A DNA stretch of 64,000 nucleotides from Polyangium jinanense (GTDB lineage Bacteria; Myxococcota; Polyangia; Polyangiales; Polyangiaceae). Location of the stretch: positions 1 through 64,000 of the forward strand of contig NZ_JAGTJJ010000018.1 in assembly GCF_028435365.1 (NCBI RefSeq), given 5' to 3'. Shown one piece after another: positions 1-64,000 of the stretch (the stretch's first letter is position 1; each line of letters starts with the position of its first letter). The notes beneath the pieces are model-generated. The model was given only the letters and a program-made list of their open reading frames with translations. It was not told where the DNA came from and did not search any database. Made by a program: the position numbers and the translations under genes.

Positions 1-4
1 TCTT

Positions 5-133
5 GCCACGGCCTGTTCGATGAACTGCGCATCGCGCAGTTCATCGACCCCGAGTCCAGCGCTTGCGCTGGTCCGGGGTGAAGGGGGCGGACAGCCCCCT
101 TCTGGGGTGCGGGGCAAAGCCCCGCGCCGTGGC
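5..133 (+). repeat. Hairpin-mosaic intergenic repeat, locus A
   Basis: Four hairpins follow one another: CGATGAACTGCGC/GCGCAGTTCATCG with a 3-base ATC loop (18-46), CCAGCGC/GCGCTGG (56-71), AAGGGGGC/GCCCCCTT (81-101) and GCGGGGC/GCCCCGC (109-125). The ends form an inverted repeat, GCCACGGC (5-12) and GCCGTGGC (126-133). The element lies 10 bases past the stop of the leftward TolC-like gene, with the GGGGC hairpin nearest that gene. The same order recurs near 7.7, 13.2 and 21.6 kb. It encodes no protein I recognise; a terminator or 3'-UTR role is inferred. Confidence 0.85.
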
Positions 134-142
134 AGCAACCTC

Positions 143-1807
143 TTAGGGGTTCTTCGGTGCCGTGGAGGCCTTTTCCACGTCGCGTCCCGTCGCGTGTTCG
201 AGTCGCGTGCGGGCCACGAGGATCCCGACGCGCGCGTCCACGCGGCGCAAGCGCGCGCGCGTGAGCTCGGCCTCGGCGTCGACGAGCGCCACGCCCGTCG
301 CACGCCCCGCACGGAAGAGCTCGTTCTGCACACGCAGCCCTTCCTCCGCCGCAGCGAGCCCACGATCGGCAGCGTCGATGTTCGCCTCCGCGCGCTTGAG
401 CTCCGCGTAGGCCGACGCAACCTCGACCTTGAGCCCCTGGAGCAATTGCTCCTTCTGCGCGGCGATCTGCTCCACGCGCGACTTCGCCTCGGTCACGGCA
501 GGGATCGCCGTGAGCGTGTCGTTGATGGTCCAGGAGAGCCTGACGCCCGCATTCCATGTGAACCGGAACTCGTCGGCCTGCGGGAAGACGCGCTGGTTCG
601 GGTTCTGGTACTGCCCCTCGGCAAACCCGTCGACGCGCGGGAAGTAACCCGCACGCGCCAGCGAGACCTGCTTCTTCAGCGAGTACTCCGTCTCGTCGAG
701 CGCGCGGATCTCCAGCCGCCGCGCAAGCGCCTCGTCCTGCAGCGCCGCGAGCTGCACCGTGCTCGGCTCCGCCGACGCATGCAGCACGTCGACGCCGATC
801 GTGAGCGGCTTGCCAGCCGGGAGCATGAGCGAGATGCGGATCTGCTCCTCGGCAAGCGACGCGAGCGCATCCGCGTCGGCCTGCACCTGCTGCGCAGACG
901 CGACCTGCGCTTCGAGGCGCAGCACATCGGCCTTCGAGATGAGGCCCGCCTGGAAGGTGAGGTTCGCGTCCTTGAGATGCGCCTCGGCCTGCGCCACGGC
1001 CTCTGTCGCGACGACAGCGCTGCCCTTGGCGCGGACCCAGTTGAAGAACGCGACCTTCGCGTCCGCGGCGATCGTCAACCCCTCGGCCTCGAGCTCGATC
1101 CGCTTCGCGCTCTCGGCGTGCGAGGCGGACGCGTAGCCCTGCGAGATACGCAGCACGTAGTCCGAGATCGGCAGCGCGATCGACGCCGTGAGCGAGTACG
1201 AGTTCAGGAGGACAGGGAACGAGAAGCCCGGCGTCTGCACCGCGGTGATCGGCGTGCCCGCGATGTCCGTGACGCAGTTGCCCGAGAGCGGGGGCGGGCA
1301 CGGCCTCGACACGAGGGGCCCTTGCTGCACGGGGATCACCTGCGGGTTCGCCGGGTCCAGGTTCGTGCCGACATAGGCGGTCGACGGCGCGCCGAGCACG
1401 TTCTGGACCCGGGAGAGGCGCGTGTAGCCCGCGGCGACGGTGACCTGCGGCAGGTAGTTGAGGAGCGCCTGATCGACACGCGCCGCGGCGGCGCGGAGCT
1501 CGGCCTGCTTGACGCGGAGCGACGGGCGGGTGCGAAGCGCGATGCGCGCCGCCTCGTCCGGTGTCAGGCCTCCGGGCTGGGGCGCGAGGGCCTCGGCGAT
1601 GCGATCGGCCGCGGGGGGAGGCGGCGCAGGCGCGGCCGCGGGGGCGGGGGCGGCCGGCGCGGGCGGCGCGGGCTCGCGCGCAGGTTGGGGTTGCGCGAGG
1701 GCCGCGGCGGGGGCGCCGAGCAGCAGGGCGAGCGTGCACGCCGTGAAGGCGCGGTGGGCTCTCCGGGGCGAGGACGAAGACGCGAAGCGGGAGACAGAGG
1801 ACGTCAT
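143..1807 (-). CDS. TolC-family outer membrane efflux protein
   Basis: Product of 554 residues. An N-terminal signal peptide (Arg-rich start, then a LALLLGAPAAALAQ-type core) is followed by a Pro/Ala-rich spacer to about residue 70. The remainder is long amphipathic alpha-helical stretches rich in Ala, Glu and Arg, with two internally similar halves, as in outer membrane efflux (OEP) domains. Typical elements include the GLTPDEAARIALRTRP opening, LPQVTVAAGY, and a final helix ending in LEHATGRD. The family forms trimeric channel-tunnels spanning the outer membrane and periplasm for type I secretion or RND/ABC efflux. No pump or adaptor gene is adjacent, so the substrate is unknown. The next gene on this strand ends 121 bp upstream of its start. 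Confidence 0.9.
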   Translation of the reverse strand: MTSSVSRFASSSSPRRAHRAFTACTLALLLGAPAAALAQPQPAREPAPPAPAAPAPAAAPAPPPPAADRIAEALAPQPGGLTPDEAARIALRTRPSLRVKQAELRAAAARVDQALLNYLPQVTVAAGYTRLSRVQNVLGAPSTAYVGTNLDPANPQVIPVQQGPLVSRPCPPPLSGNCVTDIAGTPITAVQTPGFSFPVLLNSYSLTASIALPISDYVLRISQGYASASHAESAKRIELEAEGLTIAADAKVAFFNWVRAKGSAVVATEAVAQAEAHLKDANLTFQAGLISKADVLRLEAQVASAQQVQADADALASLAEEQIRISLMLPAGKPLTIGVDVLHASAEPSTVQLAALQDEALARRLEIRALDETEYSLKKQVSLARAGYFPRVDGFAEGQYQNPNQRVFPQADEFRFTWNAGVRLSWTINDTLTAIPAVTEAKSRVEQIAAQKEQLLQGLKVEVASAYAELKRAEANIDAADRGLAAAEEGLRVQNELFRAGRATGVALVDAEAELTRARLRRVDARVGILVARTRLEHATGRDVEKASTAPKNP

Positions 1808-1928
1808 GTTGACCCGCCGGTCACTTATGGGCGCTCGCCTCTCCCGTCAAGCGCCCATGCACGACTTTACATTCGCGGCATCACGCCGGGGCCACGTGGA
1901 TTCGTGACCCCCGGGTCGTGACGCTTCT

Positions 1929-3572
1929 TCAGCGCATGTACGCCGGCGTGGCCACGGCGCTGCGGCACTGCCAGTTGAAGCTTCGCATGTGCGGCGCGCG
2001 GCCGTTTTGCTTGAGCTTCGCCACGAGCCCGCCGACGGCGTTCGCGAGCGAAGCATCGTGCGAGTAGTGGTAGGCCATGGCCATGACGTACGCGGCTTCA
2101 CCCCAGTGCTCGTTGTCCGGGTCTTCTTCGCCCCGGCCCGTTCCGCCTTCGCCCATGAAGTAGTAGGGCTTGCCCGAGCTGTCCATCCCTTCGCGCGCGA
2201 TGGCGCGGCCGAGCTTCACGATCGACGCGTGCACCTGGTTCTCGCGCTGGCCACCGCGCTCGCTCGCGTAGAGATCGAGGCCGTCGGCGAGGATGGCGCT
2301 CATCCAGGGGCTGCAGCCGAAGTACCCATACCCCTCGCCATGCGCGCCGGCGTGATGGGCGAAGCAGCGGGCATTCGAATCGCCGTAGCCCTGCGGATAC
2401 GTCGCCTGGACGTCGAGGTAGGCGTCGACCGCGTTATCGGCGAGCTCCTGGAAATGGGCGCTTTGATCGTCGGAGACCATCATCGCGTACGTCATGTCGA
2501 GCAGGTAGAAGCCCGCATGGCGCTCGGTCCAGAGGCCCGTGTCCTTCCCCTTGTACCGGGGCTTCCAGATGGAAGCCATTCGATCGGCCACGCTCTCCGC
2601 GGCCTCGCGGAAGCGATCGTCGCCGGTCAGGAGGTAATGGATCGCGAGGTTCTGGCTATAATGATACTTCGGATCGTTCGCCTTTTTGGGAATGCCGATC
2701 TCCAGGTTCTTCCCGCTGCCGGAGATGCCGGCGCGGTAAAGCGCGGTCTCGGCGTAAGCCGTGCGGAGCGTCTCGACGTCGCCCCGCCGCGCATAACCCC
2801 GGTAAAACGTGGTGCCGCGATCGTAGAGCCAGACCGCGGGGTCGCCCTTCTTCGGGAGGAACGCGTCGACGTCGTGTTTGTTGTAATCGCAGACCTTCGC
2901 CCAGCCGTCGTACGGCGAGCCTGCGGTCTCGGATTCCGGGGCGATCGTGCCCATCACGCCACTCTTCGCGAGCCGCTGGGGCGAAAGGAGCGCATACACG
3001 CGCGGCCCCAGCGTCCCGTCCGCGTTCACCAGCGTCTGCTGCACGGGGACCATCGAAAGCGCGCCGGCCTTCGAGCGCTCGCCCACGATCACGCGGAGCT
3101 CCGTCTCGCCGGCCACGGCCACGTCAACCTGGATCTGCACGCTCCGGAGGCTCCCGTCGGCATGACGGGCGAGGCCGCGGCGCGCGAGGGGCAGGTCGCG
3201 GCCCTCGTGCATCACGCGAACCATGGATTCCTCGAAGAGCTCGCCGGGGGCGAGGGGAATCGCGAAATTGACGCGCTGGGTGCCGGTGTGGCCCTGTGCA
3301 GGGACGAGGCGCACCGTCTCGGCGCGCGGCGACGAAAGCGCGCTCTCGGCTTCGTCGGTCTCCTCGGTCTCGGCGGTCGCGACGGTGTCTTCCGCGACGT
3401 CCTCGTCGCTCGCTTCGTCGTCGGCCGTATCGCTCGTGGAGTCCACGTCGCTCTCGGCGGCCTCGATCTCGTCATCCAGGACGACGTCTTCGGAGGCGAC
3501 ACACGAGGCCGTGGAGGCGGCGAGGAGGAGGGCGAGCATAGAAATGCAAGAATTGGAATGATAACGGTGCAT
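1929..3572 (-). CDS. Secreted lipoprotein with alpha-helical barrel-like domain, function unknown
   Basis: Product of 547 residues. I chose the ATG at 3572 (MHRYHS) because GAAAGG lies about 8 bases upstream; an in-frame TTG five codons earlier is less likely. A signal peptide ends at a lipobox-like STASC (Cys about residue 23). A strongly acidic, Ser/Thr-rich low-complexity tether follows (about residues 24-80), then a beta-rich domain with AQGHTGTQRVNFAIPLAPGE. The C-terminal 330 residues have repeated helical pairs with aromatic and acidic residues (DYNKHDVD, YHYSQNLAIHYLLTG, ERHAGFYLLDMTYAM, GAHGEGYGYFG). These resemble the (alpha/alpha) toroid of polysaccharide lyases and glycoside hydrolases. 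No catalytic residue could be assigned, so enzyme function is a guess. Confidence 0.7.
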   Translation of the reverse strand: MHRYHSNSCISMLALLLAASTASCVASEDVVLDDEIEAAESDVDSTSDTADDEASDEDVAEDTVATAETEETDEAESALSSPRAETVRLVPAQGHTGTQRVNFAIPLAPGELFEESMVRVMHEGRDLPLARRGLARHADGSLRSVQIQVDVAVAGETELRVIVGERSKAGALSMVPVQQTLVNADGTLGPRVYALLSPQRLAKSGVMGTIAPESETAGSPYDGWAKVCDYNKHDVDAFLPKKGDPAVWLYDRGTTFYRGYARRGDVETLRTAYAETALYRAGISGSGKNLEIGIPKKANDPKYHYSQNLAIHYLLTGDDRFREAAESVADRMASIWKPRYKGKDTGLWTERHAGFYLLDMTYAMMVSDDQSAHFQELADNAVDAYLDVQATYPQGYGDSNARCFAHHAGAHGEGYGYFGCSPWMSAILADGLDLYASERGGQRENQVHASIVKLGRAIAREGMDSSGKPYYFMGEGGTGRGEEDPDNEHWGEAAYVMAMAYHYSHDASLANAVGGLVAKLKQNGRAPHMRSFNWQCRSAVATPAYMR

Positions 3573-3982
3573 GGGTGCGCCTTTCAAAGGAGGTGTGCGA
3601 ATGGCCGAGCCGGGCCGACGCGGTCGCCGCGAGGACGAGGGCCAAACGAAGGATGCCGGTGCGCGCTGGAAGAGGCCGAATGAGGCCGGCGCGTCAATCG
3701 GTGTCGGTCATGGGCAATTGAATGACAGGCAGCCGGGACGTCGTCGAGATATTTAATGGGAATGGCACGACGCTGCGGGGCTGCGCATTACCATCCTCCA
3801 GCTTTATTTTGGAAAGCGGCCCCACGTGAGCGACGTGGTTTGCCGGCACTCGCGGCATTCGTGGCTGGCAGGCGTACCCGGCGCGCGCGGGAACCGTGCG
3901 AAAACTGCGCGGAATCCCACCGGACGCGCGCCAAGGCCCCCTCCGCCCGCCCGGAGTTCTGCTTGGCGCCCTCCCCAAGACC

Positions 3983-4269
3983 CCTCCGGACGCGCCGACC
4001 TCTCTTTGGTGCCCCTCCAAAGACACCTCCGGACGCGCCGCCCCCTCTTTGGCGCCCCTCCAAAGACCCCTCCGGACGCGCCGACCTCTCTTCGGTGCTC
4101 CTCCAAAGACACCTCCGGACGCGCCGACCTCTCTTTGGTGCTCCTCCAAAGACACCTCCGGACGCGCCGACCCCTCTTTGGTGCTCCTCCAAAGACACCT
4201 CCGGACGCGCCGACCCCTCTTTGGTGCTCCTCCAAAGACACCTCCGGACGCGCCGACCCCTCTTCGGCG
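3983..4269. repeat. 43-bp tandem repeat array with internal dyad, seven copies
   Basis: The motif CCTCCGGACGCGCC starts at 3983, 4026, 4069, 4112, 4155, 4198 and 4241, an exact 43-base period; the last copy is partial. Each unit contains a short dyad (CTTTGG then CCAAAG, loop of about 7 bases), and a degenerate earlier dyad sits at 3962-3979. 43 is not a multiple of 3, and reading frames stay open across the array on both strands, which looks like composition rather than coding. It lies between the divergent genes at 3572 and 4368. A second array with the same period is at 46337-46551. Confidence 0.92.
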
Positions 4270-4367
4270 CATTCGCGCCCCTTTTTCCGCCTCCGACATA
4301 TCGCGCGATTCTGTTTGCGTTTTCGCTCACCCGACGACATCGAGAAGGCGAAGCCTTGGAGGTATCG

Positions 4368-4823
4368 ATGCCCGTCCAGACCCATCGGCGCCCGGAGCTA
4401 CGCGGGTCCGTCGTGAAGTTGCTCGAAACCCTCGTTCCCGCCGTGCGGGACGGAGGCGAGGTGCCCCTCCTCTCGATCGTCGAGAGCGTCGCAGGTGATC
4501 GATTGAAGCCCGAGGTCCGCAAGCAGCTCGAAGCCCGCGGCAACGCCGTCTTCCGCCGCGAGGGCGACGCGACGCGTTTCCTCAACGAAGGCCCCGCGCT
4601 GCGCATCCCCCTCAAACGATTCGACCTCCGCATCGCCGCCCGCGTCTCCGGCGATGCCCGCCTCGTCGAAGGCGGCGCCGCCCTGTCCTTCCGCGGCGCC
4701 GAGACCCTGAGCGCGAGCAAGTTCTTCTTCTCCGTGCGCCTCGAAGGCATCGAAGCCACCGATCAACGAATCGTCGTCGACATGGAGGGCGACTCCTTCG
4801 ACCAGGTCTTCGAGCTGGTGTGA
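4368..4823 (+). CDS. Hypothetical protein, 151 aa
   Basis: The ATG at 4368 follows TTGGAGG by 5 bases, which fixes the start after the repeat array. The N-terminal half (KLLETLVPAVRDGGEVPLL...KPEVRKQLEARG) looks helical and the C-terminal half looks beta-rich (FDLRIAARVSGDARLVEGG, FFSVRLEGIEATDQRIVVDM). There is no signal peptide, no membrane segment and no cysteine. I do not recognise the family. It is monocistronic, with 208 bases to the next gene. Confidence 0.7.
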   Translation: MPVQTHRRPELRGSVVKLLETLVPAVRDGGEVPLLSIVESVAGDRLKPEVRKQLEARGNAVFRREGDATRFLNEGPALRIPLKRFDLRIAARVSGDARLVEGGAALSFRGAETLSASKFFFSVRLEGIEATDQRIVVDMEGDSFDQVFELV

Positions 4824-4992
4824 CATCCGCGTCATAGCGGCGCCGGCTGGCACACCAGTTCTCGCCCAGCGCGAACCCTCCTTCACGGGCGTACGCGCCT
4901 CCCCCCCGAGTGCAACCCCGCATCCCGATTGAGGTTCCGTTTCATTCACGCGCAGTTGGCGCGCGAACCGGAAGTGGCGAGAATTCGACAAG

Positions 4993-5015
4993 GCTTGGCT
5001 TCTTATTTGCCAAGC
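4993..5015 (+). other. Hairpin in the 5' leader of the di-haem lipoprotein gene
   Basis: GCTTGGC (4993-4999) and GCCAAGC (5009-5015) form a perfect 7-bp stem with a 9-base AT-rich loop. It lies just before the ribosome-binding site GGAGG (5023-5027) of the gene at 5032. It could be a leader structure or an operator; no function can be assigned. Confidence 0.5.
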
Positions 5016-5031
5016 GAAGCGCGGAGGCCTC

Positions 5032-6834
5032 ATGCGAACCCATCTTCGACGCCCGCTCGCCTTGCTCCTCGTCTCCCTCGCCGGCGCCAGCATCGCCGCC
5101 GGATGCTCAGGCATCGACGACACCTTCGTCCCCAACAAGGACATCGCCGTCGCCGCCGTTTCGCCGCCTGCCATCTCCGGTGGCACCCTCGCCATCGCAG
5201 ATGACGGCAAGACCGCCGTCGCCGCCGACCCGGACCGCGACGTGGTCTGGATCGTCGACCTCGAAGCCCGTGCCCTGAAAGCCAAGGTCACGCTCGAAGA
5301 AGGCGACGAGCCCGGGCGCGTGGCCATCGACAACGAAGGCCGCGCCCACGTGGCCCTCCGCTCGGGCGGCGCCGTGGCGTCGATCGACGTGGCCGGCGGC
5401 AAGCTGATCGAGCGTCGCCAGGTCTGCGCGACGCCGCGCGGCATCGCCTACGAGGCCGAAAACGACCGCCTCCACGTGGCCTGTCAGACGGGTGAGCTCG
5501 TGACGCTGCCCGCGGGCGGCGGCGCAGCGACGCGCGTGCTGAAGCTCGAGCGCGATCTGCGCGACGTGGTGGTGCAAGGCGACAAGCTGCTCGTGAGCCG
5601 CTTCCGCTCGGCCGAGGTGCTCGTCGTGGGCATCGACGGCAAGATCTGGCAGCGCGAGGCGCCGGCCAAGGTGAAGACCTTCGATCCGTTCACCGGCGGG
5701 GATTCGCACTTCGAGCCGGCCGTGGCGTGGCGCATGGTGTCGCGGCCGAGCGGCGGCGCGATCATGGTGCATCAGCGCGGGACGGCGAACGCGGTGGTGA
5801 TCGAGCAGCCCGGCGGCTACGGCAGCGGCGGCGGCTGCGACGGGAGCATCGTGCAAACGACGGTGACCGAGGTGGAGCCCGGCGACGAGACGGTGCCCAT
5901 CGTGATCCCGCCCCTCGGCGGCGCGTCGCTCTCCGGCTCGGCCCTGCCCGTCGACATCGCCGTCTCGCCGAACGAGAGCGACGTGACGATCGTCGCCGCC
6001 GGCAACAACGCGATCCTGCGGACGTCGCGGGCCTCGATCGCGGCCAACCAGTCGACGGGCTGCGATCCTTCGTTCGCCGAGCCGGTGCCCGGGCAGCCGA
6101 TCGCGGCGCAATACTGGGCCGGCGGAGAGCTCGCCGTGCAGCTGCGCGAGCCCGCGGCGATCTACCTGCCGGGCACGGGACAGACGATCGAGCTGCCCGG
6201 CGAGAGCCGCCGCGACACGGGGCACGACGTGTTCCACCAGAGCGCGACGGGCTTCAACTCGCTCGCGTGCGCGTCCTGTCACCCGGAGGCGATGGATGAC
6301 GCCCGGACCTGGAACTTCAACCCGATCGGTCCGCGCCGGACGCAGTCGATCCGCGGCGGCATCCTGGCGACGGCGCCGCTGCACTGGGACGGCGACATGG
6401 AAGACCTCGGCCACATCATGAGCGAGGTGTTCGTGAACCGCATGGGCGGCCAGCCGCTCGGCCCGCGTCAATCGCGGCTCGTCGGTCGCTGGATCGACGC
6501 GCAGCCGGTGCTGCCGAAGGCCGAGGTCGCCGACACGACGGCGGTGGAGCGCGGCAAGGAGCTCTACCTCGACGCGAAGGTCGGCTGCGCGACCTGCCAC
6601 AACGGCGAGAAGCTGACGAACAACGACTGGGCCGACGTGGGCACGGGCAAGGCCTTCCAGGTGCCGACGCTGATGGGCATCGCGGACCGCGCGCCCTTCA
6701 TGCACGACGGCTGCGCCGCGACGCTGCGTGACCGCTTCAACCCGGCCTGCGGCGGCGGCGACAAGCACGGCGTGACGTCGCACCTGACGCCGGCGCAGGT
6801 CGACGACCTCGTCGCGTACCTCGAGACGCTCTGA
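5032..6834 (+). CDS. Lipoprotein with beta-propeller and di-haem cytochrome c peroxidase-like domain
   Basis: Product of 600 residues. The ATG at 5032 has GGAGG 4 bases upstream. The signal peptide ends in ASIAAGC, a good lipobox (Cys about residue 25). Residues 50-390 contain repeated beta-strand units of YVTN/propeller type (ADDGKTAVAADPDRDVVWIVDLEARAL, IDNEGRAHVALRSGGAVASIDV). The C-terminal 210 residues hold two c-haem sites, CASCH at residue 413 and CATCH at residue 519, with a late conserved histidine in FMHDGCAATLRDRF. That layout fits the MauG/CcpA di-haem peroxidase superfamily. The protein probably faces the periplasm, where a propeller-haem fusion could oxidise or bind a partner. 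The electron donor and substrate are unknown. Confidence 0.85.
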   Translation: MRTHLRRPLALLLVSLAGASIAAGCSGIDDTFVPNKDIAVAAVSPPAISGGTLAIADDGKTAVAADPDRDVVWIVDLEARALKAKVTLEEGDEPGRVAIDNEGRAHVALRSGGAVASIDVAGGKLIERRQVCATPRGIAYEAENDRLHVACQTGELVTLPAGGGAATRVLKLERDLRDVVVQGDKLLVSRFRSAEVLVVGIDGKIWQREAPAKVKTFDPFTGGDSHFEPAVAWRMVSRPSGGAIMVHQRGTANAVVIEQPGGYGSGGGCDGSIVQTTVTEVEPGDETVPIVIPPLGGASLSGSALPVDIAVSPNESDVTIVAAGNNAILRTSRASIAANQSTGCDPSFAEPVPGQPIAAQYWAGGELAVQLREPAAIYLPGTGQTIELPGESRRDTGHDVFHQSATGFNSLACASCHPEAMDDARTWNFNPIGPRRTQSIRGGILATAPLHWDGDMEDLGHIMSEVFVNRMGGQPLGPRQSRLVGRWIDAQPVLPKAEVADTTAVERGKELYLDAKVGCATCHNGEKLTNNDWADVGTGKAFQVPTLMGIADRAPFMHDGCAATLRDRFNPACGGGDKHGVTSHLTPAQVDDLVAYLETL

Positions 6835-6989
6835 GAACAGTGGGGGCTCGGCCCTCACGTCTCACGCCCACGAAGCTCCGGATCCGGAGCACCTCCCGCC
6901 CCCTCCCCGCTCGCCCAACCCCCCCTCGGAACACCGCGACGAACGTCTTTCCGGCGACCATCGCGGCGCACGTTTGTCTCGCCCACAAA

Positions 6990-7016
6990 TGAAAACGATT
7001 TTCATTGTCATTTTCA
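6990..7016. promoter_or_regulatory. Fur/Zur-like operator upstream of the S4 paralogue
   Basis: A perfect inverted repeat TGAAAA-CGA-TTTTCA (6990-7004) is followed by another TTTTCA at 7011-7016. The 19-mer at 6991-7009 agrees with the classical Fur consensus at 14 of 19 positions by my count. It is a strikingly AT-rich island in GC-rich DNA, 26 bases before the S4 start codon. Zur boxes have similar architecture, and a zinc response would suit the downstream gene. The choice between Fur and Zur is inference. Confidence 0.65.
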
Positions 7017-7041
7017 TATCGGAGCGGTAGCCTGGGTTTCC

Positions 7042-7653
7042 ATGAGCCGCTACACAGGTCCCCGCGTTCGCGTGATGCGCGCCCTCGGCTGCGATCTTCC
7101 GGGGTTTTCGCGCAAGAAAATCGATCGACGTCCGTACCCGCCAGGTCAACACGGGCAGGCGCGGCACAAACTCTCCGAGTACAAGCTCCGCTTGATCGAG
7201 AAGCAGAAGCTTCGCTTCGGTTATGGCGTCTCCGAGGTGCAGCTCCGGCGCCTCATGGTCGAAGCCGGGCGAAGCCAAGGCGCCCCCGGCGACAAGCTCG
7301 TCGAGCTGCTCGAACGACGCCTCGACAACGTGGTGTTCCGCGCTGGCTTCGCGCGCACGATCCCCGCAGCACGGCAGCTCGTCTGCCACGGCTTCGTGCA
7401 CGTGAACGGGCGGCGCGTCGACATCGCCTCGTTCCGGGTCGACCAGGGGCACACGATTTCCCTCGTGCCCAGGGTCTGGAAAAACCCGCACGTGCTCTCC
7501 TCAGTCGCAGACGAGACGATGGAGCGCGCCTCGTGGCTCAACGTCGACAAGGCCGCGTTCAGCGCCACCGTGACGGCGCTGCCAGACGCCTCCTCGGCCT
7601 TGTTCCCCGTCGATGTGCAGCGGGTCGTGGAGTTCTATTCGCTCCGTCTCTGA
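7042..7653 (+). CDS. rpsD: 30S ribosomal protein S4, zinc-site-less paralogue
   Basis: Product of 203 residues, full length for S4. It has the hallmark RRPYPPGQHGQ segment, the EKQKLRFGYGVSE helix, the S4 RNA-binding domain (ERRLDNVVFRAGFARTIPAARQLVCHGFVHVNGRRVD) and the typical end VVEFYS. S4 is a primary 16S rRNA binder that nucleates 30S assembly. The N-terminal Cys cluster of zinc-binding S4 (CxxC and later Cys near residues 9-31) is absent: only Cys17 lies there. No other ribosomal or rpoA gene is adjacent, so this is probably a second copy used when zinc is scarce, consistent with the Fur/Zur-like box 26 bp upstream. A hairpin repeat follows 14 bases after the stop. Confidence 0.95.
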   Translation: MSRYTGPRVRVMRALGCDLPGFSRKKIDRRPYPPGQHGQARHKLSEYKLRLIEKQKLRFGYGVSEVQLRRLMVEAGRSQGAPGDKLVELLERRLDNVVFRAGFARTIPAARQLVCHGFVHVNGRRVDIASFRVDQGHTISLVPRVWKNPHVLSSVADETMERASWLNVDKAAFSATVTALPDASSALFPVDVQRVVEFYSLRL

Positions 7654-7667
7654 CGGGTGGGTTATGC

Positions 7668-7956
7668 GCGGGGCGTTGCCCCGCACCCCAGCAGGGGGCT
7701 GTCCGCCCCCTGCACCCCGGACCAGGCACGGCCTGGACCGAAAGCGGAAAAACCGCGCGATGCGCAGTTTTTCCGACGGCCCGTGGCAAGACCACGAACC
7801 TCCTCGCCAGCCAAGACAGCAGTGCTGCCGTACGTGCTGGGGACGTTTTCCCTGTCGACAGTGCGCATCGCGCACTGTCGCCCCGCGTCCAGGGCTTGCC
7901 CTGGTCCGGGTCGAGGGGTGGATAACCCCTCGTCGGGGTCCGGGGTGAAACCCCGG
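7668..7956. repeat. Hairpin-mosaic repeat, locus B: two half-elements in inverted orientation
   Basis: The left half (7668-7774) reads GCGGGGC/GCCCCGC, CAGGGGGC/GCCCCCTG, CCAGGC/GCCTGG, then a 13-bp stem GGAAAAACCGCGC/GCGCAGTTTTTCC with one mismatch and a GAT loop. The right half (7856-7956) is the mirror order: CGACAGTGCGC/GCGCACTGTCG (loop ATC), CCAGGGC/GCCCTGG, CGAGGGGT/ACCCCTCG and CCGGGGT/ACCCCGG. Between them is a 24-base core (7806-7829) that recurs inverted at 13260-13283. Stem sequences differ from the other loci while pairing is largely kept. It begins 14 bases after the S4 stop. Confidence 0.88.
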
Positions 7957-8039
7957 CGCGGCGCCCCCAAAACGCAAGTTTCTTGCGCATCCCGTCGGAT
8001 CCTCGTCAGGAGCCGCGCGATTGGGTAGACTCCCGAGGC

Positions 8040-9932
8040 GTGAACGTCGAACAACGAATCGCGGCGCTGGAAGCGCTCCTTGAAAAGGTCCAGAAGAACG
8101 CCGCGTTGCCCCGGCCCGAGCGTGCCGGGATCGGCTCGCTCGCGGTGAAGCCGGGGGACGACGTGGTCGGCGCCCCGATCCCCACGCTCGCTGAGGCCGC
8201 GACGCCCATCGTCACGAAGAAGCCCGACATCGGCGACGACCTCTGGGACGAGGCGCCCGCGAAGGATGCGTCGCCCGCGAAGGGCGTGGCCATCGCAACT
8301 CCGCTGGGCACGCCGAAGACGCCTCCGGCCAAACCCGCGCCCGTCACCACGGCTGCCAAACCTGCCGCCGTGCCGGGTCCGAAGCCGATCGCGCCTGTCA
8401 CCACGGCTGCCAAGCCGGCCGCCGTCACGCCGGCCGCCGCCAAGCCCGCGGCCATCCCTGGCCCGAAGCCGATCACGCCCGTCGCTACGGGCGCGAAGCC
8501 GGCCGCGACGACGCCCGCTCCCACGAAGCCGGCCGCGCTGCCCAAACTCACGACGCCCACCGCGACGCCCATCGCCACGAAGCCGGCCGTGCCGGTCGAC
8601 GAGCTCAAGAGGACGCTGCCCGGTGTCGGCGAAGGCGAAGAGGCCGGCGACTCGCGTCCGCCGCCGCTCCAGGACTCCGACGCGATCACCGCGCCGCTTG
8701 CCCTGGCGCCGGAGCAGATCGAGGCCCTCATCGGGACCGGTCCCGCGGCTGCGAAGAAGCCGGAGACGAGCACGGGTTTGCCCTCTGCGATCGAGGAGGA
8801 CGGCGACGGCGAAGATGCCGAGCCGACGAAGCTGTTCGAGCCCGCCTCGACGTCGAAGCCGAGCGCCGCGCTCGTCGCAGCGCTCGCGAAGTCGGCCGAG
8901 CCGGAGAAGAAGCCCGAGCCCGAGCAGGCACAGGAGCCCGTCCTCGAAGCGAAGCCCGAGCCGGAGGCTGTCGTCGAGATCGAGGCTGCCGCGCCCGAGA
9001 AGAAGCCCGAATCCGAGAGGAAGCCCGCGCCCGAGAAGAAGCCCGAGCCCGAGGCCGTCGTCGAGATCGAGGCTGCCGCGCCCGAGAAGAAGCCCGAGTC
9101 CGAGAAGAAGCCCGCGCCGGCCAAGAAGCCCGAGGTGGAGACCGAGGAGGCTTCGATCGAGCTCGGTGCCGCGGAGCTCGAGCCGAAGCCGGAGCCGGAG
9201 AAGAAGCCGGTCGCGAAGCCGCCGCTGCCGACGAAGAAGCCCGAGGTCGAGAAGAAGCCCGTCGCCGAGACCAAGCCGCCGGTGGAGAAGAAGCCGGTCG
9301 TCGTGGCGAAGGAGCCGGTCGAGACGAAGCCGGAGCCGGAGCCGAAGAAGGGTTTGCCCGGGTGGCTGCTCGTCGCCGCGGCTCTCTTGCTCATCGGCGC
9401 GGGTGCGTTCGTCGCGATGCAGAAGGGCTGGATCGGCGGCCTGCCCGGTGGGACGCAGCCCGGAAACACGGGCGGCTCCGTGACGCCGACGCCGACGCCC
9501 ACGCCCACGGAGACGGTGAAGGCTGCGCCGACGCCCGCCACCGCGGAGACGGCGCCGGCGCCGTCGGACAGCGCTGTGGCCGCTCCGCCCGGGAGCGCGT
9601 CGGCCGCGCCCGCGGGCAGCGCTTCGGCCGCACCCGCGACGAGCGCCAGCGCCGCGCCGACCACGGAAGCTCCGCCGGCGAAGGATCCGGCGACGCTGCC
9701 GGCGACGCGCGGAATCCTCACCGTGAGCTCGAACAAGCAGGCGCTCGTGTTCTTGACCGGCAAGCTGGTCGGCAACACCGGCGAGGCGCTCGAGGTCGAC
9801 TGCGGTCCGAAGTTCATCCGGCTCGCCGATATGGGCGAGACGAACCCGACGAAGGCCAAGTGGCTCACGCCGGGTCAGTCGGCCGTGATCAACTGCCAGA
9901 AGGCGAACACCGTCACCATCAACGTGCCGTGA
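8040..9932 (+). CDS. Pro/Ala/Lys/Glu-rich single-pass membrane protein
   Basis: About 630 residues from the GTG at 8040 (MNVEQRIAALEALLEKVQ); an in-frame ATG at 7983 would add 19 residues from the end of the upstream repeat and is less convincing. A short N-terminal coiled-coil is followed by about 400 residues of low-complexity Ala/Pro/Lys and then EKKPE-type tandem repeats. One membrane segment (GWLLVAAALLLIGAGAFVAM) follows near residue 440. A Thr/Pro/Ala linker leads to a C-terminal PEGA-like beta domain (RGILTVSSNKQALVFLTGKLVGNTG). The layout suggests a cytoplasmic flexible arm and an external beta domain; function is unknown. A terminator hairpin lies just downstream. Confidence 0.72.
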   Translation: MNVEQRIAALEALLEKVQKNAALPRPERAGIGSLAVKPGDDVVGAPIPTLAEAATPIVTKKPDIGDDLWDEAPAKDASPAKGVAIATPLGTPKTPPAKPAPVTTAAKPAAVPGPKPIAPVTTAAKPAAVTPAAAKPAAIPGPKPITPVATGAKPAATTPAPTKPAALPKLTTPTATPIATKPAVPVDELKRTLPGVGEGEEAGDSRPPPLQDSDAITAPLALAPEQIEALIGTGPAAAKKPETSTGLPSAIEEDGDGEDAEPTKLFEPASTSKPSAALVAALAKSAEPEKKPEPEQAQEPVLEAKPEPEAVVEIEAAAPEKKPESERKPAPEKKPEPEAVVEIEAAAPEKKPESEKKPAPAKKPEVETEEASIELGAAELEPKPEPEKKPVAKPPLPTKKPEVEKKPVAETKPPVEKKPVVVAKEPVETKPEPEPKKGLPGWLLVAAALLLIGAGAFVAMQKGWIGGLPGGTQPGNTGGSVTPTPTPTPTETVKAAPTPATAETAPAPSDSAVAAPPGSASAAPAGSASAAPATSASAAPTTEAPPAKDPATLPATRGILTVSSNKQALVFLTGKLVGNTGEALEVDCGPKFIRLADMGETNPTKAKWLTPGQSAVINCQKANTVTINVP

Positions 9933-9962
9933 AGGTCGCCGCGAGAGCGGCGCACCATCGAG

Positions 9963-9993
9963 GAAGCCTCGAGGCCCCACGCCTCGGGGCTTC
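9963..9993 (+). terminator. Stem-loop terminator after the KP-rich membrane protein
   Basis: GAAGCCTCGAGGC (9963-9975) pairs with GCCTCGGGGCTTC (9981-9993) over 13 positions with one mismatch, around a CCCAC loop. TTCGTTT follows, a weak T-rich tail. It is 30 bases after the stop codon at 9932. Confidence 0.7.
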
Positions 9994-10050
9994 TTCGTTT
10001 CGAACGCGGGTGGGGCAGAGCCGCAGATGGAATGGTAGGCTCCGCGCCGC

Positions 10051-11694
10051 ATGGACGTGCAGCAAGATGGGCAAGCGGCCGAGGCGCAGGCGGACGCCCC
10101 GGAGACGAACGAGACGAACGAGACGAGCGCAACGAGCGCGCCTCGAGCGACGCCGGCGACGGACGGGGCGAGCGGCCCCTTCCCCACGCAAAGTCCGCTC
10201 GATGGATCCGCCCTGCCGGCCGTGACGGCGACGTCGCCGAGCGAGATCCCGGCGCTCGCGCGCAAGGCGCGTGAGGCGCAAAAGGCGTGGGCCGCGAAGA
10301 CGGCGCGCGAGCGGGCGAGCGTGATCGCGCCCGTGAAGCAGCGCATCCTCGCGCGCGCCGAGGAGATCGCGAACCTCGTGCATCGCGAGTGCGGCAAGCC
10401 CGTCGAGGAGGCGGCGCTCGCGGAGGTGCTGCCGAACGCAGACCTCGTCGAGTACTGGACCGACGCGATCGAGGAGCTGCTCGAAGGCACGATGGTCGAG
10501 TTCGATCCGCTCGCGTATCCCGGGAAGCTCGGCCGGATCCACAAGGCGCCGCGCGGGCTCGTCGGGCTCATCACGCCGTGGAATTACCCCGTGGCGATCC
10601 CGCTGCGGACGATCGTGCCGGCACTGCTCGCGGGCAACGCGGTGCTGTTCAAGCCGAGTGAGATCACGCCGCGGGCCGGCGCGCTCGTGGCGTCGTTGTT
10701 CGAAGGGCTCCTGCCGGACGGGCTCCTTTCGCTCGTGCAAGGCGGCGGAGACGGGGGCGCGGCGGTCGTCGATGAAGCGGACATCGTGGTGTTCACGGGC
10801 AGCGTGGCGACGGGCAGGCGCGTGGCAGTGCGCTGCGCGGAGCGGCTGATCCCGTGCTCGCTCGAGCTCGGCGGGAAGGACGCGGCCATCGTGCTCGCGG
10901 ACGCGCCGATCGAGCGGACGGCGAACGGCATCGTGTGGGGCGCGTTCACGAACGCGGGGCAAAACTGCGCGTCGATCGAGCGCGTGTACGTGGATCGGAA
11001 GATCGCGGACAAGCTCGTGCCGCGCCTCGTGGAGCTGACGAAGAAGCTCGAGCCGGGCCGCGATACGGCCGTGCTGACGACGTCGCGGCAGTGCGACATC
11101 GTGCGGCGTCACCTCGCCGAGGCCGAGGCCGCCGGCGCCGAGGTGCTCGCAGGCGGCGCGCCCGAAGCGGGATCCCTCGCGTTCGCGCCGACCGTCGTGA
11201 AGCTCGATCGCGAGGACACGCCGCTGCTCCGGGAAGAGACGTTCGGGCCGATCCTGCCGATCGTGCTCGTGGACGGCGCCGAGGACGCGATCACGCGGGT
11301 GAACGCGTCGACGTTCGGCCTGACGACGAGCGTGTGGACGCGGCGCGTGGGCGCGGCGCACGATCTCGCGCGGCGTCTCAAGACAGGCGTGGTGACGATC
11401 AACAACCACGGGTTCACGGCGGCCGTGGCCGCGGCGCCCTGGACGGGCACGGGCGAGAGCGGGTACGGCATCACGAACAGCCCGCACGCCTTGGCCGAAT
11501 TGACGCGCCCGCAGTTCGTCCTCGAGGACCGCAACAAGGCCGCGCGCGAGCTCTGGTGGTACCCGTACACGCCGGTGCTGCGCAAGATTGCCTTCGCGAT
11601 GGCGCGCGCCCGGGGCGGCGCGGGCTTGTTCGGCCGCATCGCGGCGGTCTTCGAGCTCGTCGCCGCACTGCCGAAGCGCCTGCTCGGAGGATGA
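10051..11694 (+). CDS. NAD(P)-dependent aldehyde dehydrogenase
   Basis: Product of 547 residues. An N-terminal Gln/Ala/Glu/Thr-rich extension of about 50 residues precedes a complete aldehyde dehydrogenase fold (SPLDGSALPAVTATSPSEIPALARKAREAQKAWA). The cofactor and substrate signatures are present: TPWNYPVAIP, KPSEITPRAG, FTGSVATGRRVA, catalytic Glu272 in LELGGK and catalytic Cys306 in GQNC. A hydrophobic C-terminus may touch membrane. The family oxidises aldehydes to acids; the exact substrate cannot be read. It is the first gene of an operon with surE (3-base gap) and apt. Confidence 0.92.
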   Translation: MDVQQDGQAAEAQADAPETNETNETSATSAPRATPATDGASGPFPTQSPLDGSALPAVTATSPSEIPALARKAREAQKAWAAKTARERASVIAPVKQRILARAEEIANLVHRECGKPVEEAALAEVLPNADLVEYWTDAIEELLEGTMVEFDPLAYPGKLGRIHKAPRGLVGLITPWNYPVAIPLRTIVPALLAGNAVLFKPSEITPRAGALVASLFEGLLPDGLLSLVQGGGDGGAAVVDEADIVVFTGSVATGRRVAVRCAERLIPCSLELGGKDAAIVLADAPIERTANGIVWGAFTNAGQNCASIERVYVDRKIADKLVPRLVELTKKLEPGRDTAVLTTSRQCDIVRRHLAEAEAAGAEVLAGGAPEAGSLAFAPTVVKLDREDTPLLREETFGPILPIVLVDGAEDAITRVNASTFGLTTSVWTRRVGAAHDLARRLKTGVVTINNHGFTAAVAAAPWTGTGESGYGITNSPHALAELTRPQFVLEDRNKAARELWWYPYTPVLRKIAFAMARARGGAGLFGRIAAVFELVAALPKRLLGG

Positions 11695-11697
11695 CCC

Positions 11698-12486
11698 GTG
11701 GAGGACTCTCGCCCGCTGATCCTGCTCTCGAACGACGACGGCTTCGCCGCGGAGAACCTGCGCGCGATGCACGAGGCGCTCGCCCGGCACGGTCGCGTGA
11801 TCGTGTGCGCGCCCGAGGTGAACCAGAGCGCCACGAGCCACTCGCTCAGCCTGCACCGGATCCTACGGCTTCGTAAGGTCTCGGAGGACGTGTTCGCGAT
11901 CGACGGGACGCCGGCGGACTGCGTCTACGTGGCGATGCACTCGAACGGCCGGGTCTTGCCGCGGAAGCCCGATCTCGTGGTGTCGGGGATGAACCACGGG
12001 CTCAACCTGGGCGTCGACGTGTTCTACTCGGGCACGGTCGCGGCCGCGCGCGAGGCAGCGATGCGCGGCGTTCCGGCGGTCGCGGTGTCGGCCGACGCGA
12101 AGGCCGATCGCGCCGCGGCCGCTGCGATCGGAGCGCGGATCGCGATGGAGACGCTCGCAACCTTCCGGCGCACGCCCACTCCGCGCGCGCCGCTCTTCAA
12201 CGTGAACGTGCCGCCGGGGAATGCGTGGTCCGTTCGTCCCACGAAGCTCGGCGCGCGGCTCTACACGGAGAGCGTGATCTTCCGGGAGGATCCGCGCGGG
12301 CAGGAGTACCTGTGGATCGGCGGCGGCGGCGTGCGGCACGATCACGTGCACGGCTCGGACACCGAGGCCTTCGACGAGGGCGCGGTGGGAGTCACACCGC
12401 TCACGCTGGATCTCACGTCGCACGAGCACCGCGACCTCTGCGTGGCGACGTGCGCAGCCGTTTCCCTCGGAGAACGCGAAGGCTAG
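11698..12486 (+). CDS. surE: 5'/3'-nucleotidase SurE
   Basis: Product of 262 residues from a GTG start 3 bases after the aldehyde dehydrogenase stop. The N-terminus carries the SurE metal-binding signature LLSNDDGF (Asp13-Asp14), followed by APEVNQSATSHSLSL, DGTPADCVYVA and SGMNHGLNLGVDVFYSGTVAAAREA, all diagnostic of the family. SurE is a divalent-metal nucleotidase that dephosphorylates nucleoside monophosphates and polyphosphate ends. Its position beside apt suggests a nucleotide-salvage unit. No key residue is missing. Confidence 0.95.
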   Translation: MEDSRPLILLSNDDGFAAENLRAMHEALARHGRVIVCAPEVNQSATSHSLSLHRILRLRKVSEDVFAIDGTPADCVYVAMHSNGRVLPRKPDLVVSGMNHGLNLGVDVFYSGTVAAAREAAMRGVPAVAVSADAKADRAAAAAIGARIAMETLATFRRTPTPRAPLFNVNVPPGNAWSVRPTKLGARLYTESVIFREDPRGQEYLWIGGGGVRHDHVHGSDTEAFDEGAVGVTPLTLDLTSHEHRDLCVATCAAVSLGEREG

Positions 12487-12497
12487 TCTTCTCCGCA

Positions 12498-13076
12498 ATG
12501 ACGACCACGTTCGATCCCGACAAGCTGCCCGGGGCGCATGCGCTCGCGTACCTGCAATCGAAGCTGCGGGACGTGCCCGACTTCCCGAAGCCCGGCATCC
12601 TGTTCAAGGACATCACGCCGCTGCTCGCGGATCCACGGGCGCTGCACATCACGATCGATCTGCTCGCGGAGCGATTCATCGGCGAGCGCATCGACATCGT
12701 CGTGGGCATCGAGTCGCGCGGGTTCATCTTCGGCGGCGCCGTCGCGACGCGGCTCAACGCAGGCTTCGTTCCCGTCCGCAAGCTCGGCAAGCTGCCCTGG
12801 AAGACAGATCGGCTGACGTACGCGCTCGAATACGGCGAGGCCGAGCTCGAGATGCACATGGATTCGATCCCGAAAGGCGCACGCGTGCTCGTAGTCGACG
12901 ACGTGCTCGCCACAGGCGGCACGGCGAGCGCAGCAGCCGAGCTCGCGCGCAGGCAGGGCGGGACCGTCGAGGCATTCGCATTCGTCGTGGAGCTCGATTT
13001 CCTCGCAGGACGATCGCGGCTCGACAGCGAAAACACGCGGCCAGCCGTGTACTCACTCGTGCACGTCGACGGCTAG
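12498..13076 (+). CDS. apt: Adenine phosphoribosyltransferase
   Basis: Product of 192 residues. The ATG at 12498 is 11 bases after the surE stop, without a clear Shine-Dalgarno site. The protein has DFPKPGILFKDITPLL, the substrate segment GIESRGFIFGGAVA, and the PRPP-binding loop VLVVDDVLATGGTA. The enzyme makes AMP from adenine and PRPP in purine salvage. Length matches the family. It is the last gene of the ALDH-surE-apt operon; the hairpin-mosaic repeat begins 7 bases downstream and separates it from the convergent dapE-like gene. Confidence 0.96.
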   Translation: MTTTFDPDKLPGAHALAYLQSKLRDVPDFPKPGILFKDITPLLADPRALHITIDLLAERFIGERIDIVVGIESRGFIFGGAVATRLNAGFVPVRKLGKLPWKTDRLTYALEYGEAELEMHMDSIPKGARVLVVDDVLATGGTASAAAELARRQGGTVEAFAFVVELDFLAGRSRLDSENTRPAVYSLVHVDG

Positions 13077-13083
13077 GCTGAGG

Positions 13084-13418
13084 GCCGCCGCGCCGGGGCG
13101 CTGCCCTGAGGCGCCGCCGCGCCGGGGCGCTGCCCCGGACCCCGCGGGGGCTATCCGCCCCTCGACCCGGACCAGGGCAAGCCCTGGACCTTTGGTGGAA
13201 GAACTGCGCTGCGCGCAGTTCTTCCAACGGGCCGGTGGGACGGCGTTGCCAGTTGAAATGGCAGCGCGGCTGTCTTGGTTGGCAGGGTCGTCGCTGGTCT
13301 TGACTCGGCCTGTTCGATGAACTGCGCGCAGCGCAGTTCATCGACCCCGGGTCCAGCGCTTGCGCTGGTCCGGGTCCAGGGGCGGACAGCCCCGGTGGGG
13401 CCTGGGGCAACGCCCCAG
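13084..13418. repeat. Hairpin-mosaic repeat, locus C: inverted pair between convergent genes
   Basis: The left half starts with a 29-base tandem duplication (13084 and 13113). It continues with CCGGGGC/GCCCCGG (13122-13138) and the perfect 13-bp stem GGAAGAACTGCGC/GCGCAGTTCTTCC, loop TGC (13197-13225). The right half has CGATGAACTGCGC/GCGCAGTTCATCG, loop GCA (13315-13343), CCAGCGC/GCGCTGG, and CTGGGGC/GCCCCAG (13402-13418). The central 24 bases (13260-13283) match the core of locus B in reverse complement at about 21 of 24 positions. It fills the gap between the apt and dapE-like stop codons. Confidence 0.88.
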
Positions 13419-13432
13419 CGAAACGCCCCCAG

Positions 13433-14515
13433 CTACCGCCGCCCGATCGCCTCGAAGAACCGACCGAGGATCGCGCGACCTTCCACGAGCAGTGGGATCG
13501 ACGTCCACTCGTTTCGCTGGTGCGCCTGCGCGTTCACGCCTGGGCCCCAGTTCACGGCGGGCACGGAGAGCGCGGCGAACCGCGCGACGTCGGTCCATGC
13601 CTGCTTTGCCTCCACGCCGGCTACGCCTGCGTCCTTGAGTGCGACGACGAGCGGGTGCGAGGCGTGCGGCGGCGCGGATGGGGAGAGGTCGGTCCACTCG
13701 ATCTTTGCGCGGCCTGCGACGAGCGCTTCGATCTCGCGTTGCGCTTCGGCGATCGACGTGTCGGGCGAGAACCGGTGGTTCAGGTTGAGCGTGAATGCGT
13801 CGGGCACGACGTTCCGGCCGCGGCCGCCCTCGGCGAGGGTCGCGGACGTCACTGTGCGGTAGACGAGACCATCGAGGATCACCGTGCGCGGCTCGCGCGC
13901 GCCGAGCTCGGTGAGGAACGGGCCGGCCTTGTGGATCGCGTTCTCGCCTTGCCACGGCCGCGCGCTGTGCGCGGTGCGCCCCTCGAACGTGAGACGCGCG
14001 TGGATCGAGCCTGACGCGCCGAGGCTGAGCTTGTTGTCCGAAGGCTCCATGCAGACGGCGAGATCCACGGCCGTCGCCTCGGGATCGTCCGCGAGCACGC
14101 GGCCGAGCTCGTTCTCCGCGTATGGGCCTTCTTCACGTGCGTAGAAGATCAACGTGAGATCCGTGCCTGCGATCTCGCGCGCCCCGTGCTCCAGGAGATC
14201 GAGCATCAGCGCCAAGCCCGACTTCATGTCCGAAGCGCCGGGACCGTAGAGCTTGTCGCCCTCGACGCGCGGCGGACCATCGTGCGACGTGCGCACGACG
14301 TCGAGGTGCCCCGCGAGCGCGACACGCGGCCCGCCCGTGCCTCGCGTGACGGGCACGACGATCGAGTCGCCGTGACGGCGCGGCGGCGCGGCGAGCGACG
14401 CGCGGGAGACACGCTCCATCACCGCGTCGGCGATCAGGCGCTCCTCCCCGATCGGCGAGGGAATGTTGCAGAGCCAAAGAAGTGTCTCGACGAGCCTCGC
14501 CTCGACCCCGCTCAT
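13433..14515 (-). CDS. dapE: M20-family succinyl-diaminopimelate desuccinylase-like peptidase
   Basis: Product of 360 residues. The ATG (14513-14515) overlaps the dapD stop as ATGA. Metal and catalytic motifs of M20 peptidases are in order: GHLDVV (His ligand and Asp), GPGASDMKSGLA (bridging Asp), YAREEGPY (catalytic Glu-Glu) and a late His in NAQAHQRNEWTSI. The dimerisation insert carries SGSIHARLTFEGRTAHSARPWQGENAI. Pairing with dapD supports conversion of N-succinyl-LL-diaminopimelate to LL-diaminopimelate for lysine and peptidoglycan. Actinobacterial-type DapE proteins have the same length. It ends the ndk-dapD operon, 15 bases before repeat locus C. Confidence 0.92.
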   Translation of the reverse strand: MSGVEARLVETLLWLCNIPSPIGEERLIADAVMERVSRASLAAPPRRHGDSIVVPVTRGTGGPRVALAGHLDVVRTSHDGPPRVEGDKLYGPGASDMKSGLALMLDLLEHGAREIAGTDLTLIFYAREEGPYAENELGRVLADDPEATAVDLAVCMEPSDNKLSLGASGSIHARLTFEGRTAHSARPWQGENAIHKAGPFLTELGAREPRTVILDGLVYRTVTSATLAEGGRGRNVVPDAFTLNLNHRFSPDTSIAEAQREIEALVAGRAKIEWTDLSPSAPPHASHPLVVALKDAGVAGVEAKQAWTDVARFAALSVPAVNWGPGVNAQAHQRNEWTSIPLLVEGRAILGRFFEAIGRR

Positions 14516-15339
14516 ACCGCCACCGCGAAGTCCCGGAGCGCTGCGTTCAGCGACACCTTGCGATCGGTCGACTCGCTGCGCTTTCCGATAATGAGCGCGC
14601 ACGGTACGCCGAACTCGCCCGCCGGAAAACGCTTCGGCCGCATGCCGGGGATGACGACGCTGCGCGCGGGGACGCGGCCGCGGTGCTCCACGACCTCGGA
14701 GCCCGTGACGTCGAGGATCGCCGTCGACGCCGTCAGCACGACACCCGCGCCGAGGACCGCCTCGCGCTCCACGATCACGCCTTCGACCACGATCACGCGC
14801 GACCCGACGAACACGCCGTCCTCGATGATCACCGGCTGCGCGCTCGGCGGCTCGAGCACGCCGCCGATCCCGACACCGCCCGCGAGATGGCAATCGCGGC
14901 CGATCTGCGCGCACGATCCCACGGTCGCCCACGTATCGACCATCGACCCCGCGCCCACGCGCGCGCCGATGTTCACGTAGCCCGGCATGAGGATCGCGCC
15001 CGGCTCGAGGAACGCGCCGTAGCGCACCGTGCCCGGCGGCACGACACGCACGCCCGCGGCTTCGAGGCCACGCTTGAGCGGGATCTTGTCGTGGAACTCG
15101 AGCGGCCCCGCCTCCATCACCGACATCTTCTGCACGGCGAAGTAGAGCAGGATGGCCTGCTTCACCCACGCGTGCGTCACCCAGTTGCCCTCGGAGACGG
15201 GCTCGGCGACGCGGAGAACGCCACGATCGAGCGCGTCGATCGTCTGCAGGACGGCGCGCTCGTGCTCGGGATCCTTCAGGAGCGAACGATCGGCGAAGGC
15301 GGCCGAGACGAGCGGCGCGAGGGAATCGGCGAGGTTCAT
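14512..15339 (-). CDS. dapD: 2,3,4,5-tetrahydropyridine-2,6-dicarboxylate N-succinyltransferase
   Basis: Product of 275 residues starting at ATG 15339 (MNLADSLAPLV). It has a helical N-terminal domain and then a left-handed parallel beta-helix built from hexapeptide repeats (GAILMPGYVNIGARVGAGSM, VGSCAQIGRDCHLAGGVGIG, VIIEDGVFVGSRVIVVEGVI). It closes with the succinyl-CoA-site segment RKVSLNAALRDF. The enzyme acylates tetrahydrodipicolinate in the succinylase branch of lysine/DAP synthesis. It is 22 bases downstream of the 15362-16201 gene and overlaps dapE by 4 bases. Confidence 0.95.
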   Translation of the reverse strand: MNLADSLAPLVSAAFADRSLLKDPEHERAVLQTIDALDRGVLRVAEPVSEGNWVTHAWVKQAILLYFAVQKMSVMEAGPLEFHDKIPLKRGLEAAGVRVVPPGTVRYGAFLEPGAILMPGYVNIGARVGAGSMVDTWATVGSCAQIGRDCHLAGGVGIGGVLEPPSAQPVIIEDGVFVGSRVIVVEGVIVEREAVLGAGVVLTASTAILDVTGSEVVEHRGRVPARSVVIPGMRPKRFPAGEFGVPCALIIGKRSESTDRKVSLNAALRDFAVAV

Positions 15340-15361
15340 CCCGGCCGACTTAGCACGGATT

Positions 15362-16201
15362 TCAGGGCGCCTCGCGCTCGCTCTCCATCGACACGATCCC
15401 CGCGGCCACGTCGATCGTGAGCCCGAGCTTCGCGCGACGTGCAGCCACACGGGCGATCCCGAGCGAGCCCGGCACTTCACCCCGCGCCGTCACGGACAGC
15501 ACGATCCGCGTCGCCGGGGCATTTCGCGGCGCCGGGCTCAAGCGAACGAGGAGCCCGCCCCCGGACGAACGCGCGACGCCGAGCCGCGCCGTCACCGTCC
15601 CGCGCCGCGAGGCGATCGGCGCTGCGAGCTCCACGAGCCCGCCGAGCACGTGCCGATCTGCCACGAGCCACGAAGGCCGCGGCGCATCCACCGCGATCCG
15701 AACCACCCCCTCCTCGGCGGATCGATTCGCGCCGAACCGTTGCTCCAGCACGTCCACGAGATCGAGCTCCGTGGGCGTGGGCGCGACGGCCGCGGCGAAG
15801 AGCTCCGCGACCGCGAACGCGTCCCTTAGCTCCGCTCCATGCTTGCGAACGGCGGCTTCCAGCGCGAGGCGTCGCCGCGCATCGGAAAGCGAACCACCGT
15901 CAGAGAGGGCGGACGAAAGGGCAGCGACACACGCGCCTGCGTGCGCGCCGAGGGTACGGGCTTGCGCCTGGGCCTCTTCGTCGGAGGCGAACGATGCGAC
16001 GAACGCTTGTTCGAGCGCGGAAAAGGACTCGCGGAGCGCCTCGCAGGCCGGGACCATCTCGGTCCTCGCTTGCGCGAGGGCGCGTGGCCCGATGCGGCGC
16101 GAGCCGAGCAAATCGGAAAAGCCTTCGAGCGCGGCGAGGCCCTCACGGACCGCGCCGCGCGCGATGGCGAGCGGGGTTTCTCCGCGCTCCGATCCGGTCA
16201 C
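15362..16201 (-). CDS. Histidine-kinase-like protein with degenerate core, function unknown
   Basis: Product of 279 residues from a GTG that overlaps the ndk stop (GTGA). Residues 1-130 are helical and Ala/Glu-rich, like a phosphotransfer or dimerisation bundle ([20 protein letters not shown]). Residues 150-279 look like a GHKL/HATPase fold: a [19 protein letters not shown] helix, then [12 protein letters not shown] strands and [16 protein letters not shown]. No N-box Asn or DxGxG nucleotide motif is visible, so ATP binding is doubtful. Position between ndk and dapD suggests co-expression with housekeeping genes. The fold assignment is my reading of the pattern and is weak. Confidence 0.6.
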
Positions 16202-16626
16202 GCGCGAGGCGAAACCTCGTAGCCGGCGAAGAAGTAGGCGATCTCGCGGGCCGCGGACTCGGGCTTGTCCGAGCCGTGCACAGCGTTCTCGCCGACGCTC
16301 GCGGCGTACAGCTTGCGGATCGTGCCTTCGGCGGCGTTCGCGGGGTTCGTCGCGCCGATGACCTCGCGGTACTTCGCGATCGCGTCCTCGCGCTCGAGCG
16401 CCATGATGACGATCGGGCTGCGGGACATGAACGTGACGAGCTCGTCGAAGAAGCCGCGTCCACGGTGCTCCGCGTAGAAGCCTTCGGCCTCGGCGCGGCT
16501 GAGGTGGACCCGCTTCATCGCGCGAACGATGAAGCCCTCCTGTTCGAGGCGGGCGATGATCGCGCCCGTGTGGTTCTTCTCGACCGCATCGGGCTTGACG
16601 ATGGAAAGAGTGCGCTCCAGAGCCAT
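16198..16626 (-). CDS. ndk: Nucleoside diphosphate kinase
   Basis: Product of 142 residues, the standard length. It opens with [15 protein letters not shown], has the [15 protein letters not shown] region ([20 protein letters not shown]) and the active-site NAVHGSD with the phospho-accepting histidine. Ndk balances nucleoside triphosphate pools by gamma-phosphate transfer in the cytoplasm. It is the first gene of the leftward ndk-X-dapD-dapE operon and diverges from phoB across a 169-bp gap. Confidence 0.97.
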
Positions 16627-16760
16627 GAGGCGCCCCTACTAGAAGAAAGAGAGCGTGCGCGCAAGGAAAGCTCGCGCCGGACCGTCGTTATTGCCTCGGC
16701 GGTAGGGACGCGTCCCCCCATGGCTCGGCTCGCCCCCGTGCTGGACCCGACTCCACACGC

Positions 16761-16767
16761 CTGTCAC
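16761..16767 (+). promoter_or_regulatory. Possible PHO half-box upstream of phoB
   Basis: CTGTCAC here matches one half of the PHO box found upstream of the pst operon (24864-24881). The companion half at the expected 11-base spacing is poor. Autoregulation of phoB by PhoB is common in other bacteria. The call rests on one heptamer and is weak. Confidence 0.3.
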
Positions 16768-16795
16768 ACAAGGCTGCTAGAGGTGGGGCCCACGC

Positions 16796-17509
16796 ATGCC
16801 GACGAACGTTCTCATCGTCGAGGACGAGCGCGACCTTCAGCGCGTCCTGTCCTACAACTTCAAGCAGGCGGGGTTCGACGTCGTCTCCGCGATGAACGGC
16901 GAGACTGCGCTCCGCGCGGTCAAAGAAGAGCCGTTCGACCTCGTGATCCTCGATCTCATGCTCCCCGACATGCCGGGCACCGAGGTGTGCAAACGCCTCA
17001 AGCAAAGCCCGGAGACGGCGAGCATCCCGGTCATCATGGTCACGGCCAAAGGCGAAGAGGTAGATCGCGTGGTCGGCTTCGAGCTCGGCGTCGATGACTA
17101 TGTGGTCAAACCTTTCTCCGTGCGCGAGCTCATCCTGCGCGCACGCGCGATCCTTCGCCGCGCCGAGGGCACGCCGACGGAGGGCGCGAAGATCGACTTC
17201 GGCATCCTCCGCGTCGATCGCGCCGCGCACCGCGCCTGGGTGAACGGCGAGGAGATCTCCTTCACCGCGCTCGAGTTCAAGCTGCTCGTCGTGCTCTTCG
17301 ATCGCCGTGGCCGCGTCATGACCCGCGACGTCCTGCTCGACGAGGTCTGGGGCTCGCACGTCGACGTCACGGCCCGCAACGTCGACACGCACGTCAAGCG
17401 CGTGCGCGAAAAACTCGGCCTCGCCGGTGACTACATCGAGACCGTGCGCGGCGTCGGATATCGCTTCCGCGCCGAGCCCGGCGAGCTCTCCGCGCCCTCG
17501 GACGAATGA
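16796..17509 (+). CDS. phoB: OmpR/PhoB-family response regulator
   Basis: Product of 237 residues. The receiver domain (1-120) has the acidic pocket EDE (9-11), phospho-acceptor Asp53 in LVILDLMLPDMPG, Thr in VTAKGEE and Lys in YVVKPFS. The winged-helix domain (about 130-230) has FTALEFKLLVVLFDRRGRV and VDTHVKRVREKLG, ending in VRGVGYRF. Overlap of 4 bases with the kinase gene, a PhoD-type phosphatase next door and a pst operon 7 kb away all support the PhoB assignment. Predicted role: activation of PHO-box promoters under phosphate limitation. Confidence 0.93.
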   Translation: MPTNVLIVEDERDLQRVLSYNFKQAGFDVVSAMNGETALRAVKEEPFDLVILDLMLPDMPGTEVCKRLKQSPETASIPVIMVTAKGEEVDRVVGFELGVDDYVVKPFSVRELILRARAILRRAEGTPTEGAKIDFGILRVDRAAHRAWVNGEEISFTALEFKLLVVLFDRRGRVMTRDVLLDEVWGSHVDVTARNVDTHVKRVREKLGLAGDYIETVRGVGYRFRAEPGELSAPSDE

Positions 17510-19341
17510 TCGGCCGCCTCGGCATCCGCGCGAAGCTCATCATCGCGTCGGTCGTGCTCATGCTCGCCGCGGGCTTCGCGATCGAGCGGTTCGGCACCCG
17601 CTCGCTCGAAACGCTCATGATCGAGCGCACGATGGTGCAGCTCACGGGCGAGCTTCGCCTCTGCGAGGACATCGTCCGCCGCCGCTGCGAGGCCGCGCCG
17701 TGCGCCGAGGGCGCCACGATCGATGCGCTCGCGGACGAGCTCGGCGCGCTCTCCGGCGGACGCGTCACGCTCATCGTCCCGGGCGGCGCCGTGCTCGGCG
17801 ACTCCGAGCTCACGCCGGGCGAGATCTCGCGGACCGAAAACCACGCCTCGCGTGAGGAGGTCGCGTCTGCGCTCGCGACCGGCACCGGCAGCGCGTTCCG
17901 CTACAGCGGCACCCTCGGCCAGCGCATGATCTACGCCGCGCGGCGCTACCCGAAGCCCGAGCACGGCGTCTCCGTCGTCCGCATCGCCGTGCCGCTCACG
18001 GGCGTCGACTCCGCCATCGGCAGCGCGCGCCTCTTCTTGCTCGTGGGCATCGCCGTCGCGATCGCCGCGGCCGTGGCGATGAGCGCGTTCGGCACGTACT
18101 TGCTCACGCGCCCCGTCCGCAGCTTGACCGAGGCTGCGCTGGCGATGGCCGGCGGCAACCTCGCGATCCACGCGCCTGCGCAGGGCACCGACGAGACCGC
18201 GCAGCTCGGCCGCGCGTTGAACCGCCTCTCGAGCGAGCTGCTCGCCGCGATCGAAGAGCTCCGTGACGAGCGTGATCTCCTCGCCTCGATTCTCGACGGC
18301 ATGAACGAGGGTGTGCTCGTCACCGACGGCGACGCGCGGATCGTCCTCGCGAACCGCGCGCTGCGCGGCATGACGCTCGTCGGCGAAGGCACGATCGGCA
18401 AGAGCGTCATCGAGGTCATCCGCAACGCCTCGCTCCAGGAGGCGCTCGATCGCGCCGCCGCGAGCAGCGAAGCCGTCGTGCGCGAGGTCGAGCTCTCGGG
18501 CCTGCTCCCGCGCAAGCTCCTCGTGCGTGTCTCCAAGCTCCCGACCCGCAAGGATCGTGATCGTCAGAGCACCAACGATCGTGGCCTCATCGCCGTCTTC
18601 CACGACGTCACGGATCTCCGGCGCCTGGAGACGATCCGCACCGACTTCGTGGCCAACGTCTCGCACGAGCTCCGCACCCCGGTCACGGCCATCAGCACCG
18701 CGGCCGAGACGCTCTTGGCTGGCGCGCTCGCCGAGCCCGAAGAAGCTGCCGAGTTCGTCGACGTCATCGATCGTCACGCCAAGCGCCTGCGGCAGCTCGT
18801 CGACGACCTGCTCGACCTCTCGAAGATCGAAAGCAAGAACTACCGCTTGAAGCTCGTCGAGCAGGACGTGATTCCCGCCGTCACGCACGTCGCGCGCCTG
18901 CTCGACGAGGCCGCGCGTCGCCGCAAGGTCGAGCTTCGTATCGAGCGGCCCGAGAGCCCGCTCCCGGCGCGTATCGATCGCCGCGCCATGGAGCAGGTCC
19001 TCATGAACCTGTGCGACAACGCCACGAAGTACGCGGGCGAAGGCGCGCACGTCGTCGTCGCCGCGCGCCCGAAAGCCGGTGGCGGCGTGGAGCTCAGCGT
19101 CAAGGACGACGGCCCCGGCATCCCGCCGGCGCACCTTGGCCGCATTTTCGAGCGCTTCTACCGCGTCGACGCGGGCCGCTCGCGCGACCTCGGGGGCACG
19201 GGCCTCGGCCTCAGTATCGTCAAGCACCTCGTGGAGCTCATGAACGGCACGATCGACGTGGAGAGCCAGCTCGGAAAAGGCTCGACGTTCACGGTGCGGC
19301 TCCCGCCCACGGGTGAACGGGCGTCGCGCGACCGCATCTAG
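17506..19341 (+). CDS. phoR: PhoR-like membrane sensor histidine kinase
   Basis: Product of 611 residues, starting inside the phoB stop (ATGA). Two membrane helices (about 10-25 and 175-200, [17 protein letters not shown]) flank a periplasmic domain of about 150 residues. A HAMP segment ([18 protein letters not shown]) and a PAS domain ([18 protein letters not shown]) follow. The kinase core has phospho-acceptor His387 in [11 protein letters not shown], the N-box [17 protein letters not shown], and [13 protein letters not shown]. It should autophosphorylate and transfer to the adjacent regulator. The large periplasmic part is bigger than in E. coli PhoR, so direct ligand sensing is possible. 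Confidence 0.92.
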
Positions 19342-19402
19342 CTTCCCAAAAAGAATCCGTTCGGGCTTTTGCTGCGCCCCCCGGCTCTGGCACATTTCGA
19401 TC

Positions 19403-21583
19403 ATGCTGAGCCGTAGAAGCTTCCTTCGCGCAACCGTCGTCACCTTGGGCGCCGCCTTCGTTCCTGGATGCGGCGATGATCCCTCGAGCACCGCGGGCAA
19501 TCGCGAGCTCGTGGAGGGCAAGGGTTATTTCCCGCAATCCGTCGCCTCGGGGGATCCGCGCCCGAAGAGCGTCGTCGTCTGGACGCGCGTCGTCGACAGC
19601 GAAAAGGCTGGCTGGGACCTCGACGTCGAGCTCGAGGTCGCGCTCGACGCCGCATTCACGCAGCCCGTCTCCGAGCCCATCAAGCTCCGCGCCCTCGCCG
19701 CTTACGACAACTGCGTCAAGGCGCGCATCGTCGGTGACCCCGGCAAGACCTACTACTATCGATTCGTCTACGAGCGCGGCGGGATCTATTACGTCTCCCG
19801 TGTCGGTCGCACGAAGACGGCGCCCGAAGAGGACGCGGACGTGCCGGTGCGCTTCGCCTTCGTCTCCTGCCAGGACTTTATCGGGCGGTATTACAACACG
19901 CTCCTCGCGCTGGGGGACGAGGAGCTCGATTTCGTGGTGCACCTCGGCGATTACATTTACGAGACCACGGGCGACCCCTCGTTCCAGACGCCGGACGAGG
20001 CGCGCAAGGTCGTCTTCCACGACCCGGCCTCGGCGATCGAGCTCGGGGCGAATGGCGAAGAGAAGTTCTACGCGGCAAAATCGCTCGACAACTACCGCGA
20101 CCTCTACCGGACGTATCGCTCCGACCTCGCGCTCCAGGCCATTCACGAAAAGTTCCCGATGATCCCGACCTGGGACGATCACGAATTCTCGAACGACTGC
20201 TGGGGCGCGAACGGCAATTACCTGAGCGGCCGCGCGGACGAGCTCGACGTCGCGCGCCGGAAGGCCGCGAACCAGGCCTGGTTCGAGTACCAGCCCGTCG
20301 ACTATGCCGACGACCCCGAATTCAAGTACGACCCCGCCGCCGACTACCCGAACGACATCCGCATCTATCGTGATTTCACGTTCGGCAAGCACGTCCACCT
20401 GGTCGTGACCGACCTCCGGACCTACCGGCCCGATCACCTGATCCCCGAAGACGCCTTCCCCGGCGCTGTCATCTTCGATCAGGCCACGCTCACGGCCTCG
20501 CCCGGCGGCTTGCCTGGCCCCACGATCGCCACGCCTTACGTCGACATCGAGACGTACGCGGGCGGCCTTTACAAGGGCGTCCTCTCGCAAGCGGCGACGG
20601 CCGCGGACTATGACGCCACGAAGGTCACGGGCAACGTGAGTGTCGATTACATCAACGCCGTCGTCGCGCAGATCAACGGCGGCGCGAATCCGCCGGATCC
20701 GGCCATCCCGACGATCGACCCCACCGGCCTGCCGCGGGGCCTTTCGTATTTCGACCTCAACAAGGTCAGCTTCTACGCGCAGATCGGCACGCGTTATTTC
20801 GTCCACAAGGACGCGTTCGACGTCTTCAGCACGCTCCGCTACGCCGCGGATCCCAAGACCCAGGACGTCATGGGCGAGGCGCAGGAGACCTGGTTCCTCG
20901 AGACGCTCACGGGCTCCACGAAGACGTGGAAGGTGTGGGCGAACGAGTTCAACATCGTCCCGGTCCAGGTCGATCTGCGGCAGATCCCGGGCATTCCGGC
21001 GAACGTGCAGCGCCGCTTCTACATGGGCGTCGAGGGCTGGGACGGGTTTCGTGACAAACGGAACGAGCTCCTCGGCAAGATCGGCGGGCTCGGCAACGTC
21101 GTCGCATTGACCGGCGATTTGCATACGTTCATGGCCGGCACGCCCTGGGCCGAGCAGGATCCCACGAAAAAGATCGTCGAGTTCATGACGGGCGCCGTCT
21201 CCTCGACGCCCTTTCGCGACGAGCTCAGCTCGCAGGTGAAGTCCGATCCCGTCCTGAGCCAGGTCCCCGCGGCCCCGCTGCTCGCGCTCCAGATCGACGA
21301 TCTCGTGCTCGACACCGAGACGAAGGTGAACCCGCACCTCGCCCACGCCGAAAGCAACACGCACGGTTATGCCGTCGCCGAGGTGAGCGGCGCGGAGATC
21401 GTGGTGACCATGCACTCGGTTCCCGGGAAGGAGGTCACCACGAGTTACGCGGGCAAGACGGCCGATTTCGTGGCCAAGATGCAAAAGACGCGCTTCAAGA
21501 CGGTGGCCGGAGGCAGCGACCTCTTCAAGGAGATCGACGGCGCGTGGAAGCGCTGGGATGCGGAAACGCTGATGTGGGTGTGA
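19403..21583 (+). CDS. phoD: PhoD-like alkaline phosphatase, Tat-exported
   Basis: Product of 726 residues from ATG 19403 (MLSRRSFLRATV). The twin-arginine motif SRRSFLR is followed by a hydrophobic core and VPGC, which could also be a lipobox. An N-terminal PhoD domain (YFPQSVASGDPRPKSVVVWTR) precedes the metallophosphatase core: FVSCQDF, VVHLGDYIYE, IPTWDDHEFSND, DLRTYR and VVALTGDLHTF. These supply the Asp, His and Asn ligands of Ca/Fe PhoD enzymes. It would release phosphate from phosphodiesters or monoesters outside the membrane. It starts 61 bases after phoR, but no PHO box was found in that gap. Hairpin repeat D follows 21 bases after the stop. Confidence 0.92.
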   Translation: MLSRRSFLRATVVTLGAAFVPGCGDDPSSTAGNRELVEGKGYFPQSVASGDPRPKSVVVWTRVVDSEKAGWDLDVELEVALDAAFTQPVSEPIKLRALAAYDNCVKARIVGDPGKTYYYRFVYERGGIYYVSRVGRTKTAPEEDADVPVRFAFVSCQDFIGRYYNTLLALGDEELDFVVHLGDYIYETTGDPSFQTPDEARKVVFHDPASAIELGANGEEKFYAAKSLDNYRDLYRTYRSDLALQAIHEKFPMIPTWDDHEFSNDCWGANGNYLSGRADELDVARRKAANQAWFEYQPVDYADDPEFKYDPAADYPNDIRIYRDFTFGKHVHLVVTDLRTYRPDHLIPEDAFPGAVIFDQATLTASPGGLPGPTIATPYVDIETYAGGLYKGVLSQAATAADYDATKVTGNVSVDYINAVVAQINGGANPPDPAIPTIDPTGLPRGLSYFDLNKVSFYAQIGTRYFVHKDAFDVFSTLRYAADPKTQDVMGEAQETWFLETLTGSTKTWKVWANEFNIVPVQVDLRQIPGIPANVQRRFYMGVEGWDGFRDKRNELLGKIGGLGNVVALTGDLHTFMAGTPWAEQDPTKKIVEFMTGAVSSTPFRDELSSQVKSDPVLSQVPAAPLLALQIDDLVLDTETKVNPHLAHAESNTHGYAVAEVSGAEIVVTMHSVPGKEVTTSYAGKTADFVAKMQKTRFKTVAGGSDLFKEIDGAWKRWDAETLMWV

Positions 21584-21603
21584 CGGTCACGGGAGCCGCT
21601 GCG

Positions 21604-21707
21604 CTGGGGCTTTGCCCCAGACCCCACGGGGGCTGTCCGCCCCTCGACCCGGACCAGCGCAAGCGCTGGACTCAGGGTCGATGAACTGCGCGATGCGCAG
21701 TTCATCG
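21604..21707 (-). repeat. Hairpin-mosaic repeat, locus D
   Basis: Reading away from the phoD stop: CTGGGGC/GCCCCAG (21604-21620), GGGGGC/GCCCCT, CCAGCGC/GCGCTGG, and the perfect 13-bp stem CGATGAACTGCGC/GCGCAGTTCATCG with GAT loop (21679-21707). Order and polarity relative to the upstream gene are as at loci A, B-left and C. It is 21 bases after the stop codon and is probably a 3'-end structure of the phoD transcript. Confidence 0.85.
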
Positions 21708-22130
21708 AGCAGGCCGGAGCAAGACCGGCGAGCGACCCCGGCTCCGGCTCCCCACGAGACGCAACAAGCGGCAGAGGACGTCGACGCCGCATGTTCCGCC
21801 GCCGGACAGGTGATATCGCCGGGCAAGGGCGCGTGGGACGGCGCCCGCCCGGCGACGCTCGCCCGGATGCGGGTCGGTCCCGGGGCGGAACACGGCCCGT
21901 GGAAGGTCGACGCTGCTTGTTCGGCAGCTCGACAAGGAACATCCGACGTTGAGGGTTCGTGTTTGGAGGTTCGACCTTCCCGGGGGAACACGCCCCGCCC
22001 CGTGCTCGGCGGCGAGACGATCGCGTCCCGACGCCGATGAGCCTCGTTCGGCTTCGTGCCAGAGGTCCCGCGGCGGGGACGTGGGTTGTCGGCGCGGAGA
22101 ACAGGCGGGAACGAGGGTGGATGTCGTGTG
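21708..22130. other. Non-coding gap with an imperfect 29-bp direct repeat
   Basis: No convincing gene was found. A 29-base motif beginning GTCGACGC occurs at 21780-21808 and 21906-21934 with 23 of 29 identities. Open frames on both strands encode only low-complexity, Arg/Ala-rich peptides. It separates the phosphate cluster from the toxin-immunity locus and may be a remnant of a mobile or exchanged segment. Confidence 0.5.
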
Positions 22131-22601
22131 TCAACGGCCGCCGGGGGTAATGATCCTATTTCGCAAGAATACAACGCGCCTCTCCAGCAGATCTGCATTT
22201 GTGGGATTGGGCTCCGCCAACACAGGAAACGCGTCTCGAAGGTCGCCACCGCGTCGCACCACGCGAATCCAGTCCTCCATCAGCTCGCAGTAGACTTCGA
22301 GCGCTTCCGTGGGCGATGCAGCTCTATCGGTAACCAGATACGCAGATGGCAAGTCGCCGGCGATGACCCAGAGCCATTCATCGATCGCACCGACGGGTCG
22401 AATTCGGAACAAGAACACTCCGACAATCCCGCCAATGCCCAAACCGAAGAACTCCTCCTCGATACCATCGCACCAGCCAAAACTCGTGACGTAACTACGA
22501 GCGGTTTCAAGCATTACCTGCAGTTCGCTCGTTTCAGCATCATCCTCCCCGCGCATTTCAGTTGTTGGCCGAATCGTCGAGCGGTCGACATGGCTGTTCA
22601 T
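22131..22601 (-). CDS. Putative immunity protein for the adjacent nuclease toxin
   Basis: Product of 156 residues from ATG 22601, preceded by AAAGGAA; an upstream in-frame start would add 12 residues. The start codon overlaps the toxin stop as ATGA, the usual toxin-immunity coupling. The protein is acidic, with a glycine-rich strand (FFGLGIGGIVGVFLFRI) and then DEWLWVIAGDLPSAYLVTD, YCELMEDWIRVV and FPVLAEPNPTNADLLERRVVFLR. It has no signal peptide, so it should act in the cytoplasm where a nuclease would be harmful. The region is visibly more AT-rich than its surroundings, suggesting transfer. The immunity role is inferred from position; the family name is not certain. Confidence 0.72.
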   Translation of the reverse strand: MNSHVDRSTIRPTTEMRGEDDAETSELQVMLETARSYVTSFGWCDGIEEEFFGLGIGGIVGVFLFRIRPVGAIDEWLWVIAGDLPSAYLVTDRAASPTEALEVYCELMEDWIRVVRRGGDLRDAFPVLAEPNPTNADLLERRVVFLRNRIITPGGR

Positions 22602-23779
22602 TTCGTTCCTTTCGTTTCGGCTCCCTGGGCTCCCCATCTCTTGAAGTCGCCTGCTTGGCTGTGCTGACGAACATGCTCACTGTGTGGCATGGGCTCTACG
22701 TTGTCCGTGCCATTTGAACCGCCATCGGCGAGCGGTTTCTTATGTGCGACGTCTTGGTTTCTGCCAGTCTTGGGGTCCTTTGGCCAGGGCTGCCCGGTTT
22801 CGGCATCCCACTGCTTGCGAAGCGTTTTACTTGGCACCCGTGGCGTAGCCTTTGCTGCATTCGCGCTGGCTGCCGGTACGCTCGCACTTCCCCCACCTCC
22901 ATTCGCCGGCGGCTGCGTCGTCAGTCTTGGTGGTGGTGGTCGTCTTGGTCGTCGTCTTCGGCGCGGGCTGCGCCGCGGGCTTCGGCGTGGGCTGGGCCGC
23001 AGGTTTCGGCTGGCTCGCGCCCCCGCCGCTGCCGCTCCCCGTGGACAACGACTGCCCGTTTTTCCCGGCGGCGAGCCTCCTCTTGGCGTCCTTCCGGAAG
23101 TTGGGATGCCGCGCATGGCAAGGTCCTTGGCACTGGTTGCCTCGATCTTCCAGGAGCGCGGCGATCTCCTCGGGGCTGAGCCCCCAGAGGTTCTCCGCTT
23201 GCGCCACGGACTCGGGCGGTTTGTCCTCGTGGACCGGCGGCGGCGCGGGCGTGGGCGCCGTTTGCCCGATGAAACGCTGTTCCGGAGGCCTCTTTCCTGC
23301 CCGCCGAGTCGCGATGCGGACGGTCGTGCGTGTCGTGCCGCGCGGCTCCTCCGCTTTCTCGGCAGGCGCGGGAGCCGGGGCTTTCGCGATCAGCTTCTTC
23401 GGCAGAGGTGGTGGCGGCGGAGGTTTGTCGCAGGGCAGATCCTGATACGCGATCCCCAAAAGCTTCCGGCTCTCGGAGGGCGCGTGGGGGTCATAAAAGT
23501 AAACGGCCTTGACCGAGCGACTCTCCAGGAGCGCTCGATCGGCTGGAACGTCGTTCGAGGGACCCCGTCGCCGAGGTCATACCAGGCGCGCGCATGCGGT
23601 TCGACGCGGGGATGGCGCCGGCACACGCGAAACAGGTGCTTTCCGTCCGCCGTCGCTTGCGCCCACGCCTGCGTGTTCACGTGCGTCGCGCCGCACCCGA
23701 GGAGCAACGCCGGCACGCAAGCAGCAAAGAGAATGAGAAACCCGAGCCGAACGAAGCGCAGCGCGGCAGCCACGAGCAT
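22598..23779 (-). pseudogene. Lipoprotein polymorphic toxin with C-terminal HNH-like nuclease, two apparent frameshifts
   Basis: Start at ATG 23779, preceded by GGAGG. The frame begins with a lipoprotein signal ending LLLGC and runs to about 23566. The natural continuation (residues like VKAVYFYDPHAPSE, then a long Pro/Ala/Thr linker) lies in another frame until about 22890. The last part returns to the first frame and encodes DVAHKKPLADGGSN..EHVRQHSQAGDFKRWG, a His/Asn-rich HNH-type toxin nuclease tail. Homopolymers at 23563-23566 (C4) and 22890-22894 (C5) would restore one 393-residue product if each changed by one base. These could be real mutations, phase variation or sequencing errors. 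Linker and lipid anchor resemble SitA-type toxins of Myxococcus, which is inference. Confidence 0.72.
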
Positions 23780-23924
23780 CCGTGCGGCCTCCGTGAGCAA
23801 CCGAGGCGCGTTCGGAAAGCGAGATGGCGCGCGATGAGATGTCACGGCAAGGCCGCCAGCGCGACCGGGTCGGTGGTCTCGATGGGCGCCCGTAGGCGAG
23901 CCCGTTCCCGAATACGCGAGCGGG

Positions 23925-24284
23925 TCATGCGGCCCTCCCGATGACGGGCGTCGTCACGACCATCTTGCCGCCGAGAAGGACCTCCACGAGGACCTTCGCC
24001 ACTGCGGCGAGGTGGATCGCGAAGGTGCCGGTGGGCGGCGAGCCCTTCGGGTTGGCGAAGCGGCGGAGCGTGTTCGCCGGGACGTCGAGCATGGCGGCGA
24101 GCGCGTTGAAGCTCCCGAACGCGCGGCGAAGCTTCCGGACCGCGACCCGGACCGCCTTCACCTCCTCGTCGGAGAGCTTCAGCGCGTCCGAGCGGCGGCG
24201 CCTCTCAGGCGTGGCGGGAGGATCGGGCGGGCAGGGCGGATCGTTCTTTTGGCCGTAGCTACCGGGCCATGACAGATCGTGCAT
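23925..24284 (-). CDS. Small HTH-like DNA-binding protein
   Basis: Product of 119 residues from ATG 24284, preceded by GAGG; a TTG 11 codons earlier is the alternative. An N-terminal Pro-rich segment (DPPCPPDPPATPERRRRSD) precedes LSDEEVKAVRVAVRKLRRAFGSFNALAAMLDVPANTLRRFANPKGSPPTG. That stretch reads as a helix-turn-helix of the Xre type in which a recognition helix follows LDVPANTL. It lies 145 bases upstream of the toxin start, same strand, and might regulate that locus. No effector domain is present. Function is inferred from the HTH pattern. Confidence 0.65.
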   Translation of the reverse strand: MHDLSWPGSYGQKNDPPCPPDPPATPERRRRSDALKLSDEEVKAVRVAVRKLRRAFGSFNALAAMLDVPANTLRRFANPKGSPPTGTFAIHLAAVAKVLVEVLLGGKMVVTTPVIGRAA

Positions 24285-24436
24285 GGGCGTGACCTCGTGA
24301 CAGCGTGGTTGCGTCAAGTCGCCCCGGTGGTGTGTCTAGCGCCATCGGGGCGGCGTCTTTCGGACGACGCACATCCTACGCGGTCGCGGTCACGAATCGG
24401 TCGAATGACCGCAGTTTCGGCCAAATGACCGCACTA

Positions 24437-24815
24437 CCCGTGGACGCGAACCACCTCTCACGCCCTCGCCCTCGGCGTTCGCTCCGACGCGAACACCGCT
24501 CGCATGCACGCGAATCCCTCTCACGCCCTCGGCCTCCTCGTTCGCTCCGACGCGAACACTGCTCGCGTGGACGCGAACCACCCTCGCGTGCACGCGAATC
24601 CCTCCCGCGCCCTCGCCCCTCCACGTTCGCTCCGACACGAACACTGCTCGCGTGGACGCGAACCACCCTTGCGTGCACGCGAATCCCTCCCGCGTGGACG
24701 TGAATCCCTCTCGCGCCCTCGCCCCTCCGCGTTCGCTACGACGCGAACCACCTCTCCCGTCCACGCGAATCACCTCTCCCGTCCACGCGAACCACCTCTC
24801 CCGTCCGAGCCCGAG
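24437..24815. repeat. Minisatellite-like array of CGCGAA-containing units
   Basis: Short units of about 16-19 bases such as GTGGACGCGAACCACC and GTGCACGCGAATCCCTCCC are repeated imperfectly. Interspersed is a dyad GTTCGC-TCCGAC-GCGAAC at 24477-24494 and 24540-24557, with variants at 24625-24642 and 24731-24748. Reading frames on both strands are open but only give repeated Arg/His/Ser peptides, so I do not call a gene. The array ends about 50 bases before the PHO box. Confidence 0.8.
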
Positions 24816-24863
24816 AAAGCCGCTCCCGCTCCCGCAGACCCTTTTTTTCACCGCTCCACCCCT

Positions 24864-24881
24864 CTGTCACGGTCCTGTCAC
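24864..24881 (+). promoter_or_regulatory. PHO box of the pst operon
   Basis: Two perfect CTGTCAC heptamers (24864-24870 and 24875-24881) are separated by 4 bases, the canonical 7-4-7 PhoB-binding layout. A weak -10-like TACGAC (24892-24897) sits 10 bases beyond, which would place transcription start about at the GTG of pstCA (24904). PhoB from 16796 is the obvious activator. Confidence 0.88.
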
Positions 24882-24903
24882 ACAGCGCAGGTACGACGGC
24901 CCT

Positions 24904-26109
24904 GTGGGCACCCGCGTCACGCGTTCGCTCGCGGACGCCGTCGTCCCGAAGCTCCTCTTCCTCTGCGCGCTCTCGAGCGTCCTCGCCACGCTCGTGATCG
25001 CCGGCCTGCTCGCCGCGGAAGCCCTCGCGTTCGTCCGGACCCTCGGCACGTCCGCGGGTGGTGCAGGCGCCCTCGCGTCGCTCCTCGCGGGCACCGTCCT
25101 CGCCACGTTCGTCGCCGTCCTCGTCGCGCTCCCGATCGGCCTCGTCGCCGCGATCTACCTGAGCGAGTTCGCCGGACCACGCGCGCGCCGCGTCCTCGCG
25201 CCGGGGCTCGACGTGCTCGCCAGCCTGCCCACGGTCGTCCTCGGCTACCTCGCGATCGCCCTGCTCGGGCCTGCGTTCGCCGAGCACCACGTGCTCCTCT
25301 CGGGCGTGGCCCTCGGCGTGATGATGCTTCCGTACTTCGCGTCGCGGAGCGAGCGCGCCATCTCCGCCGTCCCGCACAACCTGCGCGAGGGCGCGTATGC
25401 GCTCGGCGCAGGAAAGATCGCGGTGAACCGCATCGTCCTCAAGGCAGCGCTCGGCGGGATCGGCGCCGCGCTGCTGCTCGCCGTCGCGCGTGCGCTCGGC
25501 GAGGTCATGATCCTGATGATCGTCACGGGCCACGCGTCACAAGGCGGGTGGGACGCGTGGGTCCTCGCAGCGTCGAGCCAGCCTGCCCGCGTGTCGCTCT
25601 CTGCCACGATCGAGGGCGCCCTTTTGCTCGTCGCCCTGGCCCTCGTGATCGCCGTGCCCACCGCGGTCGGCGCCGCGTCGTGGCTCGAAGAGTACGCGCC
25701 TCGCGGCCGGCTCATGTCGCGCGTCGAGCGGATCACCCGAACGCTCGCCGCGGCCCCGCCGATCGTCTACGGCCTGCTCGGGCTCGTGATCTTCGTGCAT
25801 GTGCTCGGCCAAGGCGAGAGCACGCTCGCGGGCGCGGTGATGCTCGCGCTGCTCCTCTTGCCGCGGATGACCACGGCCTTCCGCGAGGCGCTCCGCGAGG
25901 TGCCCGCGTCGCTCCGGGAAGCCTGCCTCGCGCTCGGCGCCGATCGGCTGCACACGCTGCGCGAGGTCGTGTTGCCGGCGGCGACGCCCGGGATGTTTCG
26001 CGGCGCCCTCGGTTCGCTCGCTCGCGCCGCCATCGAGACGGCCCCGCTCGCGTGGATCGGCGCGGCTTCGCTCTCGGCGTTACCCTGGACGCTCCTTGGC
26101 GCGGCGTAG
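24904..26109 (+). CDS. Fused PstC-PstA-like phosphate ABC permease
   Basis: Product of 401 residues from GTG 24904 (MGTRVTRSLADAV). Two consecutive permease domains are in one chain. The first (about 15-220) has the coupling-loop motif REGAYALGAGKIAVNRIVLKAALGGIGAAL. The second (about 225-400) has REACLALGADRLHTLREVVLPAATPGMFRGALGSLARAAIETAPL. Each is shorter than a normal PstC or PstA of about 300 residues. Hydrophobic helices such as VVLGYLAIALL and IVYGLLGLVIFVH fit a membrane complex. Phosphate import is inferred from pstB, phoU and the PHO box; no pstS binding protein is adjacent. The transcript may be leaderless. Confidence 0.85.
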   Translation: MGTRVTRSLADAVVPKLLFLCALSSVLATLVIAGLLAAEALAFVRTLGTSAGGAGALASLLAGTVLATFVAVLVALPIGLVAAIYLSEFAGPRARRVLAPGLDVLASLPTVVLGYLAIALLGPAFAEHHVLLSGVALGVMMLPYFASRSERAISAVPHNLREGAYALGAGKIAVNRIVLKAALGGIGAALLLAVARALGEVMILMIVTGHASQGGWDAWVLAASSQPARVSLSATIEGALLLVALALVIAVPTAVGAASWLEEYAPRGRLMSRVERITRTLAAAPPIVYGLLGLVIFVHVLGQGESTLAGAVMLALLLLPRMTTAFREALREVPASLREACLALGADRLHTLREVVLPAATPGMFRGALGSLARAAIETAPLAWIGAASLSALPWTLLGAA

Positions 26110-26138
26110 CGCCCGCGACGAACCCCATGGAAGCCCCT

Positions 26139-26924
26139 ATGACCTCCGACCACCCGCACGACAGCGAGCCTCCGGTGAAGATGACAGCCGAGGATCTTCG
26201 CGCGTGGACCGACCGCGAGGAGGTCATCCGCGGGATCACGCTGCGCATCGCGGACAAGCGTGTCACGGCGTTGATGGGCCCCTCCGGCTGCGGCAAATCA
26301 CCGCTCCTCCGGTGCTTGAACCGCATGCACGAGATCACGCCGGGCAGCCGCGTCGAGGGCCGCGTGCTGCTCGACGGCGTCGACATCTACGCCCCCGGCA
26401 CGAGCCCCACGGAGGTCCGCCGCCGCGTCGGCATGATCTTCAAGAAGCCGAACCCGTTCCCGCACATGTCCGTGCGGGACAACATCCTCGCCGGCCTCCG
26501 CTTGAACGGCCTCCGCGCCGAAAGGCCCGACGAGCTCGTCGAGCGCTCGCTCCGCCAGGCCGCGCTCTGGGACGAGGTCGCGGACGACCTTGCTCGCCCC
26601 GGCACGAGCCTCTCGCGTGGCCAGCAGCAGCGCCTCTGCATCGCGCGCGCGCTCGCGCTTGGCCCCGAGGTCCTGCTCATGGACGAGCCGACGAGCGCGC
26701 TCGACCCCGTCGCCACGAGCCGCATCGAGGACCTCCTTCACGAATTGCGCGAGCACGTGGCCGTGGTCATCGTGACGCACAACATGCAGCAGGCCGCGCG
26801 GGTCAGCGACTACACGGCCTTCATCCACGAGGGAGATCTGGTAGAGTTCGATCGTACGGATCGGATCTTCACGAACCCGCGGGAAAAACGAACCGAGGAC
26901 TACGTGACAGGGAAGTTCGGTTGA
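26139..26924 (+). CDS. pstB: Phosphate ABC transporter ATPase PstB with atypical motifs
   Basis: About 261 residues. The ATG at 26139 has GGAAG upstream; the in-frame ATG at 26127 would add four residues. Family signatures: ALMGPSGCGKS, LLRCLNRMHEI (typical of PstB), IFKKPNPFPHMSVRDNI, MDEPTSALDPVATSRIEDL and IVTHNMQQAARVSD. Two departures stand out: Walker A reads GCGKSP instead of GCGKST, and the signature is LSRGQ instead of LSGGQ. The Lys, Walker B Glu and H-loop His are intact, so activity may be altered rather than lost. It lies 29 bases after the pstCA stop and 23 bases before phoU. Confidence 0.9.
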   Translation: MTSDHPHDSEPPVKMTAEDLRAWTDREEVIRGITLRIADKRVTALMGPSGCGKSPLLRCLNRMHEITPGSRVEGRVLLDGVDIYAPGTSPTEVRRRVGMIFKKPNPFPHMSVRDNILAGLRLNGLRAERPDELVERSLRQAALWDEVADDLARPGTSLSRGQQQRLCIARALALGPEVLLMDEPTSALDPVATSRIEDLLHELREHVAVVIVTHNMQQAARVSDYTAFIHEGDLVEFDRTDRIFTNPREKRTEDYVTGKFG

Positions 26925-26947
26925 GCTGAAAGGATTTTTCGAGGTCG

Positions 26948-27676
26948 ATGCCCCAGGGTCAGCACACGAGCCGCGTCTACGAGAACGAGCTGCGCACGCT
27001 GCGCGATCGGCTGCTCCTCATGGGCAGCCTCGTCGAGGAGATGATCGGCAAGGCGATGCAGGCCCTCGCCACGCGGGACACGGCCCTCGCGCGCTCGACC
27101 ATGAAGATGGACCGGCGCATCAACCGGCTGGAGTGCGAGATCGACGACCTCTGCATGCGCATCCTCGCCATGCGTCAGCCCGTCGCCTCGGACCTGCGGT
27201 TCGTCACGAAGGCGCTGAAGATCGTCACCGACCTCGAACGCATCGGCGACCTCGGCGTGAACATCTGCGACCGCGTGGCCGAGCTCAACGAAGAGCCGCC
27301 GCTCGACGCCACGTTTGATCTCGTGGCCCTCGCCGACGAGGCGACGCTCGTCGTGCACGAGGCGCTCGACGCGCTCGTCGAGCGTGACGTCGACCGCGCG
27401 ACGGAGCTGCTCACGCGGGACGAGGCGATCGACGAGCACTACAGCGAGATCTGGAAGCGCTTGCTCGAGCTCATGACCTCGGACCCGACCACGATTTACC
27501 GGGCCACGCGCATCCAATCGATCGCGAAGTACCTCGAACGTATCGGCGATCATGCGATGAACATCGCCGAGACGGTGGTTTTCCTGGTCACCGGCAAGGA
27601 CATCCGGCACCGGAATCGGCGCTACGAAACCGGCGCCCCGCCGGCGAACGACGGCGCGGAAGTGAAGCCTGACTGA
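26948..27676 (+). CDS. phoU: Phosphate signalling regulator PhoU
   Basis: Product of 242 residues. Two PhoU three-helix domains are visible. Metal-binding repeats E/DxxxD occur as RINRLECEIDDLCMRIL with VTKALKIVTDLERIGDLGVNI in the first, and DEAIDEHYSEIW with RIQSIAKYLERIGDHAMNIAE in the second. PhoU restrains PhoR when phosphate is abundant and modulates Pst. It is the last gene of the operon and its length is standard. Confidence 0.95.
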   Translation: MPQGQHTSRVYENELRTLRDRLLLMGSLVEEMIGKAMQALATRDTALARSTMKMDRRINRLECEIDDLCMRILAMRQPVASDLRFVTKALKIVTDLERIGDLGVNICDRVAELNEEPPLDATFDLVALADEATLVVHEALDALVERDVDRATELLTRDEAIDEHYSEIWKRLLELMTSDPTTIYRATRIQSIAKYLERIGDHAMNIAETVVFLVTGKDIRHRNRRYETGAPPANDGAEVKPD

Positions 27677-27746
27677 GGGCGTTTCGCGCCCCGTGTCTCG
27701 CGCAAAACTTGCTGAGAGCCCGGGAACTTGTGCTACGGCACGGCGC

Positions 27747-28655
27747 ATGGCGAAGTCAACGCGCCCCGTCACGATCGAGAGGCCCTCGCCGGCCGACGAA
27801 AGGCCCGCCTGGTCCCGGGTCGGGATCGTCGCCGCGGTGGGCTTCGTGCTGGGCATCGCCTGGCCCAAGCTCGCGGGCGTGAAGGTCGGCCCCAACGTGC
27901 CGGGGGATCTCAAGGCCCAGGCCGAGGTCACCGCGCCCCCGACCGCGTCCGCCCAGGCCGCGCCCGCCGCGCCTCCGCCCACGGCCGCCCCCACGGCCGA
28001 GCCCGCCGCGGCGCCCCCGCCGAACAAGCAGACCGTGGTCGTCGGCCCGGGCAAGATCAGCCGTTGCTGGGACAAGAAGAACAAGAAGGTCACCGATTGC
28101 GGGGCCCTCCAGCTCGACCCCGTCGCGGTCCCCAAGCTCCAGGGCCTCGCCGAGTGCCCCTCGGCGGTCGGCCTCGCGGGCAAGCTCACGCTCGGCCTGG
28201 AGATCGATTTCGAGAAAAAAGAGGTCCACGTCGTCAAGAACAAGAAAGACAAGACGACGATCCCGACCTCGACCGTCACCGGCATCGTGCAGTGCGCCTC
28301 GCGCGCCTTCGCGAACCTCCCGCTCGAGGACGTCCCCAACAAGTACCGCCATTACACGGTGCAATACGGCCTCACGTTCTACCCGCCCGGAAAGGCGCCC
28401 GAGGAGGCCGAGGCCCCCGCCACCGGCGAGGGCGAAGACGCCGCCGGCAGCACCACGAGCGAGGCCGAGGCCAATGGCACAGGCACCGTGAGCTGGGATA
28501 CGGCGCTCGTGCGCAAGGATCCCAAGGACGGCGAGGTCGTGGTGCGGCTCGTGCGCGGGACGAAGGTCAAGATCGTCGGCCGCCGGAACGATTGGTTCAA
28601 GATCGAGACCAACGGCAAGACCGGCTGGATCTACCGCGGCGCCATCGGACTCTGA
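27747..28655 (+). CDS. Membrane-anchored SH3-domain protein
   Basis: Product of 302 residues from ATG 27747 (MAKSTRPVTI). One transmembrane helix near the N-terminus (VGIVAAVGFVLGIAW) is followed by a Pro/Ala/Thr-rich linker. A middle beta-domain (about 115-215) has paired cysteines (RCWDKKNKKVTDCGALQL, LAECPSAVGL, IVQCASRAF). It has the form of a TonB-C-like AgmX/PglI domain common in myxobacterial proteins. The C-terminal 60 residues are a bacterial SH3 domain (TALVRKDPKDGEVVVRLVRGTKVKIVGRRNDWFKIE..GWIYRG). Such domains bind wall peptides or proteins. Exact role unknown. Confidence 0.75.
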   Translation: MAKSTRPVTIERPSPADERPAWSRVGIVAAVGFVLGIAWPKLAGVKVGPNVPGDLKAQAEVTAPPTASAQAAPAAPPPTAAPTAEPAAAPPPNKQTVVVGPGKISRCWDKKNKKVTDCGALQLDPVAVPKLQGLAECPSAVGLAGKLTLGLEIDFEKKEVHVVKNKKDKTTIPTSTVTGIVQCASRAFANLPLEDVPNKYRHYTVQYGLTFYPPGKAPEEAEAPATGEGEDAAGSTTSEAEANGTGTVSWDTALVRKDPKDGEVVVRLVRGTKVKIVGRRNDWFKIETNGKTGWIYRGAIGL

Positions 28656-28724
28656 TTTTCCACGCGGATCTGGAAATCGAGCCCGCTCGGACGATAAGCT
28701 CGGGCCCGAGGCGTTCTCGGGTCG

Positions 28725-30155
28725 ATGTCACACGCAAGCGCGCTCCCCTCGTCCACCACGCGACGCCCCCGCGTGAACTTCCTCCTCCGCGGCGCCCTCG
28801 CCGTGCTCGTCACCGGCGCCGCGGCGCTCGCGGCCTCGGCCGCTTGTCGATCTCTCCTGCCCGCTGAAAACGCGGTCGCGAAGGGCGTGCGCATCGGCGG
28901 CGCCGAGGCCGGTCCGGGGTCGCCGCGCGAGGTGGCCGAGAAGCAAGCACGCGCGCTGCTCGATCGGCGCGTGACGCTCGTCCTCGGCGAAGACGTCGCC
29001 CTCGAAACCTCGCTCGCCGAGCTTGGCGCGACCGTCGACGAGGAGCGGCTCGCGGCGCGGCTTTCGTCCGTGGGCCGCGAAGGAGACCTCTTCACGCGCC
29101 TCGCCGACGCGCTCACCGCGCGGCGCGGCGACGTCTCGGTCCCCGTCTTCGTCACGCTCCCGATCGAGCCCCTCGCCGCCGCGCTGGAGCGCCGCAAGGA
29201 CGAGGCCGACACGCCGCCGCGTGGCGCGCGCCTCGATTTCGCCACGGGAAAACCCACGCCGCACGTCGCCGGAAAATACCTCGACCTGTATGCGGCCGCC
29301 TCGGCGATCGAGCGGGCCGCGCAGAACGGCGAGACGCGCGTGCCCGTCCCGACCTTCGAGATCCTGCCCGACGCGTCGAGCGAGGTCGTCGCGTCGATCG
29401 ACGTCTCCCACGTCGTCACGAAATACGAGACCCGCTTCGGGTACCTCGGCGGACAGGCGAACCGCGCGCAAAACGTCGCGCGCGCCGCGGCCGGCATCGA
29501 CGGCATCGTGCTCCTCCCGGGCGAGATCAAGAGCTTCAACACGGAGGTCGGCGCCCGCACGAAGGAGAATGGCTTCACCACGGCGCCCGAGATCTTCAAG
29601 GGCGAGATGCGCGAGGGCATCGGCGGCGGCACCTGCCAGGTCGCGAGCACGCTGCACGCCGCGGCGTATCTCGGCGGGTTCGAGATCACCGAGCGGATCA
29701 ACCATTCCCGGCCGAGCGGCTACATTCCGATGGGCCTCGACGCCACGGTCGTCTACCCGCACGTCGACCTCAAGCTCAAGAACCCCTACACGTTCCCCGT
29801 CGTCGTGCATGCCGTCGCGGACAAAGGCATTCTCACGATCGAGATCCGCGGCAGCGGCACGCCCGCCGAGGTCGAGTGGTCGAGCGCGACGATCGGCGTC
29901 TCCCCCTACAAACGCAAGATCGAGGAGAGCGCGTATCTGACCGAGGGGCACGTCGTCCTGAAGCAAAAGGGCATTCGTGGCTACCAGATCAAGAAGACCC
30001 GCGTCGTGAAATCGGACGACGGCCGGGCGCGCGTCGAGGAGAAGACCGACGTCTATCCGCCGACCTTCGAGATCCTGATCGTCCCGCCCGGCCTCGATCC
30101 CGCGACGTTACCTCCGTTGCCCGGCGAAGAGGCCCAGCGGCAATCGAGCGGATAA
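28725..30155 (+). CDS. VanW-family protein, membrane-anchored
   Basis: Product of 476 residues. An N-terminal hydrophobic segment (LLRGALAVLVTGAAALAASAAC) may be a signal anchor or lipobox. A beta-rich region with GVRIGGAEAGP is followed by the VanW domain: FGYLGGQANRAQNVARAA, LLPGEIKSFNTEVGARTKENGFTTAP, GGGTCQVASTLHAAAYL and NHSRPSGYIPMGLDATVVYP. The family accompanies glycopeptide resistance and sporulation genes, and its biochemical role is unsettled. No van gene is near. Its 3' end overlaps the convergent phosphoesterase gene by 48 bases. Confidence 0.85.
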   Translation: MSHASALPSSTTRRPRVNFLLRGALAVLVTGAAALAASAACRSLLPAENAVAKGVRIGGAEAGPGSPREVAEKQARALLDRRVTLVLGEDVALETSLAELGATVDEERLAARLSSVGREGDLFTRLADALTARRGDVSVPVFVTLPIEPLAAALERRKDEADTPPRGARLDFATGKPTPHVAGKYLDLYAAASAIERAAQNGETRVPVPTFEILPDASSEVVASIDVSHVVTKYETRFGYLGGQANRAQNVARAAAGIDGIVLLPGEIKSFNTEVGARTKENGFTTAPEIFKGEMREGIGGGTCQVASTLHAAAYLGGFEITERINHSRPSGYIPMGLDATVVYPHVDLKLKNPYTFPVVVHAVADKGILTIEIRGSGTPAEVEWSSATIGVSPYKRKIEESAYLTEGHVVLKQKGIRGYQIKKTRVVKSDDGRARVEEKTDVYPPTFEILIVPPGLDPATLPPLPGEEAQRQSSG

Positions 30156-30890
30156 CCACGCCGCGATCCCGCACCGCTCTTTCGCTTCCAGCGCCGCCAC
30201 TTTCGCCATCGCCAGCGTCGTATCGTACGCGACGCGCCGGAACCACACGACGCCCTGATCCATGTCGAGGATCGCGAACGCCGCGCGTGGATCCGAGTCC
30301 CGCGATTGTCCCACGCTCCCCGGGTTGATCAGGTAATGCGCCCCGTCGTCGAGCTTCACCATCTCGCCCGGCGCCGGCCCGAACGCGCCGTCCCGCGCGC
30401 GCCACGCCCCCGCGTGGTGCGTGTGCCCGAAGAGCCCGATCCGCGTGCCGTACCCGCCGTCCCGAAGCGCGCGCAGGCTCTTCTCCAGCCGCGACAAACT
30501 CGACAGATGCAGATCGTCGTTCGGCACCGGATGCAGCGCCGCGTGAAACAGCAAGAGCTCGGGCGACGCCTTCCGGAGGAGCGGCAGCGACGCGAGCCAA
30601 TCGTGCGCCGGCCCGCCGAGCATCCGCTGCGTCCATCGCATCGCCTGCTGCGCCTTGTGGCCGAAATGCGCCGTGTCCCTGAGCCCGAGCGCGGCGCGAT
30701 CGTGATTGCCCACGACGCACTTCGCCCCGGCCGAAGCGAGCATCCGCGCGCATTCGTTCGGGTTCGCCCCGTATCCCACGACGTCGCCGAGGCACAGGAT
30801 CGTATCGACCCGCTCCACGTCGATCGCCGCGAGCACCGCGGAGAGCGCCTCGAGATTCGCGTGCACGTCCGAAAGGACCGCGTATCTCAC
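30108..30890 (-). CDS. Calcineurin-like metallophosphoesterase (YfcE/DUF2437 type)
   Basis: Product of 260 residues from a GTG that overlaps the ATP-grasp stop (GTGA). All metal motifs are present: LSDVHANLEAL (Asp and His), CLGDVVGYG, CVVGNHDRAAL, and later LFGHTHHAGAW, with an in-between HAALHP. These define small phosphodiesterases or protein phosphatases. Its last 15 codons lie antisense to the end of the VanW gene. Tight coupling to the ATP-grasp gene suggests one pathway, but the substrate cannot be read. Confidence 0.88.
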   Translation of the reverse strand: MRYAVLSDVHANLEALSAVLAAIDVERVDTILCLGDVVGYGANPNECARMLASAGAKCVVGNHDRAALGLRDTAHFGHKAQQAMRWTQRMLGGPAHDWLASLPLLRKASPELLLFHAALHPVPNDDLHLSSLSRLEKSLRALRDGGYGTRIGLFGHTHHAGAWRARDGAFGPAPGEMVKLDDGAHYLINPGSVGQSRDSDPRAAFAILDMDQGVVWFRRVAYDTTLAMAKVAALEAKERCGIAAWLSARLPLGLFAGQRR

Positions 30891-32134
30891 GGCCGACCTG
30901 CCTTCCCCACCCCGCGCAGGGCCCGCTGCCCCACGCGCTTCGCCAGCGTCAGCACGAGCGGCCACGGGTCGTCCCAGGCGAACACGTCGAACACCTTCCG
31001 CCCGCGGTACGAGGCCACGAAGTCGCGGAGCGAGATGGCTCCCGAGGGCCCGTAATCGAGCAAAAACGCCCGCAGATCCTCCTCGACCGAGGCCCAGCGC
31101 AATCCCGGACGAACCGGCCCCGCGCTCGGCAGGGGCAGCCCCGCGAGCTCGGCATACGCGAAGAGCGGCAGGTTCACGCCCGACGCCGCGCCGAGCCGGT
31201 TCCACAGGTTGAACCGCGGATTCGCCTCCAGCAAAAAGAGCTCGCCCGTCTCCGCGTCTCGCTTGAAATCGAGCTTCACCACGCCCACGAGCCCGAGCGC
31301 CCGCACGACCTCGAGCCCGACCCGCGTCACCTCGTCATCTTCGACGATCTCGATGAACGTGCTCTCCCCCGAGCCCGCAGGGTACGTCCGGATCTTCTTG
31401 CCCACGTGATGCGCGACCGGCTCGCCGCGCGCATTCATCCACGCGTGGAAACTCGTGATGTGATCGTCGCCGCCGCGCACGTACCGCTGCACGACGAACG
31501 CCGTCCCCGACCGCTGCATCTGTTCGAGCCGTTTGTCGAGCTCCTCCGGCGTCCGCGCGAAAAGCGCTTTGCGGGGCAAACCGCCTTCCTCCCGAACGGC
31601 CGCGGACTTGCGGAACGACGTGTGGTTCACGGGCTTCAGGGCGCATGGCAGGGAAACGCGCGAAAGCACTTTTTCACGCGTCTTCGCCTCCTCGGACGTC
31701 ACCGTCGCGGGCACGGGCAGGCCGAGCCGCCGCGCGAGCTTGGCGAAGCGCGCCTTGTCGACGAGGTCCTCGATACGCTCGGCCGGCGGCATCAAAAATC
31801 GGTAATGCTGCGCGAGCATCTCCCGGTGCCGCGAGACGCAGAGCAGCATGGAGTCCGTCCCGTAAAACAGCACGGGCCGCCCGCCCGTCCGCTCGGCCAC
31901 GATCCGGAGATCCTCGGTCGTCTGGTCCGGGTTCGTCGCGGGATCCGAGATCACGGCCGTCTGCTCCACGTGCCGCGATCCGAACGTCGGATCCCCGGCG
32001 CGCGTCGAGGCCACGACGAACGGGATCTGCCGTTGGGACAGGCCCGCCTCGGCCGGCGCATTCCCGGAAAAACACCGGACCATGTTGAGATCCCCGCAAA
32101 GGACGGCCGGGACAAGCGATTCTTCGGGCATCAT
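30887..32134 (-). CDS. ATP-grasp carboxylate-amine ligase-like protein
   Basis: Product of 415 residues. Two consecutive ATGs (32134 and 32131) follow GGGGAGGGA; the second has better spacing. The N-terminal third resembles a preATP-grasp domain (AVLCGDLNMVRCF, VVASTRAGDPTF, VLFYGTDSMLLCVS). Residues 140-330 form the ATP-grasp core: DKARFAKLARRLGLPVPATV, PCALKPVNHTSF, GGDDHITSFHAWM and VKLDFKRDAETGELFLLEANPRFNLWNRLG, where LLEANPRF supplies Mg ligands. Such enzymes join a carboxylate to an amine, often in cell-surface or peptide pathways. The flanking acyltransferase and phosphoesterase are co-transcribed. Confidence 0.86.
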   Translation of the reverse strand: MMPEESLVPAVLCGDLNMVRCFSGNAPAEAGLSQRQIPFVVASTRAGDPTFGSRHVEQTAVISDPATNPDQTTEDLRIVAERTGGRPVLFYGTDSMLLCVSRHREMLAQHYRFLMPPAERIEDLVDKARFAKLARRLGLPVPATVTSEEAKTREKVLSRVSLPCALKPVNHTSFRKSAAVREEGGLPRKALFARTPEELDKRLEQMQRSGTAFVVQRYVRGGDDHITSFHAWMNARGEPVAHHVGKKIRTYPAGSGESTFIEIVEDDEVTRVGLEVVRALGLVGVVKLDFKRDAETGELFLLEANPRFNLWNRLGAASGVNLPLFAYAELAGLPLPSAGPVRPGLRWASVEEDLRAFLLDYGPSGAISLRDFVASYRGRKVFDVFAWDDPWPLVLTLAKRVGQRALRGVGKAGRP

Positions 32135-32150
32135 TCCCTCCCCTGTCGAA

Positions 32151-33335
32151 TCAAGGTTCTTCTTCGGCGAACGCTTCCACCGGACGCCGCTTCGTCTCCG
32201 GATGCCCGCGCAGCCGTGCGATCTCGCGCGCGGCGCGCTCGGCATGATCGCGCAAGGCCTCCCGCAGCGTCCGCCGCGCCGCCCGGATCTCCACGATCGG
32301 CCGCGAATCGAGCGCCAGATCCAGCTTGTAACGCACGTCCCCGCCGAGAAAATCGTATTCACGCCGGCCCGCGTCGATCGCCATTCGAATGGCGAGCGCG
32401 TGCGCGGCGATCCCCGGGCGGAGCTTCGGCGGCAAATCGGCGCGCCGGCCGCTCTGATAAAAATACACCTTGTCGTTCCAGACCAGGTTGTACAGAGCCG
32501 CCACCGGCTCACCGCCGGCCCGCAGCACCGAAAGCTCGAGCGCGCCCCGTTCGAGCAGCGCGGGCATGACGGCGTCGTGAAACGCCGTGAATTTCGCCGA
32601 GGAAAACACCCCGCTCCGCTCGTCTTTTTGCCAGCGCGCCTCGTGCAAGGAGACGAGCGTCGCGCGGGCCTCGGAGAGCTCTTCCGGCGTACGCGCGACC
32701 GAGAGGACGAGCTCGCCCCGCCCGAAGCTCTCCAGATCCCGCATCGATCGCCGCACGAGGTACCGCCGCGACGAAGGCAACGCCGCGAGATACGCCTCGA
32801 ACGACCCTGGCAACGTCACGTACGGACTCCGGCCGCGCTCCGTCAGGGTCACCATCAGATCCCTGCGCCCGAGGGCGTCCGCGAGCGCGAAGGGCGCGCG
32901 CTTGCTGCCATCCATCGCCGGGAGCACGACCTCGTCCCAGCCCCCCAAAAGGCCCCCCGCGAGCGCCCGCGCGGCCGCCTCCGCGACGGCCTCCTCCGCG
33001 CCCCGCTCGGCCACGAGCCCGATGTATTCGGAGACGATTTCGTCCGCCTCGTCCTCCCCCGACGGGAGCGATTCGAGCCGCCGGAACGGAAACCCTCGAT
33101 GCCACACGCGCCGCGCGACGAGCGGCAAGAGGCCCACGAGCCGCTCCCCTTGCGTGATCCGTAGCGCACGGAGGCTTCTCCCGTCCGTCCCGCCGAACAC
33201 GCGCCACCAGGCGAGAATCCACAAAGGGGAAAGCGTGGGCTCGTTGCAATCACTGCGATCGAGCAGCGCCTCCCAGTCACCCTGCATTGCCTCGAGCCCG
33301 GCGATATCGGAGACGACGGTGCAGCAGAGTTCCAT
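32151..33335 (-). CDS. GNAT/FemAB-like acyltransferase (BioF2-like)
   Basis: Product of 394 residues from ATG 33335, preceded by GGGAGG. N-terminal WEALLDRSDCNEPTLSPLWILAWWRVFGG, then LVGLLPLVARR and SLPSGEDEADEIVSEYIGLV. In the C-terminal half: LPSSRRYLVRRSMRDLESFG, LHEARWQKDERSGVFSSAKFTAFHD, LSVLRAGGEPVAALYNLVWNDKVYFYQSGRR, and DFLGGDVRYKLDLA. This matches the CelD/BioF2 acetyltransferase-like family found in polysaccharide loci. It is 16 bases upstream of the ATP-grasp gene and heads that three-gene operon. The acyl donor and acceptor are unknown. Confidence 0.85.
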   Translation of the reverse strand: MELCCTVVSDIAGLEAMQGDWEALLDRSDCNEPTLSPLWILAWWRVFGGTDGRSLRALRITQGERLVGLLPLVARRVWHRGFPFRRLESLPSGEDEADEIVSEYIGLVAERGAEEAVAEAAARALAGGLLGGWDEVVLPAMDGSKRAPFALADALGRRDLMVTLTERGRSPYVTLPGSFEAYLAALPSSRRYLVRRSMRDLESFGRGELVLSVARTPEELSEARATLVSLHEARWQKDERSGVFSSAKFTAFHDAVMPALLERGALELSVLRAGGEPVAALYNLVWNDKVYFYQSGRRADLPPKLRPGIAAHALAIRMAIDAGRREYDFLGGDVRYKLDLALDSRPIVEIRAARRTLREALRDHAERAAREIARLRGHPETKRRPVEAFAEEEP

Positions 33336-33802
33336 GGCAAATGCCTCCCACGCCGCGCGGCCATTTCGAGCATCCCCCGAAAAACCGCGACCTTCGCCGT
33401 ATGGAGATCCCGCGCGCGCCCCACGCGCGCCGCGCGAGCCACGTGTAGGCACGGACTGCGCCCCACCCTGCCTTCCGCCCACACCGATGTCCCCCGCTCG
33501 CTCGCTCCCCACTCGCTCGACCCGGGACGGCCCTCACGTACCTGCCGGACACTCGCCTCCGTCCGCCTTCCCAACGGCCCGGAAAATCCGCCGCGGCGCT
33601 CGCCCAACCGTGCGTCCGTCCGCGTCGACGAGGGCCCGACAAACTGCACGCTGCCGTGCGGCGCGAGCACATCGCCGCGCACAGGAGCGGTCTCGCGAGC
33701 TCGGGGGTTGTCCCGAAGAGCCCCGGCGCGTGCACTCGCCCCTTGACGCGGGCAGCACTTCCTTGTCCCATCGAGCCCCCCCGTAACCGGTCCGAGAGAG
33801 CC
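33336..33802. other. Divergent intergenic region, no gene seen
   Basis: 467 bases between the leftward acyltransferase gene and the rightward nucleotide cyclase gene. It must hold both promoters. I saw no conserved palindrome, tandem repeat or RNA element; the open frames crossing it are Arg/Pro/Ser-rich and look non-coding. Confidence 0.5.
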
Positions 33803-35194
33803 GTGGTCGACAACCTGAAGAAGCGAATATTCTCGCGTGATCGGCTCCCCGACGACATCCGGATCATCCTCCAGAATCAGGAGATGCGTGGCGAGCGGCT
33901 CGTCAACTACGTGAGGAGCGTCTTCTCCGCATTCTCCTTGGGCATGATGTTCGTGTCGTCGGAGGCGCAGGCTCCCGAGGCGCTGCGCACCTTCCGGCTC
34001 GTATTGGGCGCCTGGTTCGCCTACTCGGTGATCGTGTGGCTGCTGCTACGGCGGCGAGATCGCTACTTCAAGTGGCTCACGTACCTCAGCATTACGGTCG
34101 ACATCTCGGCGGTTTGCCTCGGGATGATCGGCGGCCTGCAGAACCATTCGGGGGTCTACGAGGTCTACCGAGCCCCCACGGCGTGGCTCGTCCTCGCCGC
34201 CTTCAACGTGATGGCGGGGCTGCGCTACAGCGTCTTCGCGGGCCTCTACTCGTCGTTCCTCGGCGTGCTCTACGCCGCCGCGATGCTCGTCTACGTGCGC
34301 ATGCGGCTCGATGTCCCCTGGGTGGACAAGGCCGTCTACCTCGGCCCGGGCCTGAACATCGACGAGTGTGTCATGGCCCTCGTGTTCAGCGCGACGAACG
34401 GCGTCTTCGCGGCCGTCATCGCCTGGAACTCGCGCAAGCTCATCCTGCAGGCGGCCACCGACTCGCTCGCGCGCGAGCGGGTCGAGCAGGACAAAGACCG
34501 GCTCGCCAAGTACTTCTCGAAGGACGTCGTCGACCTCGTGCTGAACAACCCCGAGAGCCTCGCCATCGGGGGACAGCGGATGACGGCCACGGTGCTCTTC
34601 GCCGACATCCGCAATTTCACGCAGCTCTCCACGATGATGCAGCCCGAGGAGATCGTGGAGCTCCTGAACCGCTACTTCTCGACGATGGTCGACATCGTCT
34701 TCAAGAACGGCGGCACCCTCGACAAGTTCCTCGGCGACGGCTTGATGGCCCTCTTCGGGGTCCCCTACCCGATCGACCACCCGGAAGAGAGCGCCGTCCG
34801 GACCGCGCTGGAAATGCTCGACGCCCTGCAGGTCATGAACCGCGAGCTCGAAGCCAAAGGCATGCTCCGCCTCGACATCGGCGTCGGCATCAATGCAGGC
34901 CCCGTCGTCGCCGGCAACATCGGCTCCTCGCAGCGCCACGAGTACACCGTCATCGGCGACACGGTGAACCTCGCCGCGCGCCTCGAAGCGCTCAACAAAG
35001 AAACACGCACGCAGATCCTCGTGTCCGCCACCGTGCACCACGCCGTCGAAAAAATCTTCCGCACGCGGCAGCTCGGGCCGCTGCGCATCCGCGGCAAACC
35101 CGAGCCCGTCGAGGTCTTCGCCATCATGCCCTCCGACGTCGTGCCCGAGCCGACGCGTATCTCGCTCCTCCCGCCCTCGACCACCTACCCGTGA
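33803..35194 (+). CDS. Membrane-bound class III adenylate/guanylate cyclase
   Basis: Product of 463 residues from GTG 33803, with GAGAGAG upstream. About six hydrophobic segments fill residues 35-220 (FSAFSLGMMFV, AWFAYSVIVWLLL, LTYLSITVDISAVCLGM, LAAFNVMAGLRYSVFAGLYSSFLGVLYAAAMLVYV). A short coiled-coil leads to the CHD domain: ATVLFADIRNFTQLS with metal Asp268, FLGDGLMALFGVP with Asp312, and GVGINAGPVVAGNIGSSQRHEYTVIGDTVNLAARLE. The active site looks complete, so it should make cAMP or cGMP at the membrane. Its stop overlaps the isoprenoid-synthase-like gene (GTGA). A cNMP-binding protein is encoded 4.6 kb away. Confidence 0.92.
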   Translation: MVDNLKKRIFSRDRLPDDIRIILQNQEMRGERLVNYVRSVFSAFSLGMMFVSSEAQAPEALRTFRLVLGAWFAYSVIVWLLLRRRDRYFKWLTYLSITVDISAVCLGMIGGLQNHSGVYEVYRAPTAWLVLAAFNVMAGLRYSVFAGLYSSFLGVLYAAAMLVYVRMRLDVPWVDKAVYLGPGLNIDECVMALVFSATNGVFAAVIAWNSRKLILQAATDSLARERVEQDKDRLAKYFSKDVVDLVLNNPESLAIGGQRMTATVLFADIRNFTQLSTMMQPEEIVELLNRYFSTMVDIVFKNGGTLDKFLGDGLMALFGVPYPIDHPEESAVRTALEMLDALQVMNRELEAKGMLRLDIGVGINAGPVVAGNIGSSQRHEYTVIGDTVNLAARLEALNKETRTQILVSATVHHAVEKIFRTRQLGPLRIRGKPEPVEVFAIMPSDVVPEPTRISLLPPSTTYP

Positions 35195-36228
35195 ACCTCC
35201 TCGACACCGCCTTCCCGAGTTACCTCGCGAAGCAGGCGGAGATCGACGCGGCCTGGGATCTCTGCGAAAAACGCCTCGCCGGGCTCCCGTCCCCGCTCGA
35301 CACGCTCGCCACGCGATTCCTGCACGCCATCGCGGAAGGAACCCCCTCCCATCGCAGCTACTTCTCCGGCCCGCTCGCGCCGCCGCTGCTCTACATGCCG
35401 CTCTGGCTCGCCGATCGCCTCGCCTCCGAGGGCGCGCTCCCCGCGCGCGCGCAGGCCTCGATCGTGCCCATCCTCGCGGCCACCATGCAGGGCTACTTCT
35501 ACGTGCGCATCCAGGACGATCTGCTCGACGATCCTGCACGCGCCGATCCCGAGCTCCTGCTCCTCGGCAACGCCTGTTTCGCCGGCATGGCCCTCGCCTA
35601 CACGGAAGCCCTCGGCCCGCGCGCCCCGGCCTTCTTCCAGGCCTTTGATCGAGCCATCGCCGCCTTCTCCCGCCTCACGCTCGCCGAGCTGCGTGTCGTT
35701 CGTGGCGAAGGGCCCTACGCCGAGGCGCTCTTCGAAGAGCACGCCGGGAAGGTCGCCTTCGCGCGCGTGCCCCTGCTCGCCATCGCTGCACTCGCGGACG
35801 CGCTTCACCTCGAGGCCTCGATCACGACCCTCGTGGATCGCCTCGGCGTCACGTACGGCCTCGCGAACGACGTGCTCGGCTGGCCCCGTGATCTCCGCGC
35901 AGGTCACCGCACCCACCTGCTCGCCCAGGCGCACCTTTCACGCGCCGACCTGGATCACCTTGCCACGCTCGCGGACGAACACGCGAGGGCCGAGGCCCAC
36001 GAGGCCCTCGCCGAGCGGCTCCGCGTGACGCTTTACGAGGGGATGCTCCTGCACCGTACGATCGAGCGAGCCATCGCGGAACAGGCGCGCGCCGCCGAGG
36101 ACGCCCGAAAGCTCGGCCTCCACGGGTTCGACGTGTACACCGCGGATCGCCTCGCGTGGCTCGGCGCGCTCGACCGGGAGATCCTCGCGATGTCGATGAA
36201 GCGCGCGCTCGGGGCGCGATCCCGCTGA
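35191..36228 (+). CDS. Class I isoprenoid-synthase-like protein
   Basis: Product of 345 residues from a GTG overlapping the cyclase stop. All-helical sequence with a D-rich motif QDDLLDD (Asp109, Asp110, Asp113) and a second motif near Asn226 (NDVLGWPRDLRAGHRTH). The second resembles the NSE/DTE triad with Gly for Ser and Asp for Glu. These are the two Mg-binding sites of class I terpene or polyprenyl synthases. Surrounding helices (YFYVRIQD, ACFAGMALAYTEAL, FEEHAGKVAFARVPLLAIAALA) agree with the fold. Product chain length or terpene skeleton is unknown. Translational coupling to a nucleotide cyclase is unusual. It converges with the next gene with no gap. Confidence 0.78.
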   Translation: MNLLDTAFPSYLAKQAEIDAAWDLCEKRLAGLPSPLDTLATRFLHAIAEGTPSHRSYFSGPLAPPLLYMPLWLADRLASEGALPARAQASIVPILAATMQGYFYVRIQDDLLDDPARADPELLLLGNACFAGMALAYTEALGPRAPAFFQAFDRAIAAFSRLTLAELRVVRGEGPYAEALFEEHAGKVAFARVPLLAIAALADALHLEASITTLVDRLGVTYGLANDVLGWPRDLRAGHRTHLLAQAHLSRADLDHLATLADEHARAEAHEALAERLRVTLYEGMLLHRTIERAIAEQARAAEDARKLGLHGFDVYTADRLAWLGALDREILAMSMKRALGARSR

Positions 36229-38082
36229 TCAGCCACGCGCGAGCCGCGCCCTCGTCCGGACGAGGGCATCGAGGCAAAGCGCGGCCGTGATCGAGCGTGC
36301 CCCGTGCGCCGCGAACGCGAAGTCCTTGCCCGGCGTGCGGTAAAACGGCTCACGCGGAAACAGCCCATCGTAGTCCTGACGGGACGCGAGAAACGTCACG
36401 GCGGGCCAGGGATCAAAGGGCTCTTCTCGCCCACACGCGAGCACGCCGAGCTGGCACGCGGTCGCCATCACGCCCCCGAAGCCGCCGTCGGCCCGCCGCG
36501 AGGCCACGATCTGCCGCTCGATGTCGGTCACGAGCGCGCGCAGATGGGCGCGCGGCGCCGGCTCGCCCGGCGTTTCCTCGGCGACGTTCGCGAGCCGCGC
36601 GAGCAAGTACCGCGCGAACGGAGCGGGGTAGAAATGCACGGCCTTCGCCCCCTCCGCCTCCCAGACCCGCGCGATCCAGGCGAGCGTGCGATCGAAGTAC
36701 CCCTCGGGCAGGGGCGCATGGGCCTCCGCGAGCCCGATCATCGCGTTCGCCGCCACCGCGACGCACCGCGATCCGAGCCACTTCGGCGCTCCCTCGGACA
36801 TGGGCTCGTGCAGGTGCCGCTCGAGCCACACCGCCATCGCCCCATCCTCGGCCGTGTTGCGCACGAGCACCTCGATCGGCCAGGCGAGCGCCTGTGTCCG
36901 CGCGGCCCCGTCCACCGAGCGTGCGATGAGCTGAAGCGCGAGCCCTAGATCGTCTGCGTCCGGCGGGATGCCCGCGAAACCTTCGAAGTAGCGGAACCCG
37001 TCGACCCCGCGCTGCGCGACGAGCGCCTCGACACGCGGCGTGATGTCCTCGCCCGCCCCCGAGAGCGCGAGCAGGCAAAGCCCCACCGGGAACAGCCGCG
37101 CCACGTACGTCGCGTCGAACGGCCCTCCCCAGCGCTGGATCTCCCACGACTCGCGCAGCTCGGGGTCGGCGGCGAGGGCGTCCCGGGCGAGCGTGATGGC
37201 CCGGTCGAGCGCCTCGGCGGGGGTGGGTCCTCGGGGCGTGAACCCGAACAGGCGGGCGGCCCGCGACGCACGCGTGATCTGCGCGGTCGTCAACTCCACG
37301 AGGGCCCGCGTGTCCTCTCCGTCGAGCCCCTCGTGCACCTCGTTTGCCCAGGCGGCGCACGTCGCTTCGAGCGGCGCCGCGAGCCTCGGGTCTCCGACGA
37401 GCCGAAGCAGCGGCGTCCGGTCTGGCGCGGGTTTGGCCGCCTCGGCGATCGCCTGATCGAATGCGGGACCGAGCTCCCCTCTGCCCTGCGCGATCGAGCC
37501 GAGGAGCTGCGGCCGGGGCGCGCTCGCGCCGGCGAAGGTGAGCGAGCGGGCTTCGAGCGCGAGGCGAACGAGCCTCCCGAGGGCGCCTGCTGCGCGACAG
37601 AGGCCGGGCTCGTCCGGACGACCGACCAGGGCGGGCAGGAGGTGGGACAAACCGTAGTCTGCGAGCGGCGAGGACGGCAGGATCACGGCCGCGTCGCCGG
37701 CCTCCGCGAGGGCATCCCCCACGGCGACGATCACGGAATCGATGACCTCACCCATCGAGGCATCGATCGAGCGGCGGGCCCCCTCGCGTGATGCGAGCAG
37801 AAGCCATGCGGAGGGGGAAAACGGCGCCACCGCGTCCTCGGCCGGCATGGGATCGTGCGGCGCGGAAAAACCTGCCGCGGCGTGGATGGCTGCGGCGAGG
37901 AGCAGGAAGGTACGAACGAGGGGGGCGTGTGCTTCGGGCCTATGTTCGTCGGCGATGCGGCCGAGCAGCGTCGCCGCTGCGCGAAGCGCGGCTTCTTCGT
38001 GGCCGAGCGTCTGCAGGGAGGCCCTGGCCCGCTCGGCCTCGGCGCGAGGCAAACCCTTCCAGACAGGGTTCAGCGCATCCAC
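36229..38082 (-). CDS. Class II terpene-cyclase/prenyltransferase-fold protein with DADD motif
   Basis: About 617 residues from GTG 38082 (MDALNPVWKGL); the start is uncertain, with no strong ribosome site, and a longer frame would run into the upstream peptide gene. The protein is alpha-helical throughout. PPDADDLGLALQL (Asp375-Ala-Asp377-Asp378) is the DxDD general-acid motif of class II cyclases. Near the C-terminus, RRADGGFGGV and LASRQDYDGLF resemble QW/prenyltransferase repeats, then KDFAFAAHGARSITAALCLDAL. A terpenoid or squalene-hopene-cyclase-like fold is therefore proposed. The adjacent class I gene makes a two-enzyme terpenoid route plausible. Alternative: a prenyltransferase-fold protein acting on the nearby peptide. 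Confidence 0.7.
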   Translation of the reverse strand: MDALNPVWKGLPRAEAERARASLQTLGHEEAALRAAATLLGRIADEHRPEAHAPLVRTFLLLAAAIHAAAGFSAPHDPMPAEDAVAPFSPSAWLLLASREGARRSIDASMGEVIDSVIVAVGDALAEAGDAAVILPSSPLADYGLSHLLPALVGRPDEPGLCRAAGALGRLVRLALEARSLTFAGASAPRPQLLGSIAQGRGELGPAFDQAIAEAAKPAPDRTPLLRLVGDPRLAAPLEATCAAWANEVHEGLDGEDTRALVELTTAQITRASRAARLFGFTPRGPTPAEALDRAITLARDALAADPELRESWEIQRWGGPFDATYVARLFPVGLCLLALSGAGEDITPRVEALVAQRGVDGFRYFEGFAGIPPDADDLGLALQLIARSVDGAARTQALAWPIEVLVRNTAEDGAMAVWLERHLHEPMSEGAPKWLGSRCVAVAANAMIGLAEAHAPLPEGYFDRTLAWIARVWEAEGAKAVHFYPAPFARYLLARLANVAEETPGEPAPRAHLRALVTDIERQIVASRRADGGFGGVMATACQLGVLACGREEPFDPWPAVTFLASRQDYDGLFPREPFYRTPGKDFAFAAHGARSITAALCLDALVRTRARLARG

Positions 38083-38191
38083 GAAGCAAGGATCCGAAGA
38101 AGAACGTTGGGGCGCGTGGGGTCCGATGGACCGCCTCGCATGCGGGGCTGCGCGACGTCGCGCGTCCCCGCGCGACCGTTTTGGGAACCGC

Positions 38192-38410
38192 TCAGCTCGC
38201 GGCCTTGCGGTTGGCCATCTGGCTTTCGAGGCCCTGCGCCATCGCATTCACCTCATCGGGATTGGCGTTCTTGATGGCTTCGATCACTTCGGGAACGGCT
38301 TCGTATCCCTCGGCGGTCAGCGTGGCTTCGGGTGCCGCGAGCAACTTCTTCCGGAACTCCACATCCGTCAGCGCGCGACCGATGAGCTCTTCAACGCTCT
38401 TCTTCGACAT
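38192..38410 (-). CDS. RiPP precursor-like peptide (NHLP/Franean1_4349-like)
   Basis: Product of 72 residues. The ATG at 38410 has GAGG 7 bases upstream. The sequence opens MSKKSVEELIGRALTDVEFR, then KLLAAPEATLTAEGYEAVPEV, EAIKNANPDEVNAMAQG and a tail ending in KAAS. The VE..GRAL.D.EFR..LL..PE pattern is that of nitrile-hydratase-leader-like (NHLP clan) precursors, including Franean1_4349-type RiPPs. There is no Cys and few Ser/Thr in the tail, so the modification type cannot be told. It is upstream of the terpene-cyclase-like gene on the same strand and divergent from the PqqD/M50 protease. Confidence 0.75.
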   Translation of the reverse strand: MSKKSVEELIGRALTDVEFRKKLLAAPEATLTAEGYEAVPEVIEAIKNANPDEVNAMAQGLESQMANRKAAS

Positions 38411-38582
38411 GACAACACCTCACGTTTGCTCCGCGGCCCGAATCAATGCTGGACGCTGGAGATCGAATGTACAATCGGATACAGCGGGATCGACCCTGCT
38501 GTCAAGGAGTGGCGGGCGCGGATCTTTGCCCAGCAGGGCCTCCATGGTAGTCTGGGGCTTACGGGCCGTTGTGCCGGAGCTC

Positions 38583-39830
38583 ATGAGCGACAAAGCGAAG
38601 CCCGAGCTCGAGCTCCTCATTCGGTCCCGACCCGGCGGCTCTGGATCCGCCACTGGATCCGGCGGTTCGAGCGGCGGCTTCGTCACGCGGCGGTACGTCG
38701 CGAACCAGGTCGCGCTTACGGTGAGGCCTCGCCGCATCCCGGAGGAGAGCTACGAAATCCAGGCGCAGTCGAGGAAGGATCGCAAGCTTTTTTACGTCAT
38801 CCGGCAGCTCGAGGCCGACAAATACCTCTTCCTGAACGAAGAAGAGTATTTCCTCTGGCAGAAGATGGACGGTCTCCACACGCTGCGCGACGTCGCGACG
38901 GCGTACTTCCTCAAGTTCGGATCGTTCGACTTCCGCGTCATCCAACGGTTCCTCTCTCGCGCCCGCGAGAACAAGCTGATCGTCATTCCGCAGACCGATC
39001 TCGTCCGGCGCTCGCTCGCGGACGAGCCCGTGTCGATGCGCTCGCATTTTCTCACGAAGCTCCGCGGGCTCGACCTGCGTTTGCCGAACGTCGATCAAAA
39101 GCTCGCGGTCCTTTACCAGCGGATGCGTGTCTTCTTCACGCGCCCCGCGTTCGCGTGTTACGCGCTCCTGCTCGTGCTCGGCGGCGTGGCGTTCGTAAAG
39201 CAGTCGGGCCGCGGAGCGGGCGCCGAGGTCCTGCACGCGGGGCACGCGCTGCTCGTGCCCGTCTTCCTGCTCTTCCACGTCATGGCCGTCGTGGTGCACG
39301 AGCTCGCGCACGCGCTCGCGTGCAAGCACTTCGGCCGCGAAGTGAAGGCGTTTGGCTTCACCTTCATGAACCGGCTCATGCCGAGCGTGTATGCGGACGT
39401 GACGGACATGTGGATGTCGACCCGCAAGGCGCGTATGGCGGTGAGCTTCGCGGGCCCCCTCTCGGGCCTGCTCCTCGGCAGCGCGAGCGCGATCCTCGCG
39501 TGGATCCTGCCTGCCGGCATCCCCTCGTCGTTCTTCTGGTTCGTCGGGATCACGATCGTCGCGTTCTCGCTCGGCAGCCTCTACCCTTGCCTCTTCATCG
39601 AGTCCGACGGCTACCACATCCTGAGCGATTGGCTCCGCATGCCCGCCCTGCGCGAGCACAGCCGCCGTGTCCTGCGCGACAAGCTTCGCGATATCGTACG
39701 CGCCCGTAGAACGCGGCCCATGACGAGCGACGAACGCACGTACTTCCTGTATGGATTGGCTTCGGTCGTCAGTCTCACCGCCGTCGCCACCACGATCGTG
39801 GTGATCGCCGCGCACCGCCTGACGCGCTAA
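38583..39830 (+). CDS. PqqD-like domain fused to M50-type membrane zinc protease
   Basis: Product of 415 residues from ATG 38583 with GGAG upstream. A Ser/Gly-rich N-terminus leads to a winged-helix PqqD-like domain (about 60-145: LEADKYLFLNEEEYFLWQKMDGLHTLRDVATAYF, RENKLIVIPQTD). In RiPP systems such domains bind leader peptides. Six or so membrane helices follow, with the zinc motif HELAH (His239, Glu240, His243) in a hydrophobic segment, and YPCLFIESDGYHILSDWL carrying the likely third Asp ligand. This is the arrangement of RiPP-associated M50 peptidases and exporters. It diverges from the precursor-like gene with 172 bp between them, and the cNMP-binding gene follows 16 bases after. Confidence 0.85.
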   Translation: MSDKAKPELELLIRSRPGGSGSATGSGGSSGGFVTRRYVANQVALTVRPRRIPEESYEIQAQSRKDRKLFYVIRQLEADKYLFLNEEEYFLWQKMDGLHTLRDVATAYFLKFGSFDFRVIQRFLSRARENKLIVIPQTDLVRRSLADEPVSMRSHFLTKLRGLDLRLPNVDQKLAVLYQRMRVFFTRPAFACYALLLVLGGVAFVKQSGRGAGAEVLHAGHALLVPVFLLFHVMAVVVHELAHALACKHFGREVKAFGFTFMNRLMPSVYADVTDMWMSTRKARMAVSFAGPLSGLLLGSASAILAWILPAGIPSSFFWFVGITIVAFSLGSLYPCLFIESDGYHILSDWLRMPALREHSRRVLRDKLRDIVRARRTRPMTSDERTYFLYGLASVVSLTAVATTIVVIAAHRLTR

Positions 39831-39846
39831 TCCGAGGCCAGACCTG

Positions 39847-40368
39847 ATGAAGTTCACCCCGCGACCGCTCCGCAAGGACCAAATCAAGGACTGCGCCCGC
39901 ATGCTCCGGCGCGTCACCTTGTTCTCCGCCTGGTCCCCCGACGAGATCGAGGAGTTTGCCGCGCACGTCCAGCTCTTGCCCTTCCCCTCGCAGGAGGTCG
40001 TGCTCTGGGAGGGCGACGCCGGCGACGTGCTCTACATCATCGCCGAGGGCAGCGTCGTCGTGTCGCGCCGCCTGAAGGGCGACGTCGAGACCGTCATCTG
40101 CCGCTTGCACGCGGGCGACTTCTTCGGCGAGCTCGACGTCATCGACGACCAGTCGGCCTCGGCGAACGTGCAGACCGAGACGCAGTGCCTCTTCTACACG
40201 ATCGATCGCGACACGCTCTACCGCGAGCTCGAGGCGAACCCGCGCGTCTATTCGAAGTTCCTGCTCGCCCTCCTCAAGGAGGTCGCCAAGCGCCTGCGCA
40301 CCACGAACCAGCGGCTCATCGACGCGATCCTCTGGGGCATCGACGCGACGTCGCTCGACACGGGCTGA
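39847..40368 (+). CDS. Cyclic nucleotide-binding domain protein
   Basis: Product of 173 residues. Residues 15-145 form a CAP-family cNMP-binding beta-roll: LFSAWSPDEIEEFAAHVQLLPFPSQEVVLWEGDAGDVLYIIAEGSVVV, then the phosphate-binding cassette AGDFFGELDVIDDQSASANVQTET with FGEL, although the usual RSA is QSAS-A. The C-terminal helix (LLALLKEVAKRLRTTNQRLID) is not followed by a DNA-binding HTH, so it is a stand-alone sensor. Co-transcription with the protease, and the membrane cyclase at 33803, suggest cAMP/cGMP control of this locus. Confidence 0.9.
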   Translation: MKFTPRPLRKDQIKDCARMLRRVTLFSAWSPDEIEEFAAHVQLLPFPSQEVVLWEGDAGDVLYIIAEGSVVVSRRLKGDVETVICRLHAGDFFGELDVIDDQSASANVQTETQCLFYTIDRDTLYRELEANPRVYSKFLLALLKEVAKRLRTTNQRLIDAILWGIDATSLDTG

Positions 40369-40372
40369 TCGT

Positions 40373-41251
40373 TCAGAGACGAACGGTCCCGAGCGCGGAC
40401 GAACGGCTGCTCGGCGCGCTCTCCTGCCCGCGCCGAAAGCGCAAGAGGAGGAACGTGATGAGCACGGTCGAGGCCGCGACCAGCACGCCCCCTTCGCTCG
40501 CCCAGAGCGGCGCGTGTTCGCCCGTGGTCGAGGCGCCGAAGAACGAGACCACGATTGCGTTCCACGCCGCGTGCATCACCACGGGTGGCCAGACGCTCCC
40601 CGTGTCGAGCCGGAGCCTCGCCGCGAAATAGCTTTGCCCGCACATGGACACGACGAAGAGCAGAAGCGCAAGGAGCGGCGACGGGCTCGGGTTGTAGTGC
40701 CCGCTCAGGATGAGCGGCGCGTGCCACAACCCCCACACGACGCCGGTCACGAGCGCCGGATACGGCACGCCCGCGTCGATGAGGCGCGGCAGGAGGTAGC
40801 CACGCCAGCCGATCTCCTCGCCGATCGCAAGCACCGCCATCGCGGCCGGGCCGATCGTGAGCGCGATGATGCACCCCGCGACGAACCGCTCGCCGGGTGT
40901 GCCCCCGGGGATGGGGAACCCGAGCGGGTGCACCGCCGCGGGCTCGAACGCGGCGATGCCCGTGCCCCACGCGAGCCCATACGCAGGCAAGGCGATCACC
41001 ACCGGATAGATCAGCGCCGGCACCATGGACCACGCCACGCGTCGGTCGAAGCGGAACGATACGTCGCCAAACCCCTCGCGCAGGACGAACCGCGCGACCA
41101 CGGACGCGAGGCAGGGGACCCATACGAATGGGAGGAACCTGCTCGGCGCGAGGCCGTGCAGCGCAATGTCCACCTGGAACGGCGCGCTCGCGAGGAGGAG
41201 AACCCCGAAGTAGATCGCGAGCCCTCTGCGCGCGCGCCGAACCTTGTCCAT
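40373..41251 (-). CDS. CPBP-family intramembrane metalloprotease
   Basis: Product of 292 residues from ATG 41251; a GTG four codons upstream is possible. About eight hydrophobic helices. The CPBP/Abi signature GEEIGWRGYLLPRL supplies the catalytic Glu-Glu and Arg. Later motifs are GVVWGLWHAPLIL (HxxP) and PPVVMHAAWNAIV (His-Asn), all in order. Relatives include Rce1 CAAX proteases and bacteriocin self-immunity proteins. It converges with the cNMP-binding gene with a 4-base gap. A link to the RiPP-like locus is possible but not shown. Confidence 0.9.
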   Translation of the reverse strand: MDKVRRARRGLAIYFGVLLLASAPFQVDIALHGLAPSRFLPFVWVPCLASVVARFVLREGFGDVSFRFDRRVAWSMVPALIYPVVIALPAYGLAWGTGIAAFEPAAVHPLGFPIPGGTPGERFVAGCIIALTIGPAAMAVLAIGEEIGWRGYLLPRLIDAGVPYPALVTGVVWGLWHAPLILSGHYNPSPSPLLALLLFVVSMCGQSYFAARLRLDTGSVWPPVVMHAAWNAIVVSFFGASTTGEHAPLWASEGGVLVAASTVLITFLLLRFRRGQESAPSSRSSALGTVRL

Positions 41252-41420
41252 CGCCTCGTGCACCGACGGCGAGCTTATACGGGGTCGAGCCTCGCGGATA
41301 GGGACAAGGCAGACCTCGCGCGGTGTTCCGTCGCGGGCCGGGGCGTCGGCGTCCCGACACCTCTGTGGTATCGCGTGTTTGTCCGGCGCATCCGGGAAGG
41401 CGGCCCGGGGACGCATCGGC

Positions 41421-42209
41421 CTAGGGAATCGGGCCAAACCCGTACGAGGCGAGGATCCGCTGCCCCTCGGGCCCCGCGATGAAATCGAGCAGCGCCTCGG
41501 CATCTGCCCGTACCCGCGCGCGGGCCTTCGTGGTGACGGCAGCCCAGACTTCGGGCCTCGGCGCCCATTCTCCCTTTCCGCCATCGAGCACCTCGATCCC
41601 CGCCGCGCCGGGGACCTCCGTACGATAAACGATCGCCGCCGCGACCTCGCCCCGCTCGACGTAGGCGAGCACGGCCGCGACGTTCCCGCCGAGCACCACG
41701 CGCCCCTCGAGCGCCTTCCACACCCCGAGCTTCTCCAGCGCCTCGCGCGCGTAACGACCTGCCGGCACCGCGCCCGGCTCCCCGATCGCGATCTTCTCGC
41801 CCGACGGTAACGCCGTCCCGAGCGTCTGGAACGTGAGCTTCGGCCCGCCCTTCGGCCCGACGAGCACGAGCTCGTTCGTCGCCACCACACGCGCCCGTTT
41901 GGCGTCCACGTGCCCGCCGGCCGCGAGCCGGTCGATCGGATCGCGGGCCGCGACGATCACCAGATCGACCCCGGCGCCGCCCTCGATCTGCCGCGCGAGC
42001 TCGCCCGAGGCCCCGTACGTCGCGCTCACGCGGACGCCTGGATGCGTCGCGGCATACCCCTCGCTCAGCTTGGGGAACACCTTCCGCAGGCTCGTCGCCG
42101 CGGCGACCGTCACCTCCCCGCCCTCCGCGGGCTCGCGCTTGCAGCCTGCGACGACGAGTGCACCGAGGGCGAACGCGAGGACGAACGCCCTCCGGCCTAG
42201 GGCTCGCAA
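41421..42209 (-). CDS. ModA-like periplasmic molybdate/anion-binding lipoprotein
   Basis: About 262 residues from TTG 42209, with CAGGGG nearby; a GTG at 42224 is the alternative. It overlaps the cytochrome gene stop. The signal ends in LVVAGC (lipobox). The mature part has VTVAAATSLRKVFPKLSEGYAATHPGVRVSATYGASGELARQIEGGAGVDLVIVAA, then ANELVLVGPKGG-like segments, KIAIGEPGAVPAGRYAREALEKLGVW, and GEVAAAIVYRTEVPGA. That is the type II periplasmic-binding fold of ModA/WtpA. No modB or modC gene is adjacent, so transport is uncertain. Confidence 0.85.
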   Translation of the reverse strand: MRALGRRAFVLAFALGALVVAGCKREPAEGGEVTVAAATSLRKVFPKLSEGYAATHPGVRVSATYGASGELARQIEGGAGVDLVIVAARDPIDRLAAGGHVDAKRARVVATNELVLVGPKGGPKLTFQTLGTALPSGEKIAIGEPGAVPAGRYAREALEKLGVWKALEGRVVLGGNVAAVLAYVERGEVAAAIVYRTEVPGAAGIEVLDGGKGEWAPRPEVWAAVTTKARARVRADAEALLDFIAGPEGQRILASYGFGPIP

Positions 42210-43132
42210 AGCCCCTGCTTCCACCGCGCGTACGACAGCAAAAAGAAGTTTTCGACCGCGGTCTCCATCTCCGGCGACAGCAAGAACATCGGATGGCAGG
42301 GCTCCTGGTCGCACATCTGACTCTCCTTGCCCTTGTCGATGTGGCGCCGCGCGGGCACGAGATCCATGAACGCGCCGGTCTCGTCGACCGTGCCGACGGC
42401 GATTTTCAGAATGTACGGAAAGAGCCGGTTTTTCTCGAACGTCGCGGCGGAGTCGCCGGAAAGCCAATTGCCGCCCATCCCCGCGAAATGGCACGCTTTG
42501 CAGGCGCCGGCCGCCGTCGGCTGATCGGGCAGGTTCACCATTCCGGTCGACTCCCAATCCTTCCACTGCATGCACGCGCCGAACTCCTCGAGCGCTTCGA
42601 GCAGCGTCGTGTCGCTCACCGGCCCACCGCCCCCGCCGCCGCCCGCGCCTCCCGCCCCGCCTTCGCCGCCCGCGCCGCCCGCGCCCGGATCCGGCTCGAA
42701 CGTGGGATCACCGAAGAGCCCGCGCTCGTCGACCTCTTTCAGCAGCCATTCCGTGAGGAGGGTATCGTCCTCGACCGCGAGGGCCGGGCCGGTATGCTCG
42801 CCTTTCAGGCGGAGCAGGCTGTTGTCGGGGTGGGCGATGAGCGGCTTCGGGTACCCCTCGATCTTCGCGTACGACGAGCTCTCCTCGGCGCCGAGCCAGA
42901 TGGGCGCGCTGTTCGCGCCTTGCGTGTGGCACGGCGTGCATTTGCTGGCGAGGATCGGGTAGACGTTCAGGTCGAAGAGCTCCTTCGCCGTGAAGTAATC
43001 GTCCGGCGGCCCGCCTGCGTCCCCCGAGCCGCCATTGCCGGGCGGCGTGGGCCCGAGGGTGCCGGTCGGCGGCGCGACGCAGCCATACGCCAGGATCAAG
43101 GCGAGGACGAACCACGCGGTCGCTTGTTTCAT
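42197..43132 (-). CDS. Di-haem cytochrome c-like lipoprotein
   Basis: Product of 311 residues from ATG 43132, with GGGAG upstream. Lipoprotein signal (LALILAYGC) and a Gly/Pro linker. Two c-haem attachment sites: CTPCH in ILASKCTPCHTQGANSAP and CKACH in AAGACKACHFAGMGG. A Gly-rich stretch of GGAGG repeats separates the two haem modules. It lies between a copper-monooxygenase-like gene and the ModA-like gene on one strand. An electron-transfer role for the neighbouring copper protein is a reasonable inference. Confidence 0.85.
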   Translation of the reverse strand: MKQATAWFVLALILAYGCVAPPTGTLGPTPPGNGGSGDAGGPPDDYFTAKELFDLNVYPILASKCTPCHTQGANSAPIWLGAEESSSYAKIEGYPKPLIAHPDNSLLRLKGEHTGPALAVEDDTLLTEWLLKEVDERGLFGDPTFEPDPGAGGAGGEGGAGGAGGGGGGGPVSDTTLLEALEEFGACMQWKDWESTGMVNLPDQPTAAGACKACHFAGMGGNWLSGDSAATFEKNRLFPYILKIAVGTVDETGAFMDLVPARRHIDKGKESQMCDQEPCHPMFLLSPEMETAVENFFLLSYARWKQGLCEP

Positions 43133-43174
43133 GTCACTCCCGCCGGGGATCATGGCCCGATCCCCGCGCGGGGG

Positions 43175-44266
43175 TCAACGAAAGAGGCCGAGCTGGAGCG
43201 ACGAGCAGCCCGCGCCGTCCTTCGAGACGACGCCGGCGAACTGCTTCACGGGCGGATAAATGTACCCGAAGAGGATGCACATTTCGTTGAGCCCGAGGCC
43301 GTAGTGGACCTCGATGTCCCGCGTGTTGTCGAACAGGCACGCGTGGCGGATCGCGGTGACGCCTTCGAGATCGAGCGGCGGATCGTAGCTCCGGATGTCA
43401 CTCGCGAGATCGTAGGCGCCGTCATCGTAGACGCGCTGCGCGGCGCCGTCCGCCGTCATGAAATCCACCGTGAAACCCTGCGCGAGGTCGTGCGTGTGGG
43501 GCATGAGCGAGACGACGTGCCCGCCGAACACGGTGCACGTCGTGCCGACGGTCTCGGTCGTGTGCGGCGGGATCGAGAAGTCCGAGATCTGCATGACGAA
43601 CGGCGCGACCTCCTGGGTGAGCTCGTCCGCGGGCATCGTGAAGAAATCGTAGGCGAGCTCGATCCGCTGCGGCTCGGTTTTCGTGTTCAGGAAATGGATG
43701 CTCGTCGAGATCTCGCGCGTGGTGTCGAGCACATAGCCCATTCCCTCGGGAAACTGGATGGACTCCTCGCCGACCACCTGCGTGGAGTTGGCGAAGAGCA
43801 CGTCGGGGATCCCGGCGCCCACGTTCGAGAAGGGATCCCCGGCGCCGGGATGGCAGTCGGGATACGGGTTCGGGCCGAGATCGGCCTCGAGGGGCTTGGC
43901 GACCATGTTCGAGTGGTGCAGGCCCGGCGTCGTGTAAAGGCGGCCGCCGTGCACCACCTTGTTCGTGATGTCGGGGATGGGCCACGACAGGCAAAACGAG
44001 ACCTCCTCGCCGGGCGCGAGCGTGCGCGGCGGGGCGACGATACGAAAGCCGCTTTTCGGCGGGGGCGGGAGGTCGAGATCCTGGAGCGGCTCGCCGTAGG
44101 CGACGACGTTGTCCGCGTCGAGCTGCGCGGCGGGCTCGTAACGTCGAACGGGATCGACACAGGCGCCGCGGAAGAGGACCTCGCTGCCGAGACAGAGGGG
44201 CTCTCCTCCGCATCCGGACGAGAGCGCGGCAAGGGCGAGGAGGGGAGCGATGATTCGGGTACCCAT
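43175..44266 (-). CDS. Copper type II ascorbate-dependent monooxygenase-like lipoprotein
   Basis: Product of 363 residues from ATG 44266 (MGTRIIAPLLALAALSSGC, lipobox). The core shows the pattern of PHM/DBH domains. GLHHSNMV carries paired histidines, SLMPHTHDLAQGF supplies an HxH site, and LGLNEMCILFGYIYPP provides the Met/Cys region of the second copper site. Paired beta-strands such as STSIHFLNTKTEPQRIELAYDFF match the family. Such proteins hydroxylate peptides or small molecules; myxobacteria have many and their substrates are unknown. The upstream 90-bp gap separates it from the VWA lipoprotein gene. The cytochrome gene is 42 bases downstream. Confidence 0.82.
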   Translation of the reverse strand: MGTRIIAPLLALAALSSGCGGEPLCLGSEVLFRGACVDPVRRYEPAAQLDADNVVAYGEPLQDLDLPPPPKSGFRIVAPPRTLAPGEEVSFCLSWPIPDITNKVVHGGRLYTTPGLHHSNMVAKPLEADLGPNPYPDCHPGAGDPFSNVGAGIPDVLFANSTQVVGEESIQFPEGMGYVLDTTREISTSIHFLNTKTEPQRIELAYDFFTMPADELTQEVAPFVMQISDFSIPPHTTETVGTTCTVFGGHVVSLMPHTHDLAQGFTVDFMTADGAAQRVYDDGAYDLASDIRSYDPPLDLEGVTAIRHACLFDNTRDIEVHYGLGLNEMCILFGYIYPPVKQFAGVVSKDGAGCSSLQLGLFR

Positions 44267-44356
44267 GATCGCGCATGATCCCGCGGCTCCCCGAATTGAT
44301 CCACTATTTCTGGATGAACAGAACGTTCGTCCGGGCCGTACCAAACGAAGGGCGGA

Positions 44357-45844
<1,488 letters not shown>

Positions 45845-46007
45845 CGTCGGCTCCTCGTTGGGCGCGCGCCTCACGGGAGTGGCCAGCTCCTCGGGCGCGG
45901 CGGCCCGACCTCTTACGGACGAGAGCGGCGAACGATCTTCCGGATGTGAAGAAGTGTCAGGTGGAGGGAAGCCAAGGAAGCCGCGGTTCAGCGTCGTGCG
46001 GCCCGGA

Positions 46008-46325
46008 TCACGGCTCCTCGTTCGTCCCGGTCGCCTCGTCCTCGCTCGTCCCTTCGCTCGGCTTCTCGCCTTTCAGGAAGAACGATTCCACGAAATCACG
46101 TTGCCCCGGGAAAAGCGCGCCGAGCGATCGGTGCACGCGCTCGAGCTCCAATCGCAATCGGCCCTTCGCGACGAGCTCCTCGGAGCGTTCCTTCGACCAG
46201 CCCATCTGCGCGCCGTCGTTCGCCTCGATTGCCTTCTGCGCGCGCTCGGCGGCATCCTTCAGCTTGCCCACGAGGGCCCCGCGGGCGTCATCGGGGAGGA
46301 GGGGGACGGCGGGTGAAGAGGCCAT
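46008..46325 (-). CDS. Small acidic helical protein, unknown
   Basis: Product of 105 residues from ATG 46325. Mostly charged helix (GKLKDAAERAQKAIEANDGAQMGWSKERSEELVAKGRLRLELERVHRSLGALFPGQRDF) and an acidic Glu/Thr tail. No signal or membrane segment. The 43-bp array starts 12 bases upstream of its start codon, so the array lies in its promoter region. I do not recognise it; a genuine gene is likely but not certain. Confidence 0.6.
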   Translation of the reverse strand: MASSPAVPLLPDDARGALVGKLKDAAERAQKAIEANDGAQMGWSKERSEELVAKGRLRLELERVHRSLGALFPGQRDFVESFFLKGEKPSEGTSEDEATGTNEEP

Positions 46326-46336
46326 GCGGGTCATCC

Positions 46337-46551
46337 GGCATGAGGCGCGCCAGGGGTTTGGAGGGCACGCGGGTCATCCGGCATGAGGCGCGCCATGGGT
46401 TTGGGGAGCATGCGTGTCATCCGGCATGAGGCGCGCCAGGGGTTTGGGGGGCACGCGGGTCATCTGGCATGAGGCGCGCGAGGGGTTTGGGGAGCACGCG
46501 GGTCATCCGGCATGAGGCGCGCGAGGGGTTTGGGGAGCACGCGGGTCATTG
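46337..46551. repeat. Second 43-bp tandem repeat array, five copies
   Basis: GGCATGAGGCGCGC (or its one-base variant) begins at 46337, 46380, 46423, 46466 and 46509, exactly 43 bases apart. Unit content includes GGGTCATCC, the 8-bp palindrome GGCGCGCC in some copies, and TTTGGGGAGCAC. It lies between divergent genes, starting 12 bases before the start of the acidic protein gene and ending about 150 bases before the lipoprotein toxin-like gene. The unit differs from the array at 3983, though TTTGG-GGAGCAC occurs in both (reverse complement there). The rest of the 46326-46699 gap shows nothing recognisable. Confidence 0.92.
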
Positions 46552-46699
46552 GACAGGACACGTCCGGGGGGTTCTGGGGGTCTTCGGGACATGGTCGAGG
46601 AGGAGGGCGAGGGGGGTGGAGCGTCGGCCGCGTGGCGGATGGTGATGGTGCACCCGAACCACGTTGACGTATTTCCAGAGCTCTGATCGCATCTCGCTC

Positions 46700-47434
46700 A
46701 TGGCGTTCTACCGCGTGCGCCCCCTCCTCCCCTTCGGGCTCCTCGGCTGCGCGACGTTGGCGCTCGTGCCGCTCGGCTGCGGGGCCAAGATCACCTATCC
46801 GGCGGCGAGCGAGGGCCCACGTGTGCCGGGTGCCACCGCCGAGCGCCTGCGAGCGTGCGTGGATGAGTTCGGTGGTGATCTTCGCGGGGGATATTACGTG
46901 TTCGACTACACGGTGAAGGTCGACGAGGAGGGCCGCGTGGTCGATGTGGCGTCGAAGGGCGTGCCCCATGCGGATCTCGCGGGGTGCACGCGGCTCGCGC
47001 TGCGCGCCATGACGGTGCCGGAGGACCTCCTCAGGCTGCGCAAGCTGCGCCTGTCCGAGTCGCCCGCTCCTGCGAATGGGCAGGCGGCGGGCGAGCGTGG
47101 GCTCGTTGGGCACCCCGGGGTGCTCGTGGCGGTGGCGATCGCCCTCGCCGACCTCGTCATCGAAGTGGGTCCTGTCATCATCGTGATGGCCGCCGAGCTG
47201 GAGCTCAGCAAGGATATTGCGGAGACGATTCAGAAGAGGCCGAGGTGGGAGGAGAGCTGTAATAAAAGGAGGACGGACTGTCTCGGGACCGATCTCGCGG
47301 ATCAGTCCGGCGATATCGAAGGGTCCTCGATGTGCGAGTACTGCCGTCGGGTCTGCAATGCACAGAGGGGCCAATGGCCAGAGCAAGTCGATGGCAGATC
47401 ATGTGAATATTGGCTACCTAAATGGAAGCGCTAG
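46700..47434 (+). CDS. Lipoprotein with toxin-like C-terminal Cys-rich domain
   Basis: Product of 244 residues from ATG 46700. The signal ends LALVPLGC. The N-terminal module (about 30-125: ERLRACVDEFGGDLRGGYYVFDYTVKVDEEGRVVDVASKGVP, TRLALRAMTVPED) reads as a beta-rich delivery domain. A hydrophobic stretch (GVLVAVAIALADLVIEVGPVIIVMAAELEL) follows. The last 60 residues are distinct: Cys-rich (ESCNKRRTDC, SSMCEYCRRVC, RSCEYW), charged and more AT-rich in codons. Constant lipoprotein front plus variable tail followed at once by an immunity-like gene matches polymorphic toxin design. The toxic activity is unknown; the toxin assignment is inference. Confidence 0.7.
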   Translation: MAFYRVRPLLPFGLLGCATLALVPLGCGAKITYPAASEGPRVPGATAERLRACVDEFGGDLRGGYYVFDYTVKVDEEGRVVDVASKGVPHADLAGCTRLALRAMTVPEDLLRLRKLRLSESPAPANGQAAGERGLVGHPGVLVAVAIALADLVIEVGPVIIVMAAELELSKDIAETIQKRPRWEESCNKRRTDCLGTDLADQSGDIEGSSMCEYCRRVCNAQRGQWPEQVDGRSCEYWLPKWKR

Positions 47435-47441
47435 AACGACA

Positions 47442-48557
47442 ATGAAGACGCAGCAAGAAGACACGGGGGCGCAGTTCTCGGCTCTCGCGAAAGCCATCGA
47501 TCAAGCGTGGCTCCAGACGCACAAGGGTGACTTCACCGACGCCGTGCGCGAGTACCAACGGGTCGAGGCGGAGTTCGTGGCGCGAATGAACGACAACGCG
47601 CCTTTCGTGCTCGAAACGAGGCGACGCATTGCGGAAGCAATTCTGAGTGCAGCGCATAGCCATCACCCCTCCTTCGACGTCTGCCGGGAGGCCTGGAACA
47701 ATCTCGTTCGCTTCGGCTTCACGAACTTTCACACGAGATGCATGCACTCCTGGTTTTACGCGGATTGCTGCGCGTACGACGAGCAGCCCGAGGAGGGGCT
47801 CGCCGTGCTCGAGCCTCTCCTCGCCGAGATCGAACGACTGCGCGAAGAAGCCAGGGCGACGCAGCGCCCTACGGGTTTCTACGAAAACGAGATCGAGCAC
47901 CTGGGGGACCTCCGGGACGAGCTCCTTGCCCAGCAAAGGGGAGAGCTCAGCCCGGGCCGAATCACGCGGCGTATGGACGAGGCGTACCAGCCGACCCCGG
48001 AAGAAGTGAGAATCGACGAGCTCTACGATACATTCTGGGAGGCACGCCGCGCCGTCTTCAATACGTACGCAAGATCGTGGGACCGGAGCTTCGCCGACGT
48101 CGCCGCCGACTACCGACGGGTGGAGGCGGATATCGTAGCGCGCGCAGGCGAAGCCGAGGCCTTCCAGCCCTTCGTGCTCGAAGTGAGGCAAGTAGTTGCC
48201 GAAAATATTCTCACGGCAGCCTGTGGCCTCGAACAACCCTTCGAGGTCTGCCGGGATGCCTGGAACGAGCTGGTTCACCTGGGCTTCAGGGACTTCGGAG
48301 AACAATGCAGGATGACAGATATGTACGCAAAGTCCTGCGGGCTCAACCGGAAGCCCGAGGAGGGCCTCGCCGTGGTCGAACCGCTGCTCGCGGAGCTCGA
48401 GCAGCGGCTCGATGCGGAGCTCGAGCGACGGCGCGAAGCGCACGCGAAAAGCGAACCACCCACGCACGAGGAGCCGTCCCCGAGCTTCTACCGCGATTGG
48501 ATCAAGTCCCTGGGCGAGCTCCGGGACAAGCTCGAAGCACAACGCAAGGGCCCGTGA
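47442..48557 (+). CDS. Putative immunity protein with internally duplicated domain
   Basis: Product of 371 residues from ATG 47442, 7 bases after the toxin-like gene stop. Two copies of about 180 residues are evident. Copy 1 has DFTDAVREYQRVEAEFVAR, FVLETRRRIAEAILSAA, FDVCREAWNNLVRFGF and PEEGLAVLEPLLAEIERL. Copy 2 has SFADVAADYRRVEADIVAR, FVLEVRQVVAENILTAA, FEVCRDAWNELVHLGF and PEEGLAVVEPLLAELEQRL. All helical, with no signal, so cytoplasmic. Duplication of an immunity module could widen or strengthen protection. Family not recognised; role inferred from position. Confidence 0.68.
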   Translation: MKTQQEDTGAQFSALAKAIDQAWLQTHKGDFTDAVREYQRVEAEFVARMNDNAPFVLETRRRIAEAILSAAHSHHPSFDVCREAWNNLVRFGFTNFHTRCMHSWFYADCCAYDEQPEEGLAVLEPLLAEIERLREEARATQRPTGFYENEIEHLGDLRDELLAQQRGELSPGRITRRMDEAYQPTPEEVRIDELYDTFWEARRAVFNTYARSWDRSFADVAADYRRVEADIVARAGEAEAFQPFVLEVRQVVAENILTAACGLEQPFEVCRDAWNELVHLGFRDFGEQCRMTDMYAKSCGLNRKPEEGLAVVEPLLAELEQRLDAELERRREAHAKSEPPTHEEPSPSFYRDWIKSLGELRDKLEAQRKGP

Positions 48558-48627
48558 GCGCGACCGCGCGTGAACGACGGCGCCCGTGGGCTTGACGTCT
48601 CGCGAGGGTTTGTCGTACCGTCGCCCC

Positions 48628-48888
48628 ATGATCCCTGGAAAAACCGTCCAACTCCCGACCGAGCTGCTCGCACGTTATGACCGCTTCGCGGAACACGAGA
48701 ACGAGGCGCGGCAGCGCGCCGGCCTGGGCCCGATCTCCGGGCTCGATCTCCTCCACGTCGTCGCGGCGCGCTTCGCCGGGCTCCCGACACCGCATGACGT
48801 CGACCTCGACGCGATTCGTGCCCGGGAGGGGTTGTCCGCGGACATGTGGACCCCGCCGAACCCGCCGGTCGGGAAGCCCCCCACGTGA
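48628..48888 (+). CDS. Small ribbon-helix-helix-like protein
   Basis: Product of 86 residues from ATG 48628 (MIPGKTVQLPTELLARYDRF). The segment KTVQLPTELLARYDRFAE followed by a longer helix resembles the N-terminus of ribbon-helix-helix DNA-binding proteins. The rest (SGLDLLHVVAARFAGLPTPHDVDLDAIRA) is helical and Pro-rich at the end. The stop overlaps the next gene (GTGA), so it is coupled to the membrane protein. The RHH reading is weak. Confidence 0.6.
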   Translation: MIPGKTVQLPTELLARYDRFAEHENEARQRAGLGPISGLDLLHVVAARFAGLPTPHDVDLDAIRAREGLSADMWTPPNPPVGKPPT

Positions 48889-49553
48889 GCCTTGCTCTGG
48901 CGTCCGCAGTTTTGCACGGGGTGGCTTGCGTGCTCTGCCTCGTGTACGCGTATGCCCGGCGAGCCTCCCCGGAGCGACAAGCAGCGTACGTCCTCGCTTT
49001 GGTTTGGTGTACGTGGTTCGGGCTGTCCGTTCTGCACGACTTCATCGTGCGCGCGATCCCGTCGCCCGAGATCGAACCTGTCTTGAGCCGCAAAACACTC
49101 GTCCTCCTGAACGTAGAACGCTCCATCTATCTCGCGTGGCCCGCTGGGATCCTCGCGTGGGTTCGCTGGACGTTCCGACGTAGCAACCCTTGGCCGATCG
49201 TGCTCGCGTGGCTTGCAGCATCGATCCTCCCCATCGTCGTTCACCCAGCGCTCAAAGGTCGCGCATGGTTTCCGTACGCCGGCGCCATCCACCTCGCCGC
49301 GCTCGGCGGTGAAATAACCGCTTTCGTGTCATGGGCTCGCCTTCGTGAGCCGCCGCGTCCATGGCATTCGGTCGCGATCGTCGCGATCCCGATGTGCGCT
49401 TTTCCTGCGATTCCGTTCTTCGCTTCCGACGAGGCCCGGGCGGGGTACCTCCTGTGGGTGCTCCGTGGGCTCGTCGCCCTTCATTTGGCATGTATCGCTG
49501 TTCTCGGAGGGGATTTATGGAATCAACTCTCACGTGGATCTTCGCGCTCGTGA
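48885..49553 (+). CDS. Multi-pass membrane protein, unknown
   Basis: Product of 222 residues from GTG 48885, overlapping the upstream stop. About seven hydrophobic segments (SAVLHGVACVLCLVYAYA, AYVLALVWCTWFGLSVLHDF, WPIVLAWLAASILPIVVH, VAIVAIPMCAFPAIPFFA, GLVALHLACIAVLGG). Arg clusters in the loops suggest inside-positive topology. No catalytic motif seen. It overlaps the following gene by 37 bases, so the three genes 48628-50173 are one transcription unit. Confidence 0.75.
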   Translation: MSLALASAVLHGVACVLCLVYAYARRASPERQAAYVLALVWCTWFGLSVLHDFIVRAIPSPEIEPVLSRKTLVLLNVERSIYLAWPAGILAWVRWTFRRSNPWPIVLAWLAASILPIVVHPALKGRAWFPYAGAIHLAALGGEITAFVSWARLREPPRPWHSVAIVAIPMCAFPAIPFFASDEARAGYLLWVLRGLVALHLACIAVLGGDLWNQLSRGSSRS

Positions 49554-50173
49554 TGGCGAGCTTGGCCCTCGCAGTGCCGATCTTTTTGCAGCGACGCGCG
49601 GACGCAAAAATCCGCGCGCTCTCGGACGACCGCTCCCGCATCCTCGACCGGGAACGCGAGCTCGCATCTCGCTTCCTGGCCGAACAAAAGGCGCATGCAG
49701 CGGCGCGCGCAGAGCTCGCCGCCATCGAGGAAGACCGGGCGCAGCTCCTCGCAGATCTCGATCACCGGCATCGTCGCATCGCGGACGCGCTCACGCGGAT
49801 CGCCGCAGCCGTCGAGCACCAGGAGAGCGAGCTCGAACGCTACGCCGCAGCGGGCGCAGAGAGCATTCTCTCCCGCTTCCCGGACCTGCCCAACCACCCC
49901 GACCGCGGGCTCGGCGGGACGCTCGGCGCTCTCATGACGGTTCAAAGCTACTGCAACGCGGCCCTCTTGCGGCAAATCCGCCACGCCGAAGAGACGATGA
50001 CCGAAGAGGAGCTTTTGGTGAACGTGATCCCGTTTGCCCCCGGATCAGGAAGGCGCGCGGCCGCGGAAAGTGGCGCACCGAGCCTCGGGCCGACCTCGGA
50101 CCAGCCGAGCTCCCCGACCGTGGAATCACTCCCCGCGTTCACGCCCCCGGCGTCGACGCCCGCGAGCGCCTGA
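49517..50173 (+). CDS. Membrane-anchored coiled-coil protein, unknown
   Basis: Product of 218 residues. The ATG at 49517 has GGAGGGG upstream. One N-terminal membrane helix (WIFALVMASLALAVPIFL) is followed by a coiled-coil of about 90 residues (RRADAKIRALSDDRSRILDRERELASRFLAEQKAHAAARAEL...). A short conserved-looking globular piece (GGTLGALMTVQSYCNAALLRQI) and a Pro/Ser-rich tail complete it. The last 48 bases are antisense to the end of the pentahaem cytochrome gene. Function unknown. Confidence 0.75.
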   Translation: MESTLTWIFALVMASLALAVPIFLQRRADAKIRALSDDRSRILDRERELASRFLAEQKAHAAARAELAAIEEDRAQLLADLDHRHRRIADALTRIAAAVEHQESELERYAAAGAESILSRFPDLPNHPDRGLGGTLGALMTVQSYCNAALLRQIRHAEETMTEEELLVNVIPFAPGSGRRAAAESGAPSLGPTSDQPSSPTVESLPAFTPPASTPASA

Positions 50174-51907
50174 ACCCAGGAGCGCGAGCGCGAGGAGCCC
50201 GACGGCCGCAGGAAGCCCCTTTGAATCGGACTGTCCGGCCAGGCCGCACGAGCATCCCTCCCCTGCCCCGGGATCGCGTCCGCCGCCGCTTCCGCTTCCG
50301 CCGCCGCTTCCGCCTCCGCTTCCGCCTCCGCCGCCGCTTCCGCCTCCGAAATCGATCACGACCTCGGCCTTCGAGACGACGAACGGCGGCGATGCGCCCA
50401 CCGATTCATAGATGGCGAGTAGCTCCTGCCCGCTCGAATCCGTGACGTTGGCCTCCGCCAGATGCTCGACGTATTTTCGCGTGATCGGTTGATACAGCAC
50501 CCGCGCGGAAAGCTTCCTCTCTCCCGTCACCCCCGCCGGCGCCGTCACCGTGAACGTCGCCTCGTCCCAGGAGCGTACGCCTCCCGCGCCGTCTCCGTAA
50601 TCGATCTCGCCCGTCGGTCGCGTCGTGGTCGTCGGGACGAACCCCTTCGGCGGAATGCGTGTATCCGAAAGGATCATGTCATGCCGCGCGAGATCCTCCC
50701 CCGGCTCGGCCGCCGATCCATTCCAGCGCCCATGCTGCGCGCGGTACACCCGCGTCGGCGGCGACGCCTCGATCTCCCCGTTCGCCGCGTCGTACCCGCC
50801 CAGCAGAAACGTCTCCTCTCCCGTCGAATCGACGAGCGCGAGCGCAATCCACGCGCGGCGGCCCTCCGCATACCCCGTCGGGAACTTGTGCCCGCTGAGG
50901 TTCTCCACGCGCACCGTGACCCCAAAAGGCTCGCCGGGCGCAGCCGAGGCGGGCGTGCTCGTGATGTCGATGTTTGCGGCCGCGGCGAGCGTCTCCTCCG
51001 TACGCGCGAGGGCCAGCGCGAAGGCGTCCGGGAACGCCGCGGCGCGCGCGGGGTCCTTGGCCATGACGGCGCGAATGCCGAAGAGGTTTCCGCCGGCAAA
51101 CACGTGATCCCGCGGGTCCGTGCGAAGCGGCGCGATGGGGACGGTCGCGACGGGGAATCGTCCCGACGTGCGGCGGGTATGGCAATCGACGCAGCTTTGC
51201 CCGCCCGGCTGGGCATAGGCGCTCTGCGTCCATTCTTCGTACGTGGTATCCAGCGGAAACGCGAGGGCCGTCTCCACGCCGTCCGCGTCACGCAATCGCC
51301 GCCCAGGGTTCGTCACCTGGTGGCATTGCCCGCAAAACGCCGAGCTCGAAAGCGCGACATCCTCGGCCGTCCCGTGCACCTCTGCCACGCTGTCGGCATA
51401 AGGGCCCCGTTTGTCGAGGTTGTCGTCGTACACGATCTGCGCATCGCCGCGGTAATACGGCGCCTCGGGCGGGCCCGAGGGCACGGCGCGGTGGCAGGTG
51501 TCGCAGCCGACGCCTTGCATGTCGACGGCATCGAACGCGCTCCCGTCCGGCGGGGTCGCGTGTCCCCGGACGAACGCGATCGGAGAATGGCAACGCAAGC
51601 AAAACGTGCCCACGCCGGGTTCGTCCTGGTTCGCGATCGAAAGCGCCGCGCGAAAGATGGGATCTCGCGCAGCGTTTCCCATCATGGTGCCGGCCCACCC
51701 GTCGTGCGGGAGGTACGTGCGGTCTCCGTCGTGACCACCGCCATGGCATAACGCGCAGCCGTCGGCCCCCTCGAACAGGCTGCCCTGGCCGAGCTCTCCG
51801 GGCTTCGTGCCCGCGAGGTCCTCGAAGCCAGCGGACGCGGAGGCGGGGAGCACGAGCGGGAGGAGGGCGGCGAGCGCGACGCGGGCGAACCCTCGGAGGT
51901 CCGGCAT
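50126..51907 (-). CDS. Secreted pentahaem cytochrome c with MYXO-CTERM-like tail
   Basis: Product of 593 residues from ATG 51907. Signal peptide VALAALLPLVLPASASAG. Five c-haem sites are visible: CALCH, CLRCH, CDTCH, CGQCH and CVDCH, in the N-terminal 260 residues, as in cytochrome c554/NrfA-like multihaem proteins. A beta-sandwich region follows (PFGVTVRVENLSGHKFPTGY, then FTVTAPAGVTGERKLSARVLY). The C-terminus has a Gly/Ser linker, a CSC motif, a hydrophobic helix (AAVGLLALALLGSG) and Arg cluster, which is the MYXO-CTERM layout for surface sorting. The electron partner is unknown. Confidence 0.88.
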   Translation of the reverse strand: MPDLRGFARVALAALLPLVLPASASAGFEDLAGTKPGELGQGSLFEGADGCALCHGGGHDGDRTYLPHDGWAGTMMGNAARDPIFRAALSIANQDEPGVGTFCLRCHSPIAFVRGHATPPDGSAFDAVDMQGVGCDTCHRAVPSGPPEAPYYRGDAQIVYDDNLDKRGPYADSVAEVHGTAEDVALSSSAFCGQCHQVTNPGRRLRDADGVETALAFPLDTTYEEWTQSAYAQPGGQSCVDCHTRRTSGRFPVATVPIAPLRTDPRDHVFAGGNLFGIRAVMAKDPARAAAFPDAFALALARTEETLAAAANIDITSTPASAAPGEPFGVTVRVENLSGHKFPTGYAEGRRAWIALALVDSTGEETFLLGGYDAANGEIEASPPTRVYRAQHGRWNGSAAEPGEDLARHDMILSDTRIPPKGFVPTTTTRPTGEIDYGDGAGGVRSWDEATFTVTAPAGVTGERKLSARVLYQPITRKYVEHLAEANVTDSSGQELLAIYESVGASPPFVVSKAEVVIDFGGGSGGGGGSGGGSGGGSGSGGGRDPGAGEGCSCGLAGQSDSKGLPAAVGLLALALLGSGARGRRRRGRERGE

Positions 51908-51953
51908 GCCGTGCTTTGTAGCACGGGCTCGGCTTGTGATAGCGTCGGCGATC

Positions 51954-53360
51954 ATGCGTCACGCCCGGACGACCTCGTTTGCCTTTCTGTCCATCGTCAC
52001 GCTCGCCGCTTCGATCTTCGGGGTCGCGACCACGGAGTCCGGGTGCGCCAGCGCGACGCCTTGCGAGATCAACAGCGACTGCATCGAGGGCGCGTGCATC
52101 GCCGGCGAGTGCAAGCGCGAGTGCGCCGACACCGAGCGCGACTGCGAGGCCGGATTCCGGTGTTATGCCGGGCAGTGTTTGCCCGACGAGGGCCAGGGCG
52201 GCGCCGGGCCCGGCACCGGCGGTATGGGCGGCGTGGGCGGCATGGGCGGCATGGGCGGCGCCGGCGGAATGGGCGGCGCGACGAGCTCGAGCGCTTCATC
52301 CGGCGCGAGCTCGTCCTCGAGCAGCAGCGCATCGTCGAGCAGCGCTTCGAGCGGCTCCGGGGGCGGGGGCGGCGGGCCGACGAAGGGCGAGCTCGATCTT
52401 TGCGCGGCCGACGGCGAATGCGAGGCGGGGCTCACGTGCGAGCCGATGTGGAAGAACGGGCCGAAGCGCTGCACGCGCGCCTGCATCGCGGACGGCGGCT
52501 GCCCGAGCGGGATGCGCTGCAGCGCCGTGGGCGCCGAGAAATATTGCACGACGAGCGACGTGGGGAAGGCGTGCGCGAACGCCTCGACCTGCAATTTCGG
52601 CTGCCTCGAAGGCCCGGGGTATTGCACGGTGGCGTGCGCGACGGGATCGGATTGCCCGAACGGATACGGGTGCATGCCCGTCGGCAACCCGCCCACGAAG
52701 GTTTGTGTGAAGGCCGAGGCGTATTGCGAATCCGGAAACACGTCCGCCTGTATCGTGCCCGCCGCGTGTGATACGAGCTCGCTGCTCGTCGGGGCCTGCA
52801 CGCTCGCGTGCACGACGAACGCCGATTGCCCGCAGCGGGCCTCGCTGCTCGCGCCCTGGACCTGCTCGAACGGCCTCTGCACGCGGCCGCCCGACGTGTA
52901 CGGTCCGATGCCCGGCGGGAGCGTGCCCACGGAATGGCATTGTGATCCGTTCGGCAACGCCGTGAACCTCTGCAACGACGCCCAGCACATGAACTTCCAG
53001 GCGTTCACGATCCCGCCCCCGCCGGCCGTGAACTGCGCCTCGTCCGTCACGTTCCAGGGCCAGGCCGGCGACGCGTGCGTGAATTCGTGCCGGTATCAGG
53101 GCGCCTGCGCCTTTGGTTATTCCTGTACGGCCGTGGGCAACATCCAGGGCGGGCGCATCGGCCTCTGCCTGCCCACGGGCGCGGGCGAGGTGGGCGCAGC
53201 CTGCGCGAACGACACGCAATGCGTGTTCGGGCATTGCAATAGCGGCAAATGCAGCCGCGATTGCACGGCCGACGGCGTCTGTCCGAATGGAACGACGTGC
53301 ACCAACGCTGGCGGTGCCTCGCCGAACGTGGAGGGGATGCCGTTCCGGAGGTGCCTGTGA
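51954..53360 (+). CDS. Cys-rich secreted protein with Gly/Ser linker
   Basis: Product of 468 residues from ATG 51954; it diverges from the pentahaem gene with 46 bp between starts. The signal region (FAFLSIVTLAASIFGVATTESGC) probably gives a lipoprotein or exported protein. Many regularly spaced Cys occur in EGF/TIL-like repeats (CEINSDCIEGACIAGECKREC, LCAADGECEAGLTCEP, CTLACTTNADCPQ). A Gly/Met linker (GGMGGVGGMGG) and poly-Ser stretch lie at about residues 85-135. Such proteins are common on myxobacterial surfaces; the ligand is unknown. Confidence 0.82.
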   Translation: MRHARTTSFAFLSIVTLAASIFGVATTESGCASATPCEINSDCIEGACIAGECKRECADTERDCEAGFRCYAGQCLPDEGQGGAGPGTGGMGGVGGMGGMGGAGGMGGATSSSASSGASSSSSSSASSSSASSGSGGGGGGPTKGELDLCAADGECEAGLTCEPMWKNGPKRCTRACIADGGCPSGMRCSAVGAEKYCTTSDVGKACANASTCNFGCLEGPGYCTVACATGSDCPNGYGCMPVGNPPTKVCVKAEAYCESGNTSACIVPAACDTSSLLVGACTLACTTNADCPQRASLLAPWTCSNGLCTRPPDVYGPMPGGSVPTEWHCDPFGNAVNLCNDAQHMNFQAFTIPPPPAVNCASSVTFQGQAGDACVNSCRYQGACAFGYSCTAVGNIQGGRIGLCLPTGAGEVGAACANDTQCVFGHCNSGKCSRDCTADGVCPNGTTCTNAGGASPNVEGMPFRRCL

Positions 53361-53404
53361 GCGTTGGGCCGCCCCTCGGCGCGCCCCGCTCGCGCGTGAC
53401 CGTC

Positions 53405-53434
53405 GGACGTCGAACCTTTGGACGTCCAACGTTT
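53405..53434. repeat. 15-bp direct repeat with palindrome between convergent genes
   Basis: GGACGTCGAACCTTT (53405-53419) and GGACGTCCAACGTTT (53420-53434) are tandem with two differences; a third partial GGATG follows. The overlap forms a perfect 12-bp palindrome TTGGACGTCCAA (53418-53429). It sits between the convergent stops at 53360 and 53449 and may act as a bidirectional terminator. Confidence 0.6.
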
Positions 53435-53448
53435 GGATGCCCGAGCGA

Positions 53449-53952
53449 TCAGAGCGTGTCGCGCGCGTCGGGATCGATCCTGCGGATCGCGTCGCGGATC
53501 ACGTCCGGGATGGGGGCGGGCCGGTTCGTGCTCGAGGCAACCAGCACCACGACGGCGCTCCCGGTCGCCACGATGGCCTGCTGGGACGTCGAGGTCACGC
53601 GGTAGTCCATGGTCAGGCTCGTGCGGCCGAGGCGGGTCGTCCTGCCCTCGACGCGCACCGTGTCGGGCCAGAAGACAGGGCGGAGGAAGTCGGCGGTGGT
53701 CGAGGCGAGCACAGCCTTCTGCGTCGCGTCGCTCGACATGTCGACGCCGATCAAGCGCAGGTAGGCGAGCCGTGCCTCCTCGAACCAGGCGAAGTAGCGC
53801 GTGTTGTTGACGTGCCCGATCACGTCGAGATCGCCCCAGAGCACGGAGATCTCCTGGCAAACGGAGAACCGCGTGCCCGCCGCGGGAGCGGGGGGCGCGA
53901 AGGTCGTGGAGCTGCGCCCGGTGGGCTTCTCGAAGCGATCGGTAGAAGACAA
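53449..53952 (-). CDS. 4HBT-family acyl-CoA thioesterase
   Basis: Product of 167 residues. The start is a TTG at 53952 with GAGG 6 bases upstream. A short Ser/Pro-rich N-terminus precedes the hotdog fold signature ISVLWGDLDVIGHVNNTRYFAWFEEAR with the catalytic Asp (WGDLD), then FLRPVFWPDTVRVEGRTTRLGRTSLTMDYRV. This is the YbgC/FadM type. It hydrolyses acyl-CoA or aryl-CoA in the cytoplasm; chain specificity cannot be told. Confidence 0.9.
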   Translation of the reverse strand: MSSTDRFEKPTGRSSTTFAPPAPAAGTRFSVCQEISVLWGDLDVIGHVNNTRYFAWFEEARLAYLRLIGVDMSSDATQKAVLASTTADFLRPVFWPDTVRVEGRTTRLGRTSLTMDYRVTSTSQQAIVATGSAVVVLVASSTNRPAPIPDVIRDAIRRIDPDARDTL

Positions 53953-54081
53953 GGCGACCTCGTGGATCAGATGCCGGGTTCGCCTGCCGTCAGCGCCCCC
54001 CGCGAGTAGAGAGAGCGTGGCTGCGTAGTTTCCGCGGCGTCAAGCCTGTGGCATGCTCCGCCGCAGGGAGTAGCGAGGACC

Positions 54082-55257
54082 ATGCTCGGACGACGTCGTT
54101 GGATCGGGACTGTGGCCGGCCTTTGTTTGCTGTCGGCGCTCGGGGTGGGATGCGGCAAGAAGGAAAACGGTGGCGTGGGCCCAGAGCCTGCCTCGAACGA
54201 GTGGAAGGTGGGCGCCTACCTCAGCCTCTCCGGCGCCGAGACGCAGTTCGGTAAGGACACGCAGGAGGGCACCGAGCTCGCGGTCGAGGAGATCAACGCG
54301 AAGGGCGGCGTGAAGGGCAAGAAGGTCCGCGTGCTCTTCGAGGACGACAAGTCGAACCCGCAGGAGGCCTCGAACAAGGTCCTGCAGCTCATCAACCGCG
54401 ACAAGGTCGTCGCGCTGCTCGGCGAGGTCGCGTCGTCGCGCTCCAAGGCCGCCGGCATCGTGGCGAACAAGAACAAGATCCCGATGATCTCGCCCTCGTC
54501 GACGAACCCGGACGTGACGAAGGTCGGCCCGTTCGTCTTCCGCGTCTGCTTCACGGACGACGTGCAGGGCCAGATGGGCGCGCGGTTCGTCAAGAACAAG
54601 CTGAACAAGAACAAGTTCGCGCTGCTCTACGCCTCGGACGACCTCTACTCGTCGGGGCTCGCGAACGAGTTCAAGAACGAGGCGAAGAAGCTCGGCATGA
54701 CCATCGTGGCCGAGAAGAGCTTCCTCAAGAGCGAGACGAACTTCACGACGTACCTGAACGAGATCAAGAGCGCCGAGCCCGAGGTGATCTACGCGCCGGT
54801 CTACTACAACGCGATGGTGCCGATCGCGCGGCAGGCGAAGGCCGCGGGGATCCCGGGGAACATGTTCGTCGGCGGCGACGGCTGGCACTCGGACTCGCTC
54901 GTGACCGACGCGGGCGAGGAGATGGAGGGCGCGTACTTCACGAACCACTTCTCCCCGGACATGCCGTCGCCGAGCTCGCAGACGTTCGTGAAGAAGTACG
55001 TGGAGAAGTACAAGCGCGAGCCGAGCGCACTCGCGGCGCAAGGCTACGACTCGGCGATGCTGCTCTTCGACGCGATGGGCCGCGCGAAGGGCGATACGCC
55101 CGAGGCCATCCGCGACGCGATCGCCGAGACGAAGGATTTCCCGGGCGCGACGGGCTCGATCACCATCGACGCGAACCGCAACGCCGAGAAGCCCATCGTG
55201 ATCGTGCAGGTCAAGGGCAAGAAGTTCACGTACTTCGACACCGTCTCCGTGAAGTGA
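54082..55257 (+). CDS. Branched-chain amino acid-type periplasmic binding lipoprotein
   Basis: Product of 391 residues from ATG 54082. Lipoprotein signal ends LSALGVGC. Mature type I periplasmic binding fold: KVGAYLSLSGAETQFGKDTQEGTELAVEEINAKGGVKGKKVRVLFEDDKSNPQEA, LLGEVASSRSKAAGIVANK, IPMISPSSTNPDVT, FALLYASDDLYSSGLANEFK and AQGYDSAMLLFDAM. That is the LivJ/LivK family. No permease or ATPase genes are adjacent, so partners lie elsewhere or it serves a sensor. Codons for Lys are strongly used. It converges with the porin gene with zero gap. Confidence 0.92.
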   Translation: MLGRRRWIGTVAGLCLLSALGVGCGKKENGGVGPEPASNEWKVGAYLSLSGAETQFGKDTQEGTELAVEEINAKGGVKGKKVRVLFEDDKSNPQEASNKVLQLINRDKVVALLGEVASSRSKAAGIVANKNKIPMISPSSTNPDVTKVGPFVFRVCFTDDVQGQMGARFVKNKLNKNKFALLYASDDLYSSGLANEFKNEAKKLGMTIVAEKSFLKSETNFTTYLNEIKSAEPEVIYAPVYYNAMVPIARQAKAAGIPGNMFVGGDGWHSDSLVTDAGEEMEGAYFTNHFSPDMPSPSSQTFVKKYVEKYKREPSALAAQGYDSAMLLFDAMGRAKGDTPEAIRDAIAETKDFPGATGSITIDANRNAEKPIVIVQVKGKKFTYFDTVSVK

Positions 55258-56415
55258 TCAGAACCAGGCGGTCGCGCCGAGCGTGATCGAGGTCTGGGCG
55301 CGGGCATTCGGGACGAAAGGATCGTCCGGCGTGCCCGCGCCACGCACGGCGCCGCGGAAAAACACGTCGCCCGCGGCGGCGTCGTGGCGGAGTTCCAGCA
55401 TGACGGCGAGGTCGTCGCGCGGGCGGACGTCGACCGTGAAGGTGCCGGAGGCCATCCAAGGGACGGGCCAGAAGATCGCGGACGCCTCGCCGCGCGCGCT
55501 CCTCGCGCGCCATTCGCGGAAGACGTCGCCCCGCGCCCCGAGGTGGACCGGCCCCACGGCGCGCAAACGGGCGTAAAGCGCAGCCGCGGCCCAGCCGCTC
55601 CGGCCGAAGTGGTTCACCTCGAAGCCGACGTCGCCGTGCAGGGCGAGCGTGAGGCGATCGAACCACGTGGCGCGGGCCCAGGCGTCGACGAGATGGCGAA
55701 ACGGTCGTCCCTCGGGCGCGCCCTCGCCGCGCTCGACGCCGCCGAAATAAAGAAGAGCCCCGGACAAACGCTCGTTTTCGTACGCGAGCTGCGCGGAGAC
55801 GGACTTTTCGGTGTTGTTGTCGACGACGCTGTTCCAGCCATTGTAGGCGGCGAGCGTGAGCTTGAAGCGTGGGGAGAGCGGGTACGTGGCGCGCACGCCG
55901 GTGTGGTAAAACGGCAGGCCGAAGAAGAGGTTCGAGCGCGAAAAATGGCCGTTGTCCTTGACGGCCATGCCCTCGATGCCAATGGGCGAGAGGAAGAGCC
56001 CGGCTTTCACGGTGAGGCCGCGGTCGATCGGAATGCGATACCCGACGTGCGCCTCCTGGAGGTATTTCCAGGTCGTCTCCGCATTACTTGCGGAGGTGCC
56101 GGGCGCGCCGGGAAGCGAGGGTTCGGCGAGGTAATACGTGTTCGGCGTGTGGCCGATCTGCAAGACGATCCGCGCGCTCGCCGCGCCACGCTCCCAGTCG
56201 CCGCCGAGCGCGACGTTGGCGAGCGTGAACGAGGCGTGCCGGTTGTCGAAGCCTCGATAATGGGTGATGCCATTCGACGGCGCGCCGAGGTTGTACTGGA
56301 AAAACCCCTCGACGTATCCCGTGGGCGCGAAACGACCGAGGTCGGGGCCGGAGGCGGCGGCGGGATGTGCGGCCAGGACAACCGCGAGAAGGGCGCCGGC
56401 GCCGCGCAGGTTCAC
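55258..56415 (-). CDS. Outer membrane beta-barrel porin-like protein
   Basis: Product of 385 residues from a GTG at 56415 that overlaps the upstream gene stop (GTGA). Signal LLAVVLAAHPAAASG. The mature chain alternates hydrophobic/aromatic strands, e.g. TGYVEGFFQYNLGAPS, GLTVKAGLFLSPIGIEGM, FFGLPFYHTGVRATYPLS, FKLTLAAYNGWNSVVDNNTEKSV, and ends in GATAWF with a C-terminal aromatic residue, as needed for outer-membrane insertion. It resembles the BBP2/OprO-type porins. Substrate unknown; possibly paired with the adjacent binding protein on the opposite strand. Confidence 0.82.
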   Translation of the reverse strand: MNLRGAGALLAVVLAAHPAAASGPDLGRFAPTGYVEGFFQYNLGAPSNGITHYRGFDNRHASFTLANVALGGDWERGAASARIVLQIGHTPNTYYLAEPSLPGAPGTSASNAETTWKYLQEAHVGYRIPIDRGLTVKAGLFLSPIGIEGMAVKDNGHFSRSNLFFGLPFYHTGVRATYPLSPRFKLTLAAYNGWNSVVDNNTEKSVSAQLAYENERLSGALLYFGGVERGEGAPEGRPFRHLVDAWARATWFDRLTLALHGDVGFEVNHFGRSGWAAAALYARLRAVGPVHLGARGDVFREWRARSARGEASAIFWPVPWMASGTFTVDVRPRDDLAVMLELRHDAAAGDVFFRGAVRGAGTPDDPFVPNARAQTSITLGATAWF

Positions 56416-58337
56416 GAAGGCACCACGAGCTCACGCTTGGCGGCGCGCGCCGCCTCGGCTTCGGCGAGGGCCTCCTCTTCGGCACGCGCGTCTCGATCGT
56501 TCGTCGCTTCGAGGGGCGTGTCCTCAGGCGTCCGTTCGAGCGCGGTAAGCGCGCCCGGTGCGACGGTCTCCATCCAACGTCGCATCGGCGCGTACGTGCG
56601 GAGCTCGCGCTTGATCCGCGGGATCTCTCCAGCGCCGGCCGTCTCCGGGTTCGTCGCGGCACGCACGACATCGACGAGCAATTCGTCGCGCGCGGAGAGC
56701 GGCAGATCGAGCCCCGCCCGCGTGGCGAGCTCCGCGGCGCTCCTTAGATCTCCCTGCCGGATGCGCGAGAGCAGCCGCACGCGGAAGAGGGCGCGGCTCT
56801 TGTACGGGTACGCCGGGGGCAACGAGGCGAGCTCGGCTTCGGCCTCCGCGTGTCGATCCATGGCCGCGAGGAGGAAGGCGCGCTCGCTGATCAGATCGGG
56901 CAGGAGGATGTCGGAGGCCGAGATGCGGATCGCGTACTTCACGAGCCGCGCGAGGCCACGATCGCAGCGATCGAGGGCGCCCCGAAGATCGCTCTGCTTC
57001 TCGGCGAGGAGCGCGAGCGCGTGCTCGGCCTGCGCGGCGAGGATCGGGAGGCGGCTCGACGTGAGTCGTTCGAGCGCCGCGCCGCCCTCGGCAAAATTCC
57101 CCTTGGCGACGAGGTTCAGCGCGGCGAAGAGACCCTGCGATTCCTTGCGCGCCCGGAGGAACCAGTAGACACGGGTGCCGATCAGCACGGCGAAGACCAC
57201 GAGGAAGATCAGGCCGAACGGGAGGATCGGATCCATCGGCTCTTCGGGGACGTCTTCGTAGCCGCCCCCGCTCCCCGCGCCCGAGGGCGCGAGCGCGTTA
57301 TAAACGGCGACAAACACGGCCACGAGCGCGGCCCAGAGCACGACGACCCGGCCGACCTTGCGTACGGCCTTCCTGGGCGCGGCGTTCTTCTCGGCCGCCT
57401 TGCGCGCCTCCGCGACGGCCTTTTTCGCGGCCTCGGTGGCCTCGGCCGCGGGCAGCTCGCCGGTCTTCTCCGGGCGTGCACCGCCCACCTCGACGAACGG
57501 CGCGGCCTCGGGCACGACCTGCGCGATCCAGTCGGCGAGCGGCGGCTCTTCGCTGTCCGCGTCACGCTTCGCGCCCTTGCGATACACGCTCGTCGCGGTC
57601 GTCTCCAGCATGCGCTGGAAGGCCCGGACGATCGTGCGCTCACGGCGATCGGTGGCGTCGAAGAGCAATTCGTGATGCGTGACGAGGTGCTCGCGCAAGG
57701 CGTCGCGATCGCCCGATCGTTCGAGCAGGATCGCCTCGGCGAGGGCGGCACGACCGAGCGCTTGCGGCAGGGCGTCGGGGCTTCCGCGGACGACGTCGAT
57801 GTCCTCGCGCGCGCCCGCGCGATCGCCGCTCGCGGCGCGCAAGAAGGCGCGGATGGCGCGGGCCGCCGCGATCTGGATCCGGATCTGCGCGCGGTGGAGG
57901 ACGCCGTGCGGGGTCGCGATGGCTCGATCGAGCGCGGCGAGCGCCGCCGGGATGTCGCCCCTGCGCATGCCGATGAGGCCACGCTGCACGGCAGCGACGC
58001 ATGTCATGAGGGGAGCGGGGCGGCCCTGCTCGACGAGATCGAGGTGCGCCTCGGCCTCGGCGAGGCGGCCGCGGTTGATGAGGTCGAACGAGGTGTTGAC
58101 GACCTGCACCCCCGCGCCGACCCGGCGACCGACGAGACCGAAGAAGGCGAACACCCCGCCGAGCACGGCGCAGACCGAGACGAGGATCATGCTCCCCGCG
58201 GAAGGCAGCCCGGACAGGACGAACAGCGCGAGGCTCAAGACGCCCAGGAGCAGGAGGAGCCCGCCCATGACGACGAGCATCGTGTGGTAGCCATGGGTCG
58301 CATGGCGGGGCACGTTTTTCGGGGCAGGTGCGCTCAT
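56412..58337 (-). CDS. Large membrane protein with TPR-like helical repeats
   Basis: Product of 641 residues from ATG 58337 (MSAPAPKNVPRHAT). Two hydrophobic helices near the N-terminus (MLVVMGGLLLLLGVLSLALFV, MILVSVCAVLGGVFAFFGLV), helical repeats of TPR-like type (NRGRLAEAEAHLDLVEQG, MRRGDIPAALAALDRAIA, AASGDRAGAREDIDVVRG). In the middle, two more helices (VVVLWAALVAVFVAVYNAL, ILPFGLIFLVVFAVLIG) and then further repeats (LVAKGNFAEGGAALERL). Repeats probably scaffold protein contacts. It diverges from the methyltransferase gene and is translationally coupled to the porin. Function unknown. Confidence 0.78.
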   Translation of the reverse strand: MSAPAPKNVPRHATHGYHTMLVVMGGLLLLLGVLSLALFVLSGLPSAGSMILVSVCAVLGGVFAFFGLVGRRVGAGVQVVNTSFDLINRGRLAEAEAHLDLVEQGRPAPLMTCVAAVQRGLIGMRRGDIPAALAALDRAIATPHGVLHRAQIRIQIAAARAIRAFLRAASGDRAGAREDIDVVRGSPDALPQALGRAALAEAILLERSGDRDALREHLVTHHELLFDATDRRERTIVRAFQRMLETTATSVYRKGAKRDADSEEPPLADWIAQVVPEAAPFVEVGGARPEKTGELPAAEATEAAKKAVAEARKAAEKNAAPRKAVRKVGRVVVLWAALVAVFVAVYNALAPSGAGSGGGYEDVPEEPMDPILPFGLIFLVVFAVLIGTRVYWFLRARKESQGLFAALNLVAKGNFAEGGAALERLTSSRLPILAAQAEHALALLAEKQSDLRGALDRCDRGLARLVKYAIRISASDILLPDLISERAFLLAAMDRHAEAEAELASLPPAYPYKSRALFRVRLLSRIRQGDLRSAAELATRAGLDLPLSARDELLVDVVRAATNPETAGAGEIPRIKRELRTYAPMRRWMETVAPGALTALERTPEDTPLEATNDRDARAEEEALAEAEAARAAKRELVVPS

Positions 58338-58400
58338 CGTGGAGGTCGGGCCGGCCGCGGCACTGCCCGCGGCGCGCCTTTGGCTCCATCCTAAGCCGAG

Positions 58401-59231
58401 ATGCGCCCCGCGATGTGCACGATCCTCGACGGACCGATGGGAACGGAGCTCGCCGCGCGCGGCGTGCCCACGCCCGCGCCGCTCTGGAGCGCGCTCGCGC
58501 TCGATCGCGCGCCTGAGGTCGTGGCTGCGATCCATCGCGACTACGCGGCGGCGGGCGCGACGGTGCACACGGCGAACACGTTCCGGACCAAGCGGAGGAG
58601 CGCGGGCGAGCGCTGGGAGGAGCTCGCGCGGAGGGCGGTCGTGATCGCGCGGGAGAGCGTGCCGCCGGGGCATCGGATCGCGGGGAGCGTGGCGCCGCTC
58701 GAGGATTGTTACAGGCCGGATCTCTCCCCGACGAACCCTCGTCCCGAGCACCGTGAGCTTTGCGAGGTGCTCGCGGATGCGGGGGTGGATCTGATCCTCT
58801 GCGAGACGTTCCCGCACGTCGGCGAGGCGCTCATAGCGGTGGAGGAGGCTTTGCGGACGGGTTTGCCCGTGTGGGTGGCGTTCACCGCGGGGCCGGATGC
58901 GGATTTGCTGACGCCGGCGGAGGTCCTCGCGGGCGCGCGGGAAGCCGCGGAGCGGGGGGCGAGCGCCGTGCTCATCAATTGCACGAAGGCGACCCGGACC
59001 TTGCCGTACGTGGAAAAACTCGCCGAGGTGGGGATTCCTTTCGGTGTTTATGCGAATGCGGGCGCCGTGCAGGAGGGCATTGGTTGGGGGGAGGCTGCGC
59101 GCGGAGCGGAGCTTTATGCGGAGCTCGCGGAAGCGTGGATCCAGGCAGGGGCGACGATCGTCGGCGGGTGCTGCGGGACGGGCCCGCAGCACGTGCGGGC
59201 GATCGCGGATCGAATGCGGGCGAAAGGCTGA
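58401..59231 (+). CDS. Homocysteine S-methyltransferase family protein
   Basis: Product of 276 residues; ATG 58401 is taken, but MCTILDGPMG (58413) is also possible. The barrel opens with ILDGPMGTELAARGV, has HTANTFRTKR, and carries the zinc ligands Cys in AVLINCTKA and the Cys pair in VGGCCGTGPQHVRA. All three cysteine ligands are in place. Such enzymes transfer methyl groups from S-methylmethionine or similar donors to homocysteine. The chain is slightly shorter than E. coli MmuM. It stands alone between divergent and convergent neighbours. Confidence 0.9.
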   Translation: MRPAMCTILDGPMGTELAARGVPTPAPLWSALALDRAPEVVAAIHRDYAAAGATVHTANTFRTKRRSAGERWEELARRAVVIARESVPPGHRIAGSVAPLEDCYRPDLSPTNPRPEHRELCEVLADAGVDLILCETFPHVGEALIAVEEALRTGLPVWVAFTAGPDADLLTPAEVLAGAREAAERGASAVLINCTKATRTLPYVEKLAEVGIPFGVYANAGAVQEGIGWGEAARGAELYAELAEAWIQAGATIVGGCCGTGPQHVRAIADRMRAKG

Positions 59232-59234
59232 ACC

Positions 59235-60470
<1,236 letters not shown>

Positions 60471-60487
60471 GTGGTCGCTCCCTTCGT

Positions 60488-60515
60488 ATGACGTTCATCA
60501 TATGATAATCATCAT
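60488..60515. promoter_or_regulatory. TetR operator-like palindrome upstream of the thiolase gene
   Basis: A 28-base inverted repeat with 11 of 14 arm positions matched, centred on TCATATGA. It shares its arm plan (ATGATGAnTnTCAT on the leftward strand) with the perfect palindrome at 61969-61998. TTGACA, a -35-like hexamer on the leftward strand, lies at 60527-60522, so the operator would cover the promoter. Confidence 0.75.
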
Positions 60516-60575
60516 GTGTCCTGTCAAGGCGGCGTCGACGACGCCGTGCGGACCTCTTGCCTTGGAGACGTCGCG

Positions 60576-61934
60576 ATGAAGCTCTTTCGTGCTCTCGTTT
60601 TGTCCCTCCCGCTGCTCGCCGCGCCCGTCCTTCGCGCGGGTGATGCAGAGGCTTGCGGCGGCTGCATCATCAGCCAATCCGAGTCCACGCAGGTCTCGAG
60701 CCACCGGATGATCCTCTCGATCTCCCAGCAGCAGACGACCCTCTGGGATCAGATCACCTACGCAGGCGAACCCTCGTCCTTCGCGTGGGTGCTGCCCATC
60801 AAGGGTGAGGTCGAGGTCGGGCTCTCGTCGGACGCCCTGTTCGGGATGCTCGATCAGTGGACGCGCGTGGAGATCCTCTCGCCCACCATCACCTGCACGC
60901 TGCCGCCGGGTTGCTTCGGCGGCTTCGACGGGGGCGTGGGCTTCGCGAGCAGCAGCAGCACGGGCGGCGGCGGCGTCGTGGTCATCGCCGAGGAGGTCGT
61001 GGGGCCTTACGCGACCGTACAGCTCAAGTCGCAAGACCCGAACGCGCTGACGAACTGGCTCACGATGAACGGCTACAACATCCCGCCCGACATCGCGCCG
61101 ATCATCAACGCGTACGTGCAGGAGGGGTTCGACTTCCTCGCGCTCAAGCTCGTGCCCGGCCAGGGCGTCAACGCGATGCGCCCCGTGCGTGTCACCGGGC
61201 CCGGCGCGTCGCTCTCTCTGCCGCTGCGCATGGTCGCCGCGGGGACGGGTGCCACGACCCCGATCTCCCTCTGGGTGATGGGCGAAGGCCGGTACGAGCC
61301 GAAGAACTTCCCGCGCTTCGAGATCGGCGTCTCGGATCTCGTGTGGAACTGGGACACGGAATCGAGCAACTACAAAGAGCTCCGGCAAAACAACTTCGAC
61401 GCGTCCGGCGGCAAGGCGTGGCTGATCGAGACGGCCGCGCCCTTCTCGAAGTACTTCGCCGAGGGCCTCCTCAACACGGCCCAAAACGACCCGGCGAACA
61501 GCGGATACGGGGACGATCCCGCAGGGCCGACCGCGCTGGAGGAGTGCCAGGCCGACCTCGACAAACTGTACGGCACGATCGACGACCAGAATCTGTGGGT
61601 GACGCGCATGTACGCGGAGCTCTCGCGTCCGGCGCTCGCGGCCGATCTCGTCGTGGGCGCGGCGGCGGAGCAGGTGAACGTCGAACGTTACCTTCAGGTT
61701 TCGAAGACCGCGGGTACGCCCCCGCCCTGCCCGCCGCCGCCACCGGGGTGCGAGGGCGCAGGAGGCGCAGGAGGGGCCGCGGGTGCAGGCGGAAACGGGA
61801 GCGGAAACGGGAACGGAAACGGGGACAGCGGCGGAGGATGCGCCGTCAGCGGCGCGTCGAGCTTGCCCGGAGCGCTCGCCCTCCTCGGCGGCGCGGCGCT
61901 CGTGTCCGCCGTGCGCCGCCGCCGCCGCCCTTGA
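60576..61934 (+). CDS. DUF2330-like secreted protein with MYXO-CTERM-like tail
   Basis: Product of 452 residues from ATG 60576 with GGAG upstream. A signal peptide (LVLSLPLLAAPVLRAGDAEA) precedes CGGC, then SHRMILSISQQQTTLWDQITYAGEPSSFAWVLPIKGEVEVGLS, the typical DUF2330 opening. Long beta-rich middle with SLWVMGEGRYEPKNFPRFEI. The C-terminus has Pro and Gly/Asn linkers, a CAVSG segment, a hydrophobic helix (LPGALALLGGAALVSAV) and RRRRRP, fitting MYXO-CTERM surface sorting. Biochemical role unknown. It starts 60 bases beyond the thiolase operator. Confidence 0.85.
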   Translation: MKLFRALVLSLPLLAAPVLRAGDAEACGGCIISQSESTQVSSHRMILSISQQQTTLWDQITYAGEPSSFAWVLPIKGEVEVGLSSDALFGMLDQWTRVEILSPTITCTLPPGCFGGFDGGVGFASSSSTGGGGVVVIAEEVVGPYATVQLKSQDPNALTNWLTMNGYNIPPDIAPIINAYVQEGFDFLALKLVPGQGVNAMRPVRVTGPGASLSLPLRMVAAGTGATTPISLWVMGEGRYEPKNFPRFEIGVSDLVWNWDTESSNYKELRQNNFDASGGKAWLIETAAPFSKYFAEGLLNTAQNDPANSGYGDDPAGPTALEECQADLDKLYGTIDDQNLWVTRMYAELSRPALAADLVVGAAAEQVNVERYLQVSKTAGTPPPCPPPPPGCEGAGGAGGAAGAGGNGSGNGNGNGDSGGGCAVSGASSLPGALALLGGAALVSAVRRRRRP

Positions 61935-61968
61935 CGGCCGCTCGCTCGGTTCCTGCCCGCGAGGTTGA

Positions 61969-61998
61969 CATGATGAATGTCATATGACATTCATCATG
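61969..61998. promoter_or_regulatory. Perfect 30-bp palindromic operator before tetR
   Basis: CATGATGAATGTCAT followed directly by its exact reverse complement spans 61969-61998, one base before the tetR start codon (62000). A -35-like TTGACA occupies 61965-61970 and overlaps the palindrome. The TetR protein itself is the obvious ligand, giving autorepression. A related palindrome precedes the thiolase gene. Confidence 0.88.
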
Positions 61999-61999
61999 C

Positions 62000-62617
62000 A
62001 TGAAGAAGGAGCCCCTCTCCAAGGCCGATCGCTGGGAGCGCACGCACGAGACGTTGCGGCTCACGGCGGCGCGTCTTTTGCGCACGCGAGGCCTCAGGCT
62101 GCCGTCGGTGGCCGACGTCATGAAGGGCGCGAAGCTCACGGTCGGCGGCTTTTACGGGCACTGGGAGAGCAAGGAGGCGCTCTTCGAGGAAGCCCTGCGC
62201 GACGCGCTGCGGAACAACTGGTCCGAGCTCGTACAAGAGTCGCGCGGGGAGACGGCGAAGGAACGGCTCACGTGGATCCTGCGCCGCTACCTCTCCCGCT
62301 CGCACCGTGACAACCCCGAGGCCGGTTGCCCGCTGCCCGCCACGCTCAGCGACATCTCCGTGCTCGGCGCGCCTTATCAGAAGGCGTTCGCCGAGGAGGT
62401 CGAGTCGCTCGCCGCGGAGCTCGGCGAGGTGGCCGGGCCGATCGGCGGCAAGCAGCTCGCGCTCGGGCTCTTCGCTTTGATGGTCGGCGGCCTGAGCCTC
62501 GCCCGCGCCACGGAGGGGACGCCCCTTTCGGACGCCATTCTCACCGCGAGCCGCGCGCTCGCCTACGCCGCCCTCGATCGCGCCGAGCAAAAGGCCTCGG
62601 AGAAGGACGAATCATGA
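62000..62617 (+). CDS. TetR-family transcriptional regulator
   Basis: Product of 205 residues. N-terminal HTH: RWERTHETLRLTAARLLRTRGLRLPSVADVMKGAKLTVGGFYGHWESKEALFEEALRDALR, with the YxHFxxKExL-like YGHWESKEAL. The ligand domain (75-205) is helical (GCPLPATLSDISVLGAPYQKAFAEEV) and resembles AcrR/NemR-type repressors with a CP motif. The mRNA would be nearly leaderless, with the operator abutting the ATG. Its stop overlaps the thioesterase start (ATGA). Regulon prediction: itself, the thioesterase and the thiolase. Confidence 0.93.
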   Translation: MKKEPLSKADRWERTHETLRLTAARLLRTRGLRLPSVADVMKGAKLTVGGFYGHWESKEALFEEALRDALRNNWSELVQESRGETAKERLTWILRRYLSRSHRDNPEAGCPLPATLSDISVLGAPYQKAFAEEVESLAAELGEVAGPIGGKQLALGLFALMVGGLSLARATEGTPLSDAILTASRALAYAALDRAEQKASEKDES

Positions 62618-63066
62618 CGACGACCGAAGAGACCCCCTGGATGAAGAAGATGCGGGCGATCCTGAAGGGCGCCGAGCCGCCGCCGATCGCCAAGCTGATC
62701 GGCTTCGAGCTCGTCGACGTGGGCGCAGGCTCGGCGGTCTTCACGCTGGTCGGCGATCCGAGCAAACACGCGAATCCGATGGGCACGATGCACGGCGGCG
62801 TGCTGGTCGATCTCGGCGACGCCGCGATGGGCTTCGCCATGGCGAGCACGCTCGCGGAGGGCGAGAGCTTCACGACGGTGGAGCTCAAAGCGAATTATTT
62901 CAAGCCCGTATGGAAATCGCGCCTGCGCGCCGAGGCGCGGATGGTGAAGCGGTCGCGGTCGCTCGGGTACATCGAATGCGACATCGTCGACGAGGAGAAG
63001 GCGCTCGTATGCCGGCTGGCCAGCACGTGCATGGTGCTGCGCGGCGAAGCGGCTCAGGGTCGCTGA
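62614..63066 (+). CDS. PaaI-family hotdog thioesterase
   Basis: Product of 150 residues from ATG 62614, translationally coupled to tetR. Hotdog fold with GFELVDVGAGSAVFTLVGDPSKHANPMGTMHGGVLVDLGDAAMGFAMAS, where HGGV and the following Asp are the PaaI catalytic region, then VELKANYFKPVWKSRLRAEARMVKRSRSLGYIECDI. It should hydrolyse acyl- or aryl-CoA thioesters. Shared control with a thiolase suggests a fatty- or aromatic-acid degradation module. Confidence 0.92.
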   Translation: MTTTEETPWMKKMRAILKGAEPPPIAKLIGFELVDVGAGSAVFTLVGDPSKHANPMGTMHGGVLVDLGDAAMGFAMASTLAEGESFTTVELKANYFKPVWKSRLRAEARMVKRSRSLGYIECDIVDEEKALVCRLASTCMVLRGEAAQGR

Positions 63067-63076
63067 GCCGGTCCGC

Positions 63077-64000
63077 CTATTGGCAACCGATGCGGGTCGT
63101 GGCGAGGGCGACGTCGTCGAACCAGAGATTCATGTCCTGGCCGGCGTAGCTCTCCCATCCGAGCTTCAAATCCGTGACGTTCGGCTTCCAGTTCGGCTTC
63201 TGCGTGAGCCATTGCTGGTCCACGTCGGGCGTCGGGGTCCCGTCGATCACGAGGCCCGGGACCTCGGCGCCGTCGACCCAGGTCCGGATCGCGCCCGCGG
63301 CGCCGTCGACCTGGAACTCGATGCAGCGCCATTGATTCGCCGTGAGCGCGACGCTCATGCCGATGCCCGTGGGGCTGAGCGAGGGCAAGGTCGCGTCGTC
63401 GGATTCGCGGTTCCACATGAGGATCTTGCTCTGGCCGCCCATGCGGAGATCCTTGGGGCCGTCGTTCTCGTCGCGCATGGCCATGAACGTCGTGTGGCCG
63501 TCGCCCTGCGCGTCCGACATGCGCAGGTAGAAGCGGCCATAGACCACGTCGCCGAGCTCCGCGAACGCCGCGGTATGCGCGATGAAGACGTGATTGCAAT
63601 AACCGCCCTTGCCCGTCACGAGCACGGAGTTCTTGCCGCTGTGCGCCTGGGTCGCGTCGACGGCGGCCGTGCCGGAGCCCATGCAGTTCGGCATGACGAC
63701 CGCCCAGCGTGCCGGATCCGGCGCTTCGCCTGCTGTGGCGGCCTCGAAATCGTCGCAAAGGGGCAGATTCGAGCAATCGAACGCGGCGCCGCCCGCGCCG
63801 CCCGCGCCACCGGTGCCGCCCGCGCCGCCCGATCCGCCGCTCGCGGAGCTCGAGCTCGACGTGGACATGCCGCCCGCCCCGCCCTGCCCACCGCTACCGC
63901 CTTGGCCGCCGCTGCCACCCTGGCCACCGCCGCCCGCGCCGGTTCCACTTCCGCCTTCGTCGCAGGCGACGACCGGGACGGCGAGGACGAGGAACAGAAA
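63077..64000 (-). CDS. Lipoprotein with concanavalin-like lectin/lyase domain, 5' end outside the window
   Basis: The frame runs open through base 64000, so the start is missing. The last 44 visible codons at the 5' side read as a lipoprotein signal (FLFLVLAVPVVAC) followed by a Gly/Gln/Ser linker of GGQGG repeats and poly-Ser. The globular part has LCDDFEAATAGEAPDPARW, VLVTGKGGYCNHVFIAH, VYGRFYLRMSDAQGDGHTTFMAM, NQWRCIEFQVDGAAGAIRTWVDGAEVPGL and WFDDVALATTRIGC. This beta-sandwich pattern suits polysaccharide lyase-like or Cip1-like domains. Substrate unknown; it converges with the thioesterase gene. Confidence 0.8.
   Translation of the reverse strand, partial: FLFLVLAVPVVACDEGGSGTGAGGGGQGGSGGQGGSGGQGGAGGMSTSSSSSASGGSGGAGGTGGAGGAGGAAFDCSNLPLCDDFEAATAGEAPDPARWAVVMPNCMGSGTAAVDATQAHSGKNSVLVTGKGGYCNHVFIAHTAAFAELGDVVYGRFYLRMSDAQGDGHTTFMAMRDENDGPKDLRMGGQSKILMWNRESDDATLPSLSPTGIGMSVALTANQWRCIEFQVDGAAGAIRTWVDGAEVPGLVIDGTPTPDVDQQWLTQKPNWKPNVTDLKLGWESYAGQDMNLWFDDVALATTRIGCQ

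Follow-up and report, generated by a model that had tools for sequence, protein, structure and literature searches.

A Polyangium locus that may encode a self-contained peptide-signal module with a membrane adenylate cyclase as its receptor

The question raised by this locus is why a membrane nucleotide cyclase, two proteins of terpenoid-enzyme type, a precursor peptide, a protease and a cyclic-nucleotide-binding protein stand together within 6.6 kb. The locus lies in a stretch of 64,000 nucleotides of Polyangium jinanense DNA, called the window here, and all six genes that an earlier note had described from the letters alone were confirmed in it. Scanning the window for Rfam families and tRNAs gave no matches, and no exporter gene was seen at the locus among the annotated neighbours. 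Extension of the cluster upstream into the GNAT, ATP-grasp and phosphoesterase genes (30108-33335) was considered and rejected because these genes are conserved to the same degree as the flanks. The answer that we favour, tentatively and at slightly less than even confidence, is that the genes form a self-contained module for a peptide signal, in which a prenylated and partly terpene-cyclised peptide of the ComQXP/PalQXP kind has a membrane adenylate cyclase as its receptor.

The 345-aa trans-isoprenyl-diphosphate-synthase-like protein ISO (35191..36228, + strand), so named from its predicted fold and motifs, is joined to the cyclase gene CYC by the GTGA coupling noticed before, its GTG start at 35191 overlapping the TGA stop of CYC at 35192-35194. 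Neither ISO nor DADD, the second terpenoid-type protein, matched Pfam or NCBIfam, and an ISO profile searched against PDB sequences returned only a weak farnesyl diphosphate synthase match (E 0.043). The AlphaFold2 model of ISO (pLDDT 94.5) has the prenyl-diphosphate-synthase fold, which bears out the description of ISO as class I isoprenoid-synthase-like. The first Asp-rich motif, RIQDDLLDD, is kept and the second is replaced by NDVLGWPRD. Chain-elongating prenyl diphosphate synthases have both DDxxD motifs and ISO has NDVLG as the second, whereas the predicted fold and a kept first motif with a degenerate second are two marks of the trans-IDS-like peptide prenyltransferases; on this model we propose that ISO is a peptide prenyltransferase. 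The Polyangium ISO proteins have NDxxGxxxD at the second motif, which is similar to the NSE metal motif seen in terpene synthases, but reading ISO in general as an NSE-type terpene synthase was rejected because L036-L040 have lost the motif and have ADLLH instead. The residue before the second motif is Gly223 in the window and Gln in L036-L040 and others, in a motif table made without L030, L107 and L110. All characterised trans-IDS-like enzymes share this Gln and modify Trp, according to the review PMC13290415, and the window has neither, its ISO lacking the Gln and its peptide lacking Trp.

DADD (36229..38082, - strand, GTG start) is a 617-aa protein, and the terpene-cyclase fold on which the earlier note had staked its reading is predicted for its C-terminal part. 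This class II domain combines the two marks of class II terpene cyclases, a modelled (alpha/alpha)6 fold and the DxDD/DxD acid, here the DADD motif at residues 375-378, of which DxD is invariant among the homologues. A DADD profile searched against PDB sequences matched MstE (E 0.033) and drimenol synthase (E 0.16), outranked by two rows of TPR proteins that we take as chance. MstE is a monodomain class II terpene cyclase whose structures, by their titles, hold geranylgeranyl- or farnesyl-dihydroxybenzoate, and we know of no peptide partner of it. Residues 1-283 of DADD form a helical domain that is possibly a decayed ISO-like domain, judged from an hhalign comparison with ISO (E 4e-4, probability 14%) of which narrower alignments gave nothing; HMMER detects an ISO-like N-terminal domain in the L041 homologue only, 1 of 24 DADD proteins, so that for the window protein the decay is an inference. 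Set A2 comprises 37 of 41 ISO matches and set A1 comprises 19 of 20 DADD matches.

The 72-aa precursor PEP (38192..38410, - strand) belongs to the Os1348/Franean1_4349 family of the NHLP clan, as had been supposed, since it scores above the curated cut-offs of both PF14407 (58.1 vs 48) and NF038399 (61.7 vs 40). No paper on Franean1_4349 was found in the open-licence PMC literature. The context of PEP is that of a RiPP, with the candidate modifying enzymes ISO and DADD and the protease M50 adjoining it, and this context is kept in other genomes. Its tail, which ends in MANRKAAS, is very short and unlike a classic core peptide, and PEP, with neither Trp nor Cys, offers no evident acceptor residue. 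The tails are of a conserved type, and in 29 of 33 related peptides an Arg stands 5-7 residues before the C-terminus. In most loci without DADD the peptide has a Tyr near its C-terminus, as in the tail RGDYLA of the L092 type; in the pheromone reading given below this Tyr would be the acceptor there, and another residue or the C-terminus itself would be the acceptor in the loci with DADD.

The intramembrane metalloprotease M50 (38583 or 38571..39830, + strand) has the motif HELAH and scores 30.2-31.5 bits with PF02163 against a cut-off of 27.2, and it scores 118 bits with the daptide protease family NF041824, under the cut-off of 300. Of the earlier description as a PqqD-like/M50 protein the M50 part thus holds, and the PqqD-like N-terminal part has no Pfam match in the window copy; the orthologue in L092 reaches 20.0 bits with PF05402, under the cut-off of 23.4. 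We propose that M50 is the leader protease. The genome searches found no homologue of it in G163-G167, and in G168 only one weak match, which lies on a different contig. The next gene, CNB (39847..40368, + strand), encodes a stand-alone protein of 173 aa with the cyclic-nucleotide-binding fold (PF00027, 67 bits), and homologues of it lie beside ISO in L096, L097, L100 and L106 also. The fold had been named correctly, but the binding of a cyclic nucleotide that was expected with it is uncertain, as Ala replaces the Arg of the phosphate cassette, at what we take to be its canonical position, in 9 of 9 aligned proteins; CNB is a proposed effector with this reservation as to its ligand. Next to it lies a gene for a CPBP/Rce1-like intramembrane protease (40373..41263, - strand; PF02517, 60 bits). 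A CPBP homologue is present in 6 of 6 other Polyangium-type loci and, at E 1e-3, in no other compared locus, and it is a possible accessory of Polyangium only.

CYC (33803..35194, + strand) is a membrane class III nucleotide cyclase of 463 aa (PF00211, 103 bits) with a membrane part at about residues 35-210 and a catalytic domain at about 225-450. The membrane part has about six helices, a count that is approximate because the six above-threshold windows of the hydropathy scan, between residues 64 and 207, partly overlap. The catalytic domain carries what we take to be the metal Asp, the adenylate-type Lys and Asp, and NxxxR, and with the N-terminal membrane helices this is the make-up of a class III adenylate cyclase with a membrane anchor. 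In 17 CYC membrane domains R38, D100, G117 and E120 are invariant and N114 and S116 nearly so. Each of nine searched genomes with CYC has 10-18 cyclase matches and, among the matches listed, CYC is the only strong full-length one, while two other matches, in G163 (q45-441) and G166 (q89-445), extend weakly into the membrane part at E about 1e-29. It had been remarked that cNMP parts are not usual companions of such genes, which is too strong, since NCBIfam has TOMM kinase/cyclase and cNMP-binding bacteriocin-transport families, although these match here far below their cut-offs.

If these genes form one module they should recur together, and they do, as the homologue co-occurrence test called for earlier showed. 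Of 45 ISO loci, counted with distance and score limits of our own choosing and with several stretches stopping at contig ends, 31 have PEP within 2.5 kb, 27 have a full-length CYC no more than 6 kb away and 26 have both; a PEP match is missing in 14. DADD lies within 3.5 kb of ISO in 17 of the loci and is missing from 28, and an M50 homologue lies within 2.4 kb in 22. The profiles that scored the loci were built in part from those same loci. All six genes are found together also in L096 and L106, from two genomes outside Polyangium. Polyangium-type loci share the gene order of the window, L036-L040 have the order ISO-PEP-DADD-CYC with no M50 or CNB gene nearby, and loci without DADD have orders such as CYC-ISO-PEP-M50 in L092; as the order varies between lineages, the linkage is not plain synteny. 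At genome level the CYC membrane domain is found in 22 of 377 genomes and ISO in 20 of these 22, both at E<1e-20, a cut set after the lists had been inspected, and in 19 of the 20 the ISO gene is on the same contig as the membrane domain. At E<=0.001, 39 of the 377 genomes have ISO and 30 have the membrane domain. The co-occurrence is well above chance (Fisher p 5.9e-23 over 377 genomes), with a p-value that overstates independence because the counted loci and genomes are related, and as no more than the few best first-look candidates of each genome were scored, misses are possible. G322 has the membrane domain without ISO, which a contig break explains, since its contig starts inside CYC and the next gene resembles the gene that follows CYC in L096 and L106, two loci with ISO upstream. 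G290 is a standing exception, having PEP-DADD-CYC with nothing ISO-like in the 641 bases that precede PEP and no ISO match elsewhere. L115 and L117 have, after an ISO-type protein, first a small protein and then a histidine kinase, which Pfam found only in these two loci among the neighbours scanned. A link between PEP and the terpenoid enzymes is strongly supported by this conservation of the genes, not by chemistry.

How the locus varies within Polyangium bears on what it does. The CYC membrane domain, the enzymes and the peptide fall into three deep allele classes at odds with the flanking genes, and the catalytic half of CYC and CNB stay conserved across these classes. Between the window and L035, dS is 0.15-0.19 in the flanks, 0.14 in CNB and 0.30 in the catalytic part of CYC, and it is 0.76 in the CYC membrane part, 0.79 in ISO, 0.92 in DADD and 1.21 in PEP (dS was calculated with 3 of 6 other Polyangium loci, CPBP excluded). 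Trees of the cluster and of the flanks reject each other (AU p 4e-37 and 2e-5). The identity of CYC is 61-62% in the membrane part vs 88-95% in the catalytic part, over 5 of the 6 other loci, the nearly identical L030 being left out; in control cyclases (two paralogue groups, G001 vs 3 genomes) the membrane part also diverges faster in some pairs, 77 vs 96%, which is less than in CYC. CPBP may lie in the diverging block as well, since in L032-L035 it is 70-82% identical vs 89-96% for the genes beyond it. Diverging allele classes with a conserved output domain are a mark of ComQXP-type quorum-sensing systems, which are known to be polymorphic, and here the candidate signal and sensor parts fall into divergent classes while the output domain is conserved. 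Within Polyangium, then, the locus varies in the manner of a pheromone locus. This also means that the terpenoid step switched by cAMP/cGMP of the earlier note probably has the direction wrong: the membrane domain of CYC co-diverges with the biosynthetic genes and the catalytic domain does not, and a product receptor therefore fits better than an upstream switch.

From the gene set, the motifs, the linkage, the allele-class behaviour and the folds of the predicted models we infer five activities: a peptide would be prenylated, its terpene group cyclised, the leader cut off by proteolysis, and the product secreted and sensed. PEP would be made by the ribosome as a precursor whose NHLP-type leader is followed by a short C-terminal tail, and ISO, its first diphosphate-binding motif kept and the normal second one lost, would add an isoprenyl group to this tail. 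The class II domain of DADD would cyclise this group or provide a pre-cyclised donor, and the PqqD-like/M50 protease would bind the leader and release the product by cleavage at the membrane. The membrane domain of CYC, the proposed receptor of the product, would detect it and govern cAMP synthesis, with CNB likely as a downstream component. The scheme would parallel ComQ-ComX-ComP and PalQ-PalX-PalP, an adenylate cyclase replacing the histidine kinase. Against it speak the peptide without an evident acceptor and with so short a tail, the Gly of the window ISO where Gln is shared, the loci without PEP, the lack of M50 and CNB near L036-L040, the exception G290, the altered phosphate cassette of CNB, the exporter not seen among annotated neighbours, and the faster divergence of membrane parts in some control cyclases.

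The same genes could instead make a free terpenoid, DADD and ISO being an ordinary class II/class I pair, PEP a scaffold or regulator that is not consumed and CYC the sensor of the terpenoid. Such pairs are the usual labdane-type route, the NDxxGxxxD of Polyangium ISO is NSE-like, the window PEP has no obvious acceptor, and mammalian cyclase membrane domains have been reported to be lipid receptors (PMC11606603). We nevertheless consider this reading unlikely, because more than half of the ISO loci (28/45) have no DADD within 3.5 kb, the M50 protein beside ISO in 22 of 45 has no obvious role if PEP is not processed, the PEP tails are conserved in type, and ADLLH stands in place of the NSE-like motif in L036-L040. 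Divergence of the kind seen in Polyangium could also come from an arms race over a lipidated antimicrobial peptide, with CYC and CNB only regulating its production; CPBP proteases are common near bacteriocins, and loss of Os1348, the prototype of the PEP family, lowers antibiotic activity (PMC7726476). It is, however, not expected of a plain regulator that its membrane domain and not its catalytic half co-diverges with the biosynthetic genes, and in the gene tables of the compared loci no transporter gene recurs with the module among annotated neighbours, which makes this reading quite improbable. Very improbable, too, is a switch within one cell, in which ISO would prenylate PEP so that it docks at the membrane and regulates CYC with no secretion. 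The short and mostly leader-like PEP, the lack of an exporter among annotated neighbours and the folded dimer that Os1348 forms by X-ray (PMC7726476) would agree with it, but the protease and the allele classes that are independent of the flanks are better explained by a released signal.

If the peptide-signal module that we favour is real, prenylated and terpene-cyclised RiPPs would extend to a non-Trp acceptor, cAMP would join the outputs of peptide quorum sensing, and soil myxobacteria would have a new kind of bacterial cell-to-cell signal. More specifically, and with more doubt, the pheromone of a widespread myxobacterial quorum-sensing system may be a ribosomal peptide with a linear or terpene-cyclised isoprenoid on a non-Trp residue, which a 6-helix class III adenylate cyclase would bind as its natural ligand and read out directly as cAMP. 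What ligand the membrane domains of such cyclases have is a long open question that this locus makes directly testable, as many Myxococcota encode such a domain beside enzymes that possibly make its ligand and it diverges with them; it would be, as far as known, the first case of a bacterial adenylate cyclase that has a natural signal for its membrane domain and is encoded beside the genes that make this signal. The earlier expectation of novelty has to be narrowed, as terpene cyclases that work on RiPPs are already known (ChrPC, NctPC; PMC13290415), whereas no description of a prenylated or terpenoid RiPP module coupled to an adenylate cyclase was found in the open-licence PMC literature.

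The known systems each share a part of this locus. To our knowledge ComQ-ComX-ComP lacks the NHLP leader, the terpene cyclase and the PqqD/M50 protease. This Bacillus system is like the locus in its trans-IDS-like enzyme with a degenerate second motif, short peptide and adjoining membrane receptor (PMC10853753, PMC13290415). It differs in that ComX is modified at an internal Trp and the output of ComP is a histidine kinase, and where a ComQXP-type set has a peptide, a prenyltransferase and a membrane histidine kinase, the receptor candidate here is a cyclase. PalQ-PalX-PalP of Paenibacillus alvei is like it in having an NHLP-type precursor, PalX, prenylated by a trans-IDS-like enzyme in a small cluster beside a histidine kinase gene (PMC10853753). 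PalX is modified at a C-terminal Trp, absent in PEP, PalP is a histidine kinase and not a class III cyclase, and our locus adds a class II cyclase and an M50 protease. The cluster of Os1348 has GNAT, HEXXH-motif and SagB-type genes, and the passages of PMC7726476 consulted mention no isoprenoid enzyme there. According to PMC13290415, ChrPC has a trans-IDS-like domain that transfers a prenyl group to a ribosomal peptide and another domain that cyclises this group, and NctPC has a cyclase domain likened to MstE. Compared by description, these proteins share with the locus a prenyltransferase and a terpene-cyclase activity on a ribosomal peptide, and the N-terminal domain of DADD may be a decayed transferase fused to a cyclase in their manner (L041 homologue). 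The locus is unlike them in having a separate, active-looking transferase, a peptide without Trp and a cyclase as encoded receptor candidate. Finally, the 6-helix cyclases of the Rv1625c type are like CYC in joining a membrane domain, proposed to be a receptor, to a class III catalytic domain; in a class III cyclase the Vibrio CAI-1 receptor can take the place of the 6-helix anchor, and the anchor of Rv1625c has been termed an orphan receptor (PMC4821796, eLife 2016). Unlike Rv1625c, CYC has its gene adjoining genes that possibly make its ligand.

The six genes that the earlier note had claimed were all found where it described them, and its GTGA coupling of a cyclase to an isoprenoid-synthase-like gene was confirmed, since the 3' end of the gene for CYC, the membrane class III nucleotide cyclase (33803-35194, plus strand), overlaps the start of that for ISO, the trans-isoprenyl-diphosphate-synthase-like protein (35191-36228, plus strand), in this way. 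The genes for DADD, which has a C-terminal class II terpene-cyclase domain (36229-38082), and for the precursor PEP (38192-38410) are on the minus strand, and those for the metalloprotease M50 (38583-39830) and the cyclic-nucleotide-binding-fold protein CNB (39847-40368) are divergent from PEP. A trio 5' of the module on the minus strand (30108-33335; calcineurin-like phosphoesterase, ATP-grasp-like protein, and GNAT of Acetyltransf_6 type) is present in all Polyangium-type loci and evolves as the flanks do.

Genome searches were centred on the genome of Polyangium sp. 15x6 (G001), a close relative of the window whose DADD is 95% identical. A search of 183 genomes of the order gave matches to DADD in 16, to ISO in 11, and to Os1348-type peptides in 34. 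The earlier note had proposed looking for co-occurrence of DADD and the peptide, and this was borne out: in all 12 genomes with a strong DADD match (G001, G149-G153, and G163-G168) the peptide is encoded no more than about 1 kb from DADD and an ISO gene is present. Genome G004 has a good DADD match without peptide and without ISO, and weak DADD matches were seen in G097, G103, and G176. The gene order of the window is kept in all six other Polyangium-type loci, and a second lineage of five loci (L036-L040), with peptides closely resembling proteins named as Sorangium, has ISO-PEP-DADD-CYC on one strand. CYC of this lineage is 41% identical to that of the window over almost the full length, and among the matches listed, alignments of other cyclases of those genomes begin at residue 190 at the earliest, apart from two weak exceptions at 45 and 89.

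Of 377 genomes sampled across the phylum, 39 have an ISO match (E <= 0.001) and 35 a DADD match, many of the DADD matches being weak. Profile search was used to map 37 phylum stretches, and linkage was counted over 45 loci with an ISO match above 60 bits, including the window and the near-identical L030. PEP lies within 2.5 kb of ISO in 31 of the 45 and full-length CYC within 6 kb in 27, with 26 loci having both; 17 loci have DADD within 3.5 kb of ISO, and 22 an M50 homologue within 2.4 kb. A stand-alone CNB homologue is near ISO in 11 loci, namely seven of Polyangium type (including the window), L096, L097, L100, and L106. The complete set outside Polyangium occurs in L096 and L106, the ISO of L106 being detected by profile and missed by gene calling. 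From these counts CYC, ISO, and PEP are the core of the module, M50 is frequent, and DADD and CNB are part-time members. The profile mapping gave no PEP match in 14 of the 45 loci; other small proteins adjoin ISO in some of these, with sub-threshold family matches in L114 and L118, and nothing recognisable was seen beside ISO in the rest. In L107 (7430-10403), ISO and DADD matches are fragmented next to an intact peptide and cyclase, by gene decay or assembly error. In L042 (9098-11032) and L043 (6854-8755), DADD homologues have neither ISO nor the peptide close by and adjoin Lys/Ala-rich small proteins; these may be other uses of this cyclase family. Several DADD-less loci (L092:1774-5775, L097, L104) have a large protein immediately 5' of CYC, which by domain scan of L092 only is a Ser/Thr kinase-class III cyclase-AAA-TPR fusion.

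If this linkage were due to chance, the CYC membrane domain would be expected away from ISO too. When the same 377 genomes were searched with a profile built from only that domain (A6, 17 sequences), 30 matched at E <= 0.001, of which 22 reached E < 1e-20, and 20 of these 22 carry ISO (E < 1e-20), which is found in 32 genomes in all at that cut (Fisher p = 5.9e-23, with relatedness ignored). The two are on one contig in 19 of the 20; in G374 ISO is on contigs other than that of CYC. In the CYC stretch of G374 (L144:70-2236), at a contig end, the sequence before CYC resembles the small protein that L114 has next to ISO (ALVGRFVRDSAF). The exceptions are G322 and G290. The G322 contig starts inside CYC, and its next gene resembles the one 3' of CYC in L096 and L106; those two loci have ISO on the upstream side, and therefore the exception of G322 is likely a contig break. 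In G290 (PEP-DADD-CYC) no ISO-like sequence was found in the 641 bases before PEP, and as far as we can see it is a true exception.

In five other Polyangium loci, the flanking genes share 82-96% identity with those of the window. In L032-L035, identity to the window is 61-62% for the CYC membrane part, 55-60% for ISO, 47-51% for DADD, 62-71% for PEP, 72-81% for M50, and 70-82% for the CPBP protease, and it is 88-95% for the CYC catalytic part and 87-99% for CNB. L031, the most distant of the five by flanks (82-89%), has 92%, 84%, 79%, and 96% for CYC membrane part, ISO, DADD, and PEP, respectively. Synonymous divergence peaks mid-module: between the window and L035, dS is 0.15-0.19 in the flanks, 0.30 in the CYC catalytic and 0.76 in its membrane part, 0.79 in ISO, 0.92 in DADD, 1.21 in PEP, 0.47 in M50, and 0.14 in CNB, and L033 is alike. 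Trees of the diverging parts and of the flanks are mutually rejected in AU tests (p 4e-37 and 2e-5). Thus three old allele classes are present at one chromosomal site and do not track the flanking genes: the window, L030, and L031 (final peptide residue S), L033 and L035 (A), and L032 and L034 (F). Some surplus divergence of cyclase membrane parts is normal: in two further membrane cyclases of G001, set against their counterparts in three of the genomes, N-terminal parts are 77-95% and catalytic parts 88-96% identical, a smaller excess than in CYC.

Our best reading, which we hold tentatively and at slightly less than an even chance, is that the product of the module would be a prenylated peptide signal, terpene-cyclised in DADD loci, with the membrane adenylate cyclase CYC as its receptor. 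There are precedents in PalQ-PalX with the histidine kinase PalP (PMC10853753), ChrPC and NctPC (PMC13290415), the Rv1625c receptor swap (PMC4821796), and Os1348 (PMC7726476), and mammalian cyclase membrane domains are described as sensing lipids (PMC11606603). In loci L115 (7071-11551) and L117 (7300-12193), an ISO-type protein is followed by a small protein that clearly matches no family and by a protein with a histidine-kinase domain (Pfam). The ISO-like domain is part of a longer protein in these two loci and in L119 (6568-9764); in the L117 protein, the one scanned with Pfam, it is fused to radical SAM. In L119 a small protein and then a further protein follow, the histidine-kinase scan being of L115 and L117; the small proteins of all three are 84-95 aa. 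All three may be variants of this signalling scheme that use a histidine kinase, and the L115/L117 arrangement fits ISO-type enzymes travelling with membrane signalling proteins. In alignment CNB lacks the Arg that we take to be required for cAMP binding, and because of this its place in such a circuit is uncertain.

PEP, an Os1348/Franean1_4349 family member, has a very short tail past the conserved domain. Where DADD, ISO, and PEP occur together (17 loci), the tail reads R[KR]AAx, R[ED]GGVGM, or, in L041, KSQAAT, and neither Tyr nor Trp is found among the nine C-terminal residues. Of the 14 DADD-less loci that have ISO and PEP, 10 have Tyr third from the end, as in RGDYLA. Arg is five to seven residues before the C-terminus in 29 of 33 peptides. 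According to the review PMC13290415, Trp is the target of all characterised trans-IDS-like enzymes, which have in common a Gln preceding the second motif. This position is Gly in ISO of the window and of Tyr-tailed loci and Gln in L036-L040 and mostly in the other ISO rows. The window peptide lacks both Trp and Cys, so that no acceptor is evident, and this together with Gly for Gln counts against a simple transfer of PalQ/ComQ chemistry. In L046 (5027-14961) an ISO homologue adjoins an Os1348-type peptide ending QWC. The locus also has a radical SAM/SPASM protein, pieces of cyclase-like and AAA/TPR type upstream, and a kinase that carries a cNMP-binding domain, and it is a possible Trp-acceptor relative. 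Many more distant family peptides (P0161-P0192, one from Chloroflexus islandicus) have Trp at or near the end (...SHW, ...GWS, ...EWK) and are candidate Trp-prenylated peptides. Os1348-type peptides ending KRRAAC (L048:9496-13248; L049:1047-4694) share a different context, a large protein partly similar to CNB, which is another pairing of this family with cNMP-type domains.

Among open-licence PMC papers we recognised no description of the module. Isoprenoid-modified RiPPs and ComQXP/PalQXP systems are already known kinds; what is new, compared to these, is that the class II cyclase is separate, that Trp is lacking, and, most of all, that the partner is an adenylate cyclase. In comQXP pherotypes signal and sensor diversify and the output is conserved, and the module shows a pattern of this kind.
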